Source: Verrucomicrobiia bacterium
GTDB taxonomy: Bacteria > Verrucomicrobiota > Verrucomicrobiia > Verrucomicrobiales > DEV007
Assembly (NCBI GenBank): GCA_030425385.1
Contig: JAUIAH010000036.1
Span: forward strand, 1-64,000
Reading direction: 5' to 3'
DNA: 64,000 nucleotides
Under the pieces are notes generated by a model. The model had not been told where the DNA came from. It did not search any database and saw only the letters and a list, made by a program, of their open reading frames with translations. Position numbers and translations under genes: made by a program. This document shows positions 1 to 64,000 of this stretch, one piece after another; positions within the stretch are counted from its first letter, which is position 1; every line of letters starts with the position of its first letter.

Positions 1-417
1 CTGTTGCTGACCCTGGCCTTCGCCCTGACCCTGTTGGTTGTTCTGAGCTAGCTGGCCTTGACCCTGTCCCTGTTGTTGGCCTTGACCCTGACCCTGTTGC
101 TGACCCTGGCCTTCGCCCTGACCCTGACCCTGTTGGTCGTTCTGAGCTGGCTGACCCTGGCCTTGTCCCTGACCCTGGCCTTCGCCCTGACCTGGTTGCT
201 GACCCTGGTCCTGTTGGTTGTTCTGAGCTAGCTGGCCCTGTTGCTGGCCTTGGCCCTGACCTTGACCTTGTTGCTGACCCTGACCTGGTTGCTGGCCTTG
301 GCCCTGACCTTGTTGCTGACCCTGACCTGGTTGCTGGCCTTGGCCCTGACCTTGTTGCTGACCCTGACCTTGTTGCTGACCCTGACCTTGTTGCTGACCC
401 TGACCTTGTTGCTGGCC
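1..417 (-). repeat. Low-complexity Gln/Gly coding repeat
   Basis: Short units such as ctgaccctgaccttgttg are repeated through this stretch; near 349-412 an 18-base unit recurs about three and a half times in tandem. Read on the minus strand it encodes runs such as GQQQGQGQQQGQG with occasional Pro, Glu, Asn and Leu. It is the C-terminal tail of the DUF4175-like protein and continues beyond the left edge. Frames on the plus strand are only shadows of the repeat. Confidence 0.9.
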
Positions 418-3400
418 ATTCTGTGCGAGTTCTCCTAGTCCCTCCTGTGATGGATCGGCGTTCTCGTTTGGTTGGCCCTGAGGGGCTTGTTGTTCTAACT
501 GATCGATCAATTGCTGCACTTCGGATTGTGCTAGTTCAAGCGCCTGAGTTTCATCTCCCAAGATGCTTCGGGCGGCTTCCTCAATGCCTTGGGTGAGTTT
601 TGCGATGTCTGCTGCATTCTGTTCGTTGAGGGCCTCGGCACCAAGTGGATCCGGTAGGGAACGCTCGCTGCCGCCAATCATGTCGGCTGCTTGGCCGACG
701 CGTTCGGGGAGCTCATCTGCTTTGGCTGAACGCAGGGTGTCTTCCAAGCGACTGGAGAGCCGCGGCTCGGTGAGTTCGGCAGCCATGGCGATCTGCTTGG
801 CATCCTCAATCATCTGCTTGAGCGCTTGTTGTTGTTCTGTTAGGGAGTCTGTCGCTTCCGACCCCTCGTCGCGGAGGGAGGGGCGACGCGATTGGCCAGG
901 ATCATTGGCGTTGGCAAGTTGCTGCGCGATCTCTTCCTGACGATCCTCAATCTCAAACGCTTGATCACGCAAGGCGCGCATTTCGTCTGCGAAGCGATTG
1001 GCGGCCTGTTCGCGCAACTCTTCGTTCAGAGCGTTCATTTGATTCTCAGCACGTGTGGCTTCGGCAATGGCCTGCTCGTTATTGTTCTGGCCCATGGCGT
1101 CAGCGGCTTGTTGCAGGTCGTCGCGGACTTCGCCTAACTGCTCCCGGGCTTCCGCCAATTCGGATCGAGATTCCGATTGATCCATGTCGCGTTGGAGCTC
1201 GTCCACGTCTCGCAACATCTCGCGCTGTTGGTCGCGGAGGCGCTTCAGTTCGCGTTTCAGCTTCTCTTTCTCCTCCTCGTTCTCGGCGACCTCTAACTGG
1301 GCTTCCAATTCCTTGAGTTTGTCGGTAAGAGCCTCTTGTCGTTTCGCGAGTTCCTTGAGACGATTGAGATATTCCAAGGCTTCTTGATTCTCGGCACGCT
1401 GTTGAGCCAGGGCTTGCTGATCGGCTTGGTTCTGATTCTGATAGCGCTCCTCCTCCTCACCAAGATTCATGTCTTCCATCTGCGGATCCTGGCTACCGCC
1501 CCCGCCGCCTTGCGCTTGTTCTGCCTCGACGACTTGAACATCCCGTCCGCGCAACTTCAGCATCCAGTCGTAGGCCTGCATCTCGTGCTCTAGCGCTTTC
1601 TCGGCATTGTCTAACTGAGTCACATCAGCTTGTTGCTGCCAGGCATCGAGCGCCTCCACAGCCTGTTGCATTTCCGCAATCGCGTTGTCGGCGATTTCTT
1701 GCGCTTCTGCGGTGGTGAGTTCGGCCTTCATTTCTTCCATGCTGGCGATGCCGGCTTCCTGGCCCTGCTTGATCACATTGATGTCTTCCTTCTGGCGCTC
1801 GACGTTGCGCTGCGGGCTCTCAATCACGCGGTGCGTGGCGGCGATGAGTTCCTTCTGTTTGGCAGCTTCCTGCTGAGGCTGGTTACCCCCACCGCCGCCG
1901 CCACCCCCGCCGCCGGCACCTTCGGTGTAGTATTTGAGGAAGGGGCGGACTTCGATGAAATAGATGTCGCTCTTGGCGCGACGCCGATTTCCCTCGCTGT
2001 CCTTGTCATCAGCCCAGAAGTAGTAGGAAATGAGTTCATCCTCTTGCACACCGAGCTCCTCTAGGGCTAACACATGGGCCATTTCCACAGAGGGAAGAGG
2101 TTTCTCTTCAGACTCGCCAAAGACGAGCTCCGTGGCTTCCCCGCGGAAGGCGTAACTCATGCCATACGCGAGGATGCCGAAGTCGTCTTCGGCCTTTGCT
2201 TGCAGTTGGACTTCCTCGAGGGGAGAGGCCTGGATGTCTTTCTTTGGAAACACGGCCACCACTTCGGGGGCTTCATTTCGCAAGACGGTGAGTTCGAGGA
2301 TCTCGGGCGCTTTGTTGAGTCGTCCCTTATCATCTTCTAACGAAAGCATGAATTTCGTGCTCTCGACGGCGGTGATCGTACTCGTGTAGATCTTGGGATC
2401 CTCGGCTGATACCGTTAGGGAAATGCTCTCCTTTGTTTCCTCATCGGTCAGAGTGATCGTCTTGACGGGTTTATTGAGAATGAGTTCGACCCCTAGGAGA
2501 CTGTCCTCATAGGCAGTGAATTGACGCACATCCTTGAGCGGCTTGGGCTCACCTCCGACGAAGCTTGGTGGGGTGATGGTCACGTTGGCGACGTCTAGGC
2601 GCGGATACTCAAAGGTGGTGATGGCAAAGGTTTCCGTGGAGTCTTCGCCAAATTGAATCTGATAAACGAAGTCGTCATTCACCTCTGGCAGAATCACTCC
2701 GAAGAGGGGATCTTCCAGGCTCTTGATCATGGGCATCGATTGCCACTGATCTTCGGACGGCCCGTAGAGCAGATTGGCTTGTAGGGGAATGGTCTCGGCT
2801 CCGAAGAGCGCGCTGATGGCCAAGCGGCTACCGCGCTCGATCTCCGCGTTGCCAGGAGTGACTTCCACGGCGGTGTCGGGGATATCCGGGGCAGCAGTGG
2901 CGGGTGTCTCGGCCACCTTTCCTTGAGCAGAAGAAGATGGCATGATACCAGCGGGACCGAACTTTAGGAACCCCAAGACTAATGGTAGGAAGACCGCTAG
3001 CGCTGCGGCACGCCGCATCCAGCGGCTCCCGCGCTGAGCGCGATCCATGTCCTCTTGACTGACTTCCGCCAGCCAGTCTTGTTGGTGTGCCTTTGTGATG
3101 GCTTCTTGGACGACGCGCTCTTGCAGAAAGTTAAGTTTGCCGGATTCCGGATCCGGCTGTTGCTCGACCGCGGTGAGAAGGAGGGCCTGGAGATCGGGAT
3201 GTGATTCCTCAATCTTCTGCGCGAGAGCTTTTGCATCAAAGCTAGGATTCAAGCCGCGCCCACCCCAGATCCAGAATCCGAACGCGAGGATCAAGAGACC
3301 CAGGGACCACCAGAAGGACCACCATTGCAGGGCGAAGAGAAGAACTATCAAGAGTACGGCTCCCCCTAACAAGATGGCGGCTAACCGCGATTGCTCTTGC

Positions 3401-3465
3401 CAACGATGAACAGTCGCCTCGCGATCGGAGAGCGTTTCGAGGATTCGAATGATGGCTTTCTGCAT
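1..3465 (-). CDS. DUF4175-like membrane protein with Q/G-rich tail (3' end outside window)
   Basis: The frame is open from the ATG at 3463-3465 down to base 1, so 1155 codons are visible and the C-terminus lies outside the window. Two hydrophobic segments sit at about residues 24-60 and a third at about 150-170. A periplasmic beta-rich region follows, then a Gly-rich linker (about residue 515), long charged coiled-coil segments, and a tail made almost only of Gln and Gly. This order matches DUF4175-type proteins that follow BatA/VWA genes in Verrucomicrobiota and Planctomycetota. It starts 8 bases after the VWA gene stop, so it is probably the last gene of the moxR operon. The exact function is unknown; a role in envelope or stress physiology together with the MoxR chaperone is inference. 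Confidence 0.8.
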   Translation of the reverse strand, partial: MQKAIIRILETLSDREATVHRWQEQSRLAAILLGGAVLLIVLLFALQWWSFWWSLGLLILAFGFWIWGGRGLNPSFDAKALAQKIEESHPDLQALLLTAVEQQPDPESGKLNFLQERVVQEAITKAHQQDWLAEVSQEDMDRAQRGSRWMRRAAALAVFLPLVLGFLKFGPAGIMPSSSAQGKVAETPATAAPDIPDTAVEVTPGNAEIERGSRLAISALFGAETIPLQANLLYGPSEDQWQSMPMIKSLEDPLFGVILPEVNDDFVYQIQFGEDSTETFAITTFEYPRLDVANVTITPPSFVGGEPKPLKDVRQFTAYEDSLLGVELILNKPVKTITLTDEETKESISLTVSAEDPKIYTSTITAVESTKFMLSLEDDKGRLNKAPEILELTVLRNEAPEVVAVFPKKDIQASPLEEVQLQAKAEDDFGILAYGMSYAFRGEATELVFGESEEKPLPSVEMAHVLALEELGVQEDELISYYFWADDKDSEGNRRRAKSDIYFIEVRPFLKYYTEGAGGGGGGGGGGNQPQQEAAKQKELIAATHRVIESPQRNVERQKEDINVIKQGQEAGIASMEEMKAELTTAEAQEIADNAIAEMQQAVEALDAWQQQADVTQLDNAEKALEHEMQAYDWMLKLRGRDVQVVEAEQAQGGGGGSQDPQMEDMNLGEEEERYQNQNQADQQALAQQRAENQEALEYLNRLKELAKRQEALTDKLKELEAQLEVAENEEEKEKLKRELKRLRDQQREMLRDVDELQRDMDQSESRSELAEAREQLGEVRDDLQQAADAMGQNNNEQAIAEATRAENQMNALNEELREQAANRFADEMRALRDQAFEIEDRQEEIAQQLANANDPGQSRRPSLRDEGSEATDSLTEQQQALKQMIEDAKQIAMAAELTEPRLSSRLEDTLRSAKADELPERVGQAADMIGGSERSLPDPLGAEALNEQNAADIAKLTQGIEEAARSILGDETQALELAQSEVQQLIDQLEQQAPQGQPNENADPSQEGLGELAQNGQQQGQGQQQGQGQQQGQGQQQGQGQGQQPGQGQQQGQGQGQQPGQGQQQGQGQGQGQQQGQLAQNNQQDQGQQPGQGEGQGQGQGQGQPAQNDQQGQGQGEGQGQQQGQGQGQQQGQGQGQLAQNNQQGQGEGQGQQQ

Positions 3466-3473
3466 GGGATTGG

Positions 3474-5564
3474 TTACGCGTTCTCCGCGTTGGGTTTGGG
3501 TTGCGCACAGCGGGCTGAGTAAAGGATCTCTACCAGAACGAGGCCGAGGACCAGGTAGAGCAGCCAGAGCCAGACCTTCTGGCGGGCTTCTTGTTCTTCG
3601 ATGGATAGTTTCGCTGGAGGTAGTTCGCCTTTCTTGCCCTCTTCCGCGCGCTCCTCGTCAAGCTTGAGGAGGCGTTCCAGAGCGTCATCGTCCAAGGGGC
3701 TGAGATGGCTCTCATCTACCGGCACATTCACTGCCACGGCGAAGGTGCGCCCTGGGTAGGCGACCGTGTAGAGGCCAGGCTCCTCTGTCATGGTGAACTG
3801 TTGGTCGTCTTCCGCTAGGGCATGTTCCTCATTGCTGGGAGTTGTCACGGTCTTAGTCACTCCGACATCTAAGGGAATGGAGTCTCCAATGAAGTAGGCA
3901 CGTTTGGTGTCTCGGCCAGCGGGGTCTTGGGTAAGCATGGCGTAGAGCAGGGGGATGAATTTCGTCGAGAGCGCGAGCTGACTGTCTTCGCGCCCCCAGC
4001 CAGAGGTCATGACGACCACGGATCCTTGGCCGATGGGAATCTCGATCCACGCGGGATCCCCACTATCAAAAGTCGCAAGGACTCGTGCGCCCTCAAGTTG
4101 ACCCAAGTCGAGTTTGCGGTAGCGCCAATAGTGAATCTTGGTGAAATCGGCAAAGCGTGCTTCTGAAAAGCCTTGAAGGTAGGGATGCTGACGGTCCACG
4201 TTAGTGAGGAGAGCATAGTCAGGCACCGATGCTTCTTCCGCTGCTAACTGACTCATGCCCAACAATGCGGCAAGAGTGGGGGCTGCATTGACGGAGCGGA
4301 GCACGAATAGGCCTCTTCCGCCTCCTTCGAAGTAGGAACGCAGACCGTCCATGGGCACGTTGCCATGAGGATCAGAGAGAACGACAAAGTCTAACAGTCG
4401 CCAATCGATGTTCTCCAGTGACTCGGTCAGGGCCTTGAGATTCAACTCTGGCTTGAAGGTGGCGGTCTCAATCAGCGCTCGTTGAAAGAAGAACAATGGC
4501 CCTCCACGTTGATCGGGCGCTTCGTTGCTGTGGTAGAGGAGTCGCAGCGGCTTTGCGACCGGAGGGCTTTGGAAATAGCGGTTGTCGAAAGCTTCGTCGT
4601 CCCCCTCTAACTGAAGCACCGCCGCACTGGCGCCTGTGGTGGTCTTGGGCGCGGTGACAATTTCCGTCTCTCCTGGCGGGACAGTCACACGGATGGCTTG
4701 GCTAGCTGCGGTGCCATCGGGATGACGCCAGGAAACGGAGAATTGAGACTCCTTGGAAGCGCGATCATTGGTCAAACGGAAACGGTCGTCCTGCTTCTGA
4801 AGCTCAGCGATGCCCGTCGCCTTGGGTAGCAACTGGAGACTTGCGTTCGTCTTCGTTTCGCCGACGCGTCTCTCTACCACAGCCACTTCTAAAGGCCACT
4901 CGTATTGGCCTAACGCTTCGACATTAGCGCCTTCCTGGAGATCGCTGACCACGATCACTTTGCGCTCCGCGGGTGCTTCCGCATCGATGTCCTCAAGGGC
5001 GTCGCGGAATGACTCCACCGCCGTGATCATGGCTTGACCGAGATCCGTCCGCTGCCAGCTGGGCTTCAACGTCTCCAGCTTGGCGAGTAAACTCGCCTTG
5101 CGTTCATCCTCAGCGGCCTCACGCCAGGTGTCGAATCCATGAAGGAGCCTCGCAGATTGATCAAAGGTGAACATCTGCACCTCATCACTTGGCTTCAGAT
5201 CGTCGATAACGTCTTTGACCTCCTCAAGAGCATCTTCCCATTGGCCGTCACGCTGCATAGACGCGCTCGTGTCGAGGAGAATGACCACTTGCTGGCTCTG
5301 CCCAGCGAAATCCTTCATCAGATCTTGGCGGAGAAAGGGGCGCCCGAAGGCAAAGGCTAACAGAGCGAGAATCGCGCAACGTAGCAAGAGCAAGAGAAGG
5401 TTCTCGATCTTCGAACGCTGTTGCTGTTGAATGCGTGTGGGTTTGAGAAAGCGCAAGGAACTGAAGGGCACCACCTTCTTCAGCTCACGATTGCGCAGGT
5501 GAAGGAGGATGGGTACGCTGAGGGCAGCCAATCCTAACAAATAGAGAGGGAAGAGGAAATTCAC
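3474..5564 (-). CDS. BatA-domain VWA membrane protein
   Basis: This 696-residue protein has an N-terminal BatA-type region with two membrane segments (about residues 3-22 and 55-73). A von Willebrand A domain with a MIDAS motif DTSASM (98-103) follows, then a long periplasmic part, and a C-terminal membrane helix near residues 660-680. The start is a GTG that overlaps the TGA of the DUF58 gene (GTGA at 5561-5564), which points to translational coupling. VWA proteins of this kind work with MoxR ATPases and DUF58 proteins; the client is not known. It lies between the DUF58 and DUF4175 genes in one operon. Confidence 0.88.
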   Translation of the reverse strand: MNFLFPLYLLGLAALSVPILLHLRNRELKKVVPFSSLRFLKPTRIQQQQRSKIENLLLLLLRCAILALLAFAFGRPFLRQDLMKDFAGQSQQVVILLDTSASMQRDGQWEDALEEVKDVIDDLKPSDEVQMFTFDQSARLLHGFDTWREAAEDERKASLLAKLETLKPSWQRTDLGQAMITAVESFRDALEDIDAEAPAERKVIVVSDLQEGANVEALGQYEWPLEVAVVERRVGETKTNASLQLLPKATGIAELQKQDDRFRLTNDRASKESQFSVSWRHPDGTAASQAIRVTVPPGETEIVTAPKTTTGASAAVLQLEGDDEAFDNRYFQSPPVAKPLRLLYHSNEAPDQRGGPLFFFQRALIETATFKPELNLKALTESLENIDWRLLDFVVLSDPHGNVPMDGLRSYFEGGGRGLFVLRSVNAAPTLAALLGMSQLAAEEASVPDYALLTNVDRQHPYLQGFSEARFADFTKIHYWRYRKLDLGQLEGARVLATFDSGDPAWIEIPIGQGSVVVMTSGWGREDSQLALSTKFIPLLYAMLTQDPAGRDTKRAYFIGDSIPLDVGVTKTVTTPSNEEHALAEDDQQFTMTEEPGLYTVAYPGRTFAVAVNVPVDESHLSPLDDDALERLLKLDEERAEEGKKGELPPAKLSIEEQEARQKVWLWLLYLVLGLVLVEILYSARCAQPKPNAENA

Positions 5565-6478
5565 CGTGCCCGTCCTTTCCGGTCGAGTTTGGAACGCAAG
5601 CTCAGGAGGTGGTGGAGGCTTTCGTCAAACGGCTGATCAGTCGTTACGGAGATGAGATCGATGGCTAAGCCGCTGCAGAGTTTCTCCACGGCTGCCTGGT
5701 GGGCACCTAACTGTTCAAGATAATGTTCGCTGACACGTGCGGGGTCTAACTGATAGCGCTCGCCCGTTTCCATGTCCTCAAAGACGGCATTCTCTTCAAA
5801 GGTCCATCGCCGCTCAGCAGGGTCTAGGATTTGAAAGACCACGATGTCATGACCACATGAACGCAAGTAGGTGATCTGCGAGGACAGAGCCTCAAAGTCG
5901 TCCAGGAGATCGGAGAAGAGGACGATCAGTCCACGCTTCTTGAGGACGGGAACAAGGTCGCTCAGCGATTTCCGCAAATTGGTGCGGGTACTGGTTGGTT
6001 CCTTTTCCAGGTTGAGAATGATCTGGTGCAATTGCCCGCGCCAACGCCTGGGCGGGACCAATTCAGCGATCTCGTCTGTGCAGGTCACCAGACCAACAGT
6101 ATCGCCCTGGGAAAAGAGAAATTGGGCAAAGGTGGCCGCCAAGGTGGCCGCATAGTCGGCCTTGGTATAGTCGAGAGATCCAAACTCCATGGAGCGACTC
6201 CGGTCCACCACCATGTGGCAAATCAGATTGGTTTCCGCCTCAAACTTCTTGATGCAGTAGCGATCGCTGCGCGCAAAGAGTTTCCAGTCGATGTGTTTCG
6301 GATCGTCCCCTTCGACGTAGGCGCGGTACTCGCTGAACTCGACTGATGATCCATGGTAGGGACTCCGATGCAGCCCTTGTGCGTAGCCTTCGAGAATCCG
6401 GCGGGCTCGCAATTCGAGCGACTTGATGCGCATCAGTGTCGTCGCATCAATGCGTCTGGTGATCTCCGCCGGACCCAT
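5561..6478 (-). CDS. DUF58 domain protein
   Basis: The 305-residue protein carries the DUF58 signature around residues 59-80 (GDDPKHIDWKLFARS) and a VWA-like metal site DRSRSM at 92-97. No membrane segment is visible, so it is probably cytoplasmic, unlike longer membrane-bound DUF58 proteins. The ATG at 6476-6478 lies 7 bases after the moxR stop, and its own stop overlaps the start of the BatA-like gene. The MoxR-DUF58-VWA arrangement is widespread; the DUF58 protein is thought to act with the ATPase. The family call is firm, the biological role is not. Confidence 0.9.
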   Translation of the reverse strand: MGPAEITRRIDATTLMRIKSLELRARRILEGYAQGLHRSPYHGSSVEFSEYRAYVEGDDPKHIDWKLFARSDRYCIKKFEAETNLICHMVVDRSRSMEFGSLDYTKADYAATLAATFAQFLFSQGDTVGLVTCTDEIAELVPPRRWRGQLHQIILNLEKEPTSTRTNLRKSLSDLVPVLKKRGLIVLFSDLLDDFEALSSQITYLRSCGHDIVVFQILDPAERRWTFEENAVFEDMETGERYQLDPARVSEHYLEQLGAHQAAVEKLCSGLAIDLISVTTDQPFDESLHHLLSLRSKLDRKGRAR

Positions 6479-6485
6479 GTTCGTG

Positions 6486-7475
6486 TTAGTTGATTGCTTC
6501 TAACAGTTTCTTGATCACATCCTCGACGCTCACGCCGTCGGCCTCCGCGCGATAGTTCAGTAGCACGCGATGGCGCAGCACGGGCTCTGCCAGAGCGCAA
6601 ATGTCGTCCTTGGTCACATGGGAACGTCCCGCCAAGAGGGCTCGAGCCTTGCCGCCCAAGACCAGAAATTGACCGGCGCGAAGCCCCGCTCCCCAAGATA
6701 CCCAACTGTTGATAAAGTCTGGTGTCTCCTTGCCTCCTGGACGCGATAGGGTGGCCAAACGCACGGCAAAGCGAGCGACGTCTTCTGCCACCGGCACTTT
6801 GCGCACAATGTCATGAAACATGCGTACGTCGTCGGCCGAGAATAGCGTCTCTAACGAATAATCATCATTGGCTGTCGTCTTGGTGATGACTTCCACCTCC
6901 TCATCTTCTGAGAGATAGTCGACGAAGATGTTAAACATGAAACGATCGAGCTGTGCCTCTGGCAGGGGATAGGTGCCGTCCATCTCGATGGGATTCTGAG
7001 TGGCGAGCACAAAGAATGGGCGATCCAATTCGTAGCGCACCCCGGCCGCGGTGACCTGTTTCTCCTGCATGGCCTCTAACAAAGCGGCCTGTGTCTTCGG
7101 AGGTGTCCGGTTGATCTCATCTGCCAGCAAGATGTTGGCAAAGACTGGGCCCTTCACGAATTTCAATGCACGTCCGCCACCCTCCGTTTCCTGAAGAATC
7201 TCGGTGCCCACGATGTCAGTCGGCATGAGATCGGGCGTGAACTGAATCCGAGAGAACTTGAGGCTGAAGACTTCCGCGATGGAACTGACCAGGAGGGTCT
7301 TGGCCAAACCAGGGGCTCCTGTGAGGAGACAGTGCCCTCCGGCGAACAAGGCGACCAGCATCTGGTCGATCACCTCGGTCTGTCCAATGACCGCCTTTCG
7401 AATCTCAGTCCGAATCTTGCCGCTGGCATCAGCGAGTTTCTCTACAGCGGCGCGATCGTCTTCGTAAGCAGTCAT
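6486..7475 (-). CDS. moxR: MoxR-family AAA+ ATPase
   Basis: The 329-residue protein has a MoxR-style Walker A, GAPGLAKT (53-60), a Walker B region LLADEINR, and the conserved ATQNPIE segment. The C-terminus contains the usual lid domain ending near HRVLLNYRAEADG. MoxR proteins are chaperone-like ATPases that help assemble or activate complexes containing VWA proteins. This is the first gene of the four-gene minus-strand operon and faces proC across 147 bases, where both promoters must lie. Length and motifs are normal for the family. Confidence 0.95.
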   Translation of the reverse strand: MTAYEDDRAAVEKLADASGKIRTEIRKAVIGQTEVIDQMLVALFAGGHCLLTGAPGLAKTLLVSSIAEVFSLKFSRIQFTPDLMPTDIVGTEILQETEGGGRALKFVKGPVFANILLADEINRTPPKTQAALLEAMQEKQVTAAGVRYELDRPFFVLATQNPIEMDGTYPLPEAQLDRFMFNIFVDYLSEDEEVEVITKTTANDDYSLETLFSADDVRMFHDIVRKVPVAEDVARFAVRLATLSRPGGKETPDFINSWVSWGAGLRAGQFLVLGGKARALLAGRSHVTKDDICALAEPVLRHRVLLNYRAEADGVSVEDVIKKLLEAIN

Positions 7476-7622
7476 AAGCGGATGAAAGGAAACAAGAATG
7501 AAGGTTCCGGGTGAGTGTCGGAGCGGGCCGTCTCCACGTCAAGGCCGCAGAAAGCAGGGACCATGCCCAGCCCTGGCCAATCCTGGGTCGACAATTCACA
7601 GAACCGGGGATAAGAACGCCGC

Positions 7623-8429
7623 ATGGATCTCGGACTCATCGGTTGTGGCAAGATGGGCGGCGCGCTTCTCCGCGGCCTCTTTAAGAGTGCTGTGGACGTG
7701 ACTCAGGTGCATGTCTACGACGCTGTCGCGGCAGCATGCGAGTCGTTGGCGGAGGACGATGCGCGTATCACGGCGGTAGATTCCAACCGTGCGGTGGCCG
7801 AAGCGGCAGAGGTGCTCTTGTTATGCGTGAAGCCCAACATCATGGGCACCGTGGCTCAAGAAATCGCCATGGCATCGACCCCATCGCTCTGCATTTCCAT
7901 CGCGGCAGGCATTCCACTCTCCTTCCTTGAGGCGCACCTGGGAGCCCATCAACGGGTCATCCGGGTGATGCCCAACACGCCAGCCTTGGTGGGTGAGGGC
8001 GCTTCGGGATATGCGTTAGGGGAACGGGCCACGGCTGAAGACGGGGCGCTCACCAAGCAGTTGCTCCAAGCGGTGGGTATTGCCCATGAAGTGCCTGAAC
8101 GATTGTTAGATGCGGTCACGGGGTTGAGTGGTAGCGGACCCGCCTACATCTATCAGGTCATTGAAGCCATGGCAGATGCAGGAGTTTATCAAGGACTACC
8201 GCGGCCAGTGGCGATCGATCTCGCGGCGCAGACCGTTTTAGGAGCAGCCAAGATGGTGTTAGAAACGGGCGAGCATCCTGGGGTGTTGAAGGATCAGGTC
8301 ACGAGTCCTGGCGGAACCACCATTCGAGGCGTGGCTGCCTTGGAGGCTGGTGGACTCCGTCACGCCCTCATCAGCGCGGTCACGGCCGCCACGGAGCGGT
8401 CCGAAGCCTTAGGGAAACAAGGAGTCTAA
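7623..8429 (+). CDS. proC: Pyrroline-5-carboxylate reductase
   Basis: The enzyme makes proline from 1-pyrroline-5-carboxylate using NAD(P)H. The 268-residue product starts with the Rossmann motif GLIGCGKMGGALL, has the central VMPNTPALVGEG stretch, and the C-terminal signatures LSGSGPAYIYQ and TSPGGTTIRG. It is a single-gene plus-strand unit with GGGGATAAG before the ATG. The glutamate kinase gene proB lies in this window near 19 kb, but no proA was found. Confidence 0.96.
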   Translation: MDLGLIGCGKMGGALLRGLFKSAVDVTQVHVYDAVAAACESLAEDDARITAVDSNRAVAEAAEVLLLCVKPNIMGTVAQEIAMASTPSLCISIAAGIPLSFLEAHLGAHQRVIRVMPNTPALVGEGASGYALGERATAEDGALTKQLLQAVGIAHEVPERLLDAVTGLSGSGPAYIYQVIEAMADAGVYQGLPRPVAIDLAAQTVLGAAKMVLETGEHPGVLKDQVTSPGGTTIRGVAALEAGGLRHALISAVTAATERSEALGKQGV

Positions 8430-8443
8430 CAACATGGCGACTC

Positions 8444-9976
8444 TCACAAACCGCGCGTGTCCTTGCGGAACGAAAGCGGGGTGATGGCGTCGCGGACTGG
8501 TTTCAAATGACGCGGCGGGGCGCGGTCTACCTCTTCGGCCCAGCGGAACCACTCCTTGGCCATGGCCTCGACCCGCTCGGGATGCGTGGCAGCAAGGTCG
8601 TTCAATTCCGTCCGATCATTCTCTAAATGATAGAGTTCCCAACGCCCGCGTTTCGCCGAGACGAGTTTCCATGGGCCTTGGCGCAAGGCGCGATCGGAGC
8701 CAAAGCGGAAATAGAGATTCTCGTGGCCCGCGCGTGACTCTCCGCGAAACCAAGGGACAAGCGATTTGCCTTGCAAGGGATCCATGCGGCGATCGTCTAT
8801 CTGGTTGGGATAACTTGCCTCGCTCACATCTAACAAAGTGGCCATGATATCGATCAAGTGGCCGGGCTGATGCAGAATCGTTCCCGGTGGGGTGGTGATG
8901 CCCTTTGGCCAGTGGGCGATGAAGGGCGAGCTGATACCACCCTCGTGCTGATTCTGCTTGTAGAGGCGAAACGGCGTGTTGCCCACATGTGCCCAACTCG
9001 CATCGTAGGTCCAGTAGGACTTGGGATCCCAGGGCTTAAGATCACGTCCCCGGGTGCGTTCAAAGGGGCAGGCGCCATTGTCCGAACAGAAGAGAATGAG
9101 GGTATTCTCTAACAGTTGTTTGTCTTCGAGGAAACGAACGATCCTGCCAATGTTCTCATCTAAGACATCCACCATGGCGGCAAAGACTTCCATACGATCC
9201 CCCTCCCATGCTTTGTCCTCCGCGCTGAGACTCTCCCAGGCAGGCACGTGCTGAGGGCGGGGGCTCAGTTTCCATGGGGATGGGAAAAGGGAGAGGCGTT
9301 GCTGCTTCTCATGGCGCGCTTGGCGCAGCGCCTCCCAGCCTTGATCGTAATGGCCCTGGTACTTCCTCACCGCGGCTTCGGGAGCTTGCAAGGGATAGTG
9401 CGGAGCATTGAAGGCAGCGTAGAGCAAGAAAGGCTTCTCTGTGGTGGTTGCTTCGTTGAGGAAATCGAGAGCAAAGTCCGTGATGGCCGTCGTAACATAG
9501 AACGGCTTGCCATGAAGCATCTCTGGCACCTTCCATGGCTTGCCGTTCAGTCGGAAGGTAGGGTCTCCCGTAAAGAAATTCGTGGCCCCTGACAGATGTC
9601 CCCAATAGCGATCAAAGCCAAAGTCCGTCGGTTGCTTGCTCAAGTGCCATTTGCCTGACATGGCGGTAAAGTAGCCTGCCTGTCCTAACGCTTCCGCAAT
9701 CGTTGCGCCGCGAGTCAGTTGTTCGCTCCCGGCTTGATCGCAATAGAGCCCTGTGAGGAGGGAGACACGGGAGGAGTGACATTTGGCTGTGTTGTAGAAC
9801 TGCGTCGATCGAAGACCCCTGGCCGCTAAGCGATCCAGATTTGGGGTGGCGATCTCAGAACCGTAGCACCCAAGATCCGAGAATCCCAAGTCATCTGCCA
9901 TGATCACGACAATATTGGGCTGTTCACGAGCCAAGGCAGTGGACACCATAGCGAAGACAACTAAAAACCATTTCAT
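8444..9976 (-). CDS. Secreted sulfatase (arylsulfatase family)
   Basis: From the ATG at 9974-9976 the protein has 510 residues and opens with a signal peptide (MKWFLVVFAMVSTALA). The alkaline-phosphatase-superfamily metal site appears as VIMADDLG, and the active-site segment CHSSR has Cys66 as the residue expected to become formylglycine. The variant C-x-S-S-R replaces the more common C-x-P-S-R. Later motifs GKWHLS and SDNGACPF fit formylglycine sulfatases. A longer reading frame from a TTG at 10042 would bury the signal peptide, so the inner ATG is preferred. It probably removes sulfate esters from polysaccharides in the periplasm; the substrate cannot be told. Confidence 0.9.
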   Translation of the reverse strand: MKWFLVVFAMVSTALAREQPNIVVIMADDLGFSDLGCYGSEIATPNLDRLAARGLRSTQFYNTAKCHSSRVSLLTGLYCDQAGSEQLTRGATIAEALGQAGYFTAMSGKWHLSKQPTDFGFDRYWGHLSGATNFFTGDPTFRLNGKPWKVPEMLHGKPFYVTTAITDFALDFLNEATTTEKPFLLYAAFNAPHYPLQAPEAAVRKYQGHYDQGWEALRQARHEKQQRLSLFPSPWKLSPRPQHVPAWESLSAEDKAWEGDRMEVFAAMVDVLDENIGRIVRFLEDKQLLENTLILFCSDNGACPFERTRGRDLKPWDPKSYWTYDASWAHVGNTPFRLYKQNQHEGGISSPFIAHWPKGITTPPGTILHQPGHLIDIMATLLDVSEASYPNQIDDRRMDPLQGKSLVPWFRGESRAGHENLYFRFGSDRALRQGPWKLVSAKRGRWELYHLENDRTELNDLAATHPERVEAMAKEWFRWAEEVDRAPPRHLKPVRDAITPLSFRKDTRGL

Positions 9977-10208
9977 GAAGCTCAGCGTAAGGAAACGAAC
10001 GGGGCCACAGCAACGGAAAACGCTTCCATCCCGCGTGAACAAAGAGAGGTGGTAAGGAAGGGGGCGTCTGCGGAAGCGGTGGCGGCAGTGCGTGAGGCTG
10101 GAGGGGCGTTGTCGTTGGCGGCGCTGTTGCGGTGTCTAGGGTCGAAGGGGTTTGTGGATGGATTCTTTGTCTTGACGCTACGGATCAGGATGGATTCGAT
10201 CAGGAGTG

Positions 10209-10901
10209 ATGAAGTATTTCGATTATCATCTCCTTTCGGTGATTGGTCTCTTGATCCTGTCGCTTAGCCCAAACCGAGCGGAAGATAAGGAGAGTTCTGT
10301 TAGTAATGGTGAATGGGTTTCCTTGTTTGATGGAAGCTCGCTGGACCATTGGCAGCGGGGAAATGGAACTCCCGTGGACTCGGGCTGGGTGATCACGGAG
10401 GAGAAGGCCTTGTTCCGCTCTGGAGCCACGGGGGATATCTTTACCAAAGAGATCTATGGTGACTTTGAACTCGAGTTCGAGTTCAAGATGGCAGAAGGTT
10501 CTAACAGTGGGGTCAAGTATCGCTTCGGCGACTATGGTGGCAAGTTGATTGGGGCCGAGTTTCAGATTCTGGACGATAGCAAACATCCCGATGGAAAGAA
10601 TGGGGCCGATCGCCTCACCGCTTCGCTATACGAAGTGATTCCTCCTTACGAGTCAAAGCGCTTGAAACCGTTGGGCGAATTCAACCGAGCCCGAATTGTG
10701 GCGCGTGGCTCGCGGATCCAACACTATCTCAATGGTGTGCTCGTGGTAGACGTGGATCAGCAGACAGATTCATGGAAGGATGCGTTGGAGGATAGCAAGT
10801 TCCGGGCGAGTAAGGATTTCGCGACGAAACCGGGACGCATCATGCTACAGGATCACAATCACCCCGTGTGGTTTCGTCAGATTCGTATCCGGCGACTCTA
10901 G
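10209..10901 (+). CDS. DUF1080 (3-keto-disaccharide hydrolase-like) secreted protein
   Basis: This 230-residue protein has a signal peptide (about residues 1-24), then the DUF1080 opening WVSLFDGSSLDHW. The core EFEFKMAEGSNSGVKYRF and a C-terminal VDVDQQTDSWKDA segment follow. The fold is a concanavalin-like sandwich; some members hydrolyse 3-keto-disaccharides formed by Gfo/Idh/MocA enzymes. AGGAG lies immediately upstream, overlapping a GTG at 10206, so GTG 10206 or ATG 10209 could be used. It faces the sulfatase divergently across about 230 bases. A second DUF1080 gene lies at 47565-48302. Confidence 0.88.
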   Translation: MKYFDYHLLSVIGLLILSLSPNRAEDKESSVSNGEWVSLFDGSSLDHWQRGNGTPVDSGWVITEEKALFRSGATGDIFTKEIYGDFELEFEFKMAEGSNSGVKYRFGDYGGKLIGAEFQILDDSKHPDGKNGADRLTASLYEVIPPYESKRLKPLGEFNRARIVARGSRIQHYLNGVLVVDVDQQTDSWKDALEDSKFRASKDFATKPGRIMLQDHNHPVWFRQIRIRRL

Positions 10902-10928
10902 CGGAAGTCTGAAGACAGCAGTGGTCGG

Positions 10929-11864
10929 TTACGGCGGTGGCACGATCCAGCTTGCTTGCAAGCGATAGAATTGCTTCTCTAGCGGTTGCACGAAGTCTTC
11001 GAGGACTTGAGCGACCAGGGAGTTTCGCGTGAAGCCTTCTGCGCCGCTATCACCGAAGCGGATCCAATTCTCGTGGTAATGAGTGGCATACTGCATCTCG
11101 ATCAGCACCAGACGCTCTGGGAGTCGTGTGAGACGGAGTTCTAACCGTTCCTCATCGATCCATGAGAGAGAGAAGGGAGAGGGCCCGGCAAGCGGCGACC
11201 ACGGATCGGTACCAAGAGCAAATTCCATCTGGTTCGTGAGGCCGTCACCGTCTGGATCGGCGAGCCATGCGGAGATGGAGGCATCATTGAGATCCTCTGG
11301 AGTGAATTGGGTCGCTTGCCATTGAGACGGTAAGAGCACCGGGAGGGGGGCGTCCACGGGGGCGCTGGTGAGGTAGGGAGTTCCTTCGGCGTCGCTGAGG
11401 GTTCCGAGGATGGCTTCTGCGCGATCGGGTGTCACGACCCAGGTGAGGGGGAAGGCAAGATTGGAGGCGGCAGGCCAGATCCAGCTTTCAGAAGTGAGCA
11501 GGATCCATTCGCTACTCTGTGCTCGGGCCGAGTATCCCCAGATGTAAGCCTGTTGCCCGAGGGGAGTCGCGCTATTAGACGATGCTACCACGTGAGAGGA
11601 GACGAACAAACGGTCCGACGGTCGGAAGACGGTCCGGTCGGCGGCGTGCCAGTGCGTGTGCCAATCCGCCGTATTAGCAGGGGTGGGTGTGAAACCGGAA
11701 GCGAACGCCCCGACTTCGAGAACGAAGGTGGCATCCCACGCAGCGCCGGAACTCGTTTCATGGGCGCGGTTTGATAGGCCACGCCAATTGACTTGTCGTG
11801 CTTGTGCGAGGATGGTCAATCCAAGAGTGAATGCTAGACCGAGGAGGAATACTTGAAAACGCAT
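10929..11864 (-). CDS. Secreted protein B1 of duplicated cassette (unknown function)
   Basis: From the ATG at 11862-11864 the protein has about 311 residues with a clear signal peptide (MRFQVFLLGLAFTLGL...). The body starts VNWRGLSNRAHE and contains FVLEVGAFASGF, a YIWGYSA stretch, and a Ca-binding-like DPDGDGLTNQMEF followed by GTDPW. It ends with a beta-domain finishing in FYRLQASWIVPPP. It is a clear paralogue of the protein at 13493-14425. The start lies 8 bases after the stop of A1, so the two are one transcript. The DPDGDG-GTDP segment resembles thrombospondin type-3 calcium loops. I recognise the general verrucomicrobial style but no named family. Confidence 0.75.
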   Translation of the reverse strand: MRFQVFLLGLAFTLGLTILAQARQVNWRGLSNRAHETSSGAAWDATFVLEVGAFASGFTPTPANTADWHTHWHAADRTVFRPSDRLFVSSHVVASSNSATPLGQQAYIWGYSARAQSSEWILLTSESWIWPAASNLAFPLTWVVTPDRAEAILGTLSDAEGTPYLTSAPVDAPLPVLLPSQWQATQFTPEDLNDASISAWLADPDGDGLTNQMEFALGTDPWSPLAGPSPFSLSWIDEERLELRLTRLPERLVLIEMQYATHYHENWIRFGDSGAEGFTRNSLVAQVLEDFVQPLEKQFYRLQASWIVPPP

Positions 11865-11872
11865 GGCGGGAT

Positions 11873-13408
11873 TCAAGGGGACGAGTGCGGGCGCTCTCCT
11901 CTCGGCACGTAGACCCATTCTTCCCCATGAACTTCGAGAATCTGCGCCTGTGCCGTCTCCTGATTCTCGGGGTGGAAGGATAGTGATAGGGTCACGCGTC
12001 GTGGCGGGATAGTTTGGATGGAGGAGGTTCCCGCCGTGACTGGTTGCCACCTATGTTGTGGACGGGTCTCTTGGGGAAAGAGTTCAGCCAAGCGATGAAA
12101 GTTCGCGCTCGCACGGTCGATGTAGGCGTGCGTGATCTCTCCTGAATCAGGACTTTCAAGAGCGAAACAAGCATAGCGCCGAGAATCGCTATAGGCGTGG
12201 TTATAATAGTCGTCCGGGCGCAGTAGCAGGCGCATGAGCGTGGGTTGCGATGGGCGGATCCTGACAAATTCCTCATAGGGCATCTCGCAATAGCCCACGA
12301 GGGCCTCCCAGTTGAGCTTTGGCTGTGGACCTGACAAGTCCACCATGGCCAGGAAGCGTTGCCCGGAGACGTCCGTGCCTTGGGCGGCGTAGTGCCGCCG
12401 ATCATCGATCGTGACAATGTCCCAACGATGGATGTTGGAGACTTCGGCGACGGGATGATCATGATCTTGGTAATAGTGTTGGAGGCGGTCGCGCTTGGAG
12501 GAGCCCCCAAGGATGTGGCGGGCTCGTTCTTCAAGAGAAGGCGCGCTGAGAAAGTCGTGAATCACTTGCTTCGCCAACGCGGCCTCTTGTTCCGCCGCTT
12601 GATCCTCCTGAAGTTCGGTCGATACTTTCTGAGAGAGTGGATCATTCTTGGCGTCGTCGCGATGAAGAAGGCTGGGCACCATGACCATGGCTCCACACAC
12701 GGAGATGATTCCCAATCCTAACAGACTGAATGCGGTTTTCCGAATGAACTGATTGTAAGCTGCCAGTCGATTGTTTTCGGAGAGAGGATCTGCAGTGAGT
12801 TTGGGCGAAATGGCATCGTCCTGGGGGAGGCGCTGCAAGAGCCCTCGCACGAATTGAATCGGTTGGCCTTGGTATCGGAACGGCGTGAGGGTGAGGAGTC
12901 CGCGCCATTCGCGTTCACCCTCAGAAGGGAGCGCAATTTCCTCGCTGAAGGGGCCACCGATCGTCGTCATGCGAAGAAAGGCCTCGTGCAGATGCGCGAG
13001 CACAGACGGATCGAGGAAGCCCACCCACTCGGATCGCTGGCAAAGGTGAACGGGTCGCTGAGTGATCTTTTCCCACGTGGTTGGATCGTCTGTCGAAATC
13101 CACTGCCCGTGCCCATCGAGCAAGAACGCTACCTCCTCTCGATGCTCAGGTTCTCGCAATTGCTTGGGCCGCCCATCCATCATGGAGGCGACTCGGAGAC
13201 GCTCATCTCGGACCTTGCCCATGCGGTCTCTGGGTCTGGCGCTTTCTGCGGATTCCTGCGTCGACGAGAGAAAGGCATCGAGCCAGGCAGCGTCCTGGGG
13301 ACTTAACGAGGCGCGGCTACGTTGTAGGTCTGCAAGGACCGCGGCGGCTTCTTTCGCCATAACGGCCTTATCGTCGTCAAGGTTCGGGGTAGGACGGAAA
13401 CGGCGCAC
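11873..13408 (-). CDS. Membrane protein A1 of duplicated cassette (unknown function)
   Basis: The 511-residue protein starts at a GTG and opens M-RRFRPTPNL. The first 230 or so residues look cytoplasmic, followed by one membrane helix near residues 232-252 (FSLLGLGIISVCGAMVMV). A helical segment ending in ARHILGG and a periplasmic beta-rich domain with LSGPQPKLNWEALVGY and RPDDYYNHAYSDS come next. It is a paralogue of the protein at 14430-15893. The single-span architecture resembles anti-sigma or receptor-like proteins, but nothing in the sequence proves that role. It is co-transcribed with B1, probably from the AT-rich region at 13409-13492. Confidence 0.72.
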   Translation of the reverse strand: MRRFRPTPNLDDDKAVMAKEAAAVLADLQRSRASLSPQDAAWLDAFLSSTQESAESARPRDRMGKVRDERLRVASMMDGRPKQLREPEHREEVAFLLDGHGQWISTDDPTTWEKITQRPVHLCQRSEWVGFLDPSVLAHLHEAFLRMTTIGGPFSEEIALPSEGEREWRGLLTLTPFRYQGQPIQFVRGLLQRLPQDDAISPKLTADPLSENNRLAAYNQFIRKTAFSLLGLGIISVCGAMVMVPSLLHRDDAKNDPLSQKVSTELQEDQAAEQEAALAKQVIHDFLSAPSLEERARHILGGSSKRDRLQHYYQDHDHPVAEVSNIHRWDIVTIDDRRHYAAQGTDVSGQRFLAMVDLSGPQPKLNWEALVGYCEMPYEEFVRIRPSQPTLMRLLLRPDDYYNHAYSDSRRYACFALESPDSGEITHAYIDRASANFHRLAELFPQETRPQHRWQPVTAGTSSIQTIPPRRVTLSLSFHPENQETAQAQILEVHGEEWVYVPRGERPHSSP

Positions 13409-13458
13409 GACACTAGGAAAAGTTGTGAATTTTACATAGTTAAAACAACTGAGTATTC

Positions 13459-13467
13459 AAACTATAA
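13459..13467 (-). promoter_or_regulatory. Shared element TTATAGTTT upstream of A1
   Basis: On the minus strand TTATAGTTT lies about 50 bases before the GTG of A1, inside an AT-rich gap. The same 9-mer occurs about 53 bases before the homologous GTG of A2 (15947-15955). Conserved identity and spacing suggest a promoter or operator kept since the duplication. No transcript evidence is available. Confidence 0.4.
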
Positions 13468-13492
13468 TTTCCATTCATTTTAGGGATAGGAG

Positions 13493-14425
13493 TCAAGAGG
13501 GAGGGACCAACCATTCAGCCTGGAGTCGGTAGAATCGGCGAGGCAGCGTCCTCGCCAGGTGGATTACCTCCTGAATCCGCAGGGTCTCCGTGACGAATCC
13601 CTCTGCCCACAGGTCGCCTGACCCAAGCCAGTGGCTGTGATCGTCGGAGTAGTGGATACTGACAGAGATGAGTCGATCAGGAAGGCGCGCAATGCTCAGG
13701 CCCACGCGGTCCTCATCAAGCCAGTTGAGTTCGAAGGTTGAGAGGGCGCTCTGAGGCACCCAGGGATCCGTGCCCAGGGCGAATTCGAGTTGGTTTGGCC
13801 AGCCATCTTGATCGGGGTCCGCGAGCCAGGCACCGATGGCCTCATCGCCGATCTCCTCTGGGGTGAAGTGGGCAGACTGCCAAGCCGATGCCAGGATGAC
13901 CGGAATGGAACCTTCTGCGGGGGCCGTGGCGATGTAGGGAGTACCTTCTTGATCCCCTAGCGTGCCGATGACGGTCTGGTCCCTCGAGGCCGAAACGACC
14001 CAGGTCTTGGGAAATGGGGAGCTTCCGGCCCGGGGCCAGATCCAAGTCTCGGAATGGATGAGAATCCATTCATCGGATCCAGATTGAGCATCATAACCCC
14101 AGATATAGGCCTTGCCGCCGAGAGGGGTGGTTGGGTTGGAGGATTCCACCACGAAAGAGGACACGAACAGGTTCTCCTCTTCTCGATAGGAGGTGCGATC
14201 AGCCACCTGCCAATGGTCCTGCCACTCAGCCGTGTTTGAGGGCGTGGGAACGAAGCCATCCGAGAAGGAGCCGATCTCGAAGACAAACGTGGCGCCCAGG
14301 GGGGTGCCGTCGCTCATCTCATGGGCTCTCCCGCCGATGCCGCGCCAATTGATTTGATGGGCATGGCTAGACAGCGTGAGTAGGAAGGAGAGGATAAGGA
14401 GAATGATAGGAGAGATCGTGGGCAT
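13493..14425 (-). CDS. Secreted protein B2 of duplicated cassette (unknown function)
   Basis: This 310-residue protein has a signal peptide (about residues 1-22), then INWRGIGGRAHE, FVFEIGSFSDGF, YIWGYDAQSGSDEW, DPDQDGWPNQLEF and GTDPW. It ends in FYRLQAEWLVPPS. It aligns along its length with B1. It starts 4 bases after the A2 stop, the same close spacing seen for A1-B1. The DPDQDG loop keeps acidic residues at alternating positions, so calcium binding is plausible. The C-terminal FYRLQ ending recalls the YYRVRQ end of the large protein at 42987-47438, which suggests a shared C-terminal beta-domain. No function is claimed. Confidence 0.75.
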   Translation of the reverse strand: MPTISPIILLILSFLLTLSSHAHQINWRGIGGRAHEMSDGTPLGATFVFEIGSFSDGFVPTPSNTAEWQDHWQVADRTSYREEENLFVSSFVVESSNPTTPLGGKAYIWGYDAQSGSDEWILIHSETWIWPRAGSSPFPKTWVVSASRDQTVIGTLGDQEGTPYIATAPAEGSIPVILASAWQSAHFTPEEIGDEAIGAWLADPDQDGWPNQLEFALGTDPWVPQSALSTFELNWLDEDRVGLSIARLPDRLISVSIHYSDDHSHWLGSGDLWAEGFVTETLRIQEVIHLARTLPRRFYRLQAEWLVPPS

Positions 14426-14429
14426 GGCA

Positions 14430-15893
14430 CTACTCCTCGGAGGACACAGCAGAGTGGGTGAGCAATGGGGGAGCGGGCATGTAGATCCAGTCTTCCCCTA
14501 GCACTTCCATGATGAGCGCTTGGGAATGAGGCTTGCCCTCGTCTGCAAAGGCAATCGAAAGGGTGACCCGTCGCGGCGGAACGGTGGGTGCGGCCAAGGT
14601 GCCAACCGTGAGTTGCCGTGGTGAAGGTGTGAGAGGATTCTTATCGGGAAAGAGCTCTGCGAGACGGCGGTAAGCCGAGCTGAAGCGTTCGACATAGGCG
14701 TGCATGGATGTGCCGGTGTGCGGGCATTCGAGAGTGTAGCAGGCGACCTGCCCGGAATCGCTGTAGGCATGATTATAGTAGTCATCTGGTCGGATCAGCA
14801 CGCGCATGACGGTGGGGACACTCCGTTGCTCCTGGCGAAATGCTCTCAATGGCAGTTCATTGAAGCCCACGAGGGCTTCCCAATTCAGCTTGGGTTCTGG
14901 TCCTGACAGATCCACCATGGCGAGGAGCCGTTGGCCTGCTGTATCGCTCACTTGCGCGGCGTAGTGACGACGGCCATCCACGGTAACGAAGTCCCAGTGG
15001 AGAATCGTCTCGAGCTTCTGTGAGTGATAGGCCTCACCTGCGTAGAAGGTTTCGAGTTGAGGAAGTTTCTGTTTGCCTCCGATGATGTGGCGGGCGCGTT
15101 CACCGGAGGACTCCGCAGCAAAGAAGGCGTGAATGACTTGTTGAGCGCGTTCGGCTTCTTGGGCGACTTCTTCTCCGTCCCAAGTCGAGTGATGGGTCGA
15201 AGGCGTCTCCTCTTGAGACTTCTCAAGCAAGCCAGGGACCACGATCATGGTCCCACACAGAAACACAATACCTATCATAAAGACGACTAGGGCAAGCTTC
15301 CGCACCACGCTTTCGAGACGTCCGAGCGCGTTGTCTTCCTTGAGTGGTACTGGTGTGAGCTTTGGATCGATCAGAAAGCTCGTAGCCCGGATCTGCACAC
15401 TGCCCTCGGCATCGAGGCACAGGCCATCGGATGGTTCCTTAGGTGTGAGTGTGAGGGTGCCTTGCCGCCGCCCTTTCCCTTCGATCAACGTGAATTCGAC
15501 CTCAACGGGAGCGTGGGTGACCACCATTCTCACATAGGCTTCTTGCAAGATGGTGAGGATGTCCTGGCTCTTCTCCGTGGGTTCCGCCTCAGTCGGTCCG
15601 CTGACCGATACCGCTTGGCTAGCAATTCGTTTCCAGGTCTTTGGATCGTCGACATCCAAGTGGCTCCCTGCATGGGTGAAAGCAATCCCTACCGTGATCG
15701 CATCCTCCTTGGGAAGCTTCCGCATCTTGCCGTCGAGCATGGAGGCGAGACGGGTGCCTTCATCGAGGGATTGGCCAATGAACCGTGGAGACGTTTGCGG
15801 CTTTGCGATGGAAGAGGCCTCCTCTTCATCGGGTTCCGCGAGGGCTACGGGAACGTTTTCTGTGGAGGTGAAGGTGGGATGAAATCGACGCAC
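14430..15893 (-). CDS. Membrane protein A2 of duplicated cassette (unknown function)
   Basis: Read from the GTG at 15891-15893 (VRRFHPTFTS, matching the GTG start of A1) the protein has 487 residues; a TTG at 15917 would add eight. It has a cytoplasmic N-terminal half and one membrane helix (ALVVFMIGIVFLCGTMIVV). The segment ARHIIGG and a periplasmic domain with LSGPEPKLNWEALVGF, RPDDYYNHAYSDSG, RLAELFPD and PPRRVTLSIAF follow. Long blocks are identical to A1. The N-terminal halves are less similar than the periplasmic domains, suggesting the inner part adapts to different partners. This is inference; the family is unrecognised. Confidence 0.72.
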   Translation of the reverse strand: MRRFHPTFTSTENVPVALAEPDEEEASSIAKPQTSPRFIGQSLDEGTRLASMLDGKMRKLPKEDAITVGIAFTHAGSHLDVDDPKTWKRIASQAVSVSGPTEAEPTEKSQDILTILQEAYVRMVVTHAPVEVEFTLIEGKGRRQGTLTLTPKEPSDGLCLDAEGSVQIRATSFLIDPKLTPVPLKEDNALGRLESVVRKLALVVFMIGIVFLCGTMIVVPGLLEKSQEETPSTHHSTWDGEEVAQEAERAQQVIHAFFAAESSGERARHIIGGKQKLPQLETFYAGEAYHSQKLETILHWDFVTVDGRRHYAAQVSDTAGQRLLAMVDLSGPEPKLNWEALVGFNELPLRAFRQEQRSVPTVMRVLIRPDDYYNHAYSDSGQVACYTLECPHTGTSMHAYVERFSSAYRRLAELFPDKNPLTPSPRQLTVGTLAAPTVPPRRVTLSIAFADEGKPHSQALIMEVLGEDWIYMPAPPLLTHSAVSSEE

Positions 15894-15946
15894 AGGTGGG
15901 GAAGGAACGATTGGCAAATCTACCTAACCCTTGGTATTAATGGTGT

Positions 15947-15974
15947 AAACTATAACTTTTAGAATAAACTATAG
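15947..15974 (-). promoter_or_regulatory. Shared element TTATAGTTT (with second near-copy) upstream of A2
   Basis: The minus strand reads TTATAGTTT at 15955-15947, preceded by a related CTATAGTTT at 15974-15966. The first copy sits about 53 bases from the A2 GTG. The same 9-mer stands at nearly the same distance from the A1 start. It is a candidate promoter or regulator site, seen only as a repeated motif. Confidence 0.4.
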
Positions 15975-15988
15975 AATTCATGCCGACT

Positions 15989-17101
15989 CTATGAGTCCCG
16001 GCCGTAGCGCCGCTCGTCATCGAAATCCCGTCGGTCCTCCAAATTGCGGTGCACTTGGCTTTTCTCGCGCTTGGATTTCTTCTCCAGGCGCATACGACGC
16101 TTCTTCTGGCGGAAACGGAGGTGCGCCACCTCCTCTTCCAGCTGGAGGTAGTTCTCGAAGCGCTCTGGAGAGAGCGTCCCTGCTTCGAGCGCTGCGCGCA
16201 CCCGGCACCCGCGATCAGTGCCATGCTTGCAGTCGTGAAATTGGCACTCGGTAGCGAGCGCATCAATGTCTCGGAAGCTCTCGCGCAGGCTCTGCTCATC
16301 CGTCCACATCTGGATCTCGCGCATCCCGGGATTGTCGATGAGGAAACCGCCGTCCTTGAGAAAGACTACCGTGCGCCAAGTCGTCGTATGGCGTCCCTTG
16401 CCGGTCGCGTCGTTCACTTCACCAGTCCATTCCTCCGAACCCGTGATGGCGTTGATGAGAGTCGACTTGCCCACACCCGAGGATCCCACGAGAGCGATGC
16501 CCTTGCCGGGACCGAAGTAGCCTGAAAGCGTCTCCAGTCCCTCGGCGTGTAGCGCACTGACAAAGTGTAAACGCGCTTCCTCTTGCGTCACCTCGCGGAG
16601 GGCTCCCTCCAAGGCCTCTTTCGCGTCGGCGTCGAGGGTCTCCGATTTATTGATCACAATGACAGGGGTGGCGCCACTGCGATTCACAATCATCATGTAG
16701 CGCTCAAGACGGCGCGTATTAAGATCTGTGTGTGGATCAGTGATCAGCATCACCGTGTTCACATTGGCTCCGATCACTTGCTGTTCGGTCCCCTTGCCTG
16801 GGATCTTGCGTGAGAAACAGGTACGCCTCGGCAGGCGAGCGCGAATCACACTTTCCTCACTCGCTTCCTTCTGTTCCAGGGCCACCCAATCGCCCACTGC
16901 TGGCAGGTCCGCATTGGTCTCGGCCTCATGCCAGACTTTGCCCGAGAGGATAGCCTCTTGGTAATCGTATTCGGGGGTGTAGACCAGGTAACTGATCTTG
17001 TTGTCTTGAACGATGATCGCCGGGAGCAATCCCTGCTGTGCATGTGGACGGAAAGCCTCCTCAAAGGCTGCGTCCCATCCCAGTTGGCTTCTCTCTGGCA
17101 T
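15989..17101 (-). CDS. rsgA: Ribosome small-subunit-dependent GTPase A
   Basis: RsgA is a GTPase that checks late 30S maturation. The 370-residue product shows the circularly permuted order typical of the family: G4 NKSE first, then G1 GSSGVGKS (from Gly206), then G3 DNPG. A C-terminal zinc site follows, built from Cys and His in CQFHDCKHGTDRGC. An OB-fold-like N-terminus precedes the GTPase. The tail after residue 330 is unusually basic (RFRQKKRRMRLEKKSKR), perhaps an rRNA contact. Its ATG directly abuts the stop of the EEP-hydrolase gene with no gap. Confidence 0.95.
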   Translation of the reverse strand: MPERSQLGWDAAFEEAFRPHAQQGLLPAIIVQDNKISYLVYTPEYDYQEAILSGKVWHEAETNADLPAVGDWVALEQKEASEESVIRARLPRRTCFSRKIPGKGTEQQVIGANVNTVMLITDPHTDLNTRRLERYMMIVNRSGATPVIVINKSETLDADAKEALEGALREVTQEEARLHFVSALHAEGLETLSGYFGPGKGIALVGSSGVGKSTLINAITGSEEWTGEVNDATGKGRHTTTWRTVVFLKDGGFLIDNPGMREIQMWTDEQSLRESFRDIDALATECQFHDCKHGTDRGCRVRAALEAGTLSPERFENYLQLEEEVAHLRFRQKKRRMRLEKKSKREKSQVHRNLEDRRDFDDERRYGRDS

Positions 17102-18028
17102 CTAGGGAAAGATCACTTCGGCACGGACAGGATAGTGATCGGAGGGGTATCGGCCATTGAGAGAATGTCTGACAATTTCACCGGAAACGATCTTCGCTTG
17201 CTTCCCGGCGACCAAGACATAATCAATCTGTCTTCCTTCCGTGCGGCCATCCCAGCCAGAGTAAGTGGCGGACGTCCGTGCGTCCTCGGCAGGAAGCGTG
17301 TTGCGAAAGAGAATGGGACATTTCTCCTCAGCGCCACTCAAGGTGGCAGTGCCTTCAAGGAGATAGCGCATTTGTGGGGAATTCGGACCGGAGTTGAAGT
17401 CCCCCATCAGAATGAGAGGCGCTTTCTCATGCCCTTTGGCTACCATCTCCTTCACGATGGCGATGGGACTCATCTCGCGTGCCTTGGTCGATTTGTGATC
17501 GAAGTGCGCATTGTAGACGGAAAAGCTGCGCTCCGTTTGTTGGTCGGTGAGGGTGACCCAGGAACACACGCGATTGCAGGCCGCGTCCCAGGTGTTCGAA
17601 GCCACCACATGTGGGGTGTCCGATAGCCAGAAGGTCCCTCCACCTTTCTTGGTGAAGCGGGCCTTCTTGTAGAGGACAGCGGAATATTCTCCCGCTTCCT
17701 TGCCGTCATCGCGGCCAACCCCCACAGAAGCATAATCATCAAAAGCGCTGAGGAGTTCCTTCAACTGCACGGCGTAAGCTTCTTGGATTCCGAGGACATC
17801 AGGATCCATCTTGCGAACCGTATCGAAGAGCAGATCACGACGAAGGTGCCATTGGTTGTTGCCGTCGTCTTCCGTGATCATGCGAATATTGAAACTGACT
17901 AGCGTGAGCGGCAGCTCTTTAGCAGGGGCCAACGAAAGGCCACTGCTGAGGGCAAGGAAGAGGACAAGAAGGAGGCGCATGAGCGGCACCTTGCCAGGGA
18001 TCGCCCCAGTCGACAAGCCACGAGTCAT
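17102..18028 (-). CDS. Endonuclease/exonuclease/phosphatase-family hydrolase, exported
   Basis: The 308-residue frame contains the EEP-family landmarks: SFNIRM, GIQEAY (metal-binding Glu), NAHFDHKS, MGDFNSGPNS and the terminal SDHYPV (catalytic His). A signal peptide begins at an internal ATG (17978-17980, MRLLLVLFLALSSGL). The outer ATG at 18028 overlaps the ACP stop as ATGA, so either start is possible. Proteins of this type cleave phosphodiester bonds in nucleic acids, lipids or sugars; the substrate is unknown. It sits between rsgA and an acyl carrier protein gene. Confidence 0.88.
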   Translation of the reverse strand: MTRGLSTGAIPGKVPLMRLLLVLFLALSSGLSLAPAKELPLTLVSFNIRMITEDDGNNQWHLRRDLLFDTVRKMDPDVLGIQEAYAVQLKELLSAFDDYASVGVGRDDGKEAGEYSAVLYKKARFTKKGGGTFWLSDTPHVVASNTWDAACNRVCSWVTLTDQQTERSFSVYNAHFDHKSTKAREMSPIAIVKEMVAKGHEKAPLILMGDFNSGPNSPQMRYLLEGTATLSGAEEKCPILFRNTLPAEDARTSATYSGWDGRTEGRQIDYVLVAGKQAKIVSGEIVRHSLNGRYPSDHYPVRAEVIFP

Positions 18029-18282
18029 GGCTCTGTGGAAGAAGCGTGCGTTTGGTAGAATGCGAGGAGTTCTCCAAACGTTCGCGGATACACAGGCTTT
18101 TCAGAGATGAGAAATGGGTCGTAACCTAAGTCCATTTCCAACTGCACCACCATCTTGGCGAATGCGAGAGAATCGAGGGCCGCGCCTGTGAGCGGCTCAT
18201 GGTCCTCTACCGCTTGCGTTTCGCTCCAACGACAGGCTTCTCGAAAGCGTGCTTCTAAAGCGGCTCTGATGGGGTCATCCAT
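18025..18282 (-). CDS. Acyl carrier protein-like protein
   Basis: This 85-residue acidic protein has the 4'-phosphopantetheine attachment motif in ALDSLAFAKM, with Ser38 as the acceptor. The following helix VVQLEMDLGYDP is ACP-like. It differs from housekeeping AcpP (no DSLDTVELVM), so it is probably a specialised carrier. The gene starts 5 bases after the coaX stop, which links it physically to the enzyme that starts CoA synthesis, the source of its prosthetic group. No synthase or ligase for a specialised pathway is adjacent. Confidence 0.8.
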   Translation of the reverse strand: MDDPIRAALEARFREACRWSETQAVEDHEPLTGAALDSLAFAKMVVQLEMDLGYDPFLISEKPVYPRTFGELLAFYQTHASSTEP

Positions 18283-18287
18283 GCGAT

Positions 18288-19025
18288 CTAAGAGGATTGA
18301 TAGGCGTCGATGAGGCGCAGGCCATGAAGCGTCAGATCAGGATCGTAGGCTTGGATGCCGAGCTCATCATGAAACAAGGCACCCGCGCCACCCGTGGCGA
18401 CGAGGGCTGCCGATCCCGGTCGGTTGAACGTCTGCAAGAGTTCATCAAGGATGCGGCGAACCATCCCCGCGTACCCGTAGAAGGCGCCAGACTGCATGGC
18501 GCCAACCGTAGAGCGCCCCAGCACAGGAGGATCCTTGATGAGATCAATGCGAGGAAGGAGTGCGGTGCGTTCGCACATGTAGTCGTTCATCATTTCTACA
18601 CCGGGAGCGATCACTCCACCCGTGTAATTTCCCGCATCGGAGAGCACGTCAAAAGTGACGGCAGTTCCGAAGTCAACCACAATGCCAGGCTTGCCATAGA
18701 GTTCTGCGAGGGCAACCGCGTTGACGAGGCGATCGGGACCGATGGAAGCGGGCTCCGGATAATCGATCCCCACTCCTAACGGTGTCTCATGAGTGACGAT
18801 GAGAAGCTGATCGGCAAAGGCTTCTTGAAAAGCGGCATTGGTGCGTGGGACGACCGAGCAGAGCACGACGCGCGGCAACGGGGTCATCCAATCGCCGAGA
18901 ACTTCGCGAATACGTGAGGCGCTCAGCTCGCGCGTTGGCAATGAGCGGCGCCCCAGCAACACTGCGTCCTCTGCAAGAACGGCCTTGACCCGCGTGTTAC
19001 CGACATCAATGAGGATGCGTTTCAT
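18288..19025 (-). CDS. coaX: Type III pantothenate kinase
   Basis: The enzyme phosphorylates pantothenate in the first step of coenzyme A synthesis. The 245-residue product starts ILIDVGNTRVKAV (phosphate-1 motif), has the family GPDRLVNAVAL segment, DFGTAVTFDV, and GGVIAPGVEMM. All are typical of the ASKHA-fold CoaX type. The ATG overlaps the proB stop (ATGA at 19022-19025). It is followed closely by the acyl carrier protein gene. Confidence 0.95.
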   Translation of the reverse strand: MKRILIDVGNTRVKAVLAEDAVLLGRRSLPTRELSASRIREVLGDWMTPLPRVVLCSVVPRTNAAFQEAFADQLLIVTHETPLGVGIDYPEPASIGPDRLVNAVALAELYGKPGIVVDFGTAVTFDVLSDAGNYTGGVIAPGVEMMNDYMCERTALLPRIDLIKDPPVLGRSTVGAMQSGAFYGYAGMVRRILDELLQTFNRPGSAALVATGGAGALFHDELGIQAYDPDLTLHGLRLIDAYQSS

Positions 19026-19798
19026 GCTTTGGGGGAGAAACGAGTTGCCGGGAAATAGGTCCCATGGCCCTTGCCCTCAAGCAGCGCTGGGAGTTGCGCT
19101 GCGTTTCGCCCGTTAGCGATGTAGACCGCCGTGCCAGAGGCGGTGGCTCGCCGAGCCGCACGAAGTTTCGTCACCATGCCGCCTACGGAGTGGTTGCCCT
19201 TCTCGGTAGTGGCAAAGTGCGTGACACTCTCAATATCCTCAACGATGGGAAGGATCGTCTTTGAGTCTGGCGGGTAAAGTCCGTCCACCGTGGTGAGGAG
19301 AACCAGGATGTCGGCGTTCATGAGAACGGCGACATCTGCAGAGAGCAAATCGTTGTCGCCATAACGGAGCTCTTCCACGGCGACGGAGTCATTCTCGTTG
19401 ATCACCGGCACGACATGTGGGAATGTTAGCAATTGATTCAACGTGTTGGAGACATGGCGTCGCCGTTCATTGGTTTCCAGATCGGCGTGGGTCAGGAGGA
19501 GTTGTCCCACGTGCAGCTCATGTTGGCGAAAGAGGGTCTCGTAGAAATGCATGAGACGTGTTTGCCCCACGGCGGCACACGCTTGCAGAGCGTCCATGGA
19601 CGTGGGGCGTTCCGTCATTCGAAAACTGGGGAGCCCAGCCGCGACGGCACCGCTGGAGACGACGATGCATTCGTCCCCCGCTAGGCGCAGCTTGGCGACG
19701 ACAGCGGTGAGTGCCTCTAACTGATCCGCATCCAAGTCGGGCTTGGTTTGAGACGTGAGGATCCCAGACCCGAATTTAAGAACGATGCGGCGTGCCAT
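19022..19798 (-). CDS. proB: Glutamate 5-kinase, short form without PUA domain
   Basis: From the ATG at 19796-19798 the protein has 258 residues and starts MARRIVLKFGSGIL. This is the amino-acid-kinase fold of ProB, which phosphorylates glutamate for proline synthesis. Motifs VVSSGAVAAGL, INENDSVAVEELRYGDNDLLSA and GGMVTKLRAA are intact. The C-terminal PUA domain of the roughly 370-residue enterobacterial enzyme is absent, as in other short ProB forms. It overlaps coaX by ATGA. proC is about 11 kb away on the other strand. Confidence 0.94.
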   Translation of the reverse strand: MARRIVLKFGSGILTSQTKPDLDADQLEALTAVVAKLRLAGDECIVVSSGAVAAGLPSFRMTERPTSMDALQACAAVGQTRLMHFYETLFRQHELHVGQLLLTHADLETNERRRHVSNTLNQLLTFPHVVPVINENDSVAVEELRYGDNDLLSADVAVLMNADILVLLTTVDGLYPPDSKTILPIVEDIESVTHFATTEKGNHSVGGMVTKLRAARRATASGTAVYIANGRNAAQLPALLEGKGHGTYFPATRFSPKA

Positions 19799-19827
19799 GG
19801 GTGAGACTGACTCCGTCCGCCGTCCTG

Positions 19828-20352
19828 TCAACTTTGGACAAAGCGCCGTACAAAGGTCTGCACCGCAAACCAATTTGAGGCGAAGGCGAAATCATCACCG
19901 TTCATGCTCTCCGGGCGGGCAATGATCCATTCGCTGACTTCTTCTTCATTGCGCTCGATGTTATCGAAATGCGCTACTTCGGCAGTGTAGAAGAAATCGA
20001 TCACTTGGTAGACCACACCCGCGTAGGCGTAGACGTTGGGATGCGAGGTGAGATAGTCTAGTTTGGAGACCTCCAGGCCCACTTCCTCCTGCGTTTCTCG
20101 CCTCACCGCATCTTCCCCAGTCTCCCCAGGATCGATAAACCCGCCGGGCATGCCAAGTTTGCCTTTGCCAGGGTCTCTTTCGCGCCGGATGAACAGCATG
20201 TTTCCCTCGGGATCGCGGAGAAGCCCGCCGACGGCGCTGGGTGGATTGAAGAAATAACGGAAACCGCAGGCGCAGCTGAGCGGATTGACGCGCTGCTCTA
20301 CGCTTGCCCCACAGGATGGGCAGAATTGGAAAGCTTGCTCGACGGGGCGCAT
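19828..20352 (-). CDS. Nudix hydrolase with N-terminal zinc ribbon
   Basis: Starting at the ATG 20350-20352, the 174-residue protein begins with a zinc-ribbon-like CPSCG...CACGF. The full Nudix box follows: GGFIDPGETGEDA, then RRETQEEVGLE. The pairing of zinc ribbon and Nudix recalls NudC-like and ADP-ribose pyrophosphatase-like proteins. The substrate is not evident, since the NudC SQPWPFPxS motif is not seen. The start lies one base after the stop of the exported methyltransferase gene, and proB follows after 29 bases. Confidence 0.9.
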   Translation of the reverse strand: MRPVEQAFQFCPSCGASVEQRVNPLSCACGFRYFFNPPSAVGGLLRDPEGNMLFIRRERDPGKGKLGMPGGFIDPGETGEDAVRRETQEEVGLEVSKLDYLTSHPNVYAYAGVVYQVIDFFYTAEVAHFDNIERNEEEVSEWIIARPESMNGDDFAFASNWFAVQTFVRRFVQS

Positions 20353-20353
20353 G

Positions 20354-21097
20354 TTAGGGCTTCTCAAAGATCATGAAGTGTTGGCGAGGGAGGAAATCGC
20401 GGGTTTCCACCCAGCGAAAGCCAGCGGCGGCAAACTCGCGCTTGGCTTGTTTCTGAGACATCTTATGGAGTGGTTTGATAGGGACGAGAGGATCTTCTGC
20501 GCGGTACTCGAGGAGGAAGACGCGTCCACCCGGCTTGAGCGCTTTCTCCATGGACGCTAGCATTTCTCTTGGGTGTGAGAATTCATGATAGGCATCCACT
20601 AACAGAATACCGTCCACTTCACTTTCGGGCAATTTCGTGTCTTCGATCGTCGAATGGATTGGCACGACATTCTCCGCACCGAAGGCCTTGATGCGTTTCT
20701 TGAGGATAGCGATCATTTCTTCTTGGATATCGACCGCGTAGACGCGTCCCTCTGGCACTTTCTCCGAAAGGCGGAAGGTGAAATAGCCCGACCCCGCTCC
20801 GATGTCGGCCACAACAGCGTCTGGGGCGAGCTCCAAGTTCTTCATGAGGAGACTTGGCTTCTCTTCCTGTTCGCGCTCCTCGCGTTCCAACCAACCCGCC
20901 CCAAGATGCCCCATCACCTGGGATATTTCTCTCCCCATGTAATACTTGCCCGTCCCATCGCGCGTCTTGGGGCCTTCGACATAGGGCTGAAAGCTCTTCT
21001 TCGGCTCCGGAACCGCCTTCGACGCTGTCGGCTCGTCTGCCCACGAGAGCGCAAGTCCGCAAAGAACGAGACCGATGATCAGACGAATGGCGTGCAT
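20354..21097 (-). CDS. Exported SAM-dependent methyltransferase-like protein
   Basis: The preferred ATG at 21095-21097 gives 247 residues opening with a signal peptide (MHAIRLIIGLVLCGLALSWA). A class I methyltransferase domain follows: motif I ADIGAGSGYFT, acidic YAVDIQEEM, DGILLVDAYHEF and LKPGGRVFLLEYR. A Rossmann methyltransferase carrying a signal peptide is unusual, since SAM is cytoplasmic, yet such proteins are recurrent in Planctomycetota and Verrucomicrobiota. It starts 4 bases after the DUF455/ATP-grasp gene stop. Confidence 0.82.
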   Translation of the reverse strand: MHAIRLIIGLVLCGLALSWADEPTASKAVPEPKKSFQPYVEGPKTRDGTGKYYMGREISQVMGHLGAGWLEREEREQEEKPSLLMKNLELAPDAVVADIGAGSGYFTFRLSEKVPEGRVYAVDIQEEMIAILKKRIKAFGAENVVPIHSTIEDTKLPESEVDGILLVDAYHEFSHPREMLASMEKALKPGGRVFLLEYRAEDPLVPIKPLHKMSQKQAKREFAAAGFRWVETRDFLPRQHFMIFEKP

Positions 21098-21101
21098 GGA
21101 G

Positions 21102-23138
21102 TTACCAGAGCAGAAGATCGGCATCCTGGCCAACGCGAAGGATGGCAAGAAACGCCTTGGCGTGCGAGGGATCGTTGAGAACCACCGTGCCCGATCGTAG
21201 GCGCCGATGCCCATTCTGATAGCGGACGCTCTCAGGGGGACGAGATTCTAGAGCGGCGGCGAGGCTGGGGAAATCAGCATGTCCGTGCTTCTTGAGATGC
21301 GCTTTGGTTAGGATCTGAAAGAGGGCCCGTTCACCTTTCACCACGTAGCGAGCCAATTCGAGGGTCACCCGTCCCATGGTCGTGCGGGGATTGATCTCAA
21401 TGATGGGGTGGTGCACCAATCGGCCTTCCGCATCGCGAGCTAGCATCGCGTCCACTCCTAGTGGACCGTCGAATCGGAGACGTGTGAGAAGGGGCGAGAG
21501 GGTTGCTGGAAGCGTTTCTTCGTAGAAGTGCTGGATGGCGCGATCCCTGCCATAGAAGAGCCGGGTGGCCTCTTCGCCAGCGGAAGCCGTCAGCGTCTTC
21601 TCAACGGAACACCCCAGAAAGCGTCCACGCTTGTCATTGTGTAGGGCGGTGTACCCTAACAAACGCATGTGCTTGCCGTACTGCACAGAGAAATCAAACA
21701 CCCGCTCGTGCTGAGGCTCCACGACGATGGCCGATTGTTCCTTCAAGATGCCCGCGATCCATTGACGAAGGGATGGGGAGGGGGCCTTGCTATCTTCGAA
21801 GCGTAGTCCTTTCCCCGCGAGGCCAAAGGGAGCCTTGAGTACGCAGGCTGGACCCAGCGTTTCCATGGCGCGTCTTACACCTTCCCAACTCTCACATACT
21901 TGTCCCCGGGCATCCCCTAGCGATTGCGCTAATCGGGTGGAGAAGACTTTCGAATGAAGCTCGGCCCAGGCGGGCTCCCATGCGGTGGAGGATGCCGATG
22001 TCGCCTGATCTGCGAGATCAGCAAACAGGCGGGCGCTGTCAAGACTCCAACCCCAGGGACGGAGTTCGCCGAGCTTGCGTTCTGACAGCTGGATGGCGGA
22101 ACGTTCTTGGATTTCAGGGATCTCCATCCCAACCCGGCGGAGCTTTTGTAGGAATGATAGTGAGGGGTGGCGCGCCAATAGGGCCACGTCATCTTGCCGG
22201 GCAAGATAGAGGGTCAGAGCGCTGAGGTCTTCGCTCAGTGTCAGGAGAGTGCCTGCGGGTTTCTGAAGGGGCAGGCCTTGTTGTTCGCGAGCGATGCACC
22301 ATTCCGTTTCAGGGTTGAAATGATAGACATTCGGCGTGCGGCCTTTGGATTGAGTGAAGATCTCCAGCTGATCAATAAACTCCGATGGCAAGCCTGCTTC
22401 AAGTCGGCCTTCGCGATTGAAGATGCCCTTGCCCTTGGCACGGCTGGGAGAGAGTGGAAAGACCAAGCGTTGACGAAAGGCCTCCCAATCGCTCTCGCGG
22501 GGTTCCTTCCACCGCCGAAACCATTCCAAGCCGTAACCGACGTGGTTGATCTCGTCCCGGTAGATCCGATCCAGAATCTTGGCTGATTGGAGATCACCCG
22601 ATTGCGCAAAGACCTTGGCGAAATGTCGGGAATAGTCAAGGTTGGCCTGTTCGAATGTCAGGCTCAGTCGTGCGACATAGTCTGCCGGTGTCTTCATGCT
22701 TGAGACCGCATTCCAGAAGAAGCCGTTCACGGGTTGTTGTCCAAAGGTCCAACCACACTGCTGCAGGCGTCGCAAATAGAGGCGTGTGTGCATCTGCTCC
22801 TCTTGTAAGGTGCGCGCCACGCCCTCACGGAAGGCTGGGGGTGCCTGGGGAAACCTCAGGAGAACGAGAGCCATGAGTTCCGCGGCTAGCAGTTCGTGAT
22901 TGGCGAAGAAATGGAGAAGCCGACCGCGATCTTCCTCGCTTTCTAACAGATTACCCTTAGGGATAGGAGAGCGTTCGCCGCTTTTGCTGAACTGAAGATT
23001 GTCAGGGCGTCCTGGTGCATCGAGCGCGTTGACAGGTGGGCCAGGAGAGGTGTCGCTCAGGCGCGAATCAGGAGGCGCCAGCTTCTCCTCTAACGTCGTG
23101 GCGAAGAGGACGCGTTCAGCGAAGGCTCGAATCTCCAT
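21102..23138 (-). CDS. DUF455 ferritin-like domain fused to ATP-grasp-like domain
   Basis: The 678-residue protein has an N-terminal di-iron-type four-helix region matching DUF455. Landmarks are HELLAAELMALVLL, LQEEQMHTRLYLRR and RIYRDEINHVGYG, where His and Glu residues are spaced as metal ligands. The second half (about residues 420-620) looks like an ATP-grasp ligase. Landmarks there are VLKAPFGLAGKGLRF, EPQHERVFDFSVQYG, and GPLGVDAMLARD followed by IIEINPRTTMGR. GGAG lies 7 bases before the ATG. The gene overlaps the gamma-carbonic-anhydrase-like gene by 23 bases. The fusion suggests an oxygenation or hydroxylation coupled to an ATP-driven ligation; the product is unknown. Confidence 0.78.
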   Translation of the reverse strand: MEIRAFAERVLFATTLEEKLAPPDSRLSDTSPGPPVNALDAPGRPDNLQFSKSGERSPIPKGNLLESEEDRGRLLHFFANHELLAAELMALVLLRFPQAPPAFREGVARTLQEEQMHTRLYLRRLQQCGWTFGQQPVNGFFWNAVSSMKTPADYVARLSLTFEQANLDYSRHFAKVFAQSGDLQSAKILDRIYRDEINHVGYGLEWFRRWKEPRESDWEAFRQRLVFPLSPSRAKGKGIFNREGRLEAGLPSEFIDQLEIFTQSKGRTPNVYHFNPETEWCIAREQQGLPLQKPAGTLLTLSEDLSALTLYLARQDDVALLARHPSLSFLQKLRRVGMEIPEIQERSAIQLSERKLGELRPWGWSLDSARLFADLADQATSASSTAWEPAWAELHSKVFSTRLAQSLGDARGQVCESWEGVRRAMETLGPACVLKAPFGLAGKGLRFEDSKAPSPSLRQWIAGILKEQSAIVVEPQHERVFDFSVQYGKHMRLLGYTALHNDKRGRFLGCSVEKTLTASAGEEATRLFYGRDRAIQHFYEETLPATLSPLLTRLRFDGPLGVDAMLARDAEGRLVHHPIIEINPRTTMGRVTLELARYVVKGERALFQILTKAHLKKHGHADFPSLAAALESRPPESVRYQNGHRRLRSGTVVLNDPSHAKAFLAILRVGQDADLLLW

Positions 23139-23658
23139 TCTGGTTCTCCAAGAGTTCGCGGTGAAAGCGCGCTACGTGTCTGTATTTCTCAGCAGAGCGC
23201 CGGATAGATTGGCGTTCCTCTGGTCGCAAGGAACGGATCACTTTCGCCGGGGTTCCAAGGACCAGTGACCCTGACGGAATCACGGCTCCCTGGGTGACGA
23301 CAGCGCCGGCGCCAATGATAGAGTGTGTGCCAATGACTGCGCCATCCATGATGATGGCCCCCATGCCCACGAGGACTTCACTTTCCACTTGGCAAGCATG
23401 AATGATTGCACGATGCCCCACGGTCACATGGGGACCGATTTCGACTCCTTGATCGGACGATAAGTGAATAATGGTGCCGTCTTGAATGTTGGACCCTTCC
23501 CCAATAGTGATGGCATGAATGTCAGCCCTGAGAACAGCCTGATACCAGATGCTGGCATGGGGGCCAATGCTAACATCTCCAACGACTCGAGCGTCTGGAG
23601 CGACAAATGCGGAGGGATCGATCCGTGGTGGGGTCGTTAGATAGGCGGGGCGCTCCAT
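23116..23658 (-). CDS. Gamma-carbonic-anhydrase-like hexapeptide-repeat protein
   Basis: The 180-residue protein is a left-handed beta-helix of the YrdA/PaaY/gamma-CA group. It shows repeating hexapeptides (VVGDVSIGPHASIWY and onward) and three His in the expected zinc-ligand places: His65, His82 and His87. The C-terminal helix RRSAEKYRHVARFHRE is typical. Whether it hydrates CO2 or serves another metal-dependent role cannot be decided. Its 3' end overlaps the next gene by 23 bases, so the two are likely co-translated. Confidence 0.9.
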   Translation of the reverse strand: MERPAYLTTPPRIDPSAFVAPDARVVGDVSIGPHASIWYQAVLRADIHAITIGEGSNIQDGTIIHLSSDQGVEIGPHVTVGHRAIIHACQVESEVLVGMGAIIMDGAVIGTHSIIGAGAVVTQGAVIPSGSLVLGTPAKVIRSLRPEERQSIRRSAEKYRHVARFHRELLENQNGDSSLR

Positions 23659-23799
23659 GTGATGAAAGGAAGATAATTTGCTTGTCAGGACTGACGAAAC
23701 TCCCTAGGCCTGAAAAGTCCCAGAGAAATCGGACGTGAGCACCCATCTTTCCCCCTGTGGGAAGCAAATTCTATATCCATAGTTACCCGAAACACCATT

Positions 23800-24078
23800 A
23801 TGAATAAGACGGAACTTATTGATTCTATTCAGGCCCGATTGGGCGATGACGCGACGAAGGCCCAGGCGGAGAGTGCTCTGGCCGCTGTGTTGGACGCGAT
23901 TGCGGATGGCGTGAAGAAGGATGCGAAGGGCATTCAGCTCATTGGCTTTGGCACGTTCAAGATTGCGGAACGGGCGGAGCGCATGGGGCGTAATCCACAG
24001 ACGAAAGAGCCGATGAAGATTCCTGCTTCCAAGACGATTCGCTTCATCCCGTCGGCAGCTCTCAAGAAGACGCTCTAG
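23800..24078 (+). CDS. HU-family nucleoid protein
   Basis: This 92-residue DNA-bending protein begins MNKTELIDSIQ and carries the HU core IQLIGFGTFKIAERAERMGRNP, then the conserved arm region and ending FIPSAALKKTL. The sequence is HU/IHF type; the length and lack of IHF-specific landmarks favour HU. It stands alone on the plus strand between two minus-strand units and is followed by a good terminator hairpin. Confidence 0.95.
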   Translation: MNKTELIDSIQARLGDDATKAQAESALAAVLDAIADGVKKDAKGIQLIGFGTFKIAERAERMGRNPQTKEPMKIPASKTIRFIPSAALKKTL

Positions 24079-24095
24079 CAAGCTGTTAGTTCCTA

Positions 24096-24136
24096 TGAGC
24101 CTGAACCTCGTCCTGGGGTTCGGGCTTGTTTGCTTC
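24096..24136 (+). terminator. Rho-independent terminator after the HU gene
   Basis: AGCCTGAACC and GGTTCGGGCT pair as a 10-base stem with one G-T pair around an 8-9 base loop, and TTGTTTGCTT follows. It sits about 20 bases after the HU stop and just before the convergent end of the ABC-transporter gene. Confidence 0.7.
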
Positions 24137-24149
24137 TGGGAGGATGTGC

Positions 24150-25889
24150 TCACGATCTCTGGTCGGTTTTCTCTTCGAGAAAGGCGGTCTCACATAATTT
24201 CGCATAGGTGCCACCAAGCGCGAGGAGTTCTTCGTGCGACCCTTCTTCAATCACGCGCCCGCGTTCTAGCACATAGATGCGATCGGCACGGCGAACCGTG
24301 GAGAGCCGGTGGGCGATCACCATGCTTGTCCGACTCGACATGAGTCGTTCGAGGGCTTCTTGAATGATGCGCTCGGTTTCTGTGTCCACACTGGCCGTGG
24401 CTTCATCTAGGAGGAGAATGGGAGGATTCTTCAGCAGTGCGCGTGCGATGGAGATGCGTTGCTTCTCGCCAACACTGAGTTTCACCCCGCGTTCGCCCAC
24501 GACGGTATCGAGCTGCTCACTCAAGCGCTCGACAAAGGGTGCCGCATTGGCGATGCGCAAGGCTTCCCACATCTCATCGTCAGTGGCGTCTCGTTTGGCG
24601 ATGCGGAGATTCTCTCTCACAGAATCATTGAAGAGAAAGCTCTCCTGAGTGACGTAGCCGATCTGGCTGCGGAGAGAGGTCTTCTGCGTTTCGTGAACGG
24701 GCTGGCCATCGATGAGAATCTCCCCCTGATCATGTTCGTAAAAGCGCGTGAGGAGATTGATAATGGTCGATTTGCCCGCGCCCGTTTGGCCGACGAGAGC
24801 GATGGTTTCTCCGGGCGAGGCGTGGAGATTGACGTCGTGGAGCGTGGGCATCTTGTCGTTGTAAGAAAAGTGTACCCCACGGTAATCAATGGCGCCCTCC
24901 ACCTTGGTTAATGGGCGTCCGTCTGCCATGCCAGGCTCATCCTCGGTATCGAGGATCTCGAAGACGCGTTCGCCAGCGGCACGCCCTGCTTGGATGAGCT
25001 GATTGAGAGAGTGAAGACGATTGATAGGATCGTAGAGGAGTTGGAGCATGAGCACAAAGGCGGAGAGTTCTCCTGCTTGGAGATCACCATTGATGGCCGC
25101 CTGGCCACCGAACCCTAGCACCAGCACCAATCCTAAAGCCCCCAGGAAATTCATCCCAGGATTGTAGAGAGCCCACGCTCGCATCACCACCAGTGAGGCT
25201 TGTCGCAGGCGATCACTGGAGGCGTTGAAGCGTGCGTGCTCAGCCTCTTCCATGGTGTATGCCTTGATCTGACGGATGCCTGCGATGTTATCATGTAAGA
25301 GGGAATTCATCGCACTCGTCGCTTTCCGCACGCCTTGGTAGCGTTTGTGGGCGGTGCGTGTGTACAACCAAGCGCCAACCGCGAGAAAGGGCATCGGGAT
25401 CATGGCGATGAATGCTAGTTTGGCATCGGTGAGACACATCACGGTGGCGATGATCAGAATTTGCAAGACCGCCACGAGCCCTTGTTCGATCCCATCAATC
25501 AAGACACGTTCCATGGCGGTCACATCTTCCGCCACACGAGTCATCACATCGCCGGTAGGGCGATTGTCGAACCAGCGCAAACGTAGGCGCTGGATCTTGG
25601 CATAGAGTTCGCTGCGCAGATCAAAGATGACCTTCTGCTCGAAGGTGTTGTTGAGAAAGATCCTGGCAGAATTAAACCCATCCCGCCCAAGGAAGGCTAG
25701 CAAGGCCACACCGACGAGGGGCCAGAGGAGTTGGTGTTGGCCGCCTTCAATGACATCGTCAATGATCACCCGCGTGATCTGAGGGAAGACGATGACGAGA
25801 AGGGTGCTGAGGATCGCGCATACCAATTGGGCGATCGAGAGCCAGGGATAGCGCTTCGTATAGTTGAAGACACGCAGGGTCGTGCTCAT
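24150..25889 (-). CDS. ABC exporter, fused membrane and ATPase domains (MsbA-like)
   Basis: The 579-residue half-transporter has six predicted membrane helices in residues 1-320, then an ATPase domain. That domain has Walker A LVGQTGAGKST, Q-loop GYVTQESFLF, signature LSVGEKQRISIARAL (a variant of LSGGQ), Walker B LLLDEATAS and the H-loop VIAHRLSTV. Such exporters move lipids, lipopolysaccharide precursors, peptides or drugs; the cargo cannot be read here. It faces the SanA-like gene divergently across 59 bases. Confidence 0.93.
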   Translation of the reverse strand: MSTTLRVFNYTKRYPWLSIAQLVCAILSTLLVIVFPQITRVIIDDVIEGGQHQLLWPLVGVALLAFLGRDGFNSARIFLNNTFEQKVIFDLRSELYAKIQRLRLRWFDNRPTGDVMTRVAEDVTAMERVLIDGIEQGLVAVLQILIIATVMCLTDAKLAFIAMIPMPFLAVGAWLYTRTAHKRYQGVRKATSAMNSLLHDNIAGIRQIKAYTMEEAEHARFNASSDRLRQASLVVMRAWALYNPGMNFLGALGLVLVLGFGGQAAINGDLQAGELSAFVLMLQLLYDPINRLHSLNQLIQAGRAAGERVFEILDTEDEPGMADGRPLTKVEGAIDYRGVHFSYNDKMPTLHDVNLHASPGETIALVGQTGAGKSTIINLLTRFYEHDQGEILIDGQPVHETQKTSLRSQIGYVTQESFLFNDSVRENLRIAKRDATDDEMWEALRIANAAPFVERLSEQLDTVVGERGVKLSVGEKQRISIARALLKNPPILLLDEATASVDTETERIIQEALERLMSSRTSMVIAHRLSTVRRADRIYVLERGRVIEEGSHEELLALGGTYAKLCETAFLEEKTDQRS

Positions 25890-25948
25890 AGTGGAGTCCT
25901 TGTGGGAGATTTCCGAAGAAAGATGGTTCTTTCCCCGTCACACACGCG

Positions 25949-26650
25949 ATGAAACCATTTCGACTCCTTTCCAGCGTCCTCCTGGGCAAGCGCCTGAAGG
26001 GCTGGAAACGTGTGCTATTCCTATTGGTTTCGTGGATTCCTCTAAGTTTGATGGCATTTGTAGTGCTTTGTAACGTGTTGGTGGTGTGGTCGACGCATAG
26101 CTTCATCGCCAGGGATGTCGATTCCGCAAGGGCCAATGAGGTCGCGCTCATCTTGGGCACCTCCAAGAAGATTTCGCCGGATCAGGGAAATCGTCACTTT
26201 GAGAATCGCATTCGCCGGGCCGGGCAATTGTATCGGGCCGAGAAAGTGAAGCACCTCCTGGTCAGTGGGGACAATGGCAGTCGCTATTACAACGAGCCGA
26301 ATGACATGCGAGATGCGTTGGAAGATCTCGGAGTCCCCCGTTCGCAAATCACACGTGACTTTGCTGGCTTTCGCACCTTGGATTCGATGGTACGTGCCCA
26401 TGAGATCTTTCAATTGGAGGCCTTCACGGTCGTTTCCGATGGGTTTCACCTTCCTCGAGCCATCTTCATTGGCAGGCACTTTGGATTGGATGTGGTGGGG
26501 GTGGCCTCGGAGCCCGTGCCCATCCGACAGGCGCTGAAGACGCATGTGCGTGAGTGCCTGGCACGTGTTAAGGCAGTCTTGGATGTTTATGTGTTAGATA
26601 CGGTGCCTCGCTACGGTGGGAAACCTGAACCTATCATGGTGAGTCGTTAG
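25949..26650 (+). CDS. SanA/YdcF-like DUF218 membrane protein
   Basis: The 233-residue protein has one N-terminal membrane helix (about 22-48, including LLVSWIPLSLMAFVVL). A DUF218 domain follows with ALILGTSKK, NRIRRAGQLYRAEKV, LLVSGDNG, TLDSMVRAHEI and VSDGFHLPRAIFIG. The SanA subgroup affects envelope permeability and antibiotic resistance in enterobacteria; the chemistry is not settled. The order fits a bitopic inner-membrane protein with an outer domain. A DMT permease gene follows after 9 bases, so the two are probably co-transcribed. Confidence 0.88.
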   Translation: MKPFRLLSSVLLGKRLKGWKRVLFLLVSWIPLSLMAFVVLCNVLVVWSTHSFIARDVDSARANEVALILGTSKKISPDQGNRHFENRIRRAGQLYRAEKVKHLLVSGDNGSRYYNEPNDMRDALEDLGVPRSQITRDFAGFRTLDSMVRAHEIFQLEAFTVVSDGFHLPRAIFIGRHFGLDVVGVASEPVPIRQALKTHVRECLARVKAVLDVYVLDTVPRYGGKPEPIMVSR

Positions 26651-26659
26651 CGTTGGGGT

Positions 26660-27565
26660 GTGATCAGCAATCGATCCCTCACACTTCTCCCACAGGTGCT
26701 CTTCTGCGCCCTGCTGTGGGGAGGGGCCTTTCCCTTGATCAAATTTGTCTATCAAGCTTGGGGCACTTACACGTTCATTCTTTGCCTCTTCTTTGCAGGC
26801 GTTCGATTCACCCTTGCCGGTCTCGGGATCTTGATAGTCTGCCGCGATGTCCGGTCCAAATGGCAGCGAGCAGATAAGAAGCCTCTTGTCATCCTCACCT
26901 TGATGCAGACGTGTGCGCAGTATGCTTGCTTCTATCTGGGGATGTCAGTGTCAAGTGGCGTGTTAGGATCCCTGTTGGTCGGCTCGGGTAGTTTCTGGTG
27001 GGTATTGTTAGCGCCGTCGTTGCTCAAGACGCCACGCGCGACCGGAAGGGATTGGCTGGCCCTCACTTTGTGCACGCTGGGGATTGTGCTAGCGGTTTAC
27101 GCGCCGGGAGCTGGCAGTGGCCGGGTGATCCTGGGAGCGCTTTGCTTTCTCAGTGCTTCCCTCTTCGGAGCTCTCGGCCTCATTGCCATGCGTCCTTTGA
27201 GTCGCACGCTTGATGCGAAGACGGCAACTGGAATCTCGTTGTTCGCTGGGGGCATGCTCCTGATGCTGATCGGCAGTCCTGCGGCCGCTACCTTCGTGGA
27301 TAAACTCACCTTGCCCATTGCAATCGCCACCCTGGCCCTCGCGGCGATTTCCGGACTTGCTTTCAGCGTGTGGAACCGCTTGGCCCATGAATACTCTGTC
27401 AATCTCCTCGCCGGCTACCGATTCCTCATCCCCCTTTCCGGTGCCATCCAAGCGACCCTCTTTGTGGCCAATGAACGCCCTGGGCCAGGATTGATTGCCG
27501 GGGGATGGCTGATCATCGCCGCTTTGGTCATCTTGCAGCGTCCGCGTCGCCGTGTGAACCCCTGA
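26660..27565 (+). CDS. EamA/DMT-family permease
   Basis: The 301-residue protein begins at a GTG and shows about ten hydrophobic helices in two similar halves, as expected for the drug/metabolite transporter family. Landmarks are LLWGGAFPLIKF in helix 1 and LAPSLLKTPRATGRDW between helices 4 and 5. The second half starts near residue 150. The substrate is unknown; family members export amino acids or other metabolites. It follows the SanA-like gene closely. Confidence 0.88.
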   Translation: MISNRSLTLLPQVLFCALLWGGAFPLIKFVYQAWGTYTFILCLFFAGVRFTLAGLGILIVCRDVRSKWQRADKKPLVILTLMQTCAQYACFYLGMSVSSGVLGSLLVGSGSFWWVLLAPSLLKTPRATGRDWLALTLCTLGIVLAVYAPGAGSGRVILGALCFLSASLFGALGLIAMRPLSRTLDAKTATGISLFAGGMLLMLIGSPAAATFVDKLTLPIAIATLALAAISGLAFSVWNRLAHEYSVNLLAGYRFLIPLSGAIQATLFVANERPGPGLIAGGWLIIAALVILQRPRRRVNP

Positions 27566-27590
27566 GAAAGCAAGAAAGTACAGCGACTCC

Positions 27591-27620
27591 TTGGAGGAGT
27601 CCGACCAAACAGGCTACAAT
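27591..27620 (+). promoter_or_regulatory. Candidate sigma70-type promoter for the kinase operon
   Basis: TTGGAG (27591-27596) and TACAAT (27615-27620) are separated by 18 bases, about 115 bases before the kinase ATG. The -35 box overlaps a small hairpin, GACTCCT-TGG-AGGAGTC (27585-27601), which might end transcription from the permease gene or serve as an operator. Motif match only. Confidence 0.35.
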
Positions 27621-27734
27621 GAGACGGATTTCAGCATCTTCTATATCGAGACCGCGATCCACACTCCCCAATCAAGCATCAGGCTCGGCCGCCAGATCTT
27701 CCCGTGATTGATCGGTTCCCGACAGGGTGTTAGC

Positions 27735-29999
27735 ATGGGGCCCTTGAGTTTACCAGACCCCCTCCTAGATCGTTGCCCCGCCTGTGCCGCTGAGGTAGAT
27801 GTCACGGGGTGTGCGCCATTCGCACCGGTGATTTGCCCGGCTTGCGAGGTGGAAGTGCGGGTGCGTCGAACCTTCCAGCAATACGAGATCGAGACGGAAA
27901 TTGGTCGCGGGGGCATGAGCCGAGTCTTTCGAGCGCATGATCCCGCCCTGGGGAGGGCGGTCGCGATGAAGGTCCTTCTGGAGAGCTTCCATGACAGTGA
28001 CGAACGGGTGCAGCAGTTTGAGAAAGAGGCGCAGATCACGGCGAGCTTCACCCACCCGCATGTGGTGAAAGTGTATTCTGTGGGGCGTGACCACGCGGAT
28101 CTCTTTATCGTGATGGAGTTGGTCGAGCACGGAAGTCTCGATGAGCGCATGCAGAAACAAGGGGCTATCCACGAGTCGCAAGCCTTGAAGTGGATCTTGG
28201 AAACCGCGCAGGGGCTCCAGGCCGCCTACCAGAATGGCCTGATTCATCGGGATGTGAAGCCTGGGAATATACTCCTCACTCAAGACGGGAGCGCCAAATT
28301 GGTGGACTTTGGGTTGGCGCTGATGTTCCGGCGAGAAGTAGATGAGTCGGAGGACATCTGGGCGACGCCCTACTATGTGGCGCCGGAGAAATTAGCGGGT
28401 GCCTCCGAGGACCACCGCAGTGACATCTACAGCCTGGGAGCGACGCTCTATCATTTGCTCGCGGGCAAGCCAAGCTTTGAGGTGAACACAGGCAGCTATG
28501 AGGAGTTGAGTGCCGCCAAGGCACAGGCCCCGGACGTCCGCGAGGTGGCCGCACACGTCTCGCCAGGAACCGCCTCCTTGGTAGCAGCGATGATGGATCC
28601 TGATCCTGACAAACGTCCAGACAGCTATGATGACCTGGTGGCTGATCTTGAATCAGCGGCCAACCCGCGGCGATCTGCTCATCCGATCAGTGCCAGCGAT
28701 CGCTTCCTGGCCAAGCAACAACTTCAGCTTCGCAAGCGCCGACGCCAGCGTGCCTGGTTCCTGGGTATCTTGGGCGTGGGCTCCTTGGTGCTGGCGGCAG
28801 GGGTCTGGCAACTGACGAAACCCTCACCGGAGCAGTCAACCAACGCGATGACGGTGGAAGAAGAAGGCGTCTCCGAGGAAGTATCGGGTTCCAACCACGA
28901 AGTGGCAGACCGCGGATGGCGTAGCCATCAAGGATTTCGCGACGGTCGCGAAGCGTTGTTGGCGAGCAACTGGGAGGGTGCCCGAGCACGCTTTGAAGAG
29001 ATGGCCACGACGACAGAGACGCCTGCCGCGGTGCCGTGGGCCTGGTACCACGCGGGGCTAGCAGCCCTCTTGCAGGGAGAGCCGTCGAATGCTCGCGAGG
29101 CTTTCGCTCATTTGTCAGTGTGGGAGGATGCGCGATCCCAATGGCGTGATTTCTTTCGGACGATAGGACAGCATGTGCTCCGTTCTGAGCCGATCCCTCC
29201 TAAAGTGGCGAGAGACATGCCAGATGGCTTCTGTCATGGTGCCGCTTTGTTAGTTTATGGCTTGCATAACTGGGAAGCTGGAGCCCCTAAAGCGGCTCAT
29301 GCGCACTGGGAACGTTTCTTCGAGCACCAGCCGGAGCGGCGGTTTGCCTGGCTCACCGAGTATCGAGCCTTGGTAAGGCCACACATGACAGATCTGGAGC
29401 GCTACCTGGCCTTGCCCGATCTAGAGACACTGGTAGATGCAGAATCGATTCGAAAAGCGCTAGAGAATCTTCCTGATTGGGTGGCGCGAGCGAAGACAGC
29501 GCGCGGCAAGGAAGCGTTCCGTGAACGTGAAACCATCCTGCGCGAGCGTCTCGAGCGTTTGGAGAATCCCGATCTCGATGGAGAATGGCAGGCAGTCTTA
29601 GCGCAATTGGACACTCTGGCAGAATCGCAGGGCTTTGCGGAGGGTGTGGCGTTGTTAGGAGGGGAGCGAGCGCGTGTTGCCAAAGGGAAGCGGAAAGCGG
29701 CATTTGAGGACGTGCTGCATTGGTGGCAGGAGGCGGGGGCTCTTCAAGAGCGGCTTCAGCATTCCGTGAGTGATCCGTTAGGAAGTGCTGATCCCAAAGG
29801 CGTGATCGCACGGGCTCGAGAGAACCTCGCCGCTGAGCGTGATTCCAACGCATACTATCGCGATTTGGAAGGGCTCATTGCCTTTGCAAGGCTGACAAAC
29901 CGAGAAGAGAGTGTCCGACCAGAGATCGCGATCTTGAAACGGGAAAACCGCCCTTTCCGCGAACGCTGGAACCGAATGGCTCATCAGACGTCCCCATGA
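27735..29999 (+). CDS. Membrane Ser/Thr protein kinase with N-terminal zinc ribbon
   Basis: From ATG 27735 the protein has 754 residues. An N-terminal zinc ribbon (CPAC and a second CPAC about 25 residues later) precedes a Hanks-type kinase. Its landmarks are the Gly loop GRGGMSRVF, catalytic Lys in VAMKVLL, HRD at 171-173 followed by VKPGN, DFG, and a C-lobe Asp in [14 protein letters not shown] membrane helix lies near residues 338-358, and a large helical domain of TPR-like character follows outside. A TTG at 27708 is in frame but lacks support. The stop overlaps the ClpX-like start as ATGA. Signal and targets are unknown. Confidence 0.9.
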
Positions 30000-31618
30000 A
30001 CAATAGCGATCAGAAACCGCCCACCCCTGAGGAGATCAGTAAGAAATTGGCTGATTTCATGAAATCGAATTTCGGAGGACAGGTGAATTTCTCCACGTTT
30101 CCCGGCATGGGGGAAACGGAAAGCACCAAGGAGGAACCTTCCGAAGATCCGCCCGAGTCCCCTGCGAATGACCAATCGATCTTTGATTTCGATTATCGCC
30201 CGAAAGACATCAAGCGGCATCTCGACCGGTTCGTCATCCGCCAGGAAGAGGCCAAGAAGGTCCTCTCACTAGCAGTGTGCGATCATTACAATCATGCGAA
30301 GTATCTCCGGCGCTTGGAGACGGAACAACCAGGCGCGTCCGATGGGGTGGAGTTTGCCAAGCAGAATGTGATTGTTCTAGGACCGACGGGCGTGGGCAAG
30401 ACCTACTTGGTGAAACACATCGCCGAGCTCATCGGGGTGCCTTTCGTCAAGGCGGACGCGACCAAGTTCAGTGAGACAGGCTACGTGGGTGGAGATGTGG
30501 ATGATTTGGTGCGTGAGTTAGTCAAACGAGCCGATGGTGACGTTGAGCTCGCCGAGTACGGGATCGTCTATATTGACGAAATTGATAAGCTTGCGACCAA
30601 AGGGAATATGATGGGCCGTGACGTGAGTGGCCGTGGGGTGCAGACCGCTCTCCTCAAGCTGATGGAGGACACCGAAGTGTCGGTGAGGAATCCCATGGAT
30701 ATTCAAAGTCAGATGCAGGCCATGTTTCAGATGCGCTCTGGCAAAGGCCCCAAGCGAGACACCGTGCGGACGCGTCATATCCTCTTCATTGTGAGTGGTG
30801 CCTTCTCCGGTATGGAAGAGATCATTTCGCGGCGTATCGGCGCCCAAGCGATCGGGTTCAAAGCCGTGGCCGGTGGCGGAGACGAGAGCGAGACGCTCTT
30901 CCGCAAGGTTTCGACCCAGGACTTCCTGGAGTATGGGTTCGAAGCGGAGTTCATTGGACGCTTGCCTATCCGGGTGGTCTGCGATCCCCTCAGTGCTTCC
31001 GATCTTTGTGAGATCATGGAGAAATCGGAAGGGAGTCTCATTCGTCAATATGAGAGGGAGTTTGAAGCCTACGGCGTGAAGGCCTCGTTCGAGCGTTCGG
31101 CTTTGGAAATCATCGCGCAACGGGCCGTGACCGAGAAGACAGGCGCACGTGGGCTGATGACCGTGACCGAGGCGATCCTCCGAGATTTCAAGTTTGAGTT
31201 GGCAGATTCGGGGTTGTCCGAATTGGTGATCGATGAGGTGCTGGTGAAGGATCCGAAGCGTGCCTTGGAGGCGGCGCTCGCCCTGTGCGAGGATTCCGAA
31301 GCGCAGGCGGCTCAGAATGAGATCCATACCTTTGCCCATCATTTCCGGGAACAGTTTGGTTTGGAACTGCGATTCACAACGTCGGCGGTTCGCCTCATCG
31401 CGCAACGAAGCGGAGATCGCAACATGAGCGCCCTTGCCTGGTGTGAACAGACATTTGGAGACTATCAGTTTGGCCTCAAACTCATTCAGAAGAACACGCG
31501 CCAACGGGTGTTTGAGTTGGGGCCGCGAGCCGTGGAGGATCCCGAGGGCTTCCTCAGTGATCTCGTCCTCCAGTCCTATTATGCGGCCGCTGAGAATGGC
31601 GCAAGTGAGCCTTCATGA
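29996..31618 (+). CDS. ClpX-like AAA+ ATPase without zinc-binding domain
   Basis: The 540-residue protein matches the ClpX unfoldase core: Walker A GPTGVGKT (from Gly129), pore loop GYVG, Walker [21 protein letters not shown], an IGF loop (Ile286-Phe288) of the type that docks ClpX on ClpP, and the KTGARGL arginine region. The cysteine zinc-binding domain that normally begins ClpX is absent; a roughly 60-residue Pro/Glu-rich segment replaces it. About 100 extra residues after the normal C-terminus ([13 protein letters not shown] onward) resemble a second small-domain repeat. It is therefore a ClpX paralogue rather than the housekeeping protein. Overlaps of ATGA at both ends tie it to its neighbours. 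Confidence 0.85.
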
Positions 31619-31977
31619 GAATGATGCCGCTAGAAGAGGCTGATATCACGCCCTTCCAACGGCGCGTTTATGAGGCGGTGTTAGAGATTCCTCATGGGTT
31701 CGTCACGACTTACCGTTGGTTAGGCTTGGCGATTGGATGCCGATCGCCCCGCGCGATTGGCCAAGCGCTCCGCAGGAATCCATTTGCGCCGGAGGTGCCC
31801 TGCCACCGCATCGTCGCTTCGGATCTCACCATTGGTGGATTTGCAGGAAAGCGTCAGGGTCCCAAGATTGCCAAGAAACGACGACTTTTGGCGGAAGAGG
31901 GCGTCCGGTTTGAGGATGGACGGCTCGCTGATCCGAACTGCCTCTTCACGTTTGGAATGGAAACCCCGGCTCGATGA
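31615..31977 (+). CDS. O6-alkylguanine-DNA alkyltransferase-like protein, single domain
   Basis: The 120-residue protein contains only the C-terminal DNA-binding domain of the Ogt/MGMT family. It shows [24 protein letters not shown] and the active-site PCHR with Cys63 intact, then GGFAGKR. Alkyltransferase-like proteins that lack activity replace this Cys, so a catalytic or alkyl-sensing role remains possible. The length is below the usual 160-180 because the N-terminal domain is missing. ATGA overlaps couple it to the ClpX-like gene before it and the histidine kinase gene after it. Confidence 0.87.
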
Positions 31978-33527
31978 GGCTGCGATCGTTCCGACTGCGC
32001 TTGGCGCTTCTCTCCGCGGGGAGCGCTGCGATTGGACTGCTCGTCTTTGGGTGGGCCGCCAGCGGATTGTGGTGGAAAGAGCGGATTGGTCAGTTAGACC
32101 GCGATTTGGAGACCGTTGGCTACATGCTCGCCAGTCGGAATCTTCCGGACGACGGGTGGGAAGCTTTCTTCCGCTCGTTGCAGGGTGTGTTAGGCGAGGA
32201 GAAATTTGAATCACGATTTCTGTTAGTCAGTCGCCTGAATCATGGTGTGGTCTATCAGACGACGAATTGGCCAGAGAACCTGTCTTCGGACGCGTATGCT
32301 GCATCTGAGGAGGTATTTGACTGGGTGGATGGGCCCCCGCCGCCTGCCGGTCCGAGTGGGCGGCCGAAGCGGCGTCCTACCTTGCGGGAATTGGGCGATT
32401 TGTCAGACGAAGAACGTCGTCGCTGGCGCCGGGATGGGATCGCCCGTCGCCTCGGCATCAAAGGGGGTGTGCGGAAACTGCAACGGGCCCAGTTCTACAC
32501 CGCCGCCGACGTGGGGAGTCGTTTCCGGATCGGAGCCTTTGGGAATCGGCGTTACCACCTGCTGCTTGGAGCGGACCTCGCGAACATTGAACAGGAACAG
32601 CGGGCTTTGCAGATGACCTTGGCGACCGCGTCCATCGGAGCATTGGCGCTGATCGTTGCCGGGGCATGGCTCCTCTCGCGCAAGGCTCTTAGCCCCATCG
32701 CAGCCTTGACGGATGCCACCCGACGGGTCTCAGCCAGTGATCTCAGTCAGCGTCTTGCATTGCCGAACGCCGACCGTGAGTTCGTGCCATTGATAGACGT
32801 CTATAATGGAATGATGGAGCGCTTAGAACGGAGTTTCCACCAGGCCACACGCTTCAGTGCGGATGCCTCTCACGAACTGAAGACGCCAGTGGCCATCATG
32901 AAGGGTACGCTTGAGCGCGCCCTGACAGAAGCTCCAGAGAATTCACGGGAGCAGCGGGTCTACACGGAGCTATTGGAGGAGACGGAGCATCAACAGGCCA
33001 TTCTCCAAAGCCTGCTGCTACTCGCACGGGCGGATTCTGGTCAACTCACGCTGCACCAGGAGCGCTTCTCTTTCAGTGCTCTGGCGACAGATGCGGCAGA
33101 CGATGCGGAGATGATGGCCGAGGCGTGGGAACTGCAGATCGAGCGATCCATCACGCCGGAGGTGTCTGTTGAGGGGGATCGTGGATTGCTTCAGCAAGTG
33201 CTCCATAATCTCCTCACCAATGCGACGAAATACAATCGCCCCGAGGGCACAGTGAGCCTTGTGTTAGAGGTCGACGGAGCCGATGCGGTGTTGCGTGTGG
33301 CGAACACCGGCCCTGGCATCCCTATCGAGGCACAGCCTCGCCTCTTCGAGCGTTTCTATCGCGTCGAAGGATCGCACTCGAATCGCGATGAGGGCATCGG
33401 CCTGGGATTGAGTTTATCCCAGGAGATTGTGAAAGCGCATGGCGGTCAGATCCGCTTGCTGCGGAGTGATGGCAAGGAGACCGTATTCGAAGTGAGATTG
33501 CCCGCTGCGCCTCATGAGTTGAAATGA
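31974..33527 (+). CDS. Sensor histidine kinase
   Basis: The 517-residue protein has a first membrane helix (about 7-30) and a periplasmic sensor with a Pro/Arg-rich stretch (DGPPPPAGPSGRPKRRP). A second helix (about 213-233), a HAMP-like linker, the dimerisation motif DASHELKTP with His300, and a HATPase domain follow. The ATPase motifs are N-box NLLTNATKYN, GPGIP and GIGLGLSLS. No response-regulator gene is adjacent, so it is orphan here. The start overlaps the Ogt-like stop as ATGA. The 3' end overlaps the convergent esterase gene by 16 bases. Confidence 0.93.
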   Translation: MRLRSFRLRLALLSAGSAAIGLLVFGWAASGLWWKERIGQLDRDLETVGYMLASRNLPDDGWEAFFRSLQGVLGEEKFESRFLLVSRLNHGVVYQTTNWPENLSSDAYAASEEVFDWVDGPPPPAGPSGRPKRRPTLRELGDLSDEERRRWRRDGIARRLGIKGGVRKLQRAQFYTAADVGSRFRIGAFGNRRYHLLLGADLANIEQEQRALQMTLATASIGALALIVAGAWLLSRKALSPIAALTDATRRVSASDLSQRLALPNADREFVPLIDVYNGMMERLERSFHQATRFSADASHELKTPVAIMKGTLERALTEAPENSREQRVYTELLEETEHQQAILQSLLLLARADSGQLTLHQERFSFSALATDAADDAEMMAEAWELQIERSITPEVSVEGDRGLLQQVLHNLLTNATKYNRPEGTVSLVLEVDGADAVLRVANTGPGIPIEAQPRLFERFYRVEGSHSNRDEGIGLGLSLSQEIVKAHGGQIRLLRSDGKETVFEVRLPAAPHELK

Positions 33528-34747
33528 TAGTCGGCGAAGTCCAAGAAGCATTTCCAATCATAGGGATTAATGGAGTGTCCGCCCTCGCGTGTATGGTAGC
33601 CCACGTGGCTCTCGATGATGGGTTTTCCCGGTTCCGGTTGAGCCACATTCTCTAACGCTTTCTTTTCGTAGAGCTGATAGACTGGGCTCGCGTGATACGC
33701 GGAGAGGTATTCTCCGCGACTGTCTGCCCAAGTATCGTCCACGCTGCTGTGCACGTAGACCGGACGAGGGGCGATGCAGGCCAGCAGCATATGCTGATCC
33801 ACGGGGAGATCGTCTTCCTGCTCCATGAACTTCCACGCATTACGACAAAGCCAATAAGGGAAGCGGGTCACCATCTTCTTGAGCGTTTCGCCAGACTTGC
33901 GACGCCACAAAGCCGCCCCGGCACAACCTGACTGAGCGGAGATGGCAAGGGCGAAGCGTTCGTCCTGAGCTGCCGTCCACAAGGTCGCCTTGCCCATCTT
34001 GGAATGGCCCATGATTGCTACACGGGTGTGATCAATGGTATCGTCCGTTTCTAAATAATCCATCGCGCGCATGGCACCCCAAGCACAGGTGGCGAGGACG
34101 CCCCACTCGTGAGCCTTGGGAAAGCTTTGCCCTTCGGGATAGAAGAGCTTGTGAACACTTTTGAGAAATTCGGTCTCATTGTGAGAGACCAGGTCCTGCT
34201 GATACACCGCACAGAACCCATAGCCTCGATCAAAGAAGTCTCCCAAGGGCCAGCCACAGCGGATCATGCCGGGCCGCTCTGAAGAGGCGTCAAAGTCATC
34301 GCCCTGGGTGTTGTTGAAGCTGTGTTTGAGAAATGCGGGAACCGGCTTGGTGGCGTTGTTAGGCACAAACACGAGGATGTGCATCGAGAGGTGACCCTTT
34401 GCATTGCGGAAATGAATCTTCACATCCTTACGCGTGGCCTTGCCCTCCATGAATTCCGGATTCTCGTTCACCAGTTCATAGGTTTGTGTCAGGAGATGCT
34501 GGGGTTTCGGCACGCGGCCATAGAGGAGATTGGAGAACAAGGCGAGAAGTTGCGGTCTTCTAACGGTTTCCCATGCATGGGCATTCGTGATGGTTTTCCC
34601 ATCGGGACCGACTAACAGAGGGGGCAGATCGTAAGCGGGGATCCGGGACTCATCGTAGATCACGTCGTTGTCAGACTCCTTCGGTTCCCGCCCTTCGGCG
34701 GAGAGGAGGAGGACGCTGAGCAGTGGCAAACAGAAGATCGATTTCAT
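33512..34747 (-). CDS. CE15 (glucuronoyl esterase)-like secreted alpha/beta hydrolase
   Basis: The 411-residue protein has a signal peptide (about 1-18) and an alpha/beta hydrolase core. The nucleophile elbow is GHSKMGKATLW (Ser249), followed by QDERFALAISAQSGCAG and RRKSGET. A C-terminal GGHSINPYDW provides the expected His. This layout matches bacterial CE15 esterases that cut ester links between lignin and glucuronoxylan. Many bacterial forms have ESG where this one has QSG, so the acid residue may sit elsewhere. The 3' end overlaps the histidine kinase gene by 16 bases. Confidence 0.82.
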   Translation of the reverse strand: MKSIFCLPLLSVLLLSAEGREPKESDNDVIYDESRIPAYDLPPLLVGPDGKTITNAHAWETVRRPQLLALFSNLLYGRVPKPQHLLTQTYELVNENPEFMEGKATRKDVKIHFRNAKGHLSMHILVFVPNNATKPVPAFLKHSFNNTQGDDFDASSERPGMIRCGWPLGDFFDRGYGFCAVYQQDLVSHNETEFLKSVHKLFYPEGQSFPKAHEWGVLATCAWGAMRAMDYLETDDTIDHTRVAIMGHSKMGKATLWTAAQDERFALAISAQSGCAGAALWRRKSGETLKKMVTRFPYWLCRNAWKFMEQEDDLPVDQHMLLACIAPRPVYVHSSVDDTWADSRGEYLSAYHASPVYQLYEKKALENVAQPEPGKPIIESHVGYHTREGGHSINPYDWKCFLDFADYHFNS

Positions 34748-34869
34748 TCTGGTGATCTCATTCTATTCCAGAATTCATGACGAGCCTGAATTCTACTGTC
34801 TGCCTTCGAAAACTTTTGTGAGAAAGAGCTTCGCTTTCGCCAGGGGGCATCCCTATCATTGACCGTATC

Positions 34870-35928
34870 ATGCTTCGGACTCTCTCACTCGTCTTCTTGG
34901 CGTCCGCCTATCTTCCTACCCTACACGCGGTGCTCACCATTCCAGGCTCGGTGGATGGCGATTCAAATACGGCCATCCCTTTTCTCCAACCGGATGGGCC
35001 CATGCGGTATCAGCAGCTCTATCCATCGAGTTCCCTTTCGCCCTACACGTCGGCATTGACCATCACGGAGCTGCGTTTCCGGCTGGACAGGGAAGTGGGT
35101 AGGGCCTTTTCGGGAATGATCTCTGATGTCTCCATCAGCTTGTCTACCACGACGGCATCGGTGTTAGATCTGAGTGATTTGGATGCGAATCTTGGACAAG
35201 ATCTGGTGATGGTGTTTCCGCGAGGATCCTTGATGCTTTCGGCCACGGGAGGCTCCACTGGCGGAGGGCCGACGGGCCCAGATCCTGGAGACTCTCCATC
35301 GTCACCTTCTGGTCCCAGCGATGGCAGTGGCGGGGAGACAGGTGGAATCAACCCTCCTCCCGGGCCGTCGACTGGGGGAGACGATGGATCTTCCCCGTCG
35401 CCAGGCGGAGACACGACGCCGCCGGGTGGCACGCCACCGAGTGGCTCAGGGACGGATTCGCCGGAACCCGGGCCCGGGACGGATCCAATGGTCGGGCCTG
35501 GAGGAGAGCCTTCAGGAGATCCCGGACCCGATCCTACCCCGGGGGATCAGCCCGGTACCGGAGGTTCACCGACGGATGGTGGCTCGTCTCCCCTGGGGCC
35601 TGCGCATGGGTTTGAAATCGCCGTTATTCTAGCAGAAGCCTTCACCTATGATCCCGCTGTGAGTCACCTTCTCATGGAGGTTCGCAACTACTCTGGAGAG
35701 CTATTGTTCGCGGGACCGAACGCTTTCGACGCGCACTCACATTTGCCCAGTGCCTGGGTGGCAGGTTCGGCAAGCGGGAATATGGCGAGTGGATCGGGGG
35801 ATGGCGGCTTGGTCACACAGTTGGTGAGCTCGCCACTTGTGGGCCCGACGACGGGGGTTCCGGAGCCTTCCTGGGCACTGTCATTATGCGTGATGCTTTT
35901 GATAGGGATCACAAGGCGGAGGCATTGA
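34870..35928 (+). CDS. PEP-CTERM sorting protein with Gly/Pro/Ser-rich insertion
   Basis: The 352-residue protein has a signal peptide (about 1-20) and a C-terminal PEP-CTERM signal: VPEPSW, a short hydrophobic helix and RRRH at the very end. This tag is known to be handled by an exosortase. The beta-domain is split: the first half (ITELRFRLDRE to GSLMLSAT) and second half (FEIAVILAEAFTYDP to MEVRNYSGE) flank about 110 residues made mostly of Gly, Pro, Ser and Asp (about 128-240). In similar proteins that join is a short loop. The stop overlaps the next start as TGATG. No exosortase gene lies in this window. Confidence 0.85.
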   Translation: MLRTLSLVFLASAYLPTLHAVLTIPGSVDGDSNTAIPFLQPDGPMRYQQLYPSSSLSPYTSALTITELRFRLDREVGRAFSGMISDVSISLSTTTASVLDLSDLDANLGQDLVMVFPRGSLMLSATGGSTGGGPTGPDPGDSPSSPSGPSDGSGGETGGINPPPGPSTGGDDGSSPSPGGDTTPPGGTPPSGSGTDSPEPGPGTDPMVGPGGEPSGDPGPDPTPGDQPGTGGSPTDGGSSPLGPAHGFEIAVILAEAFTYDPAVSHLLMEVRNYSGELLFAGPNAFDAHSHLPSAWVAGSASGNMASGSGDGGLVTQLVSSPLVGPTTGVPEPSWALSLCVMLLIGITRRRH

Positions 35929-38825
35929 TGAAGCGTGGGGGCTTCATCCTGCTCGCTCTTCTCGCTTGCTCATGGGGGCGGGCGGATGAGCCATCGCAAG
36001 CCTTGGTGGGGATCTTGGGATCGACCAATCGCCTGACGATCATCGGGAACGAGCGCGTAGGAACGGAGGCCATACGTCAATCGCTTCGATCAAACCATCA
36101 TTTCCTGAGAGATTCGCATCCAATGGCTCCGTTGCCGGATTACCTCGCAACGTTGAAGAAATTAGTCGTCAACGGATACCTGATCGATGGGCATCGGGAT
36201 GTGCAGGTGCATGTTAAGGTGGATGAGACCAGTCGTAAGGTGCTGATAGAGGTCCAGGAAGGGCCCCAATACTGTTGGGGGAAGGTGACTCTGCGAGGGC
36301 TTGAAGATGAAGTGCAAGAGCAGGTGCGGGCGCTCTTGCAGGTAGACACGGATTCCCTCCGGACAGAGGTCCAGCGCGTGCGCGCATCTGTCGAGACTTT
36401 CGGACGATTGGCGAGTGCGGAGAGTGAGCGGTTCTTGAAAGAGACCGGGACGTTGCCACCGCAATGGAAGGGTGCCCATTGGCAATCTCCTATTTGGCAA
36501 GAAGGGCGGGCGGTCAATAGCATGGCAGGTGCGATGGAGGAGCGGCGAGAGGCCATCGCTGCCGCCCTGGGGCATTTGGGATATGATAATGCTGATTTCG
36601 CTGTTCGGTTAGATGAAAGGGAGGTGAGTCAAGTGGCCTTGGAAGTAGACGTGAAGGCGTTAGGGCCTCTGATGGAGATGCCCAAGTTTCGCGTCCAGGG
36701 GAGTTTCGAGCACACCGCAGAAGAGATTCTTAACTTCCTTGAACTTCCTGACACGTTCACTTGGAGCACCCTCGATGAAGTCGAACGCAAGCTCTGGCGC
36801 TCGGGGCGCTTTGCCGATTTCTGTCTCTTCCCCACGAAGCCGGAAGGGAATGATCCAGGCACTGTCCGTTTACTCGTCCGGGAAATGCCGGGTGTTCCGC
36901 GGCTCGATGCGCCTCTCACCAAGGCACAGGTAGCGGTGCTGAGAGCGGCCCACTGGCTCTCCAATGAACATGCCAAGAATTCTCTACACCTTCATTTGGA
37001 TGTTGAGAATCAAGGTTCGGTGGCCATGGATATGCATCCGGGGCGGCGCCATCACTTTCAGTTAGAGCTTCCCGAGGGGCGGGGGCTTGAGGCGTGGTTG
37101 CAGCCTCCCTTGTTGAGTGTGGATTGGCGATCTCATGAGGAATCGGGCTTGGCCGTGCTGGCTCTCCCGATAGACGGGTCAAACGCCTACATTCATGTGA
37201 GTGCGAGTGAGGATGACGAGAAGCCTCTTTCCCTTTTGGTAGGATTCAAAGCGGTCTCGGCTTCAGAACCTGACAAACCCATCATGGATCTCATTCTCAT
37301 GCCTGCGGCGGTGCTGAACAAATGCTGTCGCATTCCTGATCTCCAGGCTCACGAAGAGGGGGAGTTGATACGCATTACCAGTGCTTCGGTTCCGTTGGAG
37401 ATCCTGATCGATCAGGAGAGTGGGCGGCCATTGACATTCGAGGCAGGTCTGCCTGCGAGCCACGTTCGTGGCGGCACTTCGGAGCAGGCCGTTGATTGGA
37501 GCTGGCCGGGGTGGGCGACCATTGATGGTGCGAATGGTTCGATTCCGTCGGCGCTGGCGTTGATGAAATACGTCGCGATCTCGTTTTCCGTGCCAGTAGC
37601 GGAAGCGCCTGAATGGAAACTGGTGGAGATTCTAGCAGATGGCTTCACGCCAGTCATTCGATTGTTTGCTAGTGACGATGATTCTGAATCGGCTGCCTTT
37701 CCCTGCTGGGATGTCCTAGGGGTGCAATCGGAGCCGGAAGGAGTGGTCTTGCCGGATTATGTGAGGCGTCTGTTAGCTGTTGGGCTGAATCAAATACTTC
37801 ACGAAGTGATGGCTGATGAATCCTGGCATTGGATGCTTGCTCGTGAAGTGCATGCCTCTCTCATCGGGCAATACGGCCATCGAGAAGCAGTGCTTGATTA
37901 CTTGGCGGAAGGGGAAATGTTAGGTCCGGTGGGGTGTCTTGCGGTGGCCTTTCTATTGCATCGAGAATCGCGAGAGCCCCTCACCGTGACGCGTTTCGTG
38001 CGCTTGGGGAAAGAGCGTCTGGAGGCGGATGCATTCCGCCGGGATTGGGAAGCGCTCGTTACCCAGGAGTCTCCCATTCGGGAAAGCATGTTCCGTCTCG
38101 TGAAGCTCTTAGCTCAGGCCGATGCGGAGGCCTTTCCTGTGCTCACGCGGGGAGATGCGGAGCTCGGCGAGCTGCTGGAGACCTTTCAGGAGGGCTACCC
38201 GCGGCTGGTGGCGGATGGGGCCATCACGGTGGAGGAACTTCGCCCGTTCATGGAGGCGCTTTGGGAGCATGGCCTGCGCGAATGGGTCGAGTTGGAACTC
38301 AATGCGCTGCACGTGAGAACGCCTGATCCACGACAGCGCTTGGCGAAAGTGGGAGACTGGACGATCACGCAGGGAGAGGTGGCGCTCTATCAGAAGCGCC
38401 AGCGTGAGCAGGATCCCGAAGCTGTCGGCGATCCGCAGGAGGTACTGGCCACGCTCATTCGAATGGAAAGTGTGATCGGAAAACTGGGCATGGTGCCGCT
38501 CTATCATGAAACCCTGAAACAAGTGGAAGCAGATCCTGACAGCTTTGCTAAGTATGGGGCCACAGCTTCTGATCTCGCTCGGGCGCGGCTTCGAGAGAAG
38601 GGTCGGGAGACGTTGATGAAGCAGATAGAGGAGACGCTCGCGAGTCCTGAAATGGACGCCAAACTCAGGGCGAAGTACGAGAATGAAGGGAAAGAACTGC
38701 CTCCGTTTGAAGAATTCAAGCCGCTGTTTCTGAAGGGGTTTAGGGAGCATTGCCTAAAGGACCTCTTCCGTGACGCGGTGAAGGACGCTGATATCACGTA
38801 CTATGGAAATGACCTCTCAGGGTGA
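35928..38825 (+). CDS. Large exported protein with POTRA-like N-terminus and SurA-like C-terminus
   Basis: From ATG 35928 the protein has 965 residues and a signal peptide (about MKRGGFILLALLACSWGRA). Residues about 30-320 contain repeated beta-alpha units of POTRA type (LTIIGNERVGTEAIRQSL, then VTLRGLEDEVQEQ, then FRVQGSFEHTAEEIL). No beta-barrel follows. The middle is unrecognised and has many acidic residues. The C-terminus (about 810-960) starts KVGDWTITQGEVALYQ and is helical, like the N-terminal chaperone domain of SurA-type isomerases, without a visible parvulin domain. The TGATG overlap couples it to the PEP-CTERM gene. A role in outer-membrane or envelope assembly is inference. Confidence 0.68.
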   Translation: MKRGGFILLALLACSWGRADEPSQALVGILGSTNRLTIIGNERVGTEAIRQSLRSNHHFLRDSHPMAPLPDYLATLKKLVVNGYLIDGHRDVQVHVKVDETSRKVLIEVQEGPQYCWGKVTLRGLEDEVQEQVRALLQVDTDSLRTEVQRVRASVETFGRLASAESERFLKETGTLPPQWKGAHWQSPIWQEGRAVNSMAGAMEERREAIAAALGHLGYDNADFAVRLDEREVSQVALEVDVKALGPLMEMPKFRVQGSFEHTAEEILNFLELPDTFTWSTLDEVERKLWRSGRFADFCLFPTKPEGNDPGTVRLLVREMPGVPRLDAPLTKAQVAVLRAAHWLSNEHAKNSLHLHLDVENQGSVAMDMHPGRRHHFQLELPEGRGLEAWLQPPLLSVDWRSHEESGLAVLALPIDGSNAYIHVSASEDDEKPLSLLVGFKAVSASEPDKPIMDLILMPAAVLNKCCRIPDLQAHEEGELIRITSASVPLEILIDQESGRPLTFEAGLPASHVRGGTSEQAVDWSWPGWATIDGANGSIPSALALMKYVAISFSVPVAEAPEWKLVEILADGFTPVIRLFASDDDSESAAFPCWDVLGVQSEPEGVVLPDYVRRLLAVGLNQILHEVMADESWHWMLAREVHASLIGQYGHREAVLDYLAEGEMLGPVGCLAVAFLLHRESREPLTVTRFVRLGKERLEADAFRRDWEALVTQESPIRESMFRLVKLLAQADAEAFPVLTRGDAELGELLETFQEGYPRLVADGAITVEELRPFMEALWEHGLREWVELELNALHVRTPDPRQRLAKVGDWTITQGEVALYQKRQREQDPEAVGDPQEVLATLIRMESVIGKLGMVPLYHETLKQVEADPDSFAKYGATASDLARARLREKGRETLMKQIEETLASPEMDAKLRAKYENEGKELPPFEEFKPLFLKGFREHCLKDLFRDAVKDADITYYGNDLSG

Positions 38826-38834
38826 AGGAAAGGA

Positions 38835-39299
38835 TCATTTCTCCTCTTCGGCGGAGCCTTTCAACGCCGCTAGCTGAGCCTTCTCTAAGGCTTTCACAAA
38901 AGCCTGATCCTCTGGCCGGAGACGCGTGAGCGGGAGCACGTTGGGCTTGGTATTGCCATCAACGAGGAGGCGGATCTTGCCTTCCTTGATTAATGTCAGG
39001 GGCGCCTCGGAAGGGGCTGCCCCGCCGTCTTCAAAAGCGAGGAGATGTGCGGTGACTTTCTTGCCTTCTGTGCTGACGAAGGTGCGCTTGTCAGAGACGG
39101 CGATGTATTGGATCGTGACGGTCTTGGGTTTCACTTGGCGTACACCGGTAACGGCGGATCCGAGAGTGCCGCCAAGATTCCGACGCTTGAATTCGGTGGG
39201 GCTGGCAGGGGTGACCGGAAAGTTCTGGGCATAGGAGATGCTAACGAGGACGAAGCTCGTGAGCATGATTGTGAGAGAGGAACGTGTCATGCGATTCAT
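38835..39299 (-). CDS. Secreted SHD1-like domain protein
   Basis: From the ATG at 39297-39299 the protein has 154 residues and a signal peptide ending near SISYAQ. The second half resembles an SLA1-homology-domain-1 (SHD1) unit: RTFVSTEGKKVTAHLLAFED, then LPLTRLRPEDQAFVKAL. Such units are common in secreted Planctomycetota and Verrucomicrobiota proteins. The start overlaps the stop of the coiled-coil protein gene as ATGA, so the pair is coupled. Its 3' end is convergent with the POTRA/SurA-like gene 9 bases away. Function unknown. Confidence 0.78.
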   Translation of the reverse strand: MNRMTRSSLTIMLTSFVLVSISYAQNFPVTPASPTEFKRRNLGGTLGSAVTGVRQVKPKTVTIQYIAVSDKRTFVSTEGKKVTAHLLAFEDGGAAPSEAPLTLIKEGKIRLLVDGNTKPNVLPLTRLRPEDQAFVKALEKAQLAALKGSAEEEK

Positions 39300-40174
39300 T
39301 GTTTGGGAGTGGCGATGCGAGAAAGGGGTTTCGCCACCCGAGTGATGGGGGCTTCTGAACGTCTGATCGGTTTCTTCAGAGTATCGATGGGAGCCGCGCT
39401 CCGAGGTAGAGGAGTGGCCATGGTGGCGAGCGGCGGGGCGAGTCGCCCATTTCGAGGGAAGGACTGAGGGGGCTGTGTGAGGGAGCCCGTCGGTTGGCGG
39501 CCAACTTGCGGGGCATTGGGATCGATCCCTTGCCGAATCAAATTCTGCGCCCAGGCGTGAGTTGCCACGCTTTGGTTGTATTGATAGATCAGATCCTGTT
39601 GGTGGATGCGCTCGCGTTCGAGGAGGGCGCGTTCCTGTTCCCATTGAGCCGCCTGCGCCTGAAACGATGCTTGTTCTTCCCATTGCTGGTGGTCTCGCCA
39701 GGCAGCTTCTTCTGCCAACTGCTGGGCGGATGCCTGCTCTAACATAGCGGCGTTGTCGTCAGGTGTCGTTTCCCACTGGGGATCAGCCATCATTTCCCCG
39801 TCAACGGTCTCGCGAGATTGGAGGGCTTCCTCGGCAGCGAGGAGGGCTTCCTCACGTTGCGCTAATTCCTCGCTCCAAGCCATCAAGGTCTCCTGGTCAA
39901 TTTCCTCAACCTCGGCCACCGTCCTTTCGTCACTCGGCGTTTCATCGGAGATCACGGGATCCGGCGCTGCACTCGCATTGGGGTCTGCCACCGGCACATC
40001 CGACCACGGATGAATCTGCCTTCCGCTGGACACAATGGGAAAAGTTTCCGCGTGAGGGGAGGGTGTCAATTGGTCCATGCCCATGCTAAACTGCTGCATG
40101 CCACTGCGAAAGATGGCCGCTAGAATCGCGAAAGCCATGCCAGCGATGACGAAGGCAAAGAGAACGGCTTTCAT
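39296..40174 (-). CDS. Coiled-coil membrane protein, unknown function
   Basis: From the ATG at 40172-40174 the protein has 292 residues. One N-terminal membrane helix (about 4-24, AVLFAFVIAGMAFAIL) precedes an acidic region, then a Gln/Glu/Ala-rich coiled coil (about 90-210) with repeated EEAL, EEAA and WEQ patterns. A Pro/Arg-rich basic tail with repeated PITRVAKPLSR-like phrases ends the protein. A longer frame from 40282 lacks start support. I do not recognise the family. It is coupled by ATGA to the SHD1 gene downstream. Confidence 0.65.
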   Translation of the reverse strand: MKAVLFAFVIAGMAFAILAAIFRSGMQQFSMGMDQLTPSPHAETFPIVSSGRQIHPWSDVPVADPNASAAPDPVISDETPSDERTVAEVEEIDQETLMAWSEELAQREEALLAAEEALQSRETVDGEMMADPQWETTPDDNAAMLEQASAQQLAEEAAWRDHQQWEEQASFQAQAAQWEQERALLERERIHQQDLIYQYNQSVATHAWAQNLIRQGIDPNAPQVGRQPTGSLTQPPQSFPRNGRLAPPLATMATPLPRSAAPIDTLKKPIRRSEAPITRVAKPLSRIATPKQ

Positions 40175-40434
40175 AATCGGGAAGTGACTGGATGCGTGAA
40201 CGGTCCTAACGGAATCTCCCACAATCGTCCCAGGAACTTGAGATTCTGTTGAAAGACCAGTGGTTACTTTAGCGGGAAACAACTCAACGTCGAGAGGAAA
40301 CGGAGGTGGTGAGACACGTGAGCGGTGGTGGGGCAGCTACCGGACGGTGCATGCTCATGCAGGACATGAGTGGCTGTGTCCTGACAATACCATAGGACGA
40401 AAGAGGCGGTAGAGAGTTGCCGCGCTTCCGATAA

Positions 40435-41511
40435 CTAGCGGCGACCTAGGGGAACTTCTTCCACGATCTCGAGATCGTGGCCTTCCAACCCCACAATCTT
40501 CTTGGAGGAGGTGGTGAGGAGGCGTATCTGCCGCACGCCGAGATCGTGGAGGATTTGAGCGCCAGTTCCATAGTCGCGCAGATCCATGGGATCTGGCCGA
40601 CGTGGCTGTCCCTGGAGGCCGGGCATGGCGTGTGGATGCATGTAGAGGAGGACGCCGTGCGCGCTCTTGGCGATCTCTTGCAAGGAAGCTTGCAAGGCGC
40701 CTTCGCCATTGCCGAACACGTCGTCGACCACGGAAGCACGTTGAACGCGGACAAGCGTAGGGGTATTGGGCTGAATGGTGCCGCGGACAAGGGCCAAATG
40801 ATGGGTGCCATCTAACATACTCCGATAATGGTGCGCCTGAAAGTGTCCCGCAATGGTTTCAACTGTCTCTTCATTCTCTCGCTCAACGAGCTTCTCGCGC
40901 TCGCGGCGGTAGGTGATGAGAGAGGCGATGGTGCAAATGGGAATCTGGTGCTTCTGTGAGAAAGCTTCCAAGTCAGGCAGGCGCGCCATGGTTCCATCGT
41001 CATTGAGGATCTCACAGATAACGGCCACGGGGGCGAGCCCTGCCATGCGGGCGAGATCAATCGAGGCTTCCGTGTGCCCGGCTCGTCGGAGTACCCCACC
41101 CTCGCGGGATAGTAGAGGAAAGACGTGACCCGGCTGAACCAAGTCATGGGGCTTTGTCAGAGGGTCCGCGAGGAGTCGGAGTGTGTGCGCACGATCAGCT
41201 GCGCTGATGCCTGTCGTGATGCCTTTGGCGGCATCGACCGAGACCGTGAACGCGGTGCCGTGACTTTCGCGATTCACCCGGACCATGTGGTCCAATCCAA
41301 GGTCTTCAGCGAGTGAAGGATCGAGCGGAGCGCAAATGAGCCCGCGCCCGTGAGTCGCCATGAAATTCACGTCTGCAGGTGTCACCTTCTCCGCGGCCAT
41401 GATGAGGTCCCCTTCGTTCTCCCGATCCGCATCATCGGTCACGATGACCATGCGGCCCTCGGACAGGTCTTTCAGGATGACGTCAATAGGCGTGAAACTG
41501 GTATCAGGCAT
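40435..41511 (-). CDS. ribB: 3,4-dihydroxy-2-butanone-4-phosphate synthase with degenerate GTP cyclohydrolase II domain
   Basis: The 358-residue protein has a complete RibB domain: [34 protein letters not shown] and [14 protein letters not shown]. This enzyme converts ribulose 5-phosphate to the four-carbon riboflavin precursor. The second half follows the RibA fold, ending [17 protein letters not shown]. However, the zinc Cys cluster of RibA is replaced ([11 protein letters not shown]) and the EGRGIGL segment is missing. It is thus probably inactive as GTP cyclohydrolase II, and a separate RibA should exist elsewhere. It faces the phosphodiesterase gene divergently across a very short gap. 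Confidence 0.92.
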
Positions 41512-41552
41512 TCTATCTTGTGAGTCGGGAGGCGCGCGTCTATCGATGCGGA

Positions 41553-42920
41553 GTGAAGAAGAAACGTTCGGCGGTGATCAATGTGGTGGGGCTCTGTCGT
41601 CGTTCTATCGGCGAGCACACGCCTACTATCCAGAAATTTCTTGAGACTCACGGTGCTGCGAGCGTGCGTCCGCAACTCCCGGCGGTGACGTGCACCATGC
41701 AGGCTACCTATCTCACGGGTAAGCGTCCCTCGGAGCATGGCATTGTGGCGAATGGGTGGTACGACCGCGACTTGGCAGAGGTGCAGTTCTGGAAACAATC
41801 CAATCACCTTGTTAGGGGAGAGAAGCTGTGGGAGCGCTTGCGGCACGAGCGGCCAGATTTCCGATGTGCCAAGCTCTTCTGGTGGTATAACATGTATAGT
41901 AGCGTAGATGTGAGCATCACACCTCGCCCCATGTATCCGGCAGATGGACGCAAGGTATTTGATGTCTACACTCATCCGATGGGCATGCGTGAGGAGATCA
42001 AGGCAGACTTGGGCCCCTTTCCGTTTCACACCTTCTGGGGGCCTGCTGCAGGATTGCCGTGTTCGCAGTGGATCGCAGACAGTTGTCGGTGGGTCGAGGA
42101 GAAGCACGCGCCTGACTTGACCTTACTCTACCTGCCGCATTTGGACTACAATTTCCAACGCTTGGGCCCTGATGTCCCTGAAGTAGAGCGCGACCTTGAA
42201 GAGATTGATCAATTGTTAGGCAAGTTGATCGATTATCTGGAGTCGCGAGAGGTTTCCGTGTGTTTGCTGTCAGAGTACGGGATCACAGCGGTGGATCGTC
42301 CGGTTGCCATCAATCGCGCACTCCGCGATGAAGGTTGGCTGATGGTGAAGGAGGAGCTAGGAAGAGAACTGTTAGATGCTGGGGCAAGCCGAGCGTTTGC
42401 AGTGGCGGATCACCAGGTGGCACATGTCTATCTCAACGACCCGCGGATCCGCTCGGCGGTGGCGCAGCGGTGCGCAGCCATTCCCGGAGTGGAGCAGGTT
42501 CTGGAGGGAGAATCGCGGGCGTTGGCGGGATTGGATCACCCCCGAGCGGGAGACCTTGTCCTGGTGGCCGACGCCCGCAGTTGGTTCACTTACTACTATT
42601 GGGAGAATGATAGTCGAGCTCCTGACTTCGCTCGTTGTGTCGATATCCATCGCAAGCCGGGTTACGACCCCGTCGAACTCTTTCTCGATCCAGAGAAGCC
42701 TTTGGCCAAGCTCACCATCGCGCGCAAATTGCTCATGAAGAAACTGGGCATGCGCATGTTAATGGATGTCATTCCGTTAGATGCCAACCTCGTGAGAGGC
42801 TCCCATGGACGCCTGCCGGAGGATCCGCTGGATTGGCCCGTGCTGATTGGCCCAGGTCTGAAGGGAACGATGGAAATGGATGCCACTCAGGTTCATGAGT
42901 GGTTGTTAGACTTTGTCTGA
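41553..42920 (+). CDS. Alkaline-phosphatase-superfamily phosphodiesterase (nucleotide pyrophosphatase-like)
   Basis: The preferred GTG at 41553 gives 455 residues starting [14 protein letters not shown], typical of the family start. A GTG at 41520 would add 11 residues. Landmarks are [25 protein letters not shown], with the nucleophile Thr in [28 protein letters not shown] and LSEYGIT. No signal peptide is visible, so it is probably cytoplasmic. Members hydrolyse phosphodiester or phosphonate bonds; the natural substrate is unknown. A strong terminator follows 10 bases after the stop. Confidence 0.85.
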
Positions 42921-42930
42921 GTGGAATGCG

Positions 42931-42960
42931 AAGAGGCGCCTGCTTGCACAGGCGCCTCTT
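42931..42960. terminator. Perfect hairpin between convergent genes (bidirectional terminator)
   Basis: AAGAGGCGCCTG (42931-42942) and CAGGCGCCTCTT (42949-42960) form a perfect 12-base stem around the loop cttgca. It lies between the stops of the plus-strand phosphodiesterase gene (42920) and the minus-strand CBM9/LamG gene (42987), as expected for a shared terminator. Confidence 0.8.
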
Positions 42961-42986
42961 GCGATGATTCAGGGTAGGGTGGAGGA

Positions 42987-45900
42987 CTACTGCCGCACGC
43001 GGTAGTAACCTGCTGGGGCCGCTGCGCGCCCGGCGTCCGTCTCCTGAACGGTGCCGTTCACCCCATTGGCGATGATCTCCCAATTGAGCAGGTCAGTGGA
43101 GTATTCCACCTCTCCGGTGGTGCCCTCGGGAAGGGTGATTTGGAAGGCTCCATCCTCACCGATACCGACATTGGTGAGTGCTGGCAAGCGATCGCCGCCG
43201 CCAGGTGTCTCCAAGTTACCTTCGGCGACTTGAGGCGGCTTCGCCCCATTCGCCAACGCCACGATCTCTTCAGGAGTCAGCGTACGATTCCAAATGGAGA
43301 TCTCATCGAGATCGCCGATGAAATACTGCTGATCGGCACCTTGCAAGCGAGATCCAAAGGTGACGTCTTCACCATCCGGATTGGTATTCACCTCCACCGT
43401 GGTGCTCCCGGTTCCGCCGACTTCTTGCAATTCACCATCCACGTAGTGAACGAGGTCTTGCATGAACTGGCCGCCCTCAGGGAACACCGAAACCACGTGA
43501 TGCCACTGACCATCATTGATCACTTTGGTGCCGACATGAAAGCTGCCTTGGATCTCGGTGCGGACGGCGCCGACGGGGCCATTGGCAGGATTCTCGTTCA
43601 GGCGCAGGTGCCATTTGAGACCTGTGTCAGAGCTTCCCCAGGCCACGGTGCCCGCGGCGGCATCGACGGCCCAGTCTGTCTTCACCCAGTAGGAAACTGC
43701 GCGAGGGTTGGCTCCGCTGATCCCTTTCCAACCGGGAATCGTCAGATCATCATCGCCATCGAAGGAAAGTGCTCCGCCCTGCGCGCCCGCGATCCAGGTA
43801 GGCGTGCCGTTGCGGACACTAGCATCTTTCCCGTTGCCCGTGCTGTCGGCCGCTGTGGATCCGGAGCCTTCGTCAAGGGACCAATAACCTTCGAGGCCAC
43901 CAGCGGCCCCACCGCCGCCGCCGGTGCCTTCCGCAATGGTCATGCCGAAGAGCGAACCATCGCAGCCATCAGCATTGGTGCCGTCGGTGCCCATGGGTGA
44001 GAGGATGAGATCCACCACATCGCCAGCGGCGAGATTGGCCTGGATGGTCTGTTCCACACCCTCGCCGTCGGAACCTTCAATGGTGGCGCTGTCGACGCGG
44101 GTGCCGTTGATGTGAACGGCACCGGTCACGCCGTTGCCGCAATCAACATTCTGTTTGGCAATGTTCCAGGTGATCTCGGTCGGCCCACCAGGAGAAGTCC
44201 ACCGGCGGATCACCCAATGTAATTCACCGTTGTTGTCTCCGTTAGGGTGTCCACTCTCATTGGCGAGCGTTGTCCAGGGAACATTGTCCCCATCGGCATT
44301 GGGTTCATCCCAGGTATTTCCGGTCCACCAGTCTTCGGGAAAGGCAATGAAGGCCGTGGTGTGGTCATAATCGACGGTGACATTGGCAGGGTCGACATTG
44401 CGATACCCGTAGAGCCAACCGTTGTCGACTTCAGGCCCGCCGAAGTCCTCCACACTGTTCGCTGGGAGGGTGCCCGGCTCATCAATCGGCGAAGGGGGAA
44501 GTGTGGAAACGGCGACGTCCTCGCCTTCGGTGCGCCCCACATTGGCTGCCGTGATCACTTGCCCATCGGCGTCGACGACGATGAAGCCACTCAGGCCGGG
44601 ATCAACTCCATTGGCTGTGCCAGATACAATCTGAATGGTTTGCGAACTCGCTGCAGCGGTGAAGGTGCCAATGACGGAAGTGTTGCCTCTCTCAAAGTCG
44701 CCACTGACATTGGTGCCATCGGAGCCGGCCTGATTGCGCGTGTCACAGCATTCTCGAGTATCGCCTGCGCCTAACAATTGCACCTGATAGACATTGCCAG
44801 CATTGAGCCCCGTGATTACAATGGAGGCTCCATCGGCATTCCATCCATGGCTGTTATAGACCGTGTCGAGGGCAGCATTTCCAGTGGTGCCGCCACCACC
44901 CGTGAAGAAGTCGCCTTCGGCGTTGCCTCCATCATACATGAAGGGCGAGAAGGCAATGGTAGAGCCACCGATGAGGTCCTGAGCGGTGGTATTGGGATTC
45001 GGATCCTCCCAGGTGATGGTGCCGGCACCGCCACCTTCGACGTTGGTGAGTTCACTGCCAGGATCGGCAAAGAGTCCAGCCACGTCTTCCGCAGAAATGG
45101 CGCGGTCATAGAATTGGACGTCGTCCATCCTGCCATCGAGATTCAAGTTATTGAAGAACGAGCCAATCACGAAGGGATTCTCTTGGAGGATCTCGACCTG
45201 TAAGGGATCCGACTGTTCCGCAACGAGCACTCCGTCGACGTAGATCGCAGCGCGAGCCGTTTCCCAAGTGGCGACCACGTGATGGCTCTGTCCCACTTGG
45301 AGCACGGGTTCAGAAGTGCCGAATTCGGGCGCATCATTCGTGAACCACTGCAGGGTGCCGTCTTGGTTGAGCAGCGCGAAGGTCGGGCTGCCGTTCTCTT
45401 GCCCTTTGGCGAAGATGGTTTGAAAGCCGTCGAGGCTATTCATTTCCACCCAAGTCGAAACAGAGAAGCGGATGAAACTATCAAACGTCTCACCGGGAAC
45501 CGCACCGTAGGCGCCTCCTTGGAAGAGGGCGGAAGTGCCAGAGACCAAAGCGTCCTGCCCGAGACTTGCACCCGAGTAGGTGCCGTGACGATTCCATCCG
45601 GAAATGTCTAACATTTCGGTGCCATCAGCGTCGTCGAGCGACCAGCGTGCGATCGGCCCCGCGAGGTTGAGCACGCTCGCTGACAGAGTCGCCGAAAGCG
45701 TCGATTCTGTGGCGTCAGGATCATTCGTATTGTAGGTGAGGGTGGCCGTGTAAGAGCCTGTTTGCCCATTGGAATCGAATCCAATGAGAGCGTCTACGGT
45801 CTCTCCAGGAGCGATTTCCGAGGGGAAGTCGCCGACAATGAAGAATGCATCAGCGTTGGGTCCCGAGATTTCAGGATTGCTCAATGTGAGGGTTTGAGAA

Positions 45901-47438
45901 CTGCCTGCATTGCGAATGGAAAGGGCTTCCTGTCCCGCAGCTAATGACTGGTCAATACGGCCCAAGCGGACACTGCGATCAGCCACGGCGTTGGGATCGG
46001 ATGGAATGGCGCTGAGGAGTACCAGCGTGCCATACGTATCCTCGAAGTGCGGATTGCCGTCCCAATTGAGCTGGAGTTTGCGGTCACCGCCAGCGTCGTC
46101 GTCATTGATGTTGACGTTGAATCCCATCTCCATGTCCTCGCGATCACCCCCAACGAGGGTCGCCTTCTTCACAAGAAATTCGATTTCGTAGGACTTGCCA
46201 TCCTCAGCGACGGTTGACTGCGCCCACCAATCGGCGTTCTCCCCATATGTAGGATTATTCGCTTCGGCGTCTCGCCAAGCACCATTGGTGGTGAAGACAA
46301 ACTGGCCATCATAGATGTCGTCTGCGGGAACAATGCGAGTCGGCTTGTTGGTTTCGTTGGAATCAAAGAAGATCTCGACACTATCATCCTGCCACGTTTG
46401 GCCATCTTCAGAGTTGGGTTCCGCCGAGTCTGCCCGGATCTGCGTGTCCCAGACCTTGACGGCCACATAGATCGCTTCCTGGTCATGGGTGAGTCGCCAT
46501 TCGAAGCGGTTGTCTTCCAGGTCAGCGTCGTCATCGCCCACGACGAAGACACCTGTGAAGGGATTGATCTCTACCACTTCGGCATTGGGGTATTCACTAT
46601 CATTGATCTTGCCATCAATAACAGGAGGCGTGGCCTTGAGTGCTTCGTAGCGGCGATGGCCAATGACGAGATTTCCGTAGGTGGATTCCACATGGGTTTC
46701 TCCTGTCCAAATGAGGACACTCTCCGTGTCCGTGCCGCCGTTGTCGTCGTCGTTGATATTGACCGTGAAACCAATATGTTCTCCCGGCTGCGGATTGCCG
46801 ATCATGCTTAGGGGAATTCGGAATTCCGCATGATAACCATCGTCTGATTCCTTTGTTTGCGCGAACCACCCCGAACTCGGATCGTAGAGGGGGTTGCCAG
46901 CTTCCATGTGGCGATACGCATTGTTGGCAGTGATGACAAACTGCCCACCCGTGTCGACGATATCGGGATTGGTTCCCGAGGTGTCCCGTGTATCGACGTT
47001 GCTGTTGTCGCCGTCGATGAAGATCTCGACACTATCATCTTGCCAGGTATTGCCATTCTCGCTGCGCGCCTCTGCGGTGTCGGTAACGATGGTTTCGTCG
47101 AAGACGCGCACGCCAATGTAGAGAAAGCCATCCAGTGTCCCGGCAAAGATATCCGCACTGAGATCGGTATCGTCATCAGGAAGATCACCGCTCCCGAGAT
47201 CGCCGCCAAGGACACCGTCGCCGTCGGCAGCGGGATCGATGCGGAAAGTCCAGCCACTTTGGCTAACGGAAGCCCACTCGGTGTCGGTATCAATGACTCC
47301 ATCAATAATGATGGGCCCGTTGATGGGGAGCGCTAGCCGCGTCTTGGTTTGATCGAGTTCAGTCTTGGCTGCGTGTGCCCAGGGGATCGCAAGGCAGGCG
47401 AGGCCGATGAGGGAGTGGAGTCGTCGAGTTCTCTTCAT
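42987..47438 (-). CDS. Giant secreted CBM9/LamG multidomain protein
   Basis: The 1483-residue protein has a signal peptide (about 1-24). Two CBM9-like units (about 35-240 and 245-465) each contain WQDDSVEIF and the NVNINDD motif. A choice-of-anchor/ASH-like domain (about 480-580), a LamG domain (about 590-780), two unrecognised beta domains (about 790-1150) and a second LamG domain (about 1165-1385) follow. It ends in a domain finishing YYRVRQ. Calcium-binding-like Asp/Asn runs are frequent. CBM9 and LamG domains bind sugars, so attachment to polysaccharide or cell-surface glycans is likely. No catalytic domain was recognised. It is transcribed after a DUF1080 gene 126 bases upstream. Confidence 0.85.
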   Translation of the reverse strand: MKRTRRLHSLIGLACLAIPWAHAAKTELDQTKTRLALPINGPIIIDGVIDTDTEWASVSQSGWTFRIDPAADGDGVLGGDLGSGDLPDDDTDLSADIFAGTLDGFLYIGVRVFDETIVTDTAEARSENGNTWQDDSVEIFIDGDNSNVDTRDTSGTNPDIVDTGGQFVITANNAYRHMEAGNPLYDPSSGWFAQTKESDDGYHAEFRIPLSMIGNPQPGEHIGFTVNINDDDNGGTDTESVLIWTGETHVESTYGNLVIGHRRYEALKATPPVIDGKINDSEYPNAEVVEINPFTGVFVVGDDDADLEDNRFEWRLTHDQEAIYVAVKVWDTQIRADSAEPNSEDGQTWQDDSVEIFFDSNETNKPTRIVPADDIYDGQFVFTTNGAWRDAEANNPTYGENADWWAQSTVAEDGKSYEIEFLVKKATLVGGDREDMEMGFNVNINDDDAGGDRKLQLNWDGNPHFEDTYGTLVLLSAIPSDPNAVADRSVRLGRIDQSLAAGQEALSIRNAGSSQTLTLSNPEISGPNADAFFIVGDFPSEIAPGETVDALIGFDSNGQTGSYTATLTYNTNDPDATESTLSATLSASVLNLAGPIARWSLDDADGTEMLDISGWNRHGTYSGASLGQDALVSGTSALFQGGAYGAVPGETFDSFIRFSVSTWVEMNSLDGFQTIFAKGQENGSPTFALLNQDGTLQWFTNDAPEFGTSEPVLQVGQSHHVVATWETARAAIYVDGVLVAEQSDPLQVEILQENPFVIGSFFNNLNLDGRMDDVQFYDRAISAEDVAGLFADPGSELTNVEGGGAGTITWEDPNPNTTAQDLIGGSTIAFSPFMYDGGNAEGDFFTGGGGTTGNAALDTVYNSHGWNADGASIVITGLNAGNVYQVQLLGAGDTRECCDTRNQAGSDGTNVSGDFERGNTSVIGTFTAAASSQTIQIVSGTANGVDPGLSGFIVVDADGQVITAANVGRTEGEDVAVSTLPPSPIDEPGTLPANSVEDFGGPEVDNGWLYGYRNVDPANVTVDYDHTTAFIAFPEDWWTGNTWDEPNADGDNVPWTTLANESGHPNGDNNGELHWVIRRWTSPGGPTEITWNIAKQNVDCGNGVTGAVHINGTRVDSATIEGSDGEGVEQTIQANLAAGDVVDLILSPMGTDGTNADGCDGSLFGMTIAEGTGGGGGAAGGLEGYWSLDEGSGSTAADSTGNGKDASVRNGTPTWIAGAQGGALSFDGDDDLTIPGWKGISGANPRAVSYWVKTDWAVDAAAGTVAWGSSDTGLKWHLRLNENPANGPVGAVRTEIQGSFHVGTKVINDGQWHHVVSVFPEGGQFMQDLVHYVDGELQEVGGTGSTTVEVNTNPDGEDVTFGSRLQGADQQYFIGDLDEISIWNRTLTPEEIVALANGAKPPQVAEGNLETPGGGDRLPALTNVGIGEDGAFQITLPEGTTGEVEYSTDLLNWEIIANGVNGTVQETDAGRAAAPAGYYRVRQ

Positions 47439-47471
47439 GGGACGGAGATGTCAGGGTTAGGGTTTCTTTAA

Positions 47472-47490
47472 GACCTCGTGGAACGAGGTC
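47472..47490. other. Small perfect hairpin between DUF1080 and CBM9/LamG genes
   Basis: GACCTCGT and ACGAGGTC form an 8-base stem around GGA. On the minus strand TTAAAG follows, a poor U-run, so it may be a weak terminator of the DUF1080 gene or a leader hairpin 34 bases before the CBM9/LamG start. Confidence 0.35.
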
Positions 47491-47564
47491 ATCCGGCCAG
47501 AAGATGAAATCTTTCCGCTAGGGTCAAGGCTGAAAGCGGTCCCAATCAAGAACCCTAAGAACCC

Positions 47565-48302
47565 TCAAGGGGAGGTGGAATGCTCAAGCGTCATCCCCAA
47601 ATCTGCTGCCCGACCGCTGGGTAGTTCCATGATTTGAATCTTACGGAAATGGATCTCGGCTCCCTCGGACTCCAAACAAAGATAGCCACGACGAAGGTTG
47701 GCTTCTCGGATGCCGTTGACGAACTTCCCATTGATCGAAAGCTTTACCGTACCGTCCACGGCCACGACAACATAGCGGTTCCACTCTCCTTTCCCTCGGC
47801 AACGCATTTCGTAGGACATGCTCCGGGTTCCTCTCGGATTCTCCGGGGTTGCCTGCATGCCCCCAGCTCCAAAGAGCTCGCCACTCACATATCCCAAATG
47901 TCGGGGCTCGCCATCGGGGGTGGCATGAATGTAAGGCCATTGGAGCTCTAGCATCTGCACCTCCATGCCTTTGGGCAAGCGAGAGGCTTGAGGCTTGGCA
48001 TCGCTCCATAGGAACACACCAGAGTTTCCACCGGCCTCCATATGACGCCATTCGATGACGAGAATGAAATTCTCATACTGTTTCTCGGAGCGCATGACGC
48101 CAATGGGCAGCCCAGAGCAAATGAGCAAGCCTTCGCGAACAAACCAGGTCTCAGGGGAGGTGTTCACATCCACCCAATGCGTCAGATCCTCGCCATTGAA
48201 GAGATCAACAAATCCAAGGGTGGGCGCCTCTTCCTGGGCATTTGAGGAAAGAGTGAGAGTGATGATGAGCGAGAGGGTGACGCAGCGAAGGGACAGCAAC
48301 AT
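47565..48302 (-). CDS. DUF1080 (3-keto-disaccharide hydrolase-like) secreted protein
   Basis: From the ATG at 48300-48302 the protein has 245 residues and a signal peptide ([23 protein letters not shown]). DUF1080 landmarks are [40 protein letters not shown] and [19 protein letters not shown]. The fold is a lectin-like sandwich; tested homologues act on 3-keto-glycosides. It differs from the shorter copy at 10209 and is probably not a recent duplicate. It precedes the giant CBM9/LamG gene on the same strand and follows the glnII terminator. Confidence 0.88.
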
Positions 48303-48344
48303 GGGCTGATCTTGAGGGGATCGCCCTTTCGTTGGCAATCCTTT

Positions 48345-48385
48345 GCAACAAGAAAGCCCACCCCTCACGAAGAGAGGTGGGCTTG
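48345..48385 (-). terminator. Rho-independent terminator after glnII
   Basis: On the minus strand AAGCCCACCTCTC and GAGGGGTGGGCTT pair as a 13-base stem with one mismatch around a 5-base loop. TTCTTGTTG follows. It lies 25 bases after the glnII stop and before the DUF1080 start. Confidence 0.8.
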
Positions 48386-48409
48386 AGAGATGCTTTCGAA
48401 ATCGCTCGC

Positions 48410-49423
48410 CTAAACGGCGACTTCGTTGATCGTCTTGAGAATGCGTCCGGCAATGGCGTAAGGATCGCCCTGTGAGTTGGGGCGTCGATCTTCCAAGTAG
48501 CCTTTGTAGTCGGCATTAACGAAACTGTGAGGCACACGGATCGATGCGCCACGGTCAGCGATGCCATAAGAGAAGGTATCGATCGCCTGGGTCTCGTGGA
48601 GACCAGTCAAACGCATGTGGTTATCAGGGCCGTAGACGGCGATGTGCTCTTCCATGTTCTCCTTGAAGCGGTCCATGAGTTTCTCAAAGTACTCTTTCCC
48701 ACCGACTTCGCGTAGATGCTTAGTGGAGAAGTTGGCGTGCATGCCAGAGCCGTTCCAGTCCGTATCTCCGAGTGGTTTGCAGTGCCATTCGACGTCGACG
48801 CCATAGGTCTCACAGACACGCAAGAGGATATAACGGGCCACCCACATCTGGTCAGCACAATTGGCAGAACCCTTGCCGAAGATCTGGAATTCCCATTGGC
48901 CCTTAGCCACTTCAGCATTGATGCCTTCGTGGTTGATGCCAGCGTCTAGGCAGATATCGAGGTGCTCCTCCACAATTTGACGTGCCACGTCGCCAACGTT
49001 CTTGAAGCCTACACCAGTGTAGTATTGTCCTTGAGGGAAGGGGTATCCATGCTTGGGGAAGCCTAACGGACGCCCATCTTCATAGAGGAAATACTCTTGC
49101 TCAAAGCCAAACCAGGCATCGGGATCATCGGGAATGCCCGCACGCGTGTTAGAAGGATGCGGTTCACCGTTAGGCAGCATCACTTCGCACATGACGAGTC
49201 CGCCATTACGGCGGGTGCTGTCTGGGTAAACGGCAACGGGCTTGAGGATACAATCGGAATCACTCCCGTCCGCTTGTTGAGTCGAGCTTCCGTCAAAACC
49301 CCACTCAGGCAATTGGTCGAGAGTAGGGAAGGAGTCGAACTCCATGATCTTGGTCTTGCCACGGATGTTCGCTACGGGCGTGTATCCGTCGAGCCAAAGG
49401 TATTCCAGTTTGAATTTGGGCAT
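48410..49423 (-). CDS. glnII: Glutamine synthetase type II (eukaryote-like)
   Basis: The 337-residue enzyme joins ammonia to glutamate using ATP. It is the short GSII form: [19 protein letters not shown] at the start, [43 protein letters not shown] and [11 protein letters not shown]. Family catalytic residues appear intact. GSII is found in eukaryotes and in scattered bacteria, where it often accompanies GSI. The upstream region holds a sigma70-like and a sigma54-like promoter, suggesting nitrogen control. It is a single-gene unit ending in a strong terminator. Confidence 0.96.
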
Positions 49424-49509
49424 CGTGTGTTGCTTCTACTAGGTTATGGTTTGGATAGGTGAGGGAGGTCGTTCGATGGAGAATGACCGTCCTCAGAGGT
49501 CATTTCGCG

Positions 49510-49525
49510 AGCACGTTATATGCCA
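49510..49525 (-). promoter_or_regulatory. Candidate sigma54 (-24/-12) promoter of glnII
   Basis: The minus strand reads TGGCATATAACGTGCT, with GG and GC ten bases apart as in the sigma54 consensus TGGCAC-N5-TTGCW. It lies about 87 bases before the glnII ATG. Sigma54 control of glutamine synthetase is common in bacteria. The match is good but not perfect. Confidence 0.45.
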
Positions 49526-49578
49526 GCCGATTGCAAATAAAAGCGAATTCTCACGAATGGTTCCCCTGGTAGAAAGTC

Positions 49579-49607
49579 TGTATAATTAACGCCAAATAGG
49601 GGCCCAA
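49579..49607 (-). promoter_or_regulatory. Candidate sigma70-type promoter of glnII
   Basis: The minus strand has TTGGGC (49607-49602) and TATACA (49584-49579) exactly 17 bases apart, about 155 bases before glnII. An inverted repeat GCCAA/TTGGC (49591-49595 and 49608-49612) overlaps the box and could bind a regulator. It would make glnII a two-promoter gene with the sigma54-like site downstream. Confidence 0.4.
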
Positions 49608-49645
49608 TTGGCGATATTTAGACAGAAATTTGCGGAGTCTGTTAG

Positions 49646-50629
49646 TTAGAGCAGCTCTTTCACTGCGTCGCGCTCTTCGTTGAGTTCGCCCACGGTGGCG
49701 TCGATCTTGGCGCGGCTGAAATCATTGATGTCGATGCCTTCTGCCACGGACCAGCCGCCCTGGCCATCGCTGCGAATCGGGAGCGACGCGATGAGGCCCT
49801 CGTCGACGCCATAGCTCCCATCGGAACACACGCAGACGCTGTTCACATCCCACTGCGGTGTGGGTGTCGTGAGGCAGCGGACGGTATCGACGACGGCGTT
49901 GGCGGCTGAGGCTGCCGAGGAAGCTCCGCGGGCTTTGATAATGGCGGCTCCGCGTTGCTGCACCGTGCTGATGAAGTCGCCTTTCAGCCAGGCTTCATCG
50001 GAAATGACACTGGTTGCGGGCTGACCGGCGATGTGGGCGTTGTAGAAGTCGGGATACTGCGTAGCGGAATGATTGCCCCAGATGATCATGTGATTCACTT
50101 TGCTCACATGCACACCCGCTTTGGCTGCGAGCTGGGACTTGGCACGATTCTCATCCAGCTTGGTCATGGCGAACCAGCGATCGCGCGGGATATCCTTGGC
50201 GTTATTCATGGCGATCAAGCAGTTCGTGTTGCAGGGGTTTCCCACCACGACGGTGCGGACATCGGAGGCTGCATTTGCCTGAATGGCCTGGCCTTGACCG
50301 GTAAAGATCTTGCCGTTGATGCCTAACAAGTCTTTCCGCTCCATGCCGGGTCCTCGAGGGACACTGCCTACGAGAAGGGCCCAGTTCACCCCACGAAAAC
50401 CTTCATTGAGATCGGAGGTGGGCACGATGCCCTGAAGGAGTGGGAAGGCGCAGTCGTCCAACTCCATCACCACACCTTGCAAGGCGTCGAGCGCTTTCGG
50501 GATCTCAATGAGGTGAAGCTTAACCGGCTGATCGGGACCAAACATCGCGCCTGAAGCGATACGGAAGAGGAGGGCGTAGCCGATTTGTCCGGCGGCACCA
50601 GTGACTGCAACTGTGATAGGTTCTTTCAT
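49646..50629 (-). CDS. mdh: Malate dehydrogenase
   Basis: The 327-residue enzyme interconverts malate and oxaloacetate with NAD. It belongs to the cytosolic-type MDH group: [79 protein letters not shown] and the catalytic His in [12 protein letters not shown]. Length is usual. It is a TCA-cycle gene standing between the phosphoheptose isomerase gene (47 bases upstream) and the glnII promoter region. Confidence 0.96.
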
Positions 50630-50675
50630 AGGAGGATGCGTTATGTATCTGAGTTAGAGAGTGGAATGAGGGAAA

Positions 50676-51263
50676 TCAAAGGGTGGCAGGCATGTCAAAG
50701 AGGGCATGCTCGATGGCGAGGCAAAGCGTGTGGATGAGCACTTGGTGGACCTCTTGGATGCGTGCTGTAGAAGTGCTAGGGACAATCAGATCCACGGTGG
50801 CGAGACCCGCACAGGCGCCACCGTCCTTGCCTAACAAAGAAATGGAAGTGAGACCGCTGGTGTGTGCTTCTTCTAACGCATGCACGACATTTGGAGACTG
50901 GCCGCTGGTGGAGATCGCCACGAGCGTGTCGCCTGGCCGACCGAGCCCACGCACCTGGCGCGCGAAGACGTGGTCATAGCCGTAATCGTTCGCCGTTGCC
51001 GTGAGAAAGGAAGGGTCCGAACTGAGGGAAATCGCAGCGAGCGGGGCGCGGTCATCTTTCAGTCGGCAGAGGAGCTCTGTAGTAAAGTGACAGGCATCGG
51101 CAGCGCTCCCGCCATTGCCGCAGGCGAGGATGCGGCCATCCTTTCGCAGCGTTTCTGTAAGTAACTCGGCCGCCGCCTGAACCTCATCCTGCAAGGTCTT
51201 GGAAGCTTCCAAGGTAGCGATGGCCGCCTGAATTTGGTCGAGATAGATTTCCTGAACGGACAC
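50676..51263 (-). CDS. Phosphoheptose isomerase-like SIS protein
   Basis: Read from the GTG at 51261-51263 the protein has 195 residues, the normal GmhA length. The longer frame above would encode an unlikely extension. SIS-domain landmarks are ILACGNGGSAADACHF, AISLSSDPSFLTATANDYGYD, RQVRGLGRPGDTLVAISTSGQSPN and HTLCLAIEHALF. GmhA converts sedoheptulose 7-phosphate for heptose synthesis of lipopolysaccharide. The closest match is GmhA/DiaA; the LPS role is inferred. It follows the GH77-like gene after 34 bases. Confidence 0.88.
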   Translation of the reverse strand: MSVQEIYLDQIQAAIATLEASKTLQDEVQAAAELLTETLRKDGRILACGNGGSAADACHFTTELLCRLKDDRAPLAAISLSSDPSFLTATANDYGYDHVFARQVRGLGRPGDTLVAISTSGQSPNVVHALEEAHTSGLTSISLLGKDGGACAGLATVDLIVPSTSTARIQEVHQVLIHTLCLAIEHALFDMPATL

Positions 51264-51297
51264 GGGTGCTGCTATTGAACACCCAACCGTTCCCTTG

Positions 51298-52758
51298 TCA
51301 CACGGATTCCAAGGCTTTTTCCGGTGACGACACAGGCCGAATCCGAGAGGTTTGCTCCAGGATCTTGCGAAACGACGTGCGGAAGCGGTCCCAGTGGGGA
51401 TCTTCCATGAGTTCGCGCGGCCCTTTCTCAAAACGCGCCAGCCACAGCGTCCCGGGATCATTCTCCAAGCCCGCCAGATCTAGGAAGGAGATCTGCACGT
51501 GGCGCCCCGGATGTTGGAAAAGCTTGCGCAACAATGAGAGACTGGTTTCCTGACCGAATTCTTTCGGGTCCACGGACCACTGATTCACCAGGCGTCGTCG
51601 GAAGACCTTGTCATGCGTCCACAGCCGTTTGAGCGATTCACTACCGAATTGGGTGAAACTCTGCCCGGTGGCCATTGGTGGAATGAGTTTCCCATTGGGA
51701 GCTGGCCAAAGTTCGGTCGTCTGCATCGATAACGAAGGGAGACTTTCCCAGGCCACTTTGATAGGATTCTCCGTGAGCTCTTCGCCCGTGGATTGGGGAA
51801 AACGCTTCAAGAACGCTTGCACGGCACCGTCTCCATCCAACTTGGTCGTCGTGTCTTGGAAATCCAGGACGCGGAATTGATCAAAGAGAGGCGCGAGCCG
51901 TCGCAGACGCGCTTCCAGCTGGCCGAGCAGATTCTCTTCGCACACTGCCTTGCGCTGTCCCTCCACTTGTTCAGTGCGGTAGCTGTCAGGGGCGCGGAAG
52001 AATTCGACACAATGTGGGGAGATGGCACAGCGCAGATCCGTGATGAGCGTGATCTCACACCGCTCAGCATGCGCTTTCACGGCCTGCCACTGCGTGTCTG
52101 CAATCCACTGCACATAGGCGTAGAAGGCGAGCTGACGCTCCACCGCTTCCGGCTTCTTGGCGGCGATCGTCGCGACAAATTGCTTGGCGTCAGCGTAGCG
52201 CCCGTAGTCCTCGCTCCAGTCCTCCCAGCTTTCGCGGCCCTGCTCGAAGTCCATGAGCATCCGATATAAGCTGTAGTCCGGCAGCCAGGCCCCTTCCCGC
52301 GTGCAGAAACGATGATAGTCGCGCGCTCGCTCCGTGCCCTTGAGGTAGTGGGTCTCCCAGAACGCCTCGAATCCTCGCCAGAGAAGATCAAGCTTCAGCT
52401 TCTTCACCCGATTGTACCGTAGTGAGCGCTGCGATGATTCCTGAGCCATTGGGAACGAGGCCAGAACCGCCTCATAGCTCTCTTTCGAGATGTCCGCGAC
52501 CTTTTCCGGTGAGGCATCGATATGAATGGGATCCAGCGCGAATAGGCTCAGAGGCGAGAAGGGATCATTCCCCTTCACCGTCTCTTGGATCGGGAGAATC
52601 GTCAGACTCTGCAGGCCGAGGGCATGGGCGAGATCGATCAGCTCGTGGACCACCTGGGTGTCACCACAGCCGAGATCGCCCTCCCGGGGGATCGCGAATA
52701 CCGGCACTTCCAGGCCGGCGGATCGCTCAGATAGAAGTCGTGTGGAAACCTCGCTCAT
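51298..52758 (-). CDS. GH77 (4-alpha-glucanotransferase)-like protein, probably divergent or inactive
   Basis: From the ATG at 52756-52758 the protein has 486 residues. A GTG at 52773 would add five. It follows the MalQ layout: GCGDTQVVHELIDLAHALGLQ, NDPFSPLSLFALDPIHID, FYAYVQWIADTQWQAVKAHA, and FDQFRVLDF in place of RxDHFRGF. The GD-P-IYV region reads TDLRCAISPHCVEFF. I found no equivalent of the EDLG acid/base segment, so catalysis in the standard way is doubtful. It is preceded by an AT-rich promoter region (52774-52860). Role unknown; glycogen or maltodextrin metabolism is only implied by homology. Confidence 0.7.
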   Translation of the reverse strand: MSEVSTRLLSERSAGLEVPVFAIPREGDLGCGDTQVVHELIDLAHALGLQSLTILPIQETVKGNDPFSPLSLFALDPIHIDASPEKVADISKESYEAVLASFPMAQESSQRSLRYNRVKKLKLDLLWRGFEAFWETHYLKGTERARDYHRFCTREGAWLPDYSLYRMLMDFEQGRESWEDWSEDYGRYADAKQFVATIAAKKPEAVERQLAFYAYVQWIADTQWQAVKAHAERCEITLITDLRCAISPHCVEFFRAPDSYRTEQVEGQRKAVCEENLLGQLEARLRRLAPLFDQFRVLDFQDTTTKLDGDGAVQAFLKRFPQSTGEELTENPIKVAWESLPSLSMQTTELWPAPNGKLIPPMATGQSFTQFGSESLKRLWTHDKVFRRRLVNQWSVDPKEFGQETSLSLLRKLFQHPGRHVQISFLDLAGLENDPGTLWLARFEKGPRELMEDPHWDRFRTSFRKILEQTSRIRPVSSPEKALESV

Positions 52759-52868
52759 GACTAGCGAGGGCACTCAACATGGAAATTATTCTAAAATCTA
52801 GATAATTCTTAATAAATCTGAAATATTTTTAAAACAATGCTGGTTGTAGGCGTTCGCCGTTGCCCTTC

Positions 52869-54152
52869 TCAGGCGAGTTTCCAAGGGGCGCGCATGGGGC
52901 GCAGGAGTTGTTTCGAGGCCGCTTCAGAATTCGTGATCGCTTCGGCTTTCGGGTCGTAGTCAATCTCGATTCCCGTGGCGGCGGCAATCGCGCCAAGGTG
53001 GCAACAGGTCGCCGCTCGATGAGCCAACTCGGCGGAAGCCGCTGTTTCCTTCCGGCTGTAGACGCAATCGATGAAGTTGCGATGGTGGTTGGCCGACTCA
53101 TAAAGCTTGGTGTCCGTTGGCTTGAGCTTGGTCGTCCGCAAGGCCTTCGGTTCCGTGATCAGCTTGTCATTCTCGGTGAACACCCATCCCTTCTCGCCGA
53201 TGAACTTCGTGCCCCAAGCCGTCTCATCTGCGGTCGCGACCATCGTCATTTCCACGCCGTTCGCATATTGATAGTCGATTCGGAAGCCCTCCGCAGCATC
53301 GTAGAGACCGCGATCGCGGCGCACCACATCGCTCGCGATCACCTTCACCGGAGCGGTGTCATCGGTACCATTGCCCCACTGCGCCACATCGAGGAAATGG
53401 GCACCCCAGTCCGTGATGTAGCCTGGTGCGTAATCCTCAATCCATCGGAAATTGAAATGGCACCGCGCTGCTGTGTAGGGAGCCTGCTCAGCCGGGCCTA
53501 ACCACATGTCATAATCGAGTTCCTCCGGCACCGGCTGCTCTTTTTCGTAACCCGTATAGCCCCCGCGAATGGCAAAGGCCGCGGGCACGCCCACTTCAAT
53601 CCGTTTCAGGGCACCGATGTAGCCGTTACGCACCCACTCACACGCCATGCGTGTATAAATGCCAGAGCGTCGCCAGGTCCCACATTGCAGGACCCGTTTA
53701 TGTTTCTTCACAAGATCACAAACATAACGCCCCTCGCCAACACTTGCCGCCAGGGGTTTCTCACAATAGACGTCTTTGCCCGCCTGCACGGCTGCCCCGG
53801 TGATGATCGCATGCCAGTGATCCGGCGTCGCGATCATGAAGGCGTCCAGGTCTTGACGAGCGATCAGTTCCCGAAAATCCCCGGTGCCGGCTTCTTCTTT
53901 CAACCCGGCCGTCTTCAAGCCCGCCGCGCGGTGTTTCGCATCCACATCGCAAATGGCCAACACTTCCACACGCTTGTCTTGCAGGAATGACTTGAGATTC
54001 CCCGTGCCCATGCCGCCCACACCAATGCAGCCCATCTGCACGCGGTCATTCGGAGCCGTGGCTCCGCCCTTGCCCAACACGGAGGACGGAACGATGAGAG
54101 GGCCAGCCAGCCCAAGCGATGATTTGAGGAAATGCCGACGGGTCGATTTCAT
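52869..54152 (-). CDS. Tat-exported Gfo/Idh/MocA-family oxidoreductase
   Basis: The 427-residue protein starts with a twin-arginine signal (STRRHFLKSSLGLAGPLIV). The NAD(P)-binding Rossmann domain follows (GCIGVGGMGTGNL, AICDVDAKHR) with the family EKP motif in YCEKPLAAS. The C-terminal domain contains HFNFRWIEDYAPGYITDWGAHFLD. Enzymes of this type oxidise sugar or polyol groups, sometimes to 3-keto-glycosides, which links it to the DUF1080 proteins here. The start lies next to a decayed HigB remnant. Confidence 0.92.
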   Translation of the reverse strand: MKSTRRHFLKSSLGLAGPLIVPSSVLGKGGATAPNDRVQMGCIGVGGMGTGNLKSFLQDKRVEVLAICDVDAKHRAAGLKTAGLKEEAGTGDFRELIARQDLDAFMIATPDHWHAIITGAAVQAGKDVYCEKPLAASVGEGRYVCDLVKKHKRVLQCGTWRRSGIYTRMACEWVRNGYIGALKRIEVGVPAAFAIRGGYTGYEKEQPVPEELDYDMWLGPAEQAPYTAARCHFNFRWIEDYAPGYITDWGAHFLDVAQWGNGTDDTAPVKVIASDVVRRDRGLYDAAEGFRIDYQYANGVEMTMVATADETAWGTKFIGEKGWVFTENDKLITEPKALRTTKLKPTDTKLYESANHHRNFIDCVYSRKETAASAELAHRAATCCHLGAIAAATGIEIDYDPKAEAITNSEAASKQLLRPMRAPWKLA

Positions 54153-54187
54153 GAAAGAATCCTAATGACTGTCATGGTCCCGAGCAA

Positions 54188-54274
54188 GTCCCAACAGCGT
54201 GGGGTCTGACATTCGCATGGACCAACGAAGAACTCTGCGATGTGGAGTTGGTAAAAATCGAAGACACACACTGG
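54188..54274 (+). pseudogene. HigB toxin remnant (C-terminal fragment)
   Basis: In the frame of bases 54188-54274 the translation ends WGLTFAWTNEELCDVELV. This matches the conserved end of HigB/RelE-type toxins (WRICFRW-x-DVEIVDYH). No start codon or N-terminal two thirds are present; the frame closes at a TGA at 54152-54154, which is next to the start of the divergent Gfo/Idh/MocA gene. The HigA start directly follows, as in intact higBA operons. It is best read as a truncated toxin gene. Confidence 0.55.
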
Positions 54275-54275
54275 C

Positions 54276-54605
54276 ATGAATACGCCTTTAAGAAGAAAGC
54301 CAGGAACGATCCCCAACTTGAAAAGCAACCCCGCGGCAGGAGCCATCGAAGATGCTCTTGAGCACTACGAGATCTCTGCATCACAAGCCGCGAAGGCCAT
54401 GAACATCCCCCGGAGTCGCCTCTGTGATATCTTTGCGGGACGCAAACGCGTTTCCATCGACACCGCCTTGCGAGTGGAAGCTTACTTGGGCATTCGAGCG
54501 GGCTTGTTAGTTGCACTTCAGGCTGACTACGATCTCAGCCAGGTAGCCCATGGACAAGGCAAGCGAGTGGCCGCAGAGGTCAAACCCTATCATAAGGCTT
54601 CTTAG
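54276..54605 (+). CDS. higA: HigA-family antitoxin, toxin partner degraded
   Basis: The 109-residue protein contains an Xre-type helix-turn-helix: LEHYEISASQAAKAMNIPRSRLCDIFAGRKRVSIDTALRVEAYLG in segments typical of HigA. HigA normally binds its toxin HigB and represses the operon. Here only a HigB C-terminal remnant precedes it, so it is an orphan antitoxin or a free regulator. The N-terminus (first 23 residues) is longer than usual and basic. It may still bind DNA. Confidence 0.85.
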   Translation: MNTPLRRKPGTIPNLKSNPAAGAIEDALEHYEISASQAAKAMNIPRSRLCDIFAGRKRVSIDTALRVEAYLGIRAGLLVALQADYDLSQVAHGQGKRVAAEVKPYHKAS

Positions 54606-54657
54606 CAACCACCCTATGGACTACTGCATTGAGGTCGCTGCCATGGAGGGTCCACGC

Positions 54658-56460
54658 TCAGTCCTTGGCTTTCCTCACCACTGCATAGTAGGCCCCGACG
54701 TTGTCTCCGCTCGCGGTGGTGAAGGTGGGAGCGAGTTGGTGGGAGCCTTCTGTTAGGGTGAGGGTGAAGGTAGAGGCGGTGGCGTCGTCGGGAACGGCTT
54801 GTTTCGCCACCTCCTGATCATTGAGTGCGATGGCAGCATGCGTCACCGCAAAGGCCTTGCCGTCCACGGCGCGAAAGGCCTTGGTGGCACCCGGAACATC
54901 GGCTCCGGCGGGAAGGCCTTTGGAAATGGGGTGCTCTGCTTCCGCTGGCCATCGACGGACATCGATGGTGTAAGTGCCAGGGGTGACAACCTTGACGGCC
55001 CAATGCCCCCGATGCTGTGCCTTAGCGTTGGGCTGTTGGCGCGGCCGATTCATGAGACCATTGCGAATGTGGCGCTGATTCCAAGGAACGCCGTGACTCG
55101 TGATCCAGTCATGCGCCGTGAGGCTGACCTCTGGATGATCGGGATGCCCAAGCACGATCTCCGTGGTTTGCGCAAAGCTGGGTTCGAGTTCAGCCCACCA
55201 CGCTTCATAGAAAGCACGCATCTTGGCTACCTGCTCTGGATGATCTCCGGCAATGTCGTTTGTCTGACCAGGGTCGTTGTCGATATGATAGAGTTCCTTG
55301 CCGCGGATCAGCCGATAGTGCTCGGACATCACTGCAGAGTCTTTCCATTTGATGGGGTCTCGAACGCGTTGGGAATCGGTGATGAGGAATCGGTCGCGCC
55401 AGCGGATGCGCGGGCCATCAGTAATGAGAGGAGCAAGCGAGACACCATCAAAGGCGAGCCCCCGAGGCGTCTCCACACCGGCAAAGTCTAACAAGGTTGG
55501 CACGATGTCCACCGCGTGGCTCAGCGTGGGGATCTCAAGCTTCTTGTGGAGTCCATTGTCAGGCCAGTGCAGGAGGAAAGGAACGCGATGACCTCCGTCA
55601 TAAGGCGAACCTTTCTTACCGCGCATGCCAGCATTGAAGATCTTCTCCCCCGTAGCCGTCCCGTTGTCCGTCGTGAAGATGAAGATGGTGTTGTCAGCGA
55701 TTCCTAGGTCTTTCAGAAGCGCTCGTGTCTTCCCCACATTGTCATCAATGTTGGTGATCATGCCGAAGAAAGCCGCGATCCGGTCGTCTTGATCTTTGTA
55801 GAGATCGAGGTATTTCTGAGGGCAATGCAGCGGGCCATGCGGTGCATTGGTGCAAATGTAAGCGAAGAATGGCTTCTCCTCCTTCGCGCAGCGTGAGATG
55901 AAGGCGTTGCCTTGCTCGAAGAAGACATCCGTGCAGAAGCCTTTGGCTTGAACGATGGTACCATTGTGGAAATAGGCCCCATCAAAGTAGGCATTGTCCC
56001 ACACGTCTGGGGTCTGACCCACGCCGCCGCCGCCGTGGCGATACACTTCCGTGAAGCCACGGTCTTCCGGGCGATAGGGATAGTTATCGCCCATGTGCCA
56101 TTTGCCGAACATTCCTGTCTCATAGCCGGCATCTTTCAGGAGCTGTCCTAACGTGATCTCATTCTCACGTAGCATGGAGCGCCCATTAATCGTATGCCAC
56201 ACGCCAGTGCGATTGGTCCAATGGCCCGTGATCAGCGCTGCGCGGGTAGGGGAGCAGGTCGGTGCCACATGGTAGTCAGTGAGCGAGACGGACTCTGCTG
56301 CGAGCGCATCGGTGTGCGGTGTCTTAATGATAGGATTGCCATGGCAGGCCAGGTCGCCATAGCCCTGATCATCCGTAATGACAAAGACGATGTTAGGTTT
56401 GGCGGCGAGTGTGCCTAGCAGGCATGCCAGCGAGAGGAGAGTCGAAAGAACGCGATTCAT
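54658..56460 (-). CDS. Secreted sulfatase with C-terminal beta-domain
   Basis: From the ATG at 56458-56460 the protein has 600 residues and a signal peptide (MNRVLSTLLSLACLLGTLAA). The sulfatase motif CSPTR places Cys69 for formylglycine conversion, with metal ligands in FVITDDQGYGD, GKWHMGDN and FTTDNGTATG. Residues about 450-600 form an added beta-rich domain absent from the sulfatase at 8444. It is a typical formylglycine sulfatase of marine-type polysaccharide degraders, with unknown substrate. No sulfatase-modifying enzyme was found in this window. Confidence 0.93.
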   Translation of the reverse strand: MNRVLSTLLSLACLLGTLAAKPNIVFVITDDQGYGDLACHGNPIIKTPHTDALAAESVSLTDYHVAPTCSPTRAALITGHWTNRTGVWHTINGRSMLRENEITLGQLLKDAGYETGMFGKWHMGDNYPYRPEDRGFTEVYRHGGGGVGQTPDVWDNAYFDGAYFHNGTIVQAKGFCTDVFFEQGNAFISRCAKEEKPFFAYICTNAPHGPLHCPQKYLDLYKDQDDRIAAFFGMITNIDDNVGKTRALLKDLGIADNTIFIFTTDNGTATGEKIFNAGMRGKKGSPYDGGHRVPFLLHWPDNGLHKKLEIPTLSHAVDIVPTLLDFAGVETPRGLAFDGVSLAPLITDGPRIRWRDRFLITDSQRVRDPIKWKDSAVMSEHYRLIRGKELYHIDNDPGQTNDIAGDHPEQVAKMRAFYEAWWAELEPSFAQTTEIVLGHPDHPEVSLTAHDWITSHGVPWNQRHIRNGLMNRPRQQPNAKAQHRGHWAVKVVTPGTYTIDVRRWPAEAEHPISKGLPAGADVPGATKAFRAVDGKAFAVTHAAIALNDQEVAKQAVPDDATASTFTLTLTEGSHQLAPTFTTASGDNVGAYYAVVRKAKD

Positions 56461-56505
56461 GCCACGAGTCAATCCGATCCCGATTGGTTTGCAAAGCACA
56501 ATGCG

Positions 56506-57312
56506 TCAATCGCTAGTGCTGCGGCACACATTGCACAGTTCCTCTCTGCCATCGGCCGTGATACGAAATTCTCGATCTGGCTCCGAAACTTCGGTCGCTC
56601 CACAGCGGTCACATTTGTGAAAAGCCTCGTTTGCTGGGACCTTCGCCGATTCGAATCGACTGCGTCTCGCCGCAACCTCGCTGCGGTGCTTTGCCCCTCG
56701 CACAAAGATCGGGCCAAAGACGGCCACAAACGGAATGAGGCATGCCAGCATGGGGATGCTGCCACTGACAAAGCCATTGCGATAGGCCGAGAACGAGTAG
56801 GCCTGCAAGAGGATGAATCCCGCCGTCAACATGCCGATGTATTTGAACTTCACCGGAATGACGAGATAGAGGTGAATGATCGTGTCCGCGTAGAGGAAAC
56901 TGGCTGCCATGATGATGGATCCATAGATGGCGAAGTTGGCGAGAATCGCCTCACCGACGGTGAGCTTGACGAGGGTGGCGACCAGGACTCCGCAGAGTGC
57001 ACTAGCAAAGAAATATAGCGTGACGCCAAAGGGCCCCCAGGCGCGTTCCAAGCCATCGCCGACCATGAAGAGAAAGATGACCTCGAAGAGGATGTAGATG
57101 ATGCTGCTCGATGCAGGAACGAGGAGGAAGCTGAGGAGTCGCCACACCTGACCGCTGGCAATGGCATCAAGGTCAAACACCAAGGCCTGGTAGTAGTCCG
57201 GTTGCAGATTGATCAGGACCCAGGTGATGAGTTTGAGGAATGCTAGGATCCGGATCAATCCGGGAATTCCCAGATGGCCGAATTTCTGCTCCAAACGGAG
57301 ATAGGTGGGCAT
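56506..57312 (-). CDS. Rhomboid-like membrane protein with C-terminal zinc ribbon, probably non-proteolytic
   Basis: The ATG at 57310-57312 gives 268 residues. The rhomboid-type core has GQVWRLLSFLLVPASS, LFMVGDGLERAWGPFG and IPVKFKYIGMLTAG and about six membrane segments. The GxSG catalytic serine motif is missing (IYGSIIMAAS in its place). A C-terminal basic linker leads to a zinc ribbon CDRCG...CNVC. This suggests an inactive rhomboid (pseudoprotease) with a metal-binding tail. It faces gcvT divergently across 94 bases. Confidence 0.72.
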   Translation of the reverse strand: MPTYLRLEQKFGHLGIPGLIRILAFLKLITWVLINLQPDYYQALVFDLDAIASGQVWRLLSFLLVPASSSIIYILFEVIFLFMVGDGLERAWGPFGVTLYFFASALCGVLVATLVKLTVGEAILANFAIYGSIIMAASFLYADTIIHLYLVIPVKFKYIGMLTAGFILLQAYSFSAYRNGFVSGSIPMLACLIPFVAVFGPIFVRGAKHRSEVAARRSRFESAKVPANEAFHKCDRCGATEVSEPDREFRITADGREELCNVCRSTSD

Positions 57313-57406
57313 GGGCGAGTATGAAACGCAGAGCGGGGCAGGGCGCAACCACAATCCAGATGGGCTTGTTCGTTGACAAACCATCCAACACTCCGTTCGT
57401 GCCTCC

Positions 57407-58501
57407 ATGGCCACTGATCTCAAGGAAACGCCGCTCCATGCGGAACACGACGCACAAGGTGCGCGCATGGTCCCCTTTGCCGGTTGGCGTATGCCTGTGC
57501 AATACGAGGGCATTCTGCCTGAGCATCGGGCGGTGCGCGCGTCGTGCGGCGTCTTTGATATTTCGCACATGGGCCAGCTCTTTGTGGAAGGTCCTAAGGC
57601 CGCTACATGGCTTGAACGCCAACTCACAAATGCGGTCGACGCCCTGGCCCCAGGACAGGCGCATTACACCCTTCTCCTTCACCCTAACGGAGGCGTCATC
57701 GATGACCTCATCCTCTACCGCCTCGCTGGTGAACGCTTCTTACTCTTGGTGAATGCTGCCAAGCTAGAGGAGGATACGGCTTGCCTCCGAGATCGCCTGG
57801 ACGCAGGCGTGCACTTGGACAATCGCAGTGCCGACTACGCGGGCCTCGCCGTGCAAGGACCGCGAGCTGCGGACGTCGCTGCCCAGCTATGGCCGGAGCA
57901 TTCGGCTTTACCAGATCGCAATCATGTGAGGATCCTTGCCACGCCCCAAGGAGAAGCCTTCCTTTGCCGGACTGGTTACACAGGTGAAGACGGATTCGAG
58001 CTCTTCGTGCCGAACGCCATGGCGACGGATCTTTGGAAGACGATCCTCGCTGCAGATGTCACCCCTTGCGGTCTCGGCGCGCGGGACACCTTACGTCTGG
58101 AAATGGGGTACCCTCTTAATGGGGCAGATCTCTCGCCCGAGCATTCGCCGCTGGAAGCTGGTCTTGGATTCTTTGTTAGCCTGGCGAAGCCAGTAGACTT
58201 TGTAGGAAAAGGTGCCCTGATCGTGCAGAGAGAGGCTGGTCTTCCATCGCGACTCACCGGGCTTATCATGCCTGACAAAGGGCCGCCGCTCCGGCATGGA
58301 TACGCGATCATGAAAGGTGATGAGAAACTCGCCGAACTCACCAGCGGATGTCTTTCACCCAGTCTCGGTCACGGTATTGGCATGGCCTACCTTCCTAGCG
58401 GACATACGAAGCCGGGGCTCGATCTTGAGGTTGATATTCGCGGACGCCGATTTCCCGTGACCACTGTCAAGAAGCCCTTCTACCATCCAAAGAAATCATG
58501 A
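57407..58501 (+). CDS. gcvT: Aminomethyltransferase (glycine cleavage T protein)
   Basis: The enzyme transfers the aminomethyl group from GcvH to tetrahydrofolate. The 364-residue product begins KETPLHAEHDAQGARMVPFAGW and has FDISHMGQL, LLHPNGGVIDDLILY, GYTGEDGFELF, ARDTLRLEMGYPLNG and TSGCLSPSLGHGIGM. All are typical GcvT landmarks. It overlaps gcvH as ATGA. gcvP is not adjacent. Confidence 0.96.
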   Translation: MATDLKETPLHAEHDAQGARMVPFAGWRMPVQYEGILPEHRAVRASCGVFDISHMGQLFVEGPKAATWLERQLTNAVDALAPGQAHYTLLLHPNGGVIDDLILYRLAGERFLLLVNAAKLEEDTACLRDRLDAGVHLDNRSADYAGLAVQGPRAADVAAQLWPEHSALPDRNHVRILATPQGEAFLCRTGYTGEDGFELFVPNAMATDLWKTILAADVTPCGLGARDTLRLEMGYPLNGADLSPEHSPLEAGLGFFVSLAKPVDFVGKGALIVQREAGLPSRLTGLIMPDKGPPLRHGYAIMKGDEKLAELTSGCLSPSLGHGIGMAYLPSGHTKPGLDLEVDIRGRRFPVTTVKKPFYHPKKS

Positions 58502-58875
58502 GCATCCCTCAACACCTCAAGTTCCTCGAATCGCACGAATGGATCGCCACCGGTCATGATCCAGCTGCCGTTGGCATCTCTGATCACGCGCAATCAGAAA
58601 TGGGTGAGATCGTCTTTGTCGAACTCCCGGAAATCGGCCGAGAGGTGGAAGCCGGTGAAGCCTTCGCTGTGGTCGAATCTGTCAAAGCGGCCAGTGACAT
58701 CTACGCCCCTGTCGCCGGTCAAATCGTGGAAGCGAACGAAGCCCTTGGAAACGAACCCGGTCTCATCAACGAGGATCCCTACGAGAAAGGTTGGCTGGTC
58801 AAGATCAAGCCCGCGGCGGAGCCCGCTTGGGATCAGCTCCTTAGTCCGGAGGATTACGAAAAGGGACTCGGTTAG
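58498..58875 (+). CDS. gcvH: Glycine cleavage system H protein
   Basis: The 125-residue protein carries the lipoyl attachment Lys in VESVKAASDIY and the typical H-protein context FLESHEWI and GISDHAQSEMGEIVFVELP. Its lipoyl arm shuttles intermediates among GcvP, GcvT and Lpd. The start overlaps gcvT as ATGA. No gcvP follows; the next gene is convergent. Confidence 0.96.
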   Translation: MSIPQHLKFLESHEWIATGHDPAAVGISDHAQSEMGEIVFVELPEIGREVEAGEAFAVVESVKAASDIYAPVAGQIVEANEALGNEPGLINEDPYEKGWLVKIKPAAEPAWDQLLSPEDYEKGLG

Positions 58876-58893
58876 AGCCGAGCACTCACGAGG

Positions 58894-59415
58894 CTATCGA
58901 AAGGCGTTCGGTGCTGGCATGGCGACGGTGCTGCGGCGCTTGCGGAAGCGTAAGGTCTTCCGCTTCTTGCCTATCATGAGATTCACCATATTCACCTGCT
59001 GAGCAAAGGTATCGATGAGAATGTGATGCCGCATCTCACAGCCTTCCATCGAGGCTCGCTTGATGGGAAATTCGACATAGATCCAGGCATCGGCTTCCTC
59101 AATTTCATAGCCGATCCATTTGGCGGGGACGCGCGTTTTATCGGCGCGAGTGATCGATAGATTGGATAGAATGTATTGCCGCAGGGCTTTCTGGTCACTC
59201 GCGTGCTTCTCCTCAAGGTACACTTCGCGTTTGGCGGCTTTGGTTAGGATTGCCTCAAGGTCTTCGGCAGAAACTTTCAAGGCGAGTTCGAGCGTTTGCG
59301 TTTCGGAAATCCAATGGCCCGTGCCTGTCGAGACATAATGCGGATGGGCCACCACCGTGCCCTTGGCGAAGAAGAGAGCAGCAATGAGAAGAGGAAGGTG
59401 GCGGAGCACTACCAT
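58894..59415 (-). CDS. DUF6702-like secreted protein
   Basis: The 173-residue protein has a signal peptide (about 1-23), then HPHYVSTGTGHW, TQTLELALKVSAEDLEAIL and WIGYEIEEADAWIYVEF. This order matches DUF6702, a small beta-rich secreted family often placed beside M1 peptidases. It starts 3 bases after the M1 peptidase stop, so the two are co-transcribed. Basic tail (KKRKTLRFRKRR) at the C-terminus. Function unknown. Confidence 0.8.
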   Translation of the reverse strand: MVVLRHLPLLIAALFFAKGTVVAHPHYVSTGTGHWISETQTLELALKVSAEDLEAILTKAAKREVYLEEKHASDQKALRQYILSNLSITRADKTRVPAKWIGYEIEEADAWIYVEFPIKRASMEGCEMRHHILIDTFAQQVNMVNLMIGKKRKTLRFRKRRSTVAMPAPNAFR

Positions 59416-59418
59416 CGC

Positions 59419-61800
59419 TCAGGAATCTGAAGAAGAAGTGTTGTCAGATTTGCCGTCCTGAGCAGCGTCTTCAGAAGACGCTTCATTGGCTTCGCGTGCC
59501 TCGCGCATCGGATTCTCTGTCTGCCGCTTGAAGAGGCGGAAACGCGACTCAACGGGGCGGGAAGGCCAATAGTTGTTCTCGCGATCGGCATCGGCCGTCT
59601 CTCTTAGGGGATCAATTTCCAGATGCCGGATTTGGTCTTTCGCGAGAATCAACTTGGAAACTTGCTTGGAATTGGACCGCCAAATTTCGGCAGGTAACCG
59701 CAGCGTTTCTTCCGTCCCATTCTCGTAGACTACCTTGAGAATGATGGGCATGACAAGACCACCCACATTGCGGAAATCGATAGAATAGAAATGGCGTTGT
59801 GTCTTTAAAAGAGCACGTTCCTCAGGCTCAAGAGAAGCGATCAACGCTTCGGCTTCTTCCCGTTCATTGGCGGTGACGTCCAATGGGTCATAGTGATTGT
59901 AGAAATCGACCAATTCAGGATAACGCTCGGTGCGCTTCTTGACATCAGCATTACGCTGCTCCGTGATCTCTTTGGGTTCCTGGTCTCGGTTCGCCTTGTC
60001 CTCTGCTTTCTCGATCTCGGGGTCGAGGGTATCAAGATCGAGCAAATGGACGCGATCGATGCCGATATCCACATGATTCGTGGTGTAGAACCACCCACGC
60101 CAGAACCAATCTAGGTCAATGCTAGAAGCATCCTCCAGCGTTCGAAAGAGGTCGGCAGGCTCCGGACGCTTGAACATCCATCGCTGAGAAAACTCTTTGA
60201 AAGCAAAGTCGAAGAGCTCTCTGCCCATGATGGTTTCACGGAGAATATTCAGGGCGGTGGCTGGTTTTCCGTAGGCATTGTTGCCAAACTGCAGGACCGA
60301 TTCCGAATTAGTCATGATGGGCACCTGCTCCGTGCTCACCATATACTCAATCATGTTCTTGGCAGGACCACGCCGGGAAGGGTAGTCGGGTTCCCATTCT
60401 TTCTCTGCCAGGTATTGGAGGAAACTATTGATCCCTTCATCGATCCATGTCCATTGCCGCTCATCGGAATTGACGATCATAGGAAAGTAGTTGTGTCCCA
60501 CTTCATGGATGATGACTGAGATGAGGCCGTATTTGATGCGTTTGCTATAGGTCCCATCTTCTTCTGGCCGGGGGCCATTGAAGCAAATCATAGGGTATTC
60601 CATGCCGCCCACAGGCCCATTGACGGAAATGGCGACGGGGTAGGGATAGGGAAACGTGAAGCGCGAATACACATCTAGCGTGTGCATGATAGAGTGGGTG
60701 GAATACTTGCTCCAGAGGGGCTCGCCTTCATTGGGGTAATACGACATGCACCAGGCGTCATTCCCGTGGGCGCGATGACGCACAGCGTCCCAGATGAATT
60801 TGCGGGAACTCGCCCAGGCAAAGTCTCGCACATTCTCGGCCTCAAAGATCCAGGTCTTCACTCCTGAAGCCTTCGTTTCTTGATTCTCAAGGGCTTCCGC
60901 AGGGGTGACGATGAACCGAGGCAACGTGGCTTTCTCAGCTTCTTGGAGGCGTTTCTGTTGCGTTTCTGTCAGAACTTCCTCAGGATTCTGCAGGACTCCT
61001 GTCGAGGCAACAATGTGATCTTCGGGTGCGGTGATGGCCACGCGATAGTCGCCGAATTCGAGCGTGAATTCACCCCGTCGGATGAACTGCTTGTTCTGCC
61101 AGCCGTGGACGTCCGTATAGGCCACCATGCGAGGAAACCACTGGGCGATCTCGTAGATGGCATTCTTATCCTCCTCAAAGAATTCGTAGCCCCCGCGTGT
61201 GCGAATCTTCTTGGCGTCGACAATCTGATAGGTCCATCCGATTTGGAAAGACGTCTTGCTGCCAGAAGTGAGCGGCTCGGGCAAATCGATCCGGAGCATG
61301 GTGCCGACGATCTGGTGGGCGAGCGGTTCGCCGACGATATCGGTGACTTTGGTGATCTGGTGCCCGCCGCGGAAGTCTTCGCGGTGCAGATGTTCGCGCA
61401 ATTCCTTATAAGTGAATGCATTCAAATCGGGCGTCACACGCGTGTTGATATCGGTGGAGCCCGGCTCAAAGCGGTTCTGGTCCAATTGCACCCAGAGATA
61501 ATTCAGCGCTAAGGGAGCATTATTGTGATAAGTGATCGTCTCCTCAGCGACGAGCGCATGCCGATCTTCTAACAAAGTGACGTGAATGTCATAGTCGGCT
61601 CGCTGCTGCCAGTAGCGGTGCCCGGGAGCTCCAGAGGCTGCGCGATAGTCGTTTGGCGTGGGCAACAGCTCATCAAGCTGCCGGAAGGGATCAGCCTCGT
61701 ACGTTGGGGGGATTTCCTGAGCGCTGACCGGGAGAACCCATAAGACAAGGAACAAGGCGATACGAGAAAGGAGAGAATCCATAACGGAGGAGCCAGTCAT
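59419..61800 (-). CDS. M1-family metallopeptidase, exported
   Basis: The 793-residue protein has a signal peptide; an inner ATG at 61780-61782 (MDSLLSRIALFLVLWVLPVSAQ) is an alternative start. The gluzincin site HEVGHNYF (from His432) with the downstream Glu in WIDEGINSF gives zinc ligands, and the exopeptidase-type motif is GGMEYPM rather than GAMEN. N-terminal beta-sheets bear the M1 layout. The acidic C-terminal tail is Ser/Asp-rich. It probably trims peptides in the periplasm. A DUF6702 gene follows it directly. Confidence 0.92.
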   Translation of the reverse strand: MTGSSVMDSLLSRIALFLVLWVLPVSAQEIPPTYEADPFRQLDELLPTPNDYRAASGAPGHRYWQQRADYDIHVTLLEDRHALVAEETITYHNNAPLALNYLWVQLDQNRFEPGSTDINTRVTPDLNAFTYKELREHLHREDFRGGHQITKVTDIVGEPLAHQIVGTMLRIDLPEPLTSGSKTSFQIGWTYQIVDAKKIRTRGGYEFFEEDKNAIYEIAQWFPRMVAYTDVHGWQNKQFIRRGEFTLEFGDYRVAITAPEDHIVASTGVLQNPEEVLTETQQKRLQEAEKATLPRFIVTPAEALENQETKASGVKTWIFEAENVRDFAWASSRKFIWDAVRHRAHGNDAWCMSYYPNEGEPLWSKYSTHSIMHTLDVYSRFTFPYPYPVAISVNGPVGGMEYPMICFNGPRPEEDGTYSKRIKYGLISVIIHEVGHNYFPMIVNSDERQWTWIDEGINSFLQYLAEKEWEPDYPSRRGPAKNMIEYMVSTEQVPIMTNSESVLQFGNNAYGKPATALNILRETIMGRELFDFAFKEFSQRWMFKRPEPADLFRTLEDASSIDLDWFWRGWFYTTNHVDIGIDRVHLLDLDTLDPEIEKAEDKANRDQEPKEITEQRNADVKKRTERYPELVDFYNHYDPLDVTANEREEAEALIASLEPEERALLKTQRHFYSIDFRNVGGLVMPIILKVVYENGTEETLRLPAEIWRSNSKQVSKLILAKDQIRHLEIDPLRETADADRENNYWPSRPVESRFRLFKRQTENPMREAREANEASSEDAAQDGKSDNTSSSDS

Positions 61801-61853
61801 CTAGGAACGCTAGGGTTTCTAGAAACACTGTCAAACCTCGAATCCGAAAGCCA

Positions 61854-63155
61854 TCAGAGCTGATGGACGGTCAGCTGGGGAGTTGTCCCCGTGCGATGGC
61901 AAAAGCGATCCCAGACCCAAGTGCCCACGCGCCGGCCTAGCTGACGCCCTCCTTCATCAGAAAAGGAGAAATGAATGCCTCCGTAGATGCGGCTCCTTCC
62001 CATCTCGATGGCACATGAGGTGAAGCTCTCGTAGCGGCGTCTCTCGTCAGGGACAGAGTCGCTGGTGGCTTCAAACGCCACGTGATCAGTTTGACAGAGA
62101 CGCTTCAAAACTTCGGCACCTGATCCGGCAAAAGTGCTATGGCCCGAAACGTATTCGGGATGTGGTGGCGCTTCGAGAACGGATACCCAAGTGGCGTCGG
62201 CCACGGTCAGGGCATTGCCATCCTCGTCTGCGCGCCGAACGGCATCGATGGGGCGCCAAAGGCGATAGTGATACTTGGTGTCCCAACAGGCCACGGCAGC
62301 ATCCGCCATCGCAAGATTCAAGACGGCGTAGGCCTTCAAGAGATCTTTGTCAGGAAAGTGCTGCTGCTCGCAGAGTTCGTTGAGAATGACGTTCCAGTGG
62401 CCTACCGGCGTGGCCGTCTTGGAGAAACAGGACCAGAAGGTAGCGGTCACATCTTCTGTTCGGGTCTCGGTCTTCCGCATTTGTCCTAACGCTTTCACTT
62501 CGTTGACGGCCTTTGCGTAGGCTTCCGAAGTGAGGCTGGGCGGGGGTGGAGGGCGGAACTGATCCGCACGCTCCAGGCAGAAAGGCGTCACCAAAGCCCA
62601 CCCTGGAAGCTCGGGAGGGCGCAACCGTGGTGGGGTGCGCTGCCAGTGCCCAGGGGCCTTGGACGGGACATAGGTGATGGTGCGAGAGGCGCCATCACCA
62701 GAGCGCTTCTCTAGGTAGACCTTGGCTACTTGCCGGCCAATGGTCTGCCCAGCACGAAGGGATCCCTCGGGAGCTTCGATCGCTGCGCTCTCCCATAGTG
62801 CTTCAATCTTGGCCGTACTGCTAGGGCTCAAAGCTTGGCTCACGAGCTTCAGGGCCTGCAAGGCCGCCGCCTTGGGATGGGCGTTCTCCGGTTCTTCCGC
62901 AGGATCGATCTCCGAGAGGTAGCAGCCATCTGCCTCTCCCGCCGCCATGAGATAGGCATCGTGGGCAGCGAGATGGAGGATGGCAAGATTCCGAGCGACT
63001 AACGGAGGTGCCAAGGAATGCGCGCGCACTTCATCGAGATAGAGCGCGTTCCAATCAGCCACCCACGCCTCGCCTGCACGAACGCTTCCTAACAGAAGGC
63101 TCGTGCAGGCCAGAGCGAAGCAGGTCAGATTAGGGAGTGAGCGTGAATTCAGCAA
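61854..63155 (-). CDS. Vanadium-dependent haloperoxidase-like / PAP2-superfamily secreted protein
   Basis: From a TTG at 63153-63155 the protein has 433 residues and a signal peptide (LPNLTCFALACTSLLLGS). The three vanadate/phosphate motifs are present: K-x6-RP as KYHYRLWRP, SGH in YVSGHSTF, and SR-x5-H in SRIYGGIH. These match vanadium haloperoxidases and acid phosphatases. Preceding ATGs lie deep in the upstream gene. The TTG start overlaps the 3' end of the glycine-rich gene by 26 bases. Vanadium and halide use are untested. Confidence 0.85.
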   Translation of the reverse strand: MLNSRSLPNLTCFALACTSLLLGSVRAGEAWVADWNALYLDEVRAHSLAPPLVARNLAILHLAAHDAYLMAAGEADGCYLSEIDPAEEPENAHPKAAALQALKLVSQALSPSSTAKIEALWESAAIEAPEGSLRAGQTIGRQVAKVYLEKRSGDGASRTITYVPSKAPGHWQRTPPRLRPPELPGWALVTPFCLERADQFRPPPPPSLTSEAYAKAVNEVKALGQMRKTETRTEDVTATFWSCFSKTATPVGHWNVILNELCEQQHFPDKDLLKAYAVLNLAMADAAVACWDTKYHYRLWRPIDAVRRADEDGNALTVADATWVSVLEAPPHPEYVSGHSTFAGSGAEVLKRLCQTDHVAFEATSDSVPDERRRYESFTSCAIEMGRSRIYGGIHFSFSDEGGRQLGRRVGTWVWDRFCHRTGTTPQLTVHQL

Positions 63156-64000
63156 AGGCTTGAACGGTTCCGAGACCTGCGGGGACGCTTGTCGAGAAAG
63201 TCGCCATGCCGGTCGCGTCGAGCGTGACATCAGGATCGCCATCGGCGGGCAATTCGATCACACCTGTGCTTGTGGTCACGCGTAAGGTCACGGCCGTGCC
63301 TGTGGGAATGTTGGTTCCTTGAACGACGATATCGATGGTGCCTTCCTCCGTGAAGACCACATCGGGAGAGGTCAAACTTCCAGAAGGCGGTTGCGCGACG
63401 TTGGTCCCGGAAACAGAGATGACGGCTAGGGTCGGTTCACTAGAGAAGTCAAACGACTCGACAGGTGCCGTGGCCGAGGGCACGGGGAAAGCGTTAGGTG
63501 CGAATGGGCGATAGAAGGCCTCGATTCGGACGCGACCTCGGAGATCGTTGCTGTTGTTCCAGGCACGCGCATCGACAGAGCCATCGCCTTGCACGCGGTC
63601 GGCCACCAAGCGGATCGCGCCGCCAGAGCCGTAGCCACCGTAAGAGGCGCCTCCCCAGGAATAGTTGCCACCCTTAGCCTGGATCGTGCCGCCTGCAGGA
63701 ATGGTGATGTCCAGGGAAGAAGCGATCAGAATCGCTCCACCACCAGCTCCACCATTGCCGCCGTTGGCGGTGTCAGAGGACGCTCCCCCGCCACCTCCAG
63801 AGCCGCCTAGAATGGGCTGAATCAATGTGTTTCCATAGCTCGTGGCATAGGACGCGTGCCCCCCATACTCTCCCGAACCCGTGGGTGCGCTCCCGCCGCC
63901 CGGGCCCTGGCCTGGCGTTCCAGAATATTGGCCAGACACGTCTTTGCGAATGCCGCCTAGGCCACCGTCGAATCCCCCGGGACCACCAATAGCGACTCGA
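63130..64000 (-). CDS. Glycine-rich secreted beta-protein (5' end outside window)
   Basis: The minus-strand frame is open from its TAA at 63130 to the right edge (about 289 codons), so the start lies outside. It is rich in Gly with repeated phrases such as GGGGGASSD and GGAIRLVADRV. This style is seen in beta-helical or bacterial surface proteins with parallel strands. The C-terminal 130 residues form a separate beta domain with TLRVTTSTGVIEL. No catalytic motif is visible. Confidence 0.7.
   Translation of the reverse strand, partial: RVAIGGPGGFDGGLGGIRKDVSGQYSGTPGQGPGGGSAPTGSGEYGGHASYATSYGNTLIQPILGGSGGGGGASSDTANGGNGGAGGGAILIASSLDITIPAGGTIQAKGGNYSWGGASYGGYGSGGAIRLVADRVQGDGSVDARAWNNSNDLRGRVRIEAFYRPFAPNAFPVPSATAPVESFDFSSEPTLAVISVSGTNVAQPPSGSLTSPDVVFTEEGTIDIVVQGTNIPTGTAVTLRVTTSTGVIELPADGDPDVTLDATGMATFSTSVPAGLGTVQAFAEFTLTP

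Follow-up and report, generated by a model that had tools for sequence, protein, structure and literature searches.

Four genes, all on the minus strand and in the order A2-B2-A1-B1, make up the locus described here, which lies within the window, the whole 64-kb stretch of DNA that was analysed (Table 1). Hydropathy indicates one membrane span each in A1 and A2, and the N-terminus of B is hydrophobic and signal-peptide-like. The members of each pair are separated by very short gaps, of 4 nt between the A2 stop and B2 and of 8 nt between the A1 stop and B1. The A2 reading frame as listed is longer than the gene given in Table 1, comprising 495 aa and reaching a TTG at 15917. Other genes neighbouring the A-B pairs in the window encode RsgA, an endonuclease/phosphatase, a sulfatase and a 3-keto-disaccharide hydrolase, the last being a PF06439 protein that adjoins B1 (10206-10901, plus strand). 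A domain of this kind (PF06439) is also found fused to an A-family protein at another locus (L042:253-2985, minus strand).

Table 1. Genes, domains and upstream elements of the A2-B2-A1-B1 locus (window positions)
Feature	Position	Strand	Basis or remark
A2, bitopic membrane protein, 487 aa	14430..15893	-	Likely GTG start at 15893, aligned with A1 start
A2 transmembrane helix	15261..15317	-	Hydropathy, residues 201-219 of the 495-aa ORF; model helix 198-226
A2 NTF2-like periplasmic domain (predicted)	14865..15176	-	Model residues about 248-351, AlphaFold pLDDT mostly 67-94
A2 OB-fold periplasmic domain (predicted)	14484..14864	-	Model residues 352-478, pLDDT mostly 82-96
B2, secreted protein, 310 aa	13493..14425	-	
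B2 N-domain (NWRG ... YIWGY ... W-WP)	13895..14356	-	Alignment of 17 proteins
B2 C-module, DPDxDG calcium-loop-like (TSP3-like) plus terminal segment ending FYRLQ	13511..13894	-	
A1, bitopic membrane protein, 511 aa	11873..13408	-	GTG start
A1 periplasmic NTF2-like plus OB region (predicted)	11909..12604	-	Alignment to A2
B1, secreted protein, 311 aa	10929..11864	-	ATG at 11864
TTATAGTTT upstream of A2	15947..15955	-	1 of 2 copies in window
TTATAGTTT upstream of A1	13459..13467	-	1 of 2 copies in window

A1 and A2 are identical at 193 of 460 aligned residues (42%), with identical blocks that include LNWEALVG and RPDDYYNHAYSDS, and B1 and B2 at 160 of 306 (52%), with the common motifs NWRG, YIWGY, GTDPW, DPDxDG and FYRLQ. 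At the level of DNA only patches of the two A-B pairs align, at 65-71%, and the duplication is therefore either old or fast-evolving. A1 and A2 are sisters on the A tree (support 100/100), as are B1 and B2 on the tree of N-domain proteins (support 93), from which it follows that the A-B pair was duplicated as a unit. The GTG starts of A2 and A1 (15893 and 13408) are in homologous position, and one A-B pair was duplicated whole in this lineage, together with its upstream element. Much of an earlier note on this DNA is thereby borne out: all four genes are present in the order that it gave, its end coordinate of 15893 is the A2 start that aligns with that of A1, most of the blocks and motifs that it listed, DPDxDG and FYRLQ among them, are found in the alignments, and its picture of a single-span A and a secreted B duplicated together agrees with ours.

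The upstream element, which the earlier note does not mention, is the 9-mer TTATAGTTT. The 64-kb window contains two exact copies (expected 0.00), each about 50 nt before an A start, and no further copy was found in about 0.85 Mb of this genome's loci, overlapping stretches included. The 9-mer is possibly an operator or promoter element; a scan for sigma-70 promoters gave no excess. A second CTATAGTTT lies about 19 nt upstream at A2, and an inverted AACTATG lies downstream at A1.

Membership and architecture of the A family

Neither A nor B, in which the earlier note had recognised no named family, has a Pfam or NCBIfam match above cut-off, and a PDB sequence search with profiles of both gave no convincing match. 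A is nevertheless a member of a large, undescribed and unnamed family of the Verrucomicrobiales. A profile search of this 8.0-Mb genome returned 26 A matches, and the neighbour test described below used 25 of them. Across 96 evenly drawn genomes of the phylum, searched at E 1e-12, the family was present in 9 of the 12 from the same order and in 0 of the 84 from outside it. Named genomes were searched with a concatenated A+B query, the matches to which are mostly to A.

The predicted layout of the family is a cytosolic N-terminus that varies between members, one membrane span, and a conserved periplasmic part made of an NTF2-like domain and an OB-fold. In the AlphaFold model of A2 the periplasmic part is confident, with a lower-confidence loop at residues 423-442 of the OB-fold, and the N-terminus is poor; in A1 the periplasmic region is matched by the profile at 11912-12607 (E 3.5e-67). 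The best match of the A2 NTF2-like domain is the N-terminal domain of E. faecium PBP5 (VIA Z 10.6, rmsd 2.2, 98 residues), and its OB-fold matches the N-terminal OB-fold of AspRS (Z 9.4, rmsd 2.7, 91 residues). Foldseek, searched with the same model, returned nothing below E 0.001, so the predicted combination of NTF2-like domain and OB-fold rests on the second-look aligner. Both folds are common, and sharing them shows no function. At the other end of the protein, a zinc-ribbon-like CxxC...CxxC N-terminus is present in 39 of 66 complete A relatives, accompanied by weak Pfam matches to zinc ribbons. The A1 and A2 sequences contain neither a CxxC pair nor a zinc ribbon, and a search of 38 genomes gave no convincing homologues of their N-termini.

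A limited literature search found no described family of bitopic NTF2-OB partners, and the nearest comparisons are with proteins that share parts of this layout. TcaA/YvbJ proteins of Firmicutes span the membrane once, have an extracytoplasmic NTF2-like domain and often carry a zinc ribbon at the N-terminus. The A family is similar in all three respects, the zinc ribbon being frequent, but differs in the OB-fold that follows and in its linkage to genes for exported proteins, and A1 and A2 differ further in lacking the zinc ribbon. The Pfam domains of TcaA have no match in A1 or A2 and are not among the 25 families listed for 33 relatives. VirB8 is likewise bitopic, having a short segment in the cytosol and an NTF2-like domain in the periplasm, a likeness that for A is read from hydropathy and predicted fold, and a VirB8-like chain appears in the Foldseek list for A2. 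However, A carries an extra OB-fold, and no type IV secretion genes were found among the window neighbours or at the further A loci that were looked through by eye. Both TcaA and VirB8 were compared with A by architecture and fold only. The MecA_N domain of PBP5 and PBP2a resembles A at the level of the NTF2-like fold, PBP5 being the best match, but no sequence similarity to it was detected, and a transpeptidase domain is absent from A, which ends after the OB-fold and has no Pfam match.

The B N-domain, its tails and its neighbours

The two parts of B have different distributions. This genome encodes about nine full-length B relatives and a number of shorter N-domain proteins, together with many large proteins whose likeness to B is confined to the C-module; the module is common to many large secreted proteins. 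B1 has a sub-threshold match to the bacterial TSP3 repeat in Pfam/NCBIfam, the matches of the relatives of A and B in these collections are mainly to zinc-ribbon and TSP3 families, and in the PDB sequence search the calcium loop of B weakly resembles EF-hand segments. The structure model of B is poor, with a mean pLDDT of 55.

Tails attached to the N-domain fall mainly into two classes. Among 52 N-domain proteins, 29 carry the C-module and 20 a PEP-CTERM tail, with one further tail judged PEP-CTERM-like by eye. B1 and B2 have no PEP-CTERM tail, ending in FYRLQ..VPP(S/P) without a match to PF07589. Proteins that are otherwise homologous have been described as exchanging one sorting-signal tail for another, among GlyGly-CTERM, LPXTG and PEP-CTERM (PMC3237569), and on this precedent the C-module may be another, alternative signal for surface anchoring or sorting. 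At one locus (L203:5222-7436), the gene for an N-domain PEP-CTERM protein and one of the exosortase genes are close together on opposite strands.

Full-length B relatives often follow a gene for a giant surface protein, for example at L076, L081, L159 and L180, and these giants carry SdrD_B, DUF11, cadherin, lectin or LamG domains. The closest relative of B1 and B2 is itself an N-domain fused to a giant-type C-terminus (G000:C30, L172:9796-11895, plus strand). Adjacency to A is the exception: among the 29 N-domain proteins with a B-type tail it is confined to the window copies, one weak case and broken pairs. The weak case, at G000:C35 (L171), is a convergent, shortened A-like gene beside B with a profile match of 18.6 bits, and the broken pairs are in two sister species (genomes G001 and G002; loci L073 and L074). 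There broken A and B pieces are adjacent in shared synteny, through either decay or assembly error; a dipeptide-epimerase-like gene adjoins the pieces at both loci. The earlier note had named adjacency of A and B across Verrucomicrobiota as what would support its system. Strict adjacency proves rare, many B relatives adjoining giant SdrD_B, cadherin or DUF11 proteins instead, and for this reason its proposal of a conserved A-B system holds only in part; what survives is a linkage of A to exported proteins in general.

Neighbours of A genes and candidate roles

We located PEP-CTERM genes by PF07589 in four genomes of two genera and compared their positions with those of A genes. Within 2.2 kb there are 25 A-PEP-CTERM pairs against 1.94 expected, 20 of the 25 on the same strand, and within 1.2 kb there are 23 against 1.06, where the expected numbers are those for uniformly placed genes, uncorrected for phylogeny. 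No excess is seen at 2.2-5 kb or at 10-20 kb, and a mild one at 5-10 kb (12 versus 4.4). Gene neighbours were defined throughout by simple ORF calls. All six PEP-CTERM ORFs near A at the named loci (flanks of up to 10 kb) are direct neighbours, five of them from one orthologous group, and at three loci the A gene overlaps the PEP-CTERM gene by 4-8 nt.

The 26 PEP-CTERM partners collected make up 16 groups, between which no similarity was detected apart from the tail; a comparison of these partners also led us to reject the idea that they are relatives of the B N-domain. On the A tree, the label of PEP-CTERM adjacency changes at least 11 times on the best tree, with two changes forced by well-supported branches alone, and because loci were picked partly for having such a neighbour, the tree shows scatter and not rate. 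In this genome (G000), a Pfam-recognised PEP-CTERM gene neighbours 7 of 25 A genes, or 8 when one found by motif is added, so many members adjoin housekeeping genes or another A. Since gene order varies, the linkage is not that of a fixed operon. It is well supported, however, that the A family is genetically linked to exported proteins generally, above all to unrelated PEP-CTERM proteins. Tandem A-A pairs occur at seven loci from several Verrucomicrobiales, and at five of these a PEP-CTERM gene lies directly downstream on the other strand.

The resemblance to the PEP-CTERM/exosortase system (Haft et al. 2006, 2012, as cited in PMC4960237 and PMC3237569) consists in the many A relatives that adjoin PEP-CTERM genes, the five exosortases encoded in this genome and the occurrence of the B N-domain with PEP-CTERM tails. 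In contrast to that system, A is not an exosortase, and B1 and B2 end in a different tail.

The neighbours of its relatives suggest that A assists exported proteins in general or senses them, and we infer that it acts as a membrane partner of the exported neighbour. We put at about even the chance that A is a bitopic membrane partner, whether tether, assembly factor or sensor, of the protein encoded alongside it. The two genes of each A-B pair would then be expressed together, one giving a membrane protein and the other an exported one. A would sit in the inner membrane as the partner of its neighbour's product, and on the periplasmic side its NTF2-OB module would hold this product, or some feature that exported partners have in common. 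Such holding would serve the transit, sorting or assembly of the partner, whose state at the periplasmic face could be reported by the cytosolic part of A. B would be an N-domain exported protein in which the calcium-loop C-module replaces the PEP-CTERM tail. The wider proposal, in which A proteins form a general and hitherto unrecognised inner-membrane partner family, of one constant receptor type, dedicated copy by copy to unrelated exosortase-type or other surface proteins, is tentative, with the balance of probability somewhat against it.

A might instead be mainly a sensor-regulator, with the NTF2-OB part as the sensor, either of an envelope signal or of the exported partner, and the N-terminal part altering expression, without any handling of the partner. 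The combination of variable N-termini with a conserved periplasmic part would fit such a role, as would the zinc-ribbon-like N-termini of many relatives, and those of A1 and A2 had looked PAS-like by eye. Yet no PAS model matched them even at E 10, and Pfam and NCBIfam reveal no DNA-binding, kinase or anti-sigma domain in either protein, which makes this reading rather unlikely. We consider it improbable that A is a cell-envelope factor, acting for example on peptidoglycan, with its adjacencies reflecting the shared regulation of surface genes and not a working pair. The closest fold match, to the NTF2-like N-domain of PBP5, points that way, and in one family of small genomes A adjoins a gene for an 841-aa protein that by eye is penicillin-binding-protein-like; the PEP-CTERM excess, however, is concentrated in immediate neighbours, overlapping genes among them. 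A toxin system, with B as the toxin and A conferring immunity or release, has only the tight pairing and the tandem duplication in its favour and is very improbable, given that PEP-CTERM proteins also contain the B N-domain and that many surface-protein loci have this domain but no A.

PEP-CTERM proteins are numerous in these bacteria, and the factors besides exosortase that handle them are little known. In Akkermansia, 23 such proteins have been counted and the system has been called little characterised (PMC4960237). The A family of membrane proteins, which recurs beside unrelated PEP-CTERM proteins, is a concrete candidate for a missing partner, and the exchange of PEP-CTERM tail and C-module on one N-domain suggests that there may be a second signal for surface anchoring. 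If A proteins do form a general partner family, then protein sorting in Verrucomicrobiales would include a hidden component, this family of NTF2-OB receptors.
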